25,101 nucleotides of DNA. Origin: a virus. The notes under the pieces were generated by a model that saw only the letters and a program-made list of their open reading frames with translations, did not search any database and was not told where the DNA came from. A program made the translations under genes and the position numbers. Of this stretch, positions 1 to 25,101 are shown piece after piece. The stretch lies in the IMG/VR virus record IMGVR_UViG_3300023179_000481, positions 1-25,101 of that record; one strand, written 5' to 3'. Every line of letters begins with the position of its first letter. The stretch's first letter is position 1.

Positions 1-505
1 CTACAAACTGAACAACGTCATTGGCGTTGCTGAGAGTGATAGCGGAAATGTAAGGACCAGACCCAGAGGTGCTGATCGACCCGATTTTGCCGATGGAGCC
101 CGTTCCAGAGCGGAACAGGGAGCTTGCGACAGAGTTGGTGATCGAGCGGATAGCTCCGTCGATAACGAGCTTTGCGCCTTCCAAGAAAGCCATTTTGTCA
201 GTCTTAGAAGCAAGCATGGTTTGGTTGTCGATGGTGGCAATTGAGTAATCCGCTACGCGAGTCAGCAAGAAAGACTCAATTTGCACCGGGCTTTGGTTGC
301 CTTGGGCGTTCGAGAAAGTGCTAGAACGGCCCTGGGACGCGCCAGTGATGATTGGTACTGGCTTGTATTTACCACCAAAATCGGTGTTTTTCTTGACCAT
401 AGCAAGAAAAGGGTTGTCAGCGTAAACGAGGTTTTCGACCACCTGGCCGTCATAAAGTTCTTTGAGCGCAGCGTTCATTGCGCTCAGGTCTAAGTATTGA
501 GACAT
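1..505 (-). CDS. Major capsid (coat) protein, 3' end outside window
   Basis: This gene reads leftward from an ATG at 505 and is still open at base 1, giving the first 168 residues. It begins MSQYLDLSAMNAALKELYDG, continues with a motif NPFLAMVKKNTDFGGKY and then KPVPI, and has a run of Gly/Ser-rich segments near residues 135-150. This N-terminus (Asn-Pro-hydrophobic, then FGGKY and PVP) is typical of HK97-fold phage coat proteins. Position agrees: it is the next gene after portal and scaffold in the same direction. An AAAGGATAA Shine-Dalgarno lies about 12 nt before the ATG, and a 214-nt leader separates it from the scaffold gene, which would let the coat be expressed more strongly than its neighbours. 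Family seen from sequence and order; exact coat lineage not determined. Confidence 0.85.
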   Translation of the reverse strand, partial: MSQYLDLSAMNAALKELYDGQVVENLVYADNPFLAMVKKNTDFGGKYKPVPIITGASQGRSSTFSNAQGNQSPVQIESFLLTRVADYSIATIDNQTMLASKTDKMAFLEGAKLVIDGAIRSITNSVASSLFRSGTGSIGKIGSISTSGSGPYISAITLSNANDVVQFV

Positions 506-719
506 GAGTAGGGTTATCCTTTTAAGTTTTGGTTGTGAGCGTCACTCGCCCGAATTTTCTTCACAATGTTGCCAATTCGCATTAAATGGCCGTCAATGGA
601 TAACCGCTAGGTGCTAAGGTAGGCACCGACCCTGACATTGCTAATGAGATTACTGTGGGGAGGTTTGGCCAACCATGGCCGCCACCCCCCCAAGGCTATG
701 TAGTGTCAATTAAAAGTTG
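506..719. other. Non-coding leader upstream of coat gene
   Basis: This is the longest gene-free stretch in the window. Read leftward it has an imperfect hairpin with arms GGTGC/GCACC (plus-strand 611-628) and a G-run next to a GGCCA-TGGT-TGGCC stem (around 665-679). I find no convincing sigma-70 promoter, no tRNA and no ORF with a ribosome binding site. It probably acts as a promoter or mRNA-stabilising leader for the coat gene; that is inference from position. Confidence 0.4.
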
Positions 720-734
720 TCATGTGCCTGACAA
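711..734 (-). terminator. Weak terminator or attenuator at scaffold 3' end
   Basis: A perfect 6-bp stem TTGTCA/TGACAA with a 6-nt loop overlaps the scaffold stop codon and is followed, leftward, by CTTTTAATT. The stem is short and not GC-rich, so it would at most attenuate transcription or block 3' exonucleases before the coat gene. Confidence 0.35.
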
Positions 735-1574
735 TTTTGCAAGGGCTCTTTGGATGCGTTCCTGTTCGGTCTTTGGGGGTAAGAAGCTCGGGGACGCGCT
801 CGACGCTGCAATAGTGTTGTTCAGAGTCGGGCTCGGCCCCTTGCTTGCTTGTGGTTGCGGCTCGTCCTTTTTAGGAGCGAGTTTGCTTTGGAATTTCTTA
901 GTTTTAGTGATGGTGGACTCAATTTGCTCCTCAAGGTACCCCTCGACAAGCTCGGAGGCCTTTTCAATCGTCATGATTTTGCCGGTATTGTTGAAATACT
1001 CCTCGATGGTATCAAACACCAACCCATTGGCTTCGTGGAGGTTAATGAGCTCAAACTTTTCAGAGTTAGTGGTAATATATTCATTTACCTTGCCCTTAAA
1101 GGCTTCAATGGTCGCCTCGTATTCCTTATGGGCGGCCTCCTGGGCGGCTTTCTCCTTGGCAAGCTCGCGTTCCTCTTGCTCGCGCCGAAACGCCTCTAAT
1201 TGGCTTTTTACGCTATTGATTTCCTGTTCTGGGGTCGGCTTTTCGCCATTCAGGACAAAATTAACCAAGTCATCGTATTTGATGCCCATGGCTTCAAGGG
1301 CCTTGAGCGGGTTTTGCTTTGCCTCAGTGCGGTATTTGTTAAACTCTTCGAGCTCTTTGCGGGCTCGGTCAATTTCAATTCTTTCCGCTTTCAATTTGGC
1401 CTGGGCCATTTGGGCGGCTTTGGCCTTTTTGGCGAGGGCGGCAAACTTAGGAGCTAACGCCGGCTCCTCGTCTTTTGCGGGTAACGGCTCGTCTTTTGCC
1501 GGCTCGGGTGTTGGCTCTTTTACTGGAATCGGGTTTTCATGTGCCGGGATATTCAGTAATGCCTCATCGCTCAT
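720..1574 (-). CDS. Capsid scaffolding protein
   Basis: 284 residues, acidic and lysine-rich, with very few aromatic residues. Residues 1-45 are Pro/Glu/Asp-rich and low in complexity; about 45-80 and 115-165 are long charged helices with coiled-coil character (AKKAKAAQMAQAKLKAER, then QEEREL and KEKAAQEAA); the tail is Ser/Pro-rich and ends in a basic helix (RIQRALAKLSGT), the type of segment that docks onto coat protein in other phages. Composition, length and location between portal and coat are those of tailed-phage scaffolds that chaperone procapsid assembly and then leave. A GGAG Shine-Dalgarno lies 9 nt before the ATG, and the ATG overlaps the stop of the small gene upstream (ATGA). 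Confidence 0.8.
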   Translation of the reverse strand: MSDEALLNIPAHENPIPVKEPTPEPAKDEPLPAKDEEPALAPKFAALAKKAKAAQMAQAKLKAERIEIDRARKELEEFNKYRTEAKQNPLKALEAMGIKYDDLVNFVLNGEKPTPEQEINSVKSQLEAFRREQEERELAKEKAAQEAAHKEYEATIEAFKGKVNEYITTNSEKFELINLHEANGLVFDTIEEYFNNTGKIMTIEKASELVEGYLEEQIESTITKTKKFQSKLAPKKDEPQPQASKGPSPTLNNTIAASSASPSFLPPKTEQERIQRALAKLSGT

Positions 1575-1747
1575 TGGTTTCGCTCCTTTTTCTTGAGTTG
1601 TTTCTTAAACTCTTTAGCATCCTTTTCGATTTGTTTCTTGATTATGTCATTGTAATGCCGACACACAAACAAAAACCCATGATAGGAATTGCACACATCA
1701 CACCGACGCAAGGCTCCGTACACCTCGCCGTGGTTCGGATCTTTCAC
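1571..1747 (-). CDS. Small zinc-ribbon-like protein between portal and scaffold
   Basis: 58 residues starting at GTG. The start codon sits in GTGA, overlapping the portal stop by 4 nt, and its own stop overlaps the scaffold ATG by 4 nt (ATGA), so the reading frame fills the portal-scaffold gap exactly. Residues 16-19 are CDVC and 29-32 are CRHY, a possible Cys2-Cys-His zinc site separated by nine residues; the C-terminal half (37-56) is a Lys/Glu helix (KKQIEKDAKEFKKQ). Role unknown: perhaps a head-assembly accessory or a coupling gene. The double overlap and the metal motif argue that it is real. It is unrecognised as a named family. Confidence 0.72.
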   Translation of the reverse strand: MKDPNHGEVYGALRRCDVCNSYHGFLFVCRHYNDIIKKQIEKDAKEFKKQLKKKERNQ

Positions 1748-3612
1748 GCAACCCCCGGAACATTAGGAATCAAATCACTGACCGGCGGGGCTGCGGGTGC
1801 GGCTTGTGGAGCACCCATCCCCATTTCAGGTGCGGGCGGCATAGATTTTTGCATAAGGACCAAAACCTGATCGTTGAACCGGCGCAGGAGCTCAAGTTTG
1901 TCCTCTTCGACCCCTTGGAGCTTGGCCCGAGTGTAGTATTCCAAGGAAAGCTCTTGAGCGAGCCCCAGGTCATCAAACGGGTCTGGAGGGGTAAACTCCC
2001 CGTCGTCCACAATCTTCTCAAGGATTTGGTGTAGGTAATCCTCCTGGGAATTGGCAAGGTCCTCAATTTGATCTAGGTCTGGGAAATCAAGCAAGCGGCG
2101 ACCGGCCCGCGGGCTAATGATTCCGGCTTGCATATACTCTTGCACTGTTTGCAACCGCCCCTCGGGAGTGTTCGGAAGCGAGCTCACCGGGAACATTTGC
2201 ATCACATAATCGTCCTCATGGAGGTCAATCTGACCCCAATCAATAGATTCAATGAATTTCTTGCCTGGGACCTTAACCTCGTATGACCCCTCACGGGTGT
2301 AAATTTCCTTGGCACACCCAATGGCGATTTTAGCCAGGTCAAGAAACAGCTTCTCGTAGGATTTGCCAATGGTGTTGAACCGGTCAGATTCAATGTCATT
2401 GTATTCGCGGAGTGCCTTACCTGAGTTGAGGCCCGCTGGCTTGGTAGATGCGGCAGAAAGCTGTGATACCCCCACTTGCTCGTATGCTAGTTGCTTGAGC
2501 CGCTCAAACTGAGAGTAATACTCGGCAGGAACAATCGGCGGTACCACATATTCGGGCTTGGTGCCGTTGTAGTGGATAATGGAGCCAATGTCATTGTTGA
2601 GCTTTTCGGTTACGATCGACGATCCGTTTTCAATCAGGACCTTAAATGTCCCCGACAGGTGCATCGAGCGTTGGATGATCCAAAGGATTTTATTGATCTC
2701 AAGTTGGATATTCTGGAGTTGCTCGGCAGCCCCCTGACCCCACCACCCGTACATACGCGGACACCATGACATTTTAGCAAATGGGAAATAGTCCTTGGTG
2801 TACTCCTCTTCGAACAGGTTTGCAGTTGTAATGTTTATGGTGTGGAGTCCGTCCGTTGCCTCGGGACCCGACGGGAGGTGCCAGGATTCGACCACTGTGA
2901 TCTGATCTGCCACATTTTGATAAGTTCCGACGAGATCGGAGGAGGCCCCAGAGCAATTTCTAATCGCGTCAGCTTTCTCAGGAAAAAGATTAAGTAGCAC
3001 TTGGCGGTCCACATTCTTAACACGATGTAATTGGCGGGGCTTACCATAAAACGATTCCACCCAATCGACGTACATTTCAGAGGGTAAAACGCGCTCAAAG
3101 GCAACACGCCCATAATGCTCAAACACATGAATAAAACCATCACCAAAAACAGCAGCGTCGCGGAATACAAGAGTGCCAAGATCGTAAGCATGATTTTCGT
3201 AAAAAAGGCCGTCGATAAATTTGTTTAGTTTTTTGGCTTTCCGTTGGATTTTGTAGTCACCGCCGGAAGTAAGGAAAAGAGGCCGCGGTTTGTTTTTAGC
3301 AATCTTTGCAACAACAGTATCAACGGCCGATTGAACGACGTTATAGGTGATGCGGTCTTTAAGGGCGTTCTGGACGGAAGTAATCTTTGCATAAGATAGG
3401 CCATTAAGGCCCATGATGTTCGTGTTGCCATAAAGCCTTGTCGAGATTTGGTATTGGGTTTCGCGCTTGGAATCGTATTGGGATAGTGCCTTGACGATTT
3501 TTGCTACCGCTTGGTGGCGTTCGGACTTATCACAAGCCCACCATGCTTTATCGGACGCTTGGTAGGCATCGGCCCCTTGTGCGCTCAGTGTTGCGTAGTC
3601 GATCTTTTGCAT
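1744..3612 (-). CDS. Portal (head-tail connector) protein
   Basis: 622 residues. Portals form the dodecameric ring at one capsid vertex through which DNA enters and leaves. Assignment rests on length, on portal-like segments (a helical N-terminus to about 65; FRDAAVFGDGFIHVFEHYG near 150; a wing/stem region around 290-350 with NIQLEINKILWIIQRS; and the SQLSAASTKPAGLNSGKAL segment near 400) and on its place between TerL and scaffold. The C-terminus is Pro/Ala/Met-rich and probably flexible. Its ATG overlaps the upstream stop by one base (TAATG). Size is between T7 gp8 and P22 gp1, as expected for podovirus-like portals. No domain search was possible. Confidence 0.85.
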   Translation of the reverse strand: MQKIDYATLSAQGADAYQASDKAWWACDKSERHQAVAKIVKALSQYDSKRETQYQISTRLYGNTNIMGLNGLSYAKITSVQNALKDRITYNVVQSAVDTVVAKIAKNKPRPLFLTSGGDYKIQRKAKKLNKFIDGLFYENHAYDLGTLVFRDAAVFGDGFIHVFEHYGRVAFERVLPSEMYVDWVESFYGKPRQLHRVKNVDRQVLLNLFPEKADAIRNCSGASSDLVGTYQNVADQITVVESWHLPSGPEATDGLHTINITTANLFEEEYTKDYFPFAKMSWCPRMYGWWGQGAAEQLQNIQLEINKILWIIQRSMHLSGTFKVLIENGSSIVTEKLNNDIGSIIHYNGTKPEYVVPPIVPAEYYSQFERLKQLAYEQVGVSQLSAASTKPAGLNSGKALREYNDIESDRFNTIGKSYEKLFLDLAKIAIGCAKEIYTREGSYEVKVPGKKFIESIDWGQIDLHEDDYVMQMFPVSSLPNTPEGRLQTVQEYMQAGIISPRAGRRLLDFPDLDQIEDLANSQEDYLHQILEKIVDDGEFTPPDPFDDLGLAQELSLEYYTRAKLQGVEEDKLELLRRFNDQVLVLMQKSMPPAPEMGMGAPQAAPAAPPVSDLIPNVPGVA

Positions 3613-3836
3613 TATGGGGTCCTCCGTTGCTCGACCAGTTCATCAAAGTAAGGGGTCGAGTAAAGCAGCATTTCATCCTCGGTCGGCTTGTAATCCTGAC
3701 CAATGCCGTCGGTTGTAATTGCCTCACCCACCATTTTTGGGTGCTCAATCTCAACCTCGAAGTCCCCGAGTTTTAGCCGCTTGATGCCATGAGATTTGGC
3801 GAACATTACAAGGTCCTTAGCCTGGTCCGGTGTCAT
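3612..3836 (-). CDS. Small conserved-position protein between TerL and portal
   Basis: 74 residues, not recognised. It opens MTPDQAKDLVMFAKSHGIKR, predicted helical, followed by a short beta-like stretch LKLGDFEVEIEHP and an acidic tail. There is no membrane segment or metal motif. It starts 4 bases after the TerL stop and its stop overlaps the portal ATG (TAATG), so it is translated within the packaging operon. A helper role in packaging or head assembly would fit its place, but nothing in the sequence proves it. Confidence 0.7.
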   Translation of the reverse strand: MTPDQAKDLVMFAKSHGIKRLKLGDFEVEIEHPKMVGEAITTDGIGQDYKPTEDEMLLYSTPYFDELVEQRRTP

Positions 3837-3840
3837 TGCC

Positions 3841-5268
3841 TTAATTCCATCCCATGTCCTGCCATAAGTCCACCTCTTTTTGCTTGCGTATGGCCTCTTC
3901 GGCCTCCTGAATCATCCGCTCCTCTTCGGCTTTGTACCATTCCTTTGATCCAACAATGACCTTTACCGGCTCGGGCTTGTAAAGGTAGTGGAGCGATTCC
4001 CGGAAAGCATAAAGCACGGCATCGGTAATATCGGAGTGGTATTTGTCGCTAATCTTTTCAAACTTTTTGCCCTCCTCCCATTCCACCTTGAGGCAATCCT
4101 CGGCAAAGCGAGTGGTGTTCTTAGCCATGAACCGCTTGGTTCGTAGGGCATCGTTAAGAAGCTCAATAAACTCGACCTTGCGGGATTTTTCAGCAGCCTG
4201 GACCGGGAGTCCACGCCGGCGTTGAAGCTCCTCGGCAATCTTTTTGCCCAGGCCCCCGGTATCCATGACAGTCTTCAGGGGTTTGTACTTTGTTATGCGC
4301 TTCTCAATTTCCTCGGCCAAAGTAGTAATGTCAGCTTTTTCCATGACAAACTCCTCGATAAGGTAGGACTCCTTGAGCTTGTCATTCCATCCAATGACGG
4401 CGATTGCATCCGCGTCATGGTATCCAATATCGACCCCGATGACAAATTTCCAAGTGCCGTCAACGTCGGGGGTGCGGGCGTAGTGGTTGATAAGCGGGTC
4501 ATATTTGAACACTAGGGAGTCTGAATCGGTCACCCATTGACCAAACACCTCGCGCCGGATGGTTGGGTCATCAATGGTGAGGCCGGTCCGGGCTAAGTCC
4601 TCTTGCAATACCTGTTCATGGGTTTGGCCGGACTTGATTGCAATGTGCGGGTTTTGAAAAAACGTCCAGGCATGGTGCGACCAGTTAGGGGAGTGCGCGG
4701 ACTCGTAAAAATACCCCGCGGGCACCGGACCTGGGGTGCCAATCAGGCAAAGCGTCCCGGCATAATCGAAGAGGGCTTTTGACAGGACCTCATCCACTAG
4801 GTTTTGAAGGTATGCCCGGAATGACTGGCACTCGTCGATATACACCTTTTTAAGGGCAAGCCCCCTGAATTTCTCAATTTCGGTCTTATCCTTGGCTCCT
4901 GACAGGTAAATGATCGAGCCGTTGATAAAGTGCATGGAAAGCTCAGTCTCGTTGGTGTGAGCCATGAGCTTGTATTGCTCGTTAATGTTTAGGAGCTCGG
5001 GCCAGAGGATCCGCTTTGCGTTGGCTCGGGACAGGGTGATGTAAAGGTTTTTGGATTTTGGGAATCGTAGGGCGGTATCAATCAGGTCGGCCGCGCAAGC
5101 AATGGTTTTGCCGGATCGGCGCGAGCAAACCGCAGTCTTAAAGCGGGCCTTGTCTTGAATAAATTTAAGCTGTTCAGGAAAGCAGAACTGGGCCACGTCA
5201 AACCGCTTGGCCTGACGGGCCACAATTGCTTGAAGTAAAATTTCAGGCTTTATGTCAGTCTCGTTCAA
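3841..5268 (-). CDS. terL: Terminase large subunit
   Basis: 475 residues; the motor ATPase and nuclease that packages DNA through the portal. ATPase domain: Walker A CSRRSGKT at 48-55, Walker B VYIDEC at 142-147 with Asp145 and catalytic Glu146, and the coupling motif GTPG at 177-180. RNase H-like nuclease domain: Asp280 in VIGVDIGYHDAD, Asp336 in VMDTGG, and Asp413/Asp416 in SDITDAVLYAF. The arginine pair just before the P-loop lysine is usual for terminases. The C-terminal 35 residues are a charged helix rich in Glu/Lys, plausibly the portal-contacting tail. The start overlaps the preceding small gene by 14 nt. All catalytic residues are present, so it should be active. Confidence 0.96.
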   Translation of the reverse strand: MNETDIKPEILLQAIVARQAKRFDVAQFCFPEQLKFIQDKARFKTAVCSRRSGKTIACAADLIDTALRFPKSKNLYITLSRANAKRILWPELLNINEQYKLMAHTNETELSMHFINGSIIYLSGAKDKTEIEKFRGLALKKVYIDECQSFRAYLQNLVDEVLSKALFDYAGTLCLIGTPGPVPAGYFYESAHSPNWSHHAWTFFQNPHIAIKSGQTHEQVLQEDLARTGLTIDDPTIRREVFGQWVTDSDSLVFKYDPLINHYARTPDVDGTWKFVIGVDIGYHDADAIAVIGWNDKLKESYLIEEFVMEKADITTLAEEIEKRITKYKPLKTVMDTGGLGKKIAEELQRRRGLPVQAAEKSRKVEFIELLNDALRTKRFMAKNTTRFAEDCLKVEWEEGKKFEKISDKYHSDITDAVLYAFRESLHYLYKPEPVKVIVGSKEWYKAEEERMIQEAEEAIRKQKEVDLWQDMGWN

Positions 5269-5479
5269 AGGTCACATCAATGATATTGCTCGAATAAACA
5301 AACTTATAGGTGTTTGAGCCTTTAATCAGGATCCCATAGGGGAAAAATTCAATGTCACAATTGTGGCGGGCTGAATCCACCGACGTTAAAACAGTGTTTA
5401 GGGCATGGACTCCGGTATGAAACCGGGCTGCAATTGCTTTTCTTTCAGGCGTTCCTTCAGACTTAGGGGGTCTTCCCAT
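5255..5479 (-). CDS. Small protein with N-terminal AT-hook-like GRPPK motif
   Basis: 74 residues starting MGRPPKSEGTPERKAI. GRPPK resembles the core of an AT-hook, which binds the minor groove of AT-rich DNA; the rest looks like a small beta-rich domain (DIEFFPYGILIKGSNTYKFV). A GGAG Shine-Dalgarno lies about 8 nt before the ATG. It overlaps the TerL start by 14 nt. A DNA-binding helper for packaging or regulation is possible; no family is recognised, and the AT-hook reading rests on five residues only. Confidence 0.65.
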   Translation of the reverse strand: MGRPPKSEGTPERKAIAARFHTGVHALNTVLTSVDSARHNCDIEFFPYGILIKGSNTYKFVYSSNIIDVTFERD

Positions 5480-5490
5480 GGCTTTCTCCT

Positions 5491-5913
5491 TTAGATTCGA
5501 TAGGGGTCATAGTTGATGTTTGGGAGCTTTGATAAGAGATCCTCAATATCAAAGGTCCAGTGCGTAAAATAGTTGGCATCCATCAGGCCGGCCTTTTTAA
5601 TCAGGTGGCGACCAATGCCCATTTTGCGGAAGGCGGGTTTGACGTACACAAAATGGAGCACGTCCCCGTCTTGTGTCTTTTCACCTACCACAAATCCCAG
5701 GATAACGTCGGGCTCACCCTCGGGGTGTGCAATCATGGCAACCGATGTATCGGCTGACAGAGCTCGCTCGACGATTAGGTGGTGCCATTTGTAAAAAATG
5801 GAGTTGCGGATCCGCTTTGCGAAATAAGAGCGATTTTTGTAATGGCGCAGCCATGAGCTAAACACAAAAGGCTTGTCTGAATCACTTACTTTTCTTATTT
5901 GAATCGCCGTCAT
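5491..5913 (-). CDS. GNAT-family N-acetyltransferase
   Basis: 140 residues with the GNAT fold signature. Beta-strand 4 and the acetyl-CoA pyrophosphate loop are at 88-106, with the R/Q-x-x-G-x-G element as R96-K-M-G-I-G101; beta-strand 3 appears as DVILGFVVGEK around 69-79. Such enzymes move an acetyl group from acetyl-CoA to an amine; the substrate cannot be told here. It overlaps the 3' end of the small-terminase candidate by 32 nt and precedes TerL, a position in which GNATs recur in phage genomes, which suggests a virus-specific role (modifying a host or packaging protein) rather than metabolism. The N-terminus is basic. Start codon choice is supported by the N-terminal strand IQIRKVSDSDKP. 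Confidence 0.88.
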   Translation of the reverse strand: MTAIQIRKVSDSDKPFVFSSWLRHYKNRSYFAKRIRNSIFYKWHHLIVERALSADTSVAMIAHPEGEPDVILGFVVGEKTQDGDVLHFVYVKPAFRKMGIGRHLIKKAGLMDANYFTHWTFDIEDLLSKLPNINYDPYRI

Positions 5914-6172
5914 AGTCTTTAATGGTTTCCTGGGCCATTTTCACAAGCTCGTCATAGGGGAGCTTAGATAGGCTTTTTAGTTGGTCCTCATCGTCCTTTT
6001 CATGGGCCTTGGCAATCGCCAATAGGCTAGAGGAGTACCGGGCTAGGTCCTGGGATGCGTAGTTGTCGAGTTTGCCCTGAATTACGAGGTTTTGAATGTG
6101 GTTAAGGTCAAGGGCAATGAGAGATAGGGCTTGGTCTAGTAATCGCTTAGGGTTCTCGTTCACAAAATCCAT
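5882..6172 (-). CDS. Terminase small subunit candidate
   Basis: 96 residues, almost entirely helical and acidic. It is the first gene of the leftward packaging unit, two genes before TerL, where the DNA-recognition subunit is usually found. The C-terminal portion (LSKLPYDELVKMAQETIKDY, about 67-86) resembles a segment seen near the C-terminus of some small terminases. No classic helix-turn-helix is obvious. An in-frame TAA immediately precedes the ATG, so this is the earliest possible ATG start; there is no visible Shine-Dalgarno sequence. The assignment is from position, size and helical content, hence moderate. It could also be an unrelated late regulator. Confidence 0.55.
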   Translation of the reverse strand: MDFVNENPKRLLDQALSLIALDLNHIQNLVIQGKLDNYASQDLARYSSSLLAIAKAHEKDDEDQLKSLSKLPYDELVKMAQETIKDYDGDSNKKSK

Positions 6173-6261
6173 TTAACCATAAGTTTGCATAATGTCAAAC
6201 GGGGTCACCTTATTAGTATCAATAACGTGAAATTGTAATAAAAATATGCTAATTTTTTGCT
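6173..6261. promoter_or_regulatory. Divergent control region with two palindromes
   Basis: This 89-bp gap separates the leftward packaging unit from the rightward early unit. It holds two imperfect palindromes: 6183-6200 with arms GTTTG/CAAAC and 6210-6225 with arms TTATT/AATAA. Rightward, TATGCT at 6245-6250 is a -10 candidate without a clear -35. Leftward, a perfect TTGACA (6192-6197 region, complementary strand) lacks a -10 at normal spacing. The region most likely carries both promoters and operator sites for a phage regulator; none is proven. Confidence 0.5.
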
Positions 6262-6537
6262 ATGCAAACACAATACGCCAGTAAGGCATTTCGATATACT
6301 GTACTTAATTCGGTTGATGATCCGATGGACTTCTATTCATGGTCGGATCTTAAAAGAGAGGTGTTGACCTGGACCGGCGTGGAGTCCACGCTCCGGGCTT
6401 GGTTTTTTGAAGTGTACGAGGGCTCAGGCTACGGATTCCGCGAGGAGTATGACTTTATGCTTTTCGTGGATGAGCGGCTTGAGTCTGTTTTGGAACATTT
6501 GGGCTACGGCTCAATTAACAAGGAGCAATTACAATGA
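6262..6537 (+). CDS. Hypothetical protein, first gene of rightward early unit
   Basis: 91 residues, acidic and aromatic-rich (many Tyr, Phe, Trp), without metal or membrane motifs. It is not recognised. Its stop overlaps the exonuclease ATG (ATGA), so the two are coupled in translation. The sequence before the ATG is AT-rich with no Shine-Dalgarno, and a -10-like TATGCT ends 12 bases upstream, so the mRNA leader would be only a few bases long or absent. The acidic character and its place before a nuclease could fit an inhibitor or partner, but that is a guess. Confidence 0.7.
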   Translation: MQTQYASKAFRYTVLNSVDDPMDFYSWSDLKREVLTWTGVESTLRAWFFEVYEGSGYGFREEYDFMLFVDERLESVLEHLGYGSINKEQLQ

Positions 6538-7307
6538 ATTTCAGCGATTATCAGTCTTTACCAGGGATCAACGCCTCTTTACTCAAAGCCTGTGCCAAGT
6601 CGGCCTATGACGGGTTTCAATACCTGCACAATCCGATTGAACCCACCGATGCCATGCGCTTTGGCACCGCCCTCCATGCCTATTTCCTTGAGCGCGAAAC
6701 CTTTGACCAGTGTTTTGCGGTTAGCCCCAAGTTCGACCGCCGGACTAAAGAGGGCAAGTCGGGGTTTGAGGCGTTCACCGCCCAACACCGGGGCAAGGAA
6801 ATCATCGACCAGGAGGACATGGATCTGATTTTGGCGTTGAGCCGGTCGGCGAGTCAATTTGGTGAGCTTGAAACCTTTTTTCGTGATCCTGATACCGAGC
6901 GCGAAGTCACCATCAAGGGTGAGTGCGATGATACCGCAATCAAGGGCCGGCTTGACGCGCTTAACAGGGTGTCGGGCATTATCCTCGACGTTAAGACCAC
7001 CAAAAACGCCGATGAGCGATCTTTTGGCAGGGATTTCATTTCCTTTGGGTACGATATTCAGCTTTACCACTATGCCAAGCTAGTTGGCAGACCCGGCGAG
7101 GATTGGAATAAGGTTTTGGTGTTGGCTTGCGAAACTTCAACCGGTCAATCGGCCCTATACAACGTGACTGAGTTTGTTTGCCGTCATGAGGCGGCTGACA
7201 GGTACCACCAAGCCCTTGAGACGGCTCAATCCGTTCTCAGGATGAAAGAGGCACCGCCTAAGTACGGCACAAAAACAAAAGTCCTGACCCTTCCGGCTTG
7301 GGCATAA
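6534..7307 (+). CDS. PD-(D/E)XK exonuclease, RecE/exonuclease VIII-like
   Basis: 257 residues. Motifs of the RecE-type (DUF3799-like) nuclease fold are visible: His48 in FGTALHAYFLE, Asp141 in GRLDAL, the catalytic D-x-K as Asp152/Lys154 in IILDVKTT, and Gln176/Tyr180 in DIQLYHYAKL. Such enzymes resect duplex DNA 5' to 3', leaving single strands for a partner annealase. The ERF gene follows 9 bases later, so the two form a classic phage exonuclease-annealase pair for recombination-dependent replication or concatemer formation. It starts within the stop of the preceding gene. Length is normal for a stand-alone phage version of the domain. Confidence 0.92.
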   Translation: MNFSDYQSLPGINASLLKACAKSAYDGFQYLHNPIEPTDAMRFGTALHAYFLERETFDQCFAVSPKFDRRTKEGKSGFEAFTAQHRGKEIIDQEDMDLILALSRSASQFGELETFFRDPDTEREVTIKGECDDTAIKGRLDALNRVSGIILDVKTTKNADERSFGRDFISFGYDIQLYHYAKLVGRPGEDWNKVLVLACETSTGQSALYNVTEFVCRHEAADRYHQALETAQSVLRMKEAPPKYGTKTKVLTLPAWA

Positions 7308-7316
7308 GGAGCATAT

Positions 7317-7964
7317 ATGAATAAAAGCGAATCAATCGGTAATTTGGCAAAAGCCCTGGGAGCGGCCCAAATGGAAATGAATGGGGCGTACAAGGACAGC
7401 AAAAACCCGTTCTTTAAGTCGAACTATGCGGATCTAAAACAGGTCATGCAAGTTTTCCAAACCTACTATGCCCCCAAAGGGCTCGCGGTCAGTCAGCTTG
7501 TGGGCCAGGATTGCATCGAAACGATCCTCATGCACGAGTCTGGGCAATGGGTAAGCTCGTCATGTGCGCTTCCGGTAGCCAAGCAAAACGACCCACAAGC
7601 CATGGGCAGCTCGATTAGCTACATGAGGCGGTATAGCCTATCGTCCATCCTCGGGGTGTACCAGACCGACGATGACGGGGAATCAGCCATGGATAGGCCC
7701 CAACCCACCCAATCAGCCATTGCGCCTAAAATCGAAAATAAGACCGCACAACCGGCGGTAGCACCCTTACCCCTAACCGGTGATCCCGGTGCGCTTAAAA
7801 TCGGTTTTGGGAAGTATAAAGGCAAATCCATTGGCGAGGTACCAAAGCAAGAGCTCAAAGACTACGTTTTGTACCTTGAAGATCAAAGCAAACTCAAAGA
7901 AGTGCCTATCGAGGGCCAGATCAAAGAGTTTGTCGTTGCAGCCCGAGCGTTTGCCGGGATGTAA
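7317..7964 (+). CDS. erf: ERF single-strand annealing protein with ExoX-C-like tail
   Basis: 215 residues in two parts. Residues 1-125 match the ERF recombinase family: NPFFKSNYADLK at 30-41 and AMGSSISYMRRYSLSSILGV at 95-114, followed by the acidic DDDGE. After a Pro/Ala/Thr linker (about 125-158) comes a small module, LKIGFGKYKGKSIGEVP at 160-176 then LKDYVLYLED, that resembles the DUF3820/ExoX C-terminal domain known from exonuclease X. Function: anneals complementary single strands made by the upstream exonuclease. A GGAG Shine-Dalgarno lies 7 nt before the ATG. A strong terminator follows, closing this transcription unit. Confidence 0.92.
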   Translation: MNKSESIGNLAKALGAAQMEMNGAYKDSKNPFFKSNYADLKQVMQVFQTYYAPKGLAVSQLVGQDCIETILMHESGQWVSSSCALPVAKQNDPQAMGSSISYMRRYSLSSILGVYQTDDDGESAMDRPQPTQSAIAPKIENKTAQPAVAPLPLTGDPGALKIGFGKYKGKSIGEVPKQELKDYVLYLEDQSKLKEVPIEGQIKEFVVAARAFAGM

Positions 7965-8019
7965 TGCTTTCGGGCGTTCGCCCATTCCAACCGGCCATTT
8001 TGGCCAGGTCATCCGACCG

Positions 8020-8055
8020 ACCCCTGGGGCTTCCGTCTCAGGGGTTTTTTATTTT
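8020..8055 (+). terminator. Rho-independent terminator after erf
   Basis: A 7-bp stem ACCCCTG/CAGGGGT is followed by a run of six T, then ATTTT. It ends the exonuclease-annealase unit. The 17 bases at 8040-8056 are repeated exactly at 8521-8537, in the second rightward terminator on the other side of the helix-turn-helix gene. Confidence 0.88.
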
Positions 8056-8113
8056 CTAAACAAAAAAATCAAACAGGCCCCTTTAATTTATTTTGTTATC
8101 TTATCTTGTTAGG
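8045..8113. other. AT-rich segment beside the iteron-like repeats
   Basis: Only 15 of the 68 bases at 8045-8112 are G or C, against roughly half in neighbouring genes. It contains TTATTTTGTTATC followed by TTATCTTG, short repeated T-rich blocks like those of DNA unwinding elements. It directly abuts the three palindromes at 8114-8176. Nothing coding is seen. Proposed role: the melting region of a replication origin; inference from composition and position. Confidence 0.45.
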
Positions 8114-8176
8114 GTGACACCCATGTCACCTCTAGGAGTGACACCCATGTCACCACCCTAGTGACACCCATGTCAC
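8114..8176. repeat. Three exact copies of a 16-bp palindrome (iteron-like)
   Basis: GTGACACCCATGTCAC occurs three times, at 8114-8129, 8138-8153 and 8161-8176 (start-to-start distances 24 and 23). Each copy is itself an inverted repeat, GTGACA and TGTCAC around CCCA, so a dimeric protein could bind it or the RNA could form three identical hairpins. The third copy contains the stop codon of the leftward winged-helix gene. The array lies in the gap between convergent genes, next to an AT-rich tract. Exact identity of the copies with unlike spacers shows selection on the 16-mer. Confidence 0.95.
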
Positions 8177-8481
8177 CCCCCCTTTTTGTTTAATAATTTT
8201 TGTCTAGGGAAGTAAACGCTCGTGGCGTTCGGCCTAATTTCGCGCCAAATCAATTCCTTTTTTTCAAGGGACTGAACAATGCGAATAATTTGACGGCGAG
8301 ACAATCCCGCTTTGTCGGCTAGGGTTTCAAGTGACGGAAAAGCGTTTGGCAAATGGTGATACAACACCGCCAAAACTTTGAACTCCGATGGGGTGGTATC
8401 AAACTGAAAAATTATGTTAGGAATTTTGGTGAAACCATTGCGGGCCTCACCCTTTGGTGCTAGGGTGTGTTTATTCGACAT
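8173..8481 (-). CDS. Winged helix-turn-helix protein, possible initiator or regulator
   Basis: 102 residues. A winged-helix domain spans about 30-90: LADKAGLSRRQIIRIVQSLE (54-73) is a textbook helix-turn-helix, followed by a wing, KKELIWREIRPNATSVYF. This resembles HTH_36-type domains found in phage replication-initiator N-termini and in plasmid and phage regulators. It is the only leftward gene within the early region and lies between two rightward terminators. Its stop lies in the third copy of the palindromic repeat, so the obvious guess is that it binds those sites. It lacks any visible ATPase or helicase-loader part, so if it starts replication it would do so by recruiting host proteins. 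No Shine-Dalgarno before the ATG. Confidence 0.85.
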   Translation of the reverse strand: MSNKHTLAPKGEARNGFTKIPNIIFQFDTTPSEFKVLAVLYHHLPNAFPSLETLADKAGLSRRQIIRIVQSLEKKELIWREIRPNATSVYFPRQKLLNKKGG

Positions 8482-8486
8482 TGCAA

Positions 8487-8502
8487 CGATGGTAGTACAT
8501 CG
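8487..8502 (-). promoter_or_regulatory. Inverted repeat just upstream of the winged-helix gene
   Basis: CGATG and CATCG flank a 6-nt spacer, ending 5 nt before the ATG of the leftward gene. In mRNA it would form a hairpin beside the start codon; in DNA it could be an operator. It differs in sequence from the GTGACA palindromes. Confidence 0.35.
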
Positions 8503-8536
8503 GCCCCTTGGTTCACGCCAAGGGGTTTTTTATTTT
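8503..8536 (+). terminator. Second rightward terminator, upstream of ssb
   Basis: A perfect 8-bp stem CCCCTTGG/CCAAGGGG with a 6-nt loop is followed by six T and ATTTT. It is oriented rightward although no rightward gene lies between it and the erf terminator, so it would stop only read-through or an antisense transcript across the winged-helix gene. Its tail AGGGGTTTTTTATTTTC is identical to that of the first terminator. Confidence 0.88.
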
Positions 8537-8557
8537 CAAGCGTCAAGCAAATATCGC

Positions 8558-8585
8558 TTGCCGGAAAATTTTGCCGGTGTAGAGT
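8558..8585 (+). promoter_or_regulatory. Candidate promoter of the ssb unit
   Basis: TTGCCG (8558-8563) and TAGAGT (8580-8585) are 16 bp apart, a plausible sigma-70 pair. TTGCCGG is repeated directly at 8571-8577 and a CAAGC/GCTTG inverted repeat (8544-8560) overlaps the -35, which could be regulator sites. A new promoter is required here because a strong terminator lies just upstream. Confidence 0.5.
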
Positions 8586-8603
8586 GGCGAAAAAGGAGCA
8601 CAC

Positions 8604-9029
8604 ATGAGTAACAATACATTTCAATTCATCGGCAACCTTGTGAATGATGCCGAAACCAAAACAACCCAGTCCAACCTTCAAATTTTGAATTTTCGGTTAG
8701 CGGTATCCGACGGGTACGGCGAAAAGAAGTTTACCGATTATCACACAATTAAGGCTTTTGGAAAAACGGCCGAATACAACACCGCGCTTGCCAAGGGCGA
8801 CAGGGTGATGGTGGCGGGCCGGGTAAAGAGTAATTCCTACGAAAAAGACGGCAAAAAGATTTATAGCACTGACCTTGTGGCAGATCGTATCTATCGTATC
8901 GCTAAGGTTGATTCTGAGGTTGATCCTCGCGTAGCCAACATGGGTCGGCAAATGGACGCAGCCAGGCCGGTTGCGCAGTTTGAGTCTTTCAAATCCACCC
9001 TCATTGATGACGACACCATTCCGTTTTAA
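8604..9029 (+). CDS. ssb: Single-stranded DNA-binding protein
   Basis: 141 residues. The OB-fold of bacterial-type SSB fills about 5-105: TFQFIGNLVNDAETK, then ILNFRLAVSDGYGEKKFTDY, then GDRVMVAGRVKSNSYEKDGK. The last residues, IDDDTIPF, are the acidic tip that docks partner proteins such as exonuclease, RecO and primosome parts. The linker is short, so the protein is compact compared with the host version. A GGAG Shine-Dalgarno lies 6 nt before the ATG. It heads the unit containing RusA and fits the exonuclease-ERF recombination set. Confidence 0.95.
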   Translation: MSNNTFQFIGNLVNDAETKTTQSNLQILNFRLAVSDGYGEKKFTDYHTIKAFGKTAEYNTALAKGDRVMVAGRVKSNSYEKDGKKIYSTDLVADRIYRIAKVDSEVDPRVANMGRQMDAARPVAQFESFKSTLIDDDTIPF

Positions 9030-9040
9030 TTGAGGGCAAA

Positions 9041-9322
9041 ATGAAAACAAACGATCTTGCCGTATTGGACGGAGTTCCAGAGAGTAAGGCCGATCTTATC
9101 GAGGCCCACTTGCTCCCGGGCTATTCTTTCAAGTACACCAAGTTTGCCATCCCGGCCAATATCCAGGGCCAGATCAATTGCATTCATTCTGTTATGATGC
9201 AGCTTAATGACCGCCTGGACGGAGACGACCGCAAGCTTTGTTCGCTTGCCGGTATGTACCTAGAGGCGCTTGAAGAGGATCTCAAAAACTACCGCATTGA
9301 GGCGCAAGAATTGAATCTATGA
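9041..9322 (+). CDS. Hypothetical protein between ssb and rusA
   Basis: 93 residues, mostly helical after residue 35, with an acidic C-terminal helix (MYLEALEEDLKNYRIEAQEL). No recognised family. It lies 11 nt after ssb and its stop overlaps the rusA ATG (ATGA). A short N-terminal segment with aromatic and proline residues (LLPGYSFKYTKFAIPANI) is the most distinctive part. Given its company, a DNA-metabolism accessory is likely, but no motif shows it. Confidence 0.7.
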   Translation: MKTNDLAVLDGVPESKADLIEAHLLPGYSFKYTKFAIPANIQGQINCIHSVMMQLNDRLDGDDRKLCSLAGMYLEALEEDLKNYRIEAQELNL

Positions 9323-9681
9323 AATACCGGTTTTTCTTAAAGCTACCGGGGCTCCCCAAGTTAAACAACACGCATTACACAAATTGGAGAGTCGCGGCAG
9401 CCGAAAGAAAAAAGTGGAGGAGGGCGGCCATGCTATTAGCATCCCCCCAAAGGCCTCCCTCCCCACTTAAATTTTGTTCCATTACCTGCACCCGGTACGC
9501 GTATGGAAAAAAGCCCGATTTTGACAACCTTGTCATCAGCTTCAAAAGTGTGATTGATGGGCTAAAGGACGCGGGCATTATTATTGATGATAGTAGTGAT
9601 TGCATATTAGAAAGACGCTATAATCACGAAAAAGCGCCGGCCAAAAAAGGTTGGATTGAAGTGATTGTGGAGGAGCTATGA
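9319..9681 (+). CDS. rusA: RusA-family Holliday junction resolvase
   Basis: 120 residues, the usual RusA length. The diagnostic block is at 64-91: KKPDFDNLVISFKSVIDGLKD with Asp67, Asp69 and Asn70, then IIIDDSSD with Asp90/Asp91; these acidic residues bind the metals that cut four-way junctions. The N-terminal strand FFLKLPGLPKLNN also fits the family. Its role is to resolve branched DNA produced by exonuclease-ERF recombination before packaging. It is coupled to the genes on either side by overlapping start and stop codons. Confidence 0.92.
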   Translation: MKYRFFLKLPGLPKLNNTHYTNWRVAAAERKKWRRAAMLLASPQRPPSPLKFCSITCTRYAYGKKPDFDNLVISFKSVIDGLKDAGIIIDDSSDCILERRYNHEKAPAKKGWIEVIVEEL

Positions 9682-10403
9682 GAGTTGTTTCTTGGTTTAG
9701 TTGTGGCGCGGCATCGGCGGTTGCCACAAAAAAGGCCCTGGACCAATACGGAAAAGAAAACTTTGTCGTCGCGTCTTGTGTTGTTGAAAATGAACATCCC
9801 GATAACGAAAGATTTTTGCAGGATTGCGAAAAGTGGTTTGGAGTGGAAATCATTAGGTTGCGGTCTCAAAAATATAAAGACTGTTGGGAAGTTTGGGAAA
9901 AAAACAGGTATTTGGCCGGAATCGCCGGCGCAAAATGCACAACAGAAATGAAAAAAATTGTGCGCCAAAAGTTTCAAAAAATATCCGATGTGCAAATCTT
10001 TGGATTTACCGCGGAGGAGCAAAAGCGGGCCAAAAGGTTTATGGAAAACAACCCCGAGGTGGATTTAAGGACGCCATTGATTGACCTGGGGCTTACCAAA
10101 AAAGACTGTTTTATTGAGATTCAGAAAGCGGGCATTGAGCTTCCGGCCATGTATCGCCTTGGATACAACAACAACAATTGTATTGGTTGTGTAAAGGGTG
10201 GCGCCGGATATTGGAATAAAATCAGAAAAGATTTTCCAGAGGTGTTTGAGAGAATGGCCAAGCTAGAGCGCAGCATTGGTGCCAGGCTTACCAAGCACAA
10301 AAACAAACGAGTTTTTTTAGATGAGTTGCCGCCAGACGCGGGCAAAAACCAAAAAGAGCCCGACATGGAGTGCGGTCTTTGGTGCGGAAATCAACCGGGG
10401 TAA
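9678..10403 (+). CDS. PP-loop ATPase, PAPS-reductase-like (first of pair)
   Basis: 241 residues. The N-terminal PP-loop is SCGAAS at 8-13 after the strand VVSWF, as in the adenine nucleotide alpha-hydrolase/PAPS reductase superfamily. Cysteines are striking: Cys87 in AGAKCTTE, a CIGC pair at 168-171 in a NNNNCIGCVKGG block, and a C-terminal ECGLWC at 231-236. The ECGL part recalls the catalytic ECGLH of sulfonucleotide reductases, with Trp replacing His. The enzyme should bind ATP or a sulfonucleotide and act on sulfur or activate a base; the substrate is unknown. A GGAGGAG Shine-Dalgarno and ATGA overlap couple it to rusA. The gene is visibly A-rich compared with genes to its left, suggesting later acquisition. 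Confidence 0.85.
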   Translation: MRVVSWFSCGAASAVATKKALDQYGKENFVVASCVVENEHPDNERFLQDCEKWFGVEIIRLRSQKYKDCWEVWEKNRYLAGIAGAKCTTEMKKIVRQKFQKISDVQIFGFTAEEQKRAKRFMENNPEVDLRTPLIDLGLTKKDCFIEIQKAGIELPAMYRLGYNNNNCIGCVKGGAGYWNKIRKDFPEVFERMAKLERSIGARLTKHKNKRVFLDELPPDAGKNQKEPDMECGLWCGNQPG

Positions 10404-10405
10404 TT

Positions 10406-10507
10406 ATGAGCGAACAAAAACCACCCGTAAAAGAACAACAACCAGAACCAAAGCACGATCCGTCTTGCCTGGGATATATTTGCACCTGTTTTGGAGGCAA
10501 AAAATGA
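10406..10507 (+). CDS. 33-residue Cys-rich small protein between the two PP-loop genes
   Basis: The frame starts 2 bases after the stop of the first PP-loop gene and its stop overlaps the ATG of the second (ATGA). The N-terminal half is Lys/Gln/Pro-rich and the C-terminal half is C-x4-C-x-C (Cys21, Cys26, Cys28), ending FGGKK. It could bind a metal or carry sulfur between the flanking enzymes, or merely couple translation. The GG near the end is dictated by the GGAGG Shine-Dalgarno of the next gene, so it should not be taken as a sulfur-carrier tail. Its own Shine-Dalgarno is weak (GGGG). Confidence 0.5.
   Translation: MSEQKPPVKEQQPEPKHDPSCLGYICTCFGGKK
10493..10497 (+). promoter_or_regulatory. 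Shine-Dalgarno GGAGG fixing the start of the second PP-loop gene
   Basis: A perfect GGAGG lies 6 nt before the ATG at 10504. It shows that the open frame running upstream to 10321 is not coding before 10504. Confidence 0.85.
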
Positions 10508-11277
10508 AAATTATTAGTCTTGGCGCTGGAGTACAATCAACCGCCCTTTTAATTATGTCTGACCGCGGAGACATAGAGCGAGCCGACTACGCAATTTTTG
10601 CTGACACCGGCGCGGAGCCAAAAGCCGTTTATGAGTGGCTTGATTTTATTGAAACGCAAGTTTCAATCCCAATTATCAGGACGGCCAAAGGCAACATTTA
10701 TAACGACATTATGTCTGGAGACAGATTCGCTTCAATACCATTTTTCACCCAAGCGGCCGACGGATCAGAAGGCATGGGCCAACGACAGTGTACTTTTGAG
10801 TACAAAATTCAACCGATTCAAAAAAAAACAAGAGAACTATTAGGTTTAAGGCCCAGGCAACGGGCCGGAGCACAATCTGTGGAAATGCTTATCGGGATTA
10901 GCATAGATGAGGCGCACCGAATGAAACCGGCTCGAGATAAATGGATCAAAAACAGGTGGCCGCTTGTCGAAAAAAGAATGAGCCGCGGCGATTGTATTAA
11001 ATATGTTGAAAAGGCAATTGGAAAAACTCCCCCAAGATCATCATGTTTATTTTGCCCGTTTCACAACGACAAGGAATGGCTCCATGTTAAAAATGGTCCG
11101 GCAGACGAATGGCAAAAAGTAATAGAAGTTGAAAAAAAACTTCAAACCATGCCGAAATTAAGAAACAAGCCGTTTTTGCATCGCGACCTTAAACCAATTG
11201 ATCAAGTAGAGTTTTATGACGGATCAGATCAGCTTGATATGTTTGGGAACGAGTGCGAGGGAATGTGCGGGGTTTGA
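10504..11277 (+). CDS. PP-loop ATPase, PAPS-reductase-like (second of pair)
   Basis: 257 residues. PP-loop SLGAGVQS at 5-12, the substrate-side IFADTGAEP at 31-39, RQCTFEYKIQPI at 94-105, and the conserved block IGISIDEAHRM (130-140) followed by RWPLVE. A CLFCPF pair (Cys181, Cys184) and Cys164 suggest a metal or Fe-S site, and the protein ends NECEGMCGV. This family is widespread in phages and often labelled PAPS reductase; its real reaction is not established. It belongs to a different subfamily from the gene upstream, yet both end in E-C-x3-C-G. The start at 10504 is chosen for its GGAGG and ATGA overlap. It is the last gene before a promoter-like gap. Confidence 0.87.
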   Translation: MKIISLGAGVQSTALLIMSDRGDIERADYAIFADTGAEPKAVYEWLDFIETQVSIPIIRTAKGNIYNDIMSGDRFASIPFFTQAADGSEGMGQRQCTFEYKIQPIQKKTRELLGLRPRQRAGAQSVEMLIGISIDEAHRMKPARDKWIKNRWPLVEKRMSRGDCIKYVEKAIGKTPPRSSCLFCPFHNDKEWLHVKNGPADEWQKVIEVEKKLQTMPKLRNKPFLHRDLKPIDQVEFYDGSDQLDMFGNECEGMCGV

Positions 11278-11293
11278 AAAAAAAGCTAGTCAC

Positions 11294-11320
11294 CCGTTAA
11301 TTAGCGGTTATAGTTGAGTC
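11294..11320 (+). promoter_or_regulatory. Candidate promoter with palindrome before the Lys-tail gene
   Basis: The near-perfect palindrome CCGTTAATTAGCGG (11294-11307, one mismatched pair) is followed by TATAGT at 11309-11314. The A of the next ATG is 7 bases after this -10, where transcription would start, so the mRNA may be leaderless. No good -35 is seen, which suggests an activator at the palindrome. Confidence 0.45.
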
Positions 11321-11572
11321 ATGAGCGCGACATTGACCCAATTAGACGATTTTTACGCCGATCTTAAACCCACCAAGGCAGAGCGTAATTTCATTGCAAG
11401 CAAAGAGCATGATTTAAAGGTTTATGGTCATTACATCGTGACCATAGAGGAGCTAGAAAAGCTCCAAATTGCAATAGAAGAGGAGGAAAGAGAAATGGCA
11501 ACCAAGAAAAAACCAATCAAAAAAGTGGCAAAAAAGACCGCTAAAAAAGTCTCCAAAAAGAAGAGCAAATGA
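11321..11572 (+). CDS. Small protein with very basic Lys-rich C-terminal tail
   Basis: 83 residues: an acidic helical part up to about 58 (ending EEEEREM) and then a 25-residue tail of which about half is Lys (KKPIKKVAKKTAKKVSKKKSK region), like histone H1 or nucleoid-protein tails that neutralise DNA. The opposite charges of the halves suggest self-masking or DNA binding. No Shine-Dalgarno precedes the first ATG. Inside the gene, GGAGG at 11482-11486 stands 8 nt before an in-frame ATG at 11495, so the basic tail alone could also be made. It is closed by a terminator. No named family recognised. Confidence 0.75.
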   Translation: MSATLTQLDDFYADLKPTKAERNFIASKEHDLKVYGHYIVTIEELEKLQIAIEEEEREMATKKKPIKKVAKKTAKKVSKKKSK

Positions 11573-11576
11573 CCCT

Positions 11577-11604
11577 AAAGCCCCCGGCAAAAACCGGGGG
11601 TTTT
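11577..11604 (+). terminator. GC-rich terminator after the Lys-tail gene
   Basis: A 7-bp stem CCCCCGG/CCGGGGG with a 6-nt A-rich loop, preceded by AAAG and followed by only four T and then CACTT. The stem is very strong but the T-tract is short, so some read-through into the next gene (ATG at 11610) is likely, since no separate promoter for that gene is visible. Confidence 0.8.
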
Positions 11605-11609
11605 CACTT

Positions 11610-11990
11610 ATGGATGAGTCAGAAACAACATTAACACCCGAAAAGGCTTTATGGTGCGCCGTTTTCATCACCTTTTTTGAGGACATGAACCAGTGCCTTG
11701 AGCAGCGTCAAAAGGTCAAACAATCAGAAAAAAACCTTTGGGACCTAAAAAATGCCGGCATGGATACCTCGATCATTGTCAGCAAAAAGCAATATCTTTC
11801 CATGCTAAACACCAAAATGCGTCGGCTGATATTTGTAGCCCGTCACCAATACATTAAAGATACCTTTGAGATCCTGGGGCTTGACCACGGCAGCTTTTGT
11901 CGTCGCCTAATTAGCCAGTATAGAACAGAGGAGCTTATAAAATTAAATTGGTATCAGTTGGAGGAACAGGGATGGAAGCAAAAGACGTAA
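11610..11990 (+). CDS. Hypothetical protein, helical
   Basis: 126 residues, helical, slightly basic, with scattered Cys. The segment KDTFEILGLDHGSFCRRLISQY (about 86-107) could fold as a helix-turn-helix, so DNA binding is possible but not shown. It starts 5 bases after the T-tract of a terminator with no Shine-Dalgarno, so its expression may depend on read-through. Its 3' end overlaps the next gene by 19 nt. No family recognised. Confidence 0.68.
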   Translation: MDESETTLTPEKALWCAVFITFFEDMNQCLEQRQKVKQSEKNLWDLKNAGMDTSIIVSKKQYLSMLNTKMRRLIFVARHQYIKDTFEILGLDHGSFCRRLISQYRTEELIKLNWYQLEEQGWKQKT

Positions 11991-12148
11991 AAGTGTTGCC
12001 AAGCTCGCTAGACCAAGTAATAAAAGAAGCGAAAAAGGAAATGCTCAAAAATGTCATTGGGGCTCTTAAAGAGATCCGCGGCAAATACGACCCAGACTAT
12101 GACGACATTGCGGAAATTATTGAGCTAAAGTTTAGAGACTATGTTTGA
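11972..12148 (+). CDS. Small helical hypothetical protein
   Basis: 58 residues starting at the ATG at 11972, chosen because GGAGG lies 7 nt before it; a TTG further upstream has no such site. The protein is a Lys/Glu amphipathic helix followed by an acidic segment (DPDYDDIAEII). Start and stop overlap neighbouring genes, so it belongs to a translationally coupled string of small early genes. Unrecognised. Confidence 0.65.
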   Translation: MEAKDVKVLPSSLDQVIKEAKKEMLKNVIGALKEIRGKYDPDYDDIAEIIELKFRDYV

Positions 12149-12392
12149 TGAAATAAAGCGATTATGTTTTGACGCGGGGTACACCGCCGCCCTGAATGAA
12201 TGGTTTTGCGAACTAAAGCGGATGAACCTGACCGAGGATGAGGCCAAAGCGGCCACCCTGTTAATCCTATCTAGGCGGTCAAAAGCCTGGGAATCTTTTA
12301 CTGGGCCCGATCCACAAACCGAGATTGTCAAAACGGGCCGGCGTGAGTTTGCCGTAATTGAGGGCGGCCGCAATGATGAAAATTCAGTATAA
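12141..12392 (+). CDS. Small hypothetical protein
   Basis: 83 residues, helical in the first 50 with two Cys and two Trp, then a charged tail. It overlaps the previous gene by 8 nt and the next by 20 nt. No motif is recognisable. It is one of the coupled small genes that phages often use to alter host functions, but its target is unknown. Confidence 0.65.
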   Translation: MFDEIKRLCFDAGYTAALNEWFCELKRMNLTEDEAKAATLLILSRRSKAWESFTGPDPQTEIVKTGRREFAVIEGGRNDENSV

Positions 12393-12537
12393 CAACCTAG
12401 TTGAGGCCCTTTACAAGCTAGTGGACGAGGAGCTTGAAATTGACACCGATGAGGGCCGACAGGTGTTTATCGAGTTGTCCCAGGCCCTGTTCCGCGAGTA
12501 CATGAAAAATAAACAAACTAAATTAGTTGATAAATAG
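12373..12537 (+). CDS. Small acidic hypothetical protein
   Basis: 54 residues from the first of two adjacent ATGs (12373 and 12376) after a GAGGGCGG stretch that can serve as ribosome binding site. It is acidic and helical (LVDEELEIDTDEGRQVF), with a basic C-terminus. The overlap with the preceding gene, the plausible ribosome site and the shared codon style support it as real. Its TAG stop touches the palindrome of the next promoter. Function unknown. Confidence 0.62.
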   Translation: MMKIQYNNLVEALYKLVDEELEIDTDEGRQVFIELSQALFREYMKNKQTKLVDK

Positions 12538-12562
12538 GTAAAATTTACCCGACAATAATGGC
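12537..12562 (+). promoter_or_regulatory. Palindrome and promoter candidate before the lipoprotein gene
   Basis: GGTAAA-A-TTTACC (12537-12549) is a perfect inverted repeat around one base. TAAAAT inside it (12539-12544) and AATAAT (12554-12559) are -10-like. No Shine-Dalgarno precedes the ATG at 12563. The repeat could be an operator controlling the lipoprotein gene separately from the genes before it. Confidence 0.42.
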
Positions 12563-13147
12563 ATGAGAGTTGCCCTTTTGGCGGTCCTATTGTCTGGGTG
12601 TGTTGTAAACAGCAAAATAAGCGTTAGTCAGGGGCTTGGGCCTACACCATCACCCACCCCGCAAGAGGCTAAAAAGATCATAACCCTCATTTGTGACGAG
12701 AAATGCACGGATGAGGAAAAAGACCGGCTCAAACAAATTGAGCGCAAACTGAATGAAACCCTCGGCTCAGATTGCTTTGAGGAGTACATTTTGGCGCATG
12801 AAAAGCACCTGAAGCACCTTCCCGCGGGCGCCAAGGCAAAAGACGTTATTAAGTCAATGCGCACACCGCAAACCATGTTAGTGAACTATTATTCCGACAT
12901 GGCTATTTGGGTCCTTGGCTATGAGGTGGGGGGCGAGCCCGTGGTTCACCTTAACCGCCTTGCCGTGACCTGGTACGGGTTTTCGGTGTGTGACCAGGCA
13001 TCCGTCGCCGCCCATGAGGTTTCTCACGCCAAGGGCTTTATGCACCGAGGAAACGATCCAGAGCTTTTTGATAACAAAAACTCAGCCCCGTACAAAATAA
13101 ATGACGCGTTTGATAAGGGCCCCATGAAGGGCGGTTGCTGCAAATGA
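12563..13147 (+). CDS. Lipoprotein with metzincin-type zinc motif HExxHxxGxxH
   Basis: 194 residues. The N-terminus is a short signal peptide ending in the lipobox LSGC with Cys13 as the lipidated residue, so the mature protein should be anchored to a membrane facing the periplasm or outside. After a Pro/Ser/Thr linker and a charged helix come strands around 115-145 and then AAHEVSHAKGFMH at 149-161, an exact HExxHxxGxxH: His151, Glu152, His155, Gly158 and His161, the metzincin zinc site. Met188 is the only later Met and might serve as a Met-turn, unproven. Seven Cys suggest disulfides. Likely role: proteolysis or modification at the host envelope. Its ATG lacks a Shine-Dalgarno; its stop overlaps the next ATG. 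Confidence 0.82.
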   Translation: MRVALLAVLLSGCVVNSKISVSQGLGPTPSPTPQEAKKIITLICDEKCTDEEKDRLKQIERKLNETLGSDCFEEYILAHEKHLKHLPAGAKAKDVIKSMRTPQTMLVNYYSDMAIWVLGYEVGGEPVVHLNRLAVTWYGFSVCDQASVAAHEVSHAKGFMHRGNDPELFDNKNSAPYKINDAFDKGPMKGGCCK

Positions 13148-13374
13148 AGGTGTACCTGCACTCAATTGACCTGTACCGCTTTAATGTAGGTAAAGCCGAC
13201 CAAATTACTTTTTTTAGAAAGCGTCCAATTTGTGACGATGCTACTTGTAAAATTATCCGGCTTGAATTGCACATTAGGGCAATGGAAAATAAAAAGCGTG
13301 AAGATCCCAAGCAAAATACGGCTGAAAAAGGGCGTAGAATATCAAATCGTGCGCCAGGATCTAATAGACGATGA
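13144..13374 (+). CDS. Hypothetical protein overlapping the next gene
   Basis: 76 residues from an ATG that overlaps the lipoprotein stop (ATGA). The first 50 residues look protein-like (MKVYLHSIDLYRFNVGKADQ, then ICDDATCKIIRLEL), but the C-terminal 25 are Lys/Arg/Asn-rich and lie where another frame codes the HExxH protein; there codon choice in this frame may be only passive. A shorter real product, or a programmed or accidental frameshift into the following frame (it would need +1), are alternatives. Family unknown. Confidence 0.5.
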   Translation: MKVYLHSIDLYRFNVGKADQITFFRKRPICDDATCKIIRLELHIRAMENKKREDPKQNTAEKGRRISNRAPGSNRR

Positions 13375-13579
13375 TCCCTCATGCCTGGGCATTTGCAACG
13401 GGCTGACCAAAACCATCATCATCAAAACAGGATTGTCAGACCGCCTCACGCTCGAAACGCTAATTCATGAGCTCTTACACGCGATCTGTTTTGAGTTTGA
13501 GGTAAAGATTCCGCACAAGCTAATTTACGCGTTAGAGGCCCCAATCATTAAAATACTTAAACTAAATGGATGGATATAG
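13298..13579 (+). CDS. Small HExxH metallopeptidase-like protein
   Basis: 93 residues if started at the GTG at 13298; the frame is open back to a GTG at 13232, and neither has a clear Shine-Dalgarno. The core is LETLIHELLHAICFEF, with His57-Glu58-x-x-His61, the zinc site of SprT/ImmA-IrrE-like and related phage peptidases; upstream strands (VEYQIVRQDL, LGICNGLTKTIIIK) match the usual beta-sheet before the zinc helix in this kind of small phage protein. It lacks a signal peptide, so it is cytoplasmic, unlike the HExxH lipoprotein two genes earlier. The shorter start is preferred because the domain begins there. Confidence 0.78.
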   Translation: MKIPSKIRLKKGVEYQIVRQDLIDDDPSCLGICNGLTKTIIIKTGLSDRLTLETLIHELLHAICFEFEVKIPHKLIYALEAPIIKILKLNGWI

Positions 13580-13614
13580 TTGCAAACTAGGCAAAATCTG
13601 CCACCCTTTAGGTA

Positions 13615-14562
13615 ATGCGTGACGATAAGCAAGAGGCGTTAAACATTCTCCGCGAGCTTGCCATGGAGCTAGGCCGCACCCCGTCCTTGACGGAATTTTT
13701 CCAAAAATCCGGTAGGACTAAACATTGGATTACTAAACATTTTGGCGGCTTTAGCCCCATGCTTTTGTCCATCGGTATTCAGCCAATGTTAAACGCCAAA
13801 AAAATTGATAACACCATTTTCCAGGTCGCAAATTTACCGCAATTTCTTGAGGACGCTCCTAAAATTTTGCCAAAGGATAAAGGACCTGCAAAAAAGATTG
13901 CCGTCATATCAGATATACATTGGCCGTTTCACTCGCAACGGGTGGTTGATGCCTTTCTTGAGTTCATTAAAATCCACCAACCTGAATACGTTTTTATCAA
14001 CGGGGATGCCTGGGATATGTATTCCCACGGCAAATTTCCGCGGTCCCATAACATTTTCACACCCCGCGAGGAGCGCGACCTAGCTCGAAAGCATAACGAG
14101 GAGTTTTGGGTCGAGGTAAAAAAGCGTTGCCCGGATGCCAAGTGCGTTCAAATGTTAGGCAACCATGAGGTTCGACCACTGAAGCGCATCCTTGAGGAGT
14201 ACCCCGCGGCAGAGGATTGGCTGAAAAAAGCCTTGCAAGACGAGTTTACGTTTGAAGGGGTCGAAACCATTTTTGACACCCGCCAGGAATACATTATCGG
14301 CAATATAGCCATTTTTCACGGGTACCGGTCAAAGCTCGGAGATCATCGGGATTATACCCAATACAATTGCATTGTTGGTCACACCCACCGCGGAGGAACA
14401 GTATTTAAAAACATTAGAAATGAAATCCTTTGGGAGCTTAACAGCGGTCTAGCCGGCGACCCATTGCAAAAGGGTCTTACTTATACCCCTCAACGCATCA
14501 ATGAATGGACCCAAGGATTTGCCTATGTGGACGAACATGGACCCCGTTTTATCCCCGCTTGA
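13615..14562 (+). CDS. Metallophosphoesterase with N-terminal homing-endonuclease-type repeat
   Basis: 315 residues. The calcineurin-like phosphoesterase core has all five motifs: DIH (Asp100, His102), GDAWD (Asp131, Asp134), GNHE (Asn183, His184), HG (235-236) and GHTH (His256, His258), giving a two-metal site. Before it, residues 8-55 (LRELAMELGRTPSLTEFF, then ITKHFGGFSPMLLSIG) resemble the repeat associated with HNH homing endonucleases, a small DNA-binding module. The fusion suggests an enzyme acting on DNA or nucleotides, e.g. a nuclease or 3'-end phosphatase, recruited to DNA. It is preceded by TATAGT (13575-13580) as a possible -10 and a weak TTAGG site. Confidence 0.88.
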   Translation: MRDDKQEALNILRELAMELGRTPSLTEFFQKSGRTKHWITKHFGGFSPMLLSIGIQPMLNAKKIDNTIFQVANLPQFLEDAPKILPKDKGPAKKIAVISDIHWPFHSQRVVDAFLEFIKIHQPEYVFINGDAWDMYSHGKFPRSHNIFTPREERDLARKHNEEFWVEVKKRCPDAKCVQMLGNHEVRPLKRILEEYPAAEDWLKKALQDEFTFEGVETIFDTRQEYIIGNIAIFHGYRSKLGDHRDYTQYNCIVGHTHRGGTVFKNIRNEILWELNSGLAGDPLQKGLTYTPQRINEWTQGFAYVDEHGPRFIPA

Positions 14563-14641
14563 GGCCCTATTGCTCGGGCTTGCCGTAGGCGTTATTTGCT
14601 TTGTGATTTTAGATATATTTGACGATTTTGACGCTCAATAA
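14537..14641 (+). CDS. 34-residue single-span membrane peptide
   Basis: The ATG lies inside the 3' end of the phosphoesterase gene in another frame. The peptide has an N-terminal MDPVLSPLEA, a hydrophobic helix LLLGLAVGVICFVILDIF (11-28) and an acidic end DDFDAQ, so it would sit in the inner membrane. Its 3' end overlaps the 3' end of the convergent leftward gene by 50 nt. There is only a weak ribosome site. It could be a small membrane effector; chance cannot be excluded. Confidence 0.45.
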   Translation: MDPVLSPLEALLLGLAVGVICFVILDIFDDFDAQ

Positions 14642-14801
14642 GGCGGTCTAGTTTGTTTTCGATCCGGTCTAGACGCTCAACCACGCTTTCTTTCACGTTT
14701 TCTTTGGTGGCAAACGTATTAAATGAAAACGTAATGACCCCGCCTACTGTTAAAATAATTGTAAAAACTAGCTGCACCCATTGGATTTGAATTTTGCTCA
14801 T
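14592..14801 (-). CDS. Small membrane protein of the lysis region (holin candidate)
   Basis: 69 residues: one transmembrane helix at about 9-28 (VQLVFTIILTVGGVITFSF), followed by a charged coiled coil (VVERLDRIENKLDRLIERQNR). The layout resembles XhlA-type lysis proteins turned round and small class III-like holins. It is the last gene of the leftward late unit, after the endolysin and spanin candidates, and starts within the stop of the lipoprotein gene (ATGA). A lysis role is inferred from context and the membrane helix. Confidence 0.65.
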   Translation of the reverse strand: MSKIQIQWVQLVFTIILTVGGVITFSFNTFATKENVKESVVERLDRIENKLDRLIERQNRQIYLKSQSK

Positions 14802-15094
14802 GGGTCACGCCTCTTTGCTACAAACCCAATATCAATTAGGTGTTTCCGCACCTGGGAATCGGTCAAATCATATTCATCCACCTTGTCCCGGTAACAGGTA
14901 AACGCCCCAAAAGCTCCGCAGTCGTATGGCTCCTTGTAATGGTAAAACAGGCTAGGCTTTTCCATGGCTATCCTTAGCACTCGATCCTTGAGCGGCGGCA
15001 CGATATATTGAAATGATCCCATCGAGGCGCATCCGTATAGAGTGAAGCCTAGCATCGTCAATTTCATTATATGGTTTTGCCAATTCTTGCTCAT
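14798..15094 (-). CDS. Small lipoprotein, outer-membrane spanin candidate
   Basis: 98 residues. A signal peptide ends in the lipobox LYGC with Cys22; the mature part of about 77 residues has VPP and is Tyr-rich with two more Cys (PYDCGAFGAFTC). The ATG at 15094 has AGGA 3-4 nt upstream and is preferred over the internal ATG at 15067. The first 143 nt overlap the preceding gene in another frame, the arrangement typical of Rz/Rz1 spanin pairs, in which the lipoprotein is partly nested. It would join inner and outer membranes for final lysis. It lacks the strong Pro-richness of classic Rz1. Confidence 0.62.
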   Translation of the reverse strand: MSKNWQNHIMKLTMLGFTLYGCASMGSFQYIVPPLKDRVLRIAMEKPSLFYHYKEPYDCGAFGAFTCYRDKVDEYDLTDSQVRKHLIDIGFVAKRRDP

Positions 15095-15197
15095 AGTCCT
15101 GTTTTAAGCTGACCATTTCAGAGGCAATCCGCACTTGGCTTTCTCGGTCCAAAAACCTAAGCCCAATTACAATTGCCTCTAAAACTGTATCAATCAC
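14952..15197 (-). CDS. Small lysis-cassette protein, inner-membrane spanin candidate
   Basis: 81 residues from a GTG at 15197, preceded by AAGG about 3 nt upstream and overlapping the upstream stop by 8 nt; the longer frame reaching 15374 lies inside that gene and is not coding. The N-terminus has a short hydrophobic stretch TVLEAIVIGLRFL and the rest is a helical charged region (EMVSLKQDYEQELAKPYNEI). That is consistent with, but weaker than, an Rz-like i-spanin: the hydrophobic segment is short for a membrane anchor. The overlapping lipoprotein gene downstream supports the pairing. Confidence 0.58.
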   Translation of the reverse strand: MIDTVLEAIVIGLRFLDRESQVRIASEMVSLKQDYEQELAKPYNEIDDARLHSIRMRLDGIISIYRAAAQGSSAKDSHGKA

Positions 15198-15414
15198 CCT
15201 TAATCCTTTGTGGAAGCACCCGATCAAGCATGGCCCCGAAAGTGCTGCAAATTTCACCGATCTTTTTAAGCGCATCGGCCAACACATAAGCAAATGACAA
15301 CGGCTTTTTGGTGGGCAATAGGCGCATCCCAAGCTCAAGCGCAAGACCCAAGCCGGCAGACGCGGGGACGACATGGTTGTTTACAACCTCAAGGTAATGA
15401 TTCAAAAGTTCCAT
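15190..15414 (-). CDS. Small hypothetical protein next to endolysin
   Basis: 74 residues with a moderately hydrophobic helix (NHVVPASAGLGLALELGMRLL, about 13-32) and a second amphipathic helix (AYVLADALKKIGEICSTFGAM). It might be membrane-associated, and a holin role has been considered because it follows the endolysin, but neither helix is clearly transmembrane. GGAGC lies 7-8 nt before its ATG. Family not recognised. Confidence 0.65.
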   Translation of the reverse strand: MELLNHYLEVVNNHVVPASAGLGLALELGMRLLPTKKPLSFAYVLADALKKIGEICSTFGAMLDRVLPQRIKGD

Positions 15415-15455
15415 GATTAGCTCCTATCTCAATGGTACGGCTCGGGCACAATCGG

Positions 15456-15839
15456 TCAAGGGATAAAAAATCGCTTTCCGCTCTTAGGTGCCATGATCTG
15501 AAAATGCACCCATCCCTTAGTGTAGTCGGGGTGCTCACACCAAACACCAATCCGGCGCAATATATCCTCGTTTGCTAGGCACCATTGCGCAAGCTCTCCA
15601 TCGGGATCATAAATGTCACACGCAGCACCGGCTAGGTGTTTAGAGTGAATGGCGCGGCTTTTACCTTGAGCAATGAGCTCGGCCTGTTTCTCGTCGGATC
15701 TGAGCCCAGAGGTCACAATCATGGGCTTTCCCCAGGCTTGTCTAATGTCATTTATGCGCTCAAACAGGATCTCAAAGTTTTTTGCTACCGCAGGACCCAT
15801 TTCATAACCTTTAGGATTCAATTCTCTTTTTGTAATCAT
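15456..15839 (-). CDS. Endolysin: peptidase M15-type peptidoglycan peptidase
   Basis: 127 residues forming a compact catalytic domain without a cell-wall binding module. Signature elements: TSGLRSDEKQAEL at 43-55; SKHLAGAACDIYD at 66-78 with zinc ligands His68 and Asp75; and GWVHFQ at 109-114 with zinc ligand His112. This is the D-Ala-D-Ala carboxypeptidase/L-Ala-D-Glu endopeptidase fold (M15 subfamily 3-like), which cuts peptide stems of peptidoglycan. No signal peptide, so it would need a holin for export. It is followed by the small membrane and lipoprotein genes of the lysis cassette. Confidence 0.92.
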   Translation of the reverse strand: MITKRELNPKGYEMGPAVAKNFEILFERINDIRQAWGKPMIVTSGLRSDEKQAELIAQGKSRAIHSKHLAGAACDIYDPDGELAQWCLANEDILRRIGVWCEHPDYTKGWVHFQIMAPKSGKRFFIP

Positions 15840-15842
15840 AAC

Positions 15843-16112
15843 CTATCCTTTGTATTTGGCGTACTTATAGAAACCACGGCCATGTAATTGCACGGGCCGA
15901 AACCCGAGGGCTGCCATGCGTTCGGTTACTGTTCGCCTAAGCTGATAAGAGTCCTTGAGCCCCAACCGCTCGCGGATCAACGCTTGGACCTCGCCGCGCC
16001 TCACATGGACATGACAATTTATTACTTGATCGAAAGAGTCTAAAATGATCTTATCGACCAATTTGTTGATGACCTCACGCTTGGCAAGCTCTAGTGCCAA
16101 CGCTTCAGTCAT
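15843..16112 (-). CDS. Small winged-helix-like hypothetical protein
   Basis: 89 residues. Helices up to about 40 are followed by VQALIRERLGLKDSYQLRRTVTERMAALG in two parts (about 44-72), which looks like a helix-turn-helix, and by a wing-like end, RPVQLHGRGFYKYAKYKG. A DNA-binding late regulator is possible. It is packed between the DUF3008-like gene (4-nt overlap) and the endolysin. No named family is recognised. Confidence 0.68.
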   Translation of the reverse strand: MTEALALELAKREVINKLVDKIILDSFDQVINCHVHVRRGEVQALIRERLGLKDSYQLRRTVTERMAALGFRPVQLHGRGFYKYAKYKG

Positions 16113-16381
16113 AAGCCTTGCATTTTGCGTTTCAGGTGTTCGGCAAACCCGTATCCTTGCGGCTTGTCCTCTTTTTCGGGCTCGCCGGAGGTGTCCAGAG
16201 TTTCATCCAGGTCCATTTCAGCAATCTCACCCATAATTCCACCCATGGCGGCCTTAACGCGCTCAGGGAGGTCCTCAAACTCGGTCATGCGGTCATATTT
16301 GGCGACAGTTTTTTTGGGAATTTCACCTTTGGATTCGAGGTAATGAAACAAACGGGCTTGGGCGGCAGACTTATAGGGCAT
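16109..16381 (-). CDS. DUF3008-like small phage protein
   Basis: 90 residues starting MPYKSAAQARLFHYLESKGE, the KS-x-AQ-R-x-F/L-H pattern found in a widespread small phage protein family of unknown role (DUF3008-like). The middle region TEFEDLPERVKAAMGG is helical; the C-terminus is acidic then basic. The start at 16381 is fixed by GGAGG at 16386-16390 and by the family N-terminus; an upstream in-frame ATG at 16423 lies in the terminator and is not used. Related proteins are found among virion or late genes. Confidence 0.75.
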   Translation of the reverse strand: MPYKSAAQARLFHYLESKGEIPKKTVAKYDRMTEFEDLPERVKAAMGGIMGEIAEMDLDETLDTSGEPEKEDKPQGYGFAEHLKRKMQGL

Positions 16382-16393
16382 AGATCCTCCAAA

Positions 16394-16428
16394 TAAAAAG
16401 GGGCAGGGACCAACGGCCCCCACCCCCC
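16394..16428 (-). terminator. Candidate leftward terminator after the spike gene
   Basis: Read leftward, GGGG-T-GGG pairs with CCC-TG-CCCC around a loop of about 10 nt, followed by five T. It lies between the large spike gene and the lysis genes, where partial termination would lower lysis gene expression relative to virion genes. The internal loop weakens the call. Confidence 0.5.
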
Positions 16429-16459
16429 AAATTACGCTTAAATGCGTTCTAAGTCAAAA

Positions 16460-18703
16460 TTAGACCGCGTAGGACACAAACACAAGGTCACCGACTTCAA
16501 CGGATTGGTCGCCGCCCGGGCTGACCAGGTCATTGATCCAAGTCAAGCGGGTCTTTCCACCCACCACCGATATACTGAAATCAAGACCAGGGACAAGCAT
16601 CAAGCGGTCCAAAGACACGCACATAACGCCATTTTCCTTGGCCTCAAAATCAAGGTCGATGTACTGAAGGTCGGATCCGCTGTTTAAAGTAATGGTCTTA
16701 TACTTGAAAGACGGCCCCGAGGGAGCGGTTTCAAGCGCAGACACCCGGCCATCCAAAGCCGAGTCAGCGGCTTGACGAGCAGCCGTTTCAACGGCAATCG
16801 CAGCGTCACGCGCTACGGCCTCATCACCTACCTTGCTATCGGCATACGCTTTGGCCTCAACAAGTTTGGCAGCGTCGGCCGATTCGAGGTCGGATTTTAC
16901 CGCGTCAAGCTGACCTTTGTTGACCGCATCACCGGAATCAACGCCAGAAGCCAGGTTGGTGATTTTCTTGCTCGAAGCGTCGATTTCACGACCATCAAGC
17001 TTGATTTTACCACGAACACCGGTACCCGATGCAGCAGCAGTTAAAAGGCTAATGTCACCGCCGTTGACGTTTGGTTTCAACCCATACCCATCGGCCTCAA
17101 TGTGTACGGCGTATCCAGTAGATGACCCGGCCGCATCATAAGAGCTATCAACCGAGGTCAAATAAAGTTCAGTTCCAGACGACGCGTGAACATACGCGAA
17201 GTTGTACATAAACTGTTTGCCCCAATCACCCATGTTATGAGCATTGGTAGCAAGCGGCTTAATCATTTGCGTTTCAAGGTCATGATTGATGCGAGGATTA
17301 AACGCTACAATCTGACCACCATTCAACCGCTGAGAGCTCGATTTGCCCTGGGACACCAAATCACAATCGGCATAAGAGCTAGGCCCGTCAACAATGAGGT
17401 TTTCTGAGGTGAATGACCTAAAAAAACCCGAACAGCGGCGCGCAAAATCATTGGCGGTAGTGTTAAGGCGCATTGTTCCAGAACAATATCCACCGCTTGC
17501 CCCGAGAATAGTAGCCATTCCACCATTAGGGTGCTGATTGAGCGTAATATTGTTGTAGCAGGTATTATTGCTAAACACCCCTACATTGACCCCGCTGACA
17601 GTCATTGCGCCAAAAATCACGCAAGAGTCAAATTGAGCTTGGGCAATAGCATTGTCATACCCGTTTAAGCTCAAGGTTGAAGCAAAAACAACCTCATTCA
17701 TGTAGAGCTTACCGGCGCGAGATTTTGCCGCGTTCCAATCAAGGGTGGCTGCGCTCAAAAGCGTAACCATCGAAAAGCCGGACCGATCATCCGATCCAGA
17801 GTTGTTTTGAGTCCATGCGCCCATAGAAACCGCACCGGTAATGCGCACGGCTTCTTTTTGCTCACCGATCACAAAAACGTTAGACGGCAACGCTACCGCT
17901 GTTTCGGTATATGCTCCTGCGGCAACCCGAACAACGTACCGCTTGCTTGGGCTAGCGTCCGTAATCATGGAGAAAGCCTTGGCAATTGTCAAAAACGGCT
18001 TATGCTGACCGCCGGTGCCAGTTGTGTCATTACCATTTTTTGACACATAAATGGTTTGAGCAACCGAAAGATTTTCAAGTGCTTCAATCCGAGCAAGGTT
18101 AGCAGCATCACCTGCAATCCGAGCATTTGCTTCAATCGTATCCTTGCTATCTGCGTATGCTTTTGCGTCCACCAAAGCCTGAGCCTCGGCAGCAGTAGCG
18201 CGGGAGATTTCATTGGCAAGGCCAGCTTGAACCGCGCCAATCTGACCGCTTAGAGTTCCGGCAAGGTTCGCGTCATTACCGAGCGCGTCGGCAATTTCCT
18301 TCAGGGTGTCAAGAACGCCAGGAGCTCCGTTGACAAGCGCAGACACCTTTTGATCGGCATAGAGCTTGGCAGCGTCAAGGGTTTGGCCGTCTTGAGTGTT
18401 GACGTATGAAATGCTTGCCTTGCCCGGCAGAGCAGACTCAATTGAGTCAATACGACCTGACAAAACCAAATCGGCTGCGCCACGGGCTGCGATTTCAGCG
18501 GTCAAATCGGCAATGGCTTGATCGAGGTCGGCTTTATTGGCCGGACGGATCCCAAGCACAAGGGCCTGATCCTGGGCGTTTAGCTTCAGGATTTCAATTT
18601 GATTCCCTTGGGAGTCGATTGCGATAAGTGCGCCATTCGCGGCAATCTTAAACTTGCTAGAGTCAATTCCCTGAAGGAATTTCTGGTTAATGAGTTGAGA
18701 CAT
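16460..18703 (-). CDS. Tail fibre/spike with beta-helix domain
   Basis: 747 residues. The N-terminus MSQLINQKFLQGIDSSKFKI resembles virion-anchoring ends of phage fibres. Residues 55-215 are coiled-coil-like with AYADSK-type repeats and a fibre element APGVLDTLKEIADALGND (127-144). Residues about 218-450 resemble a pectate-lyase-type right-handed beta-helix (YVSKNGNDTTGTGGQHKPF at the start, then Asn/Gly/Ser-rich strands), the fold of many host-binding and polysaccharide-cutting tail spikes. KKITNLASGVDSGDAVNKGQL (579-599) is a typical fibre trimerisation element, followed by a second coiled coil and a C-terminal beta domain (666-747). Catalytic residues cannot be identified by eye. It determines host recognition. 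Confidence 0.88.
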   Translation of the reverse strand: MSQLINQKFLQGIDSSKFKIAANGALIAIDSQGNQIEILKLNAQDQALVLGIRPANKADLDQAIADLTAEIAARGAADLVLSGRIDSIESALPGKASISYVNTQDGQTLDAAKLYADQKVSALVNGAPGVLDTLKEIADALGNDANLAGTLSGQIGAVQAGLANEISRATAAEAQALVDAKAYADSKDTIEANARIAGDAANLARIEALENLSVAQTIYVSKNGNDTTGTGGQHKPFLTIAKAFSMITDASPSKRYVVRVAAGAYTETAVALPSNVFVIGEQKEAVRITGAVSMGAWTQNNSGSDDRSGFSMVTLLSAATLDWNAAKSRAGKLYMNEVVFASTLSLNGYDNAIAQAQFDSCVIFGAMTVSGVNVGVFSNNTCYNNITLNQHPNGGMATILGASGGYCSGTMRLNTTANDFARRCSGFFRSFTSENLIVDGPSSYADCDLVSQGKSSSQRLNGGQIVAFNPRINHDLETQMIKPLATNAHNMGDWGKQFMYNFAYVHASSGTELYLTSVDSSYDAAGSSTGYAVHIEADGYGLKPNVNGGDISLLTAAASGTGVRGKIKLDGREIDASSKKITNLASGVDSGDAVNKGQLDAVKSDLESADAAKLVEAKAYADSKVGDEAVARDAAIAVETAARQAADSALDGRVSALETAPSGPSFKYKTITLNSGSDLQYIDLDFEAKENGVMCVSLDRLMLVPGLDFSISVVGGKTRLTWINDLVSPGGDQSVEVGDLVFVSYAV

Positions 18704-18724
18704 TAGTACCCCTTATGGTTTTTA

Positions 18725-18994
18725 TTAGTAGTAAATGTAAAAGGACTCCCCGGGTTCTAAAAACCCATCAAGTCCTTTGCCGTTCCATGAGATAACATTG
18801 CCAGAAATCTCGTAGTCAATTCCAAGCCTTTGTTTGGCAAAATTATTAAGCAACAAAATTGCGGTATTAGCGGGTGAAAACGGCAGAGTCACTTGCCTTG
18901 CGGCAACAATGGCAGGGGTGATTTGAACAATCTCAATCTTTACTCGGACCCTATCACCACCCGCGCCACCGCCGACCCTGAGATAATTAGCCAT
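18725..18994 (-). CDS. Small virion beta-domain protein, similar to spike C-terminus
   Basis: 89 residues from the ATG at 18994, which overlaps the previous stop (TAATG) and has AAGGGG about 9 nt upstream; the longer frame to 19069 is not coding before this. A Gly-rich start (LRVGGGAGGDRV) is followed by a beta-rich domain ending GIDYEISGNVISWNGKGLDG and a short tail. The G-x-D-x-x-I-S ... W pattern also occurs at 706-730 of the spike protein downstream, so the two share a fibre-tip domain. Probably a minor tail-fibre or tip protein. Confidence 0.72.
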   Translation of the reverse strand: MANYLRVGGGAGGDRVRVKIEIVQITPAIVAARQVTLPFSPANTAILLLNNFAKQRLGIDYEISGNVISWNGKGLDGFLEPGESFYIYY

Positions 18995-19317
18995 TAGCCG
19001 ATCCCCTTGGCGCAAGGAATGAGGATGATGGAACCAGAGCCAGAGGTTACGTTCATGACAAAACGGCAATAAGCGGTAGCAATACCTACCACTTCAACCA
19101 GGTAGTTTTGACCCCCAGACACCGCTAAGTCAGCGTCCTCACGTTTTACAAACGGCGCGCTTTTGTCATTGGACACCCAAAGCTCAAGGGTGCCGGCTAG
19201 GCTTCCCGAGATCAACGCCTGATAGCTGACATTAGTAAAGGCATCAATATCAAGGGTCCCGATTTGTGTTGTCGAGCTAATCGGACCTGTTTCAAATCGG
19301 GTGATAAGTGCCGCCAT
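18994..19317 (-). CDS. Virion-associated beta-sandwich protein
   Basis: 107 residues, beta-rich, without helices or membrane segments. Its pattern (SYQALISGSLAGTLELWVSND near 31-51, then R-F-V-M-N-V and SGSGSIIL) also appears in the 115-residue protein at 23255-23602, so the two are likely paralogous virion decoration or fibre-connector domains. It is coupled to the next gene by TAATG. Function inferred from the tail-fibre neighbourhood. Confidence 0.7.
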   Translation of the reverse strand: MAALITRFETGPISSTTQIGTLDIDAFTNVSYQALISGSLAGTLELWVSNDKSAPFVKREDADLAVSGGQNYLVEVVGIATAYCRFVMNVTSGSGSIILIPCAKGIG

Positions 19318-19321
19318 GTCA

Positions 19322-19861
19322 TTACCTCACAATTTTGGCGCGGGCCTCGGCTCGCTTTGCTTTTACGTCAACGGGGCATGGTACGCCGGCATCCACCTCG
19401 CGAATAATCATCCAGTCGGTTTCGTCTAGGTATGCAAGGGCCTCAGCGTTGTCCTTATCCTGTTGGACTTTGGCAGAAATATCCTCAATTTCAACCGAAT
19501 ACTCGGCGCGGAGCTTTACTTCTTTATGCGTCCGAGCGGGGATCGCCTCGCTGTAAACGGCTGGAGTTTCTGGAATCTCAGCCTGCACGATATTCCCAGC
19601 CTCGTCCATCACGGCAGGGCTTCCGGGGATCGCTTCAGAGATCAGGACAGCCTCAACCGCTGGCATATCCTCGACGATGCGCTCTTCGAGAACGTCGGCC
19701 TCGTCGTAGCCTTCAGCCATCGGCTCGTCCTTGTGCAGAACCCAACGCTCTGGCTTGCCCCATGACCCATCGGAGAGAATCAATGCAAGACCCAATTCGG
19801 CATCGTCTTGCTGGCTTTCCATATATTGACCAGTTTTAGATGTAATTTTGATGAGTTTCAT
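19322..19861 (-). CDS. Tail fibre assembly chaperone-like protein
   Basis: 179 residues, acidic, with a Pro/Glu/Val-rich middle (repeated IPGSPAV and IPETPAV elements, about 78-100). The C-terminal ALAYLDETDWMIIREVDAGV and AKRAEARAKI match the ending seen in many tail-fibre assembly chaperones and small tail proteins of phages (W-x-x-I-R, then A-K-R-A-E-A-R). It lies between two fibre genes, which fits help in folding or trimerising them. A virion role rather than a chaperone one is also possible. Confidence 0.7.
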   Translation of the reverse strand: MKLIKITSKTGQYMESQQDDAELGLALILSDGSWGKPERWVLHKDEPMAEGYDEADVLEERIVEDMPAVEAVLISEAIPGSPAVMDEAGNIVQAEIPETPAVYSEAIPARTHKEVKLRAEYSVEIEDISAKVQQDKDNAEALAYLDETDWMIIREVDAGVPCPVDVKAKRAEARAKIVR

Positions 19862-19863
19862 TT

Positions 19864-21807
19864 TTAGTTCCCCACTCTTACAATTTCAAATCGGGTGCTT
19901 AATTCACCGGGCTGGACATTCACCGCTCCAGTTGTGTAGTGATACAGCTCAATATAGTCACCAGCATTTGCAGTAAAAACATCGGAGCCACCATATCTAT
20001 CAAAGTTTGTTCCCACAACATAAGTTCCAACAAAAAACACACCACCGCCATTGATGGAATATCCCGTTAGCTGACCGATGCTTGTTCCACCGCTTCCCTG
20101 CACTTGAGTAATAATCATGTACTTGCCTGAAACCGGAATCCGGTATCGGGAATTTGCAGAATCCCAAGCTGCGTGTGAGTCAAAAACAGTCGTGTATCCA
20201 ACAAGTTTTGTTTGAGAGGAAAAAGACTGTACTGCGGTTTTATAGAAACGTCCACTCACGCTCTCACTGGCCGCTATCACAGACGGGCCGGAGAGTCTAA
20301 AAATTGAAATAGCGCCACCAGAAACAGTTGTTCCGTTAGATCCACCGATTCTAAGAGAAATCAAATCTCCTGCTTTAATGTTTGGCAAGTATTGAGTACC
20401 AGATCCAGCTTGGTTGGCCGTGGCCTGATAGCTTCCGTAACCACTCACCGGGCTACCATTAACAAACATATAACCAAAGCCGTTTGTTGTATTGGCGATG
20501 GTCGTAAACATGGCAATGTAATCGCCAGAAACGGGCGCCACATATTGACTTCCGTTCCACGCTGCGTGAGTGTCTCTGACGGCGGTGGCGGTAATGTTGG
20601 TGGTGTTTGCGGTATAAGCAACAACACCAATGCTTCCGTTAAACCCCACCACCCGAGTGTCGGTGTCGTTCGACATCTGCACCGAGGAGGACCAGCCTTG
20701 GATGGGGTGGCTAAATCTAAGTGTAATTGTGTCGCCAGATCCGGCGGTCAATGGGTTGCCCGGTGCGGCGGTAGATGCAGAAGTCAGCCAAGTAGCATTA
20801 ACTAAACCAAGCCTTATTCCAACAATAGAAGGCCCACTAACATAAATGTTATACGGCCCATAGTTTTGAGTTCCTGCGTCAACAATTGTTGCGCTTCCAA
20901 TAGATCCTTCTGAGTAGTTAATTGCTACTTTTGTGGTATCAAAAGAAAGCCCACTTGGAATTGACCAAAACCATGTTCCGCTACCGGAATTTGATGTGCT
21001 TCCAAATGTTAGCCCAATATCGCACTCGATCGAATCTCCAACCCTGCGCCACCTTCCGGCCAGCGTTCCGTTTCCAACGCTGGGTTGAGTTCCAGAGCTT
21101 GACCATGTCGGAGTATAGCTAACCCAATCCGTCACTACAGGGCCGATGGGAGCGGTTTGAGGCCCAACAAAAAAGTCATCAAATGCCAACGTAATGGCAC
21201 CGGAGGTTGCGTTAGCATTGTAAATGACAAGCCGGATTTGAGAGGTATTAGAATTGGTTTGAAATGTACCAGACGCAATCCCAACGCCAGAGTTTTGGGT
21301 CATGCTAAAATTTCCGGCTACACCAATCCAGGCAGAGTTAGTCACGTCCCAAATTGCTACGCCAAAGCTGTTTGAGCTTGTGCCAGAAAAGTTGCCGCTG
21401 GATGCCCCGGACACAACGCTATAATAAAATTTGAACGTCAACACCTTGGCTTGGTCGGCGGCATCAATCGTCAGCGCTTCGGTAGCAAGCATATTGCCGG
21501 CGGTAGTGGCTGCGCTTGAAACATACCGAAGCGAAACGTTGTCCCGAATCGGGCTCACGTTGCTTGTGGCAATGCTCAGGTTTCCGCTCGCGCCAGATCC
21601 AAACGCCGGCGTTCCGGTCGGAATGGCATTGGTCAACGTCCCGGTTGTGCCAAGCGACCATCCGGTTGTGACGTTTTGCTCAAACTCGGCGTATTTGACG
21701 TAATTTATTGGCCCGTCGTTTTGGTTCAGCGATCCATCACTATTGAGGATGCCCTTATTTGTTAATAGCTTTGTGTAACGACCGCTGAAAATTGTTGGCG
21801 AGCCCAT
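19864..21807 (-). CDS. Receptor-binding/adhesion protein with two C1q-like domains
   Basis: 647 residues, almost wholly beta and rich in Gly, Ser, Thr and Asn. Residues about 35-215 look like a carbohydrate-binding jelly roll (YVKYAEFEQNVTTGW at the start and FDDFFVGP at the end). Residues 226-372 form a second fibre domain (VSYTPTWSSSGTQPS through FSHPIQGW). Two tandem C1q/TNF-like modules follow at 385-508 and 522-647; both carry H-A-A-W ... Y-x-x-P-V-S-G-x-Y, the mark of that trimeric fold. Such proteins bind host surface sugars. AGGAG lies 10 nt before the ATG. No catalytic site is visible. Confidence 0.82.
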   Translation of the reverse strand: MGSPTIFSGRYTKLLTNKGILNSDGSLNQNDGPINYVKYAEFEQNVTTGWSLGTTGTLTNAIPTGTPAFGSGASGNLSIATSNVSPIRDNVSLRYVSSAATTAGNMLATEALTIDAADQAKVLTFKFYYSVVSGASSGNFSGTSSNSFGVAIWDVTNSAWIGVAGNFSMTQNSGVGIASGTFQTNSNTSQIRLVIYNANATSGAITLAFDDFFVGPQTAPIGPVVTDWVSYTPTWSSSGTQPSVGNGTLAGRWRRVGDSIECDIGLTFGSTSNSGSGTWFWSIPSGLSFDTTKVAINYSEGSIGSATIVDAGTQNYGPYNIYVSGPSIVGIRLGLVNATWLTSASTAAPGNPLTAGSGDTITLRFSHPIQGWSSSVQMSNDTDTRVVGFNGSIGVVAYTANTTNITATAVRDTHAAWNGSQYVAPVSGDYIAMFTTIANTTNGFGYMFVNGSPVSGYGSYQATANQAGSGTQYLPNIKAGDLISLRIGGSNGTTVSGGAISIFRLSGPSVIAASESVSGRFYKTAVQSFSSQTKLVGYTTVFDSHAAWDSANSRYRIPVSGKYMIITQVQGSGGTSIGQLTGYSINGGGVFFVGTYVVGTNFDRYGGSDVFTANAGDYIELYHYTTGAVNVQPGELSTRFEIVRVGN

Positions 21808-21842
21808 GATTGCTTTCTCCTAATAAGTAGGTTTTACCCTAG

Positions 21843-21859
21843 TAGCCCCTGGGGAGCTA
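21843..21859 (-). other. Small hairpin between two fibre genes
   Basis: TAGC(T)CC pairs with GG(G)GCTA around a CCA loop, just after the stop of the 464-residue gene. No T-tract follows, so it is not a normal terminator; it may protect or process the mRNA. Confidence 0.35.
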
Positions 21860-21860
21860 G

Positions 21861-23255
21861 TTAAACATAGAAATTGATACAAATTTCACCGACGTTAGCG
21901 GTAGCACTAACCGCTCTAATTGAAATACGAGACGACGCGGCAATTCTAATTGGAATCCTCCCATTGCCGCCTGGGAAAATCAAAAATTGATCCACCTCGG
22001 AGCCCGCTCCCCCGATTGCAAATTTTAAGGTTTGACCGCTTGAATCAAAAATTTCAATCCCAGTGTATAGGGCTGCGGTTGATGCAATAAGTTGTGTATA
22101 GGCGGCGGTTGTCACGGCCGTTGAGGTATAATCGTTTCGTACAAACTCGCCCTTCAAATAAAGCTGATAAGTTGGAAAAGCCGGCTGATCGCTTGCTACT
22201 GTAACAGACAAGCTGTTAGCCATTGTAACGCGCCCGAGAGCCGCGGGGAGCTTCCCAGACATGGCGGCCAGGGTAGTTTCCGTTGCCGCGTTGGTGGGCA
22301 GAGGCAAGGATGCCGCGCTAACAGGCTGAGTGGCAGGGAAGTTGGAAACGCTTACCGACCCCGATACACTAACAGAGCCCGACACCGGCTGAGTGGCCGG
22401 AAAATTAGAAACGCTGACCGAGCCAGATACGGGTTGAGTGGCAGGAAAATTAGAAACGCTGACAGATCCAGACACCGGTTGGGTGGCAGGAAAGTTGGAC
22501 ACGCTAACAGACGATCCGCTCACGTCCGCAACCAGTGCGCCGCTTGGATTTACCTTAACGTCGACATATCCACCGCCACCGCCAGTTGTAAGGCCATGAA
22601 TAACAGTGTTGGTTACGATAGCGTAATCTGCACCGACCAATCCCGTTGAAATTTGCTTCACGGCCACATTATTGGTGCCGTCTGTAATTTTAGTGCGCTG
22701 AGTGCCGTTTGTTTGGGCTGCGCTTGTAGCCGCTCCGCTTGGAAGAGGCAAAGACGCCGCGCTAATTGGCATTGGATTAGCCAATTTACCATCAATCGAC
22801 GCCAAGGATGCGGCAGACGCCGTGGTAGCGGCATCAATAGCGATGATGCCGTTGCTGATATATCCAACCTCGGTATAAATGTTTGCTGAGGTTGTTTCAG
22901 TGGCGGCACCGGTTGGGAGTGGCAGAGAGGCTGCGCTGATTGGCTGAGTGACCGCTGACCCGTCCACCTTAACCGCGGTAGAGTTTCCACCTTGAATCGG
23001 CATCGGGTTTGCAAGTTTGCCGTCAATCGAGGCCAGAGACGCATTACCTACGTCCTGTTTTGCCGCGGTCGCAGCACCGGACGGCAATGCAGAACTGACA
23101 ATATCGACCTGAAGCTCCCCGCCTACATCGGTTTTAAGGGGCCTTAAATTAGTGCCGTCTGAGCCAGCTACCGCGGTTGAACTAAGCGGGATAGGCTGAC
23201 CATTTAGGGATACGGAAGGATTGGAACCGGCTGACGGGTAACGACGATAAGACAT
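21861..23255 (-). CDS. Repeat-rich virion fibre protein
   Basis: 464 residues, poor in aromatic and Cys residues. LASIDGKLANPMPI occurs at 74-87 and 151-164, SAASLPLP-T/S-G/N-AAT about 107-118, 165-176 and 313-324, and the 15-residue unit SVSVSNFPATQPVSG four times between 249 and 313. A Gly5 hinge lies at 225-229. The C-terminal 100 residues are a beta domain (YTGIEIFDSSGQTLKFAIGG). This kind of repeat protein occurs among fibres or decoration proteins of many phages and likely forms an extended beta-structured shaft. Start overlaps the previous stop by one base. Confidence 0.8.
   Translation of the reverse strand: MSYRRYPSAGSNPSVSLNGQPIPLSSTAVAGSDGTNLRPLKTDVGGELQVDIVSSALPSGAATAAKQDVGNASLASIDGKLANPMPIQGGNSTAVKVDGSAVTQPISAASLPLPTGAATETTSANIYTEVGYISNGIIAIDAATTASAASLASIDGKLANPMPISAASLPLPSGAATSAAQTNGTQRTKITDGTNNVAVKQISTGLVGADYAIVTNTVIHGLTTGGGGGYVDVKVNPSGALVADVSGSSVSVSNFPATQPVSGSVSVSNFPATQPVSGSVSVSNFPATQPVSGSVSVSGSVSVSNFPATQPVSAASLPLPTNAATETTLAAMSGKLPAALGRVTMANSLSVTVASDQPAFPTYQLYLKGEFVRNDYTSTAVTTAAYTQLIASTAALYTGIEIFDSSGQTLKFAIGGAGSEVDQFLIFPGGNGRIPIRIAASSRISIRAVSATANVGEICINFYV
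22317..22511 (-). repeat. 45-bp tandem repeats coding the fibre shaft
   Basis: Four copies of a 45-bp unit coding SVSVSNFPATQPVSG, with an extra 18-bp partial unit (SVSVSG) before the last copy. Copies differ at third codon positions, so selection acts on the protein; slippage or recombination can change copy number and hence shaft length. Confidence 0.9.
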
Positions 23256-23602
23256 TAGATTGATTTCCCTTCAATAAATACGTTGAGCGTTCCGGCATCA
23301 CCGGGGCTTGCTACATATCTCACTCTAATATGGGAGAAGCTCATGTTGTTCATATCGACAAGGATTTGCCCGTCTGGGTCATTGGCAAACATACCAGGCA
23401 GGATTTCAAGGGATTGCCAATTTACGTTGTCCAAACTCGCGTCAATAAAGAATTGACCAGAGGCCACCGCTCCTGCAAACAAAAGCTGCACCCCGATATT
23501 GTCGAGATATTGCACATTCACCGATGGAGAGGTGAGGTTTGCAGACATATTGCCTGCGTCAATCGCCTTGTAATTTTGCAGGACATTTTTACGCCAAGAC
23601 AT
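23255..23602 (-). CDS. Virion-associated beta-sandwich protein
   Basis: 115 residues, beta-rich. ASGQFFIDASLDNVNWQSLE (48-67) followed by FSHIRVRYV and GTLNVFIEG near the end give the same strand pattern as the 107-residue protein at 18994-19317 (aGtle-W-vSnD, then R-F, then G-S-I-I). An AAGGAG site lies 7 nt before the ATG and the stop overlaps the next ATG by one base. Located between the large virion protein and the fibre genes, it is likely a fibre connector or decoration protein. Confidence 0.72.
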   Translation of the reverse strand: MSWRKNVLQNYKAIDAGNMSANLTSPSVNVQYLDNIGVQLLFAGAVASGQFFIDASLDNVNWQSLEILPGMFANDPDGQILVDMNNMSFSHIRVRYVASPGDAGTLNVFIEGKSI

Positions 23603-23650
23603 ATAAGCTCCTTGTTTCTTTCCTAGATTAAATGAATAAATTGCGCTTGT

Positions 23651-25101
23651 TTAGGATAATTTCCGGTTAGCGGCCTGGGCCACCTCGGTCATGCTCCGGT
23701 GTGCTAATGTTACGTTGCTCATCCCACTTTGGGACAGTTTGGCTTGCCCCGCAAGTAGGTTTTTAGATTGTTGTGCCCCTGGGCTCGCCAATGACGCTTG
23801 GTTAGACATGAGGTGATCCTGTTTCAGCCCGTTGAACATATCCTCACCAAGCAAAAGGGACAGGCCCATTTTCTTTTGGAGCGGCATTTGCTTTAAGGAG
23901 TTGTGCTTTTTGCCCATTTCCTCAATTACCTTGCCGTGGATCTCATCCATAAAGGTAGGAAGCACCGCCCGGACGGCTTCAACCGCCTCGGGAGTCAGCG
24001 TACCACGTTGAGCTTGTACCAAAATTGATACAGGGTTAGACAATGCCTGATAATAACGCTCAAACTTGGCAATTTCAGCTTTTGACGGCTGATAGGGCTC
24101 GGAAAGCGGCTGAGAGGGGGGTGCAGACGGGATTTTAGTAGCCAAAAAGCCGACAGCCCGACCCATAGACATTGCAACGCTGTTAGCCGTGCCAGGGGCA
24201 GCGTCATGGAGGTCCTTAATCCTCTCACCCACGCTATCCATAAATGCCACGGGGTCCGAATTGTATTGCTGAATCATGGAAATGGCTTTTTTGTGTTCCT
24301 CGGGCTTGATCTCATGGGCTTTCACCCCCTCGATCATGACCACTTCTTTAGACCCGTTAAACAGGCCCTTAACGCCCTTTTGGATTTTAGTTGTAATGTC
24401 CTGGGCTCGCTTCTCAAGGTTGTAGAGCTTGGTCATGTTATGGGCGGTTTGCATATCGCCGGTTGAAACAGACCAGTCAATCAGGCGTTTCATGGTGTAA
24501 TCGCGGGCGTTGGCCGTGGCAAACTCGGTCACACCGCTGAAAGCACCAAAAAAGGCATTGGTGTATCCGGTTTCAGACGGGTTGAATTTCTCGGGGAAGC
24601 TCGACAGGTATTTGTGGACCTTTTCAATTTTAGACATTTGGTCCCGGGCAAAAAGCATATCCCTAATCTCAGGTTGGAGCTTTTGGTAATTGCGGTAAAA
24701 CTTTTTGGGATCAAACACGCCCTTAGCGTTTAGGGAATCGGCATGGAGCTCGTCTAAGCGGTATTGGCGAGCCTTGCGAAATACATCGGGAAAGTTTTTC
24801 TCAACAAACTGAGCAAACTCGATTTTAGATTCCCGAAAGATCCGCTTGGCAAGCAGTTGCGGATCCATTTCATCAATAAACCGGATAATATCATTTGCGC
24901 TATAAATGCGCCCCTTGCCCAGGCCCTCGGCAAGCTCGGATGCCCGCCCCATATATGCCTTAAACTCTTTATTGGCAATTTTGGCGGCCGCGGCAATTGT
25001 CTTATATTGCTCCTCAAACAGGGGAAGCTCTCGCGCCTCGCGGAGGATAATGTCATCCTCTATGTTTTTGAGAGTCGAGGTCACAATCCCGTACACCCTA
25101 C
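23651..25101 (-). CDS. Large internal/ejection-type virion protein, 5' end outside window
   Basis: At least 483 residues; the frame is open past the right edge (codon AGG precedes the GTG at 25096), so the true start lies outside. The visible C-terminal part is helical, rich in Lys, Glu, Ala and Met, with no membrane or enzyme motif (e.g. FLATKIPSAPPSQPLSEP is a Pro-rich linker between helical regions). Long helical proteins of this composition next to tail genes are typical of podovirus internal core or ejection proteins that enter the host with DNA. A tape-measure protein is a less likely alternative because fibre genes follow directly. Its stop is 49 bp before the next gene. Confidence 0.7.
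   Translation of the reverse strand, partial: RVYGIVTSTLKNIEDDIILREARELPLFEEQYKTIAAAAKIANKEFKAYMGRASELAEGLGKGRIYSANDIIRFIDEMDPQLLAKRIFRESKIEFAQFVEKNFPDVFRKARQYRLDELHADSLNAKGVFDPKKFYRNYQKLQPEIRDMLFARDQMSKIEKVHKYLSSFPEKFNPSETGYTNAFFGAFSGVTEFATANARDYTMKRLIDWSVSTGDMQTAHNMTKLYNLEKRAQDITTKIQKGVKGLFNGSKEVVMIEGVKAHEIKPEEHKKAISMIQQYNSDPVAFMDSVGERIKDLHDAAPGTANSVAMSMGRAVGFLATKIPSAPPSQPLSEPYQPSKAEIAKFERYYQALSNPVSILVQAQRGTLTPEAVEAVRAVLPTFMDEIHGKVIEEMGKKHNSLKQMPLQKKMGLSLLLGEDMFNGLKQDHLMSNQASLASPGAQQSKNLLAGQAKLSQSGMSNVTLAHRSMTEVAQAANRKLS

Follow-up and report, generated by a model that had tools for sequence, protein, structure and literature searches.

A candidate replication origin with three interrupted-palindrome iterons at the end of a small HTH_36 winged-helix gene in a virus record

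In phage lambda, iterons of inverted symmetry lie inside or at the initiator gene and adjoin an AT-rich tract, and the O protein is dimeric (PMC7466680). The repeats of SPP1 lie within gene 38 together with an AT-rich unwinding element, and the genes stand in the order 38-39-40 (PMC6316719). RepA_N plasmids such as pSK41 and the RepA of PLE satellites combine a DnaD-related winged-helix N-terminal domain with semi-palindromic repeats, and pSK41 carries four Rep boxes centrally within rep (PMC5703833, PMC7145576). The Paracoccus HTH_36 Rep plasmids pAES7, pMARC3, pMOS2 and pAES1 also have initiators with iteron-like repeats (PMC3832669). The locus described here shares several of these traits. 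It lies in a 25,101-base IMG/VR virus record, the whole of which is called the window below and which is taken as a fragment because structural genes run off both of its ends. From the sequence we judge that positions 8053-8481 are probably, with a probability of roughly 0.8, the replication origin of the phage together with its initiator gene. The features are the following.

7317-7964, plus strand: ERF-type annealing protein gene, converging on the initiator gene (PF04404, E 2.4e-21)
8019-8052, plus strand: intrinsic terminator with T-run behind the erf-type gene, stem 8019-8046
8053-8112, no strand: AT-rich tract, candidate DNA-unwinding element, adjoining the iterons on the 3' side of the gene
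8114-8129, no strand: iteron 1, GTGACA-CCCA-TGTCAC, with 7 bp arms when 8113 and 8130 are counted
8138-8153, no strand: iteron 2, identical 16-mer
8161-8176, no strand: iteron 3, identical 16-mer, spanning the stop codon of the proposed initiator gene
8173-8481, minus strand: HTH_36 winged-helix protein gene, proposed initiator, 102 residues (PF13730, E 1.1e-9)
8248-8394, minus strand: HTH_36 domain segment, residues 30-78 (Pfam match)
8502-8533, plus strand: second intrinsic terminator, just upstream of the initiator gene start and of ssb
8604-9029, plus strand: single-strand DNA-binding protein gene (ssb), divergent from the initiator gene (PF00436, E 5.3e-20)

The array has the direct repeats of an iteron-type module: three copies of GTGACACCCATGTCAC, with start-to-start distances of 24 and 23, which overlap the 3' end of the gene. 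The first-pass annotation had read them as three exact 16-bp palindromes. The three identical 16-mers at 8114, 8138 and 8161 are indeed present, but the palindromy is not exact, since 6-bp arms enclose a 4-nt centre and the unit matches its reverse complement at 12 of 16 positions. The stop codon of the leftward winged-helix gene (8175-8173, minus strand) does fall inside the third copy, as had been stated. Elsewhere in the window no site has fewer than two arm mismatches to the repeat, and one of 50 shuffles produced a 12-mer with three occurrences inside 100 bp.

The count of 15 G/C in the 68 bases at 8045-8112 was reproduced, and no 68-mer of the window is more AT-rich than this one and its neighbour starting at 8044. 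The AT-rich tract beside the repeats, the further element of an iteron-type module, is therefore there, but a part of it (8045-8052) is the T-run of the terminator of the erf-type gene; without this T-run, 8053-8112 keeps a high AT content (15 G/C in 60) that is less extreme. The same tendency was seen in 43 loci with such arrays, most of which have an AT-rich tract on this side; the 70 nt 3' of the array average 12 GC points below the locus and the AT-richness is on average stronger 3' of the array than 5' of it. Cumulative GC skew has no extremum at 8 kb in this fragment record, where skew tracks gene strand, and is uninformative on the origin. Both terminators (8019-8052 and 8502-8533) point rightward, flank the initiator gene and end in a common 17-base tail, AGGGGTTTTTTATTTTC; they would shield the gene from rightward early transcription.

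The leftward gene encodes, as the first-pass annotation had it, a winged-helix protein of 102 residues, whose HTH_36 match scores 38.3 bits against a curated cut-off of 25. Among the PHROGs families it matches phrog_270, "replication initiation protein" (E 9.1e-8), and so do 39 of 39 relatives. RepA_N (PF06970) is absent among its Pfam matches up to E 1. The predicted structure contains a winged helix at about residues 22-94 with disordered ends (mean pLDDT 75), and the fold search returned generic winged helices: MarR regulators as the closest fold, the N-terminal domains of DnaD and RepA, Fur and Z-alpha, with 4pql/4pt7 and DnaD 2v79 also listed. Since these matches are generic, the fold search leaves the function undecided. 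The protein ends about 20 residues past its winged helix, and a C-terminal part of the lambda O type, recruiting a helicase loader, was not found, with no continuation in any frame. A frameshift into a hidden C-terminal domain was considered as well, for an A5G7 run precedes the stop; a one-base shift crosses the array and then stops directly, so there is no hidden C-terminal domain there. As an initiator the protein would thus be unusually small and without an ATPase part, a bare winged helix, and most of its relatives have an additional C-terminal part. No helicase, loader, primase or polymerase was found among the ORFs scanned in this fragment, and a helicase or loader gene may lie in the part of the genome that the record lacks. 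Elsewhere in the window two neighbouring genes (9678-10403 and 10321-11277) belong to phrog_424, a phosphoadenosine phosphosulfate reductase-like phage family, and are possibly a pair of related enzymes; another gene (13615-14562) encodes one protein with an HNH-associated repeat (PF18780) followed by a metallophosphoesterase.

Co-occurrence of the repeat and the protein, which had been proposed as a check, was surveyed in both directions. Starting from the repeat, public DNA was searched for two GTGACA-N4-TGTCAC units 4-14 nt apart with genes ignored, and 65 tandem-repeat loci were found, 40 viral and 25 genomic (contigs from one-per-species genomes); by our own estimate, for 24 fixed bases and an assumed ~6e10 bases, chance would provide about 0.002 hits in the viral collection. 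The genomic array contigs are labelled Fusobacteriota, Actinomycetota, Campylobacterota, Omnitrophota, Pseudomonadota, Acidobacteria and others. Adding the window and Bifidobacterium phage PMBT6 brings the loci to 67, and an HMM built from the window protein and run on their 3,004 ORFs matched 58 ORFs in 57 of them. In 56 of the 67 the distance from the winged-helix segment to the start of the array behind it, taken in gene direction, is 27-367 nt, most commonly about 60 nt and in the window 54 nt; two further loci (L017 and L075) are winged-helix-like by eye. Among the linked proteins scanned for domains all 39 carry HTH_36, and 38 of 39 match the O-like phrog_391. The array lies within the gene in most loci, while at L021, L043 and L045 it stands between converging 3' ends as in the window. 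About 7-8 of the 67 array loci, some at contig ends, have no recognised winged-helix gene nearby (L072 at 4068-4171, L078 at 4401-4482, L031, L064, L012, L022, L071 and L074), and these arrays may be other origins or operators. Nine weak loci from a search with the window protein (L002-L010), unrecognised by the winged-helix HMM, were left out.

Starting from the protein, HTH_36 loci were sampled by the domain alone in about 745 genomes from the phyla of three array-bearing genomes, and the stretch up to 320 nt behind the domain was inspected in the 77 loci with a placed domain. An own tandem array of 6-4-6 interrupted palindromes was found at 12 of these 77 loci, compared to 7 of 728 control windows. 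The arms vary by lineage, for example GGGAC/GTCCC and GGACA/TGTCC. The relative L052, whose erf is 80% identical, has TGCAATCCATTGCA units at the same position with 24-bp spacing before the contig ends. Behind the winged helix of the ERF-related phages L147 and L089 stand units that are related to the repeat but not the same (ATATCA-N4-TGATAT in L147). The more distant relatives L053 and L084 have neither the gene nor any such array. Thus the gene and the array come and go together, and the joint change of all copies, where seen, is what an initiator and its iterons would be expected to show. In L053 some 700 bases without a clear gene (7123-7848) separate erf and ssb, where the window has the initiator gene; L084 has an ORF of near-identical short repeats at 7602-8639 (TNLEALTTVGG...).

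The way in which the arrays are read by their genes points to the DNA as the conserved entity. The in-gene copies are read as G-D-x-x-V in 67 cases and as V-T-x-x-S in 37, both open frames are used in 27 of 43 genes, and eight copies lie behind a stop and one overlaps it. Because the in-gene copies occur in both open frames, selection acts on the DNA, and this frame usage rules out a peptide repeat as the explanation of the array. The search itself set six arm bases per side and left the flanking bases free; a purine and a pyrimidine are mostly conserved there (RGTGACA-N4-TGTCACY). The spacing within arrays is mostly 22-25 bp, about two helical turns.

The neighbourhood of the arrays gives a further indication. 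In the cultured phage TP-84 an array lies near a 260 aa gene with the same domain, and the genes downstream of it are annotated as a replicative helicase inhibitor and a replicative DNA helicase. The 58 neighbours of array genes include DnaB helicases, primase/helicases and DnaC-like loaders, and unrelated genes too. In Piscirickettsia plasmids a winged helix of 123 aa ends at the array, and another ORF overlaps its end. A DnaA box beside iterons is common, not universal. The window has no box of the form TTWTNCACA. Such boxes are enriched over controls and occur in 12 of 48 distinct array loci (near-duplicates collapsed and nine loci without a placed gene omitted); we give this little weight, since 9 of the 12 come from one clade. 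In that Omnitrophota-linked clade (L013, L025, L026, L038, L040, L059, L070, L079 and L080) the box adjoins the array, and in several loci a downstream gene has ParB and DNA-methylase domains.

One could argue that the winged-helix protein is a MarR-like transcription regulator acting on the repeats as operators, which would make the locus a genetic switch and no origin, as the nearest fold, the small size and the Pfam MarR match (E 2.4e-6) would allow. However, a MarR regulator has its sites at the promoters it controls, and the array of the window, like those of L021, L043 and L045, is placed between converging 3' ends and away from promoters, which argues against an operator. Additionally, at most loci the array is in-gene and off promoters, the single promoter-like match, near 8170-8197, is no more than chance would give, and the relatives match replication-initiation families. 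We therefore regard a regulator as unlikely. The first-pass annotation had offered a phage origin or a master switch; its switch is the less supported part, with the array between converging 3' ends and not at a promoter. Its origin is well supported by the co-occurrence in both directions, the initiation-family matches, the AT-rich tract and the gene order of TP-84.

The repeats could also work in RNA, as tandem hairpins at the 3' end of an mRNA that stabilise or terminate it, and the minus-strand RNA of the array is indeed predicted to fold strongly (-40.9 kcal/mol, z -6.2). Yet such folding is expected of any tandem palindrome, a hairpin does not need the primary arm sequence that is common across phyla, most arrays lie in coding regions and no minus-strand T-run follows the array, so that an RNA element appears extremely improbable. 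We consider it very improbable, too, that the array serves partition or incompatibility, or some other role of the same protein, with the true origin located in the absent part of the genome. The incomplete record, a DNA-binding protein that stands alone and whose gene carries iterons, and the ParB-domain methyltransferase adjoining the array in one clade would be in line with it, but the window ORFs scanned yielded no recognisable partition ATPase, and the relatives are initiator-like with replication neighbours.

If 8053-8481 is the origin, each GTGACA-N4-TGTCAC iteron would be bound by the 102-residue HTH_36 protein, probably in dimeric form with a monomer on either half-site. The three dimers would sit about two helical turns from one another, roughly on one face of the helix, and together build a nucleoprotein complex that assists the opening of the neighbouring AT-rich tract at 8053-8112, where the host replisome or a phage loader would be recruited. 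Such a mechanism has been described for lambda-type O (PMC7466680), SPP1 gp38 (PMC6316719) and RepA_N (PMC5703833, PMC7145576). For the window, what the analysis shows is the sequence anatomy and the recurrent pairing of the array with the domain, from which we infer binding, dimerisation, melting and recruitment. A wider proposal, which we put forward tentatively and at somewhat less than even odds, is that a bare 102-residue winged-helix initiator engages the host replisome directly from three iterons at its own stop, and that divergent phages and plasmids of several phyla have kept GTGACA-N4-TGTCAC as an origin code. Phage origins are seldom annotated, and an array of 6-4-6 interrupted palindromes behind HTH_36 would be a simple origin signature in phages and plasmids without experimental history. 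The shared GTGACA word and the related arrays with changed arms would be a starting point for working out the code by which the winged helix recognises its site, and the 102-residue form makes the minimal protein need of an initiator testable. We found no account of GTGACA-N4-TGTCAC as an iteron common to several phyla in the open-access papers searched, where the arm sequences returned primers or unrelated text only; subscription journals may have one.

Compared with the known systems, the window resembles lambda O and its ori in iteron symmetry, in location at the initiator gene and in the adjoining AT-rich tract, and the array-linked proteins match O-like PHROG families. The C-terminal part of lambda O contacts the P loader, and the window protein is unlike O in having no such part. 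The lambda iterons also differ, being of the ATCCCTCAAAACGAGGGA type (PMC7466680). The likeness to SPP1 gp38 and oriL concerns the layout: TP-84, with its GTGACA array, resembles SPP1 38-39-40 in having an initiator-like gene, a helicase inhibitor and a helicase, whereas the loader and helicase genes and the two origins of SPP1 were not found in the window fragment. RepA_N and PLE RepA are similar in the winged helix, the repeats at the gene and the fold-search matches, but RepA_N proteins belong to another Pfam family, are larger with a C-terminal domain, and have inverted repeats converging on a poly-A tract. The Paracoccus plasmids share the Pfam domain and differ in repeat length (15-39 bp), and pAES7 has its partial iteron where rep starts, at the start codon, in contrast to the array behind the winged helix in the window. 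PMBT6, found by plain blastn and with its gene annotated only as "HTH domain-containing protein", has the same 16-mer in tandem behind HTH_36 (six copies, three exact), but its protein is 318 aa long with a C-terminal part and the array is inside the gene. The layout is that of the lambda O, SPP1 gp38 and RepA_N origins, and the odd point of the proposed origin would be an initiator of only 102 residues, single-domain and ending inside its own array.
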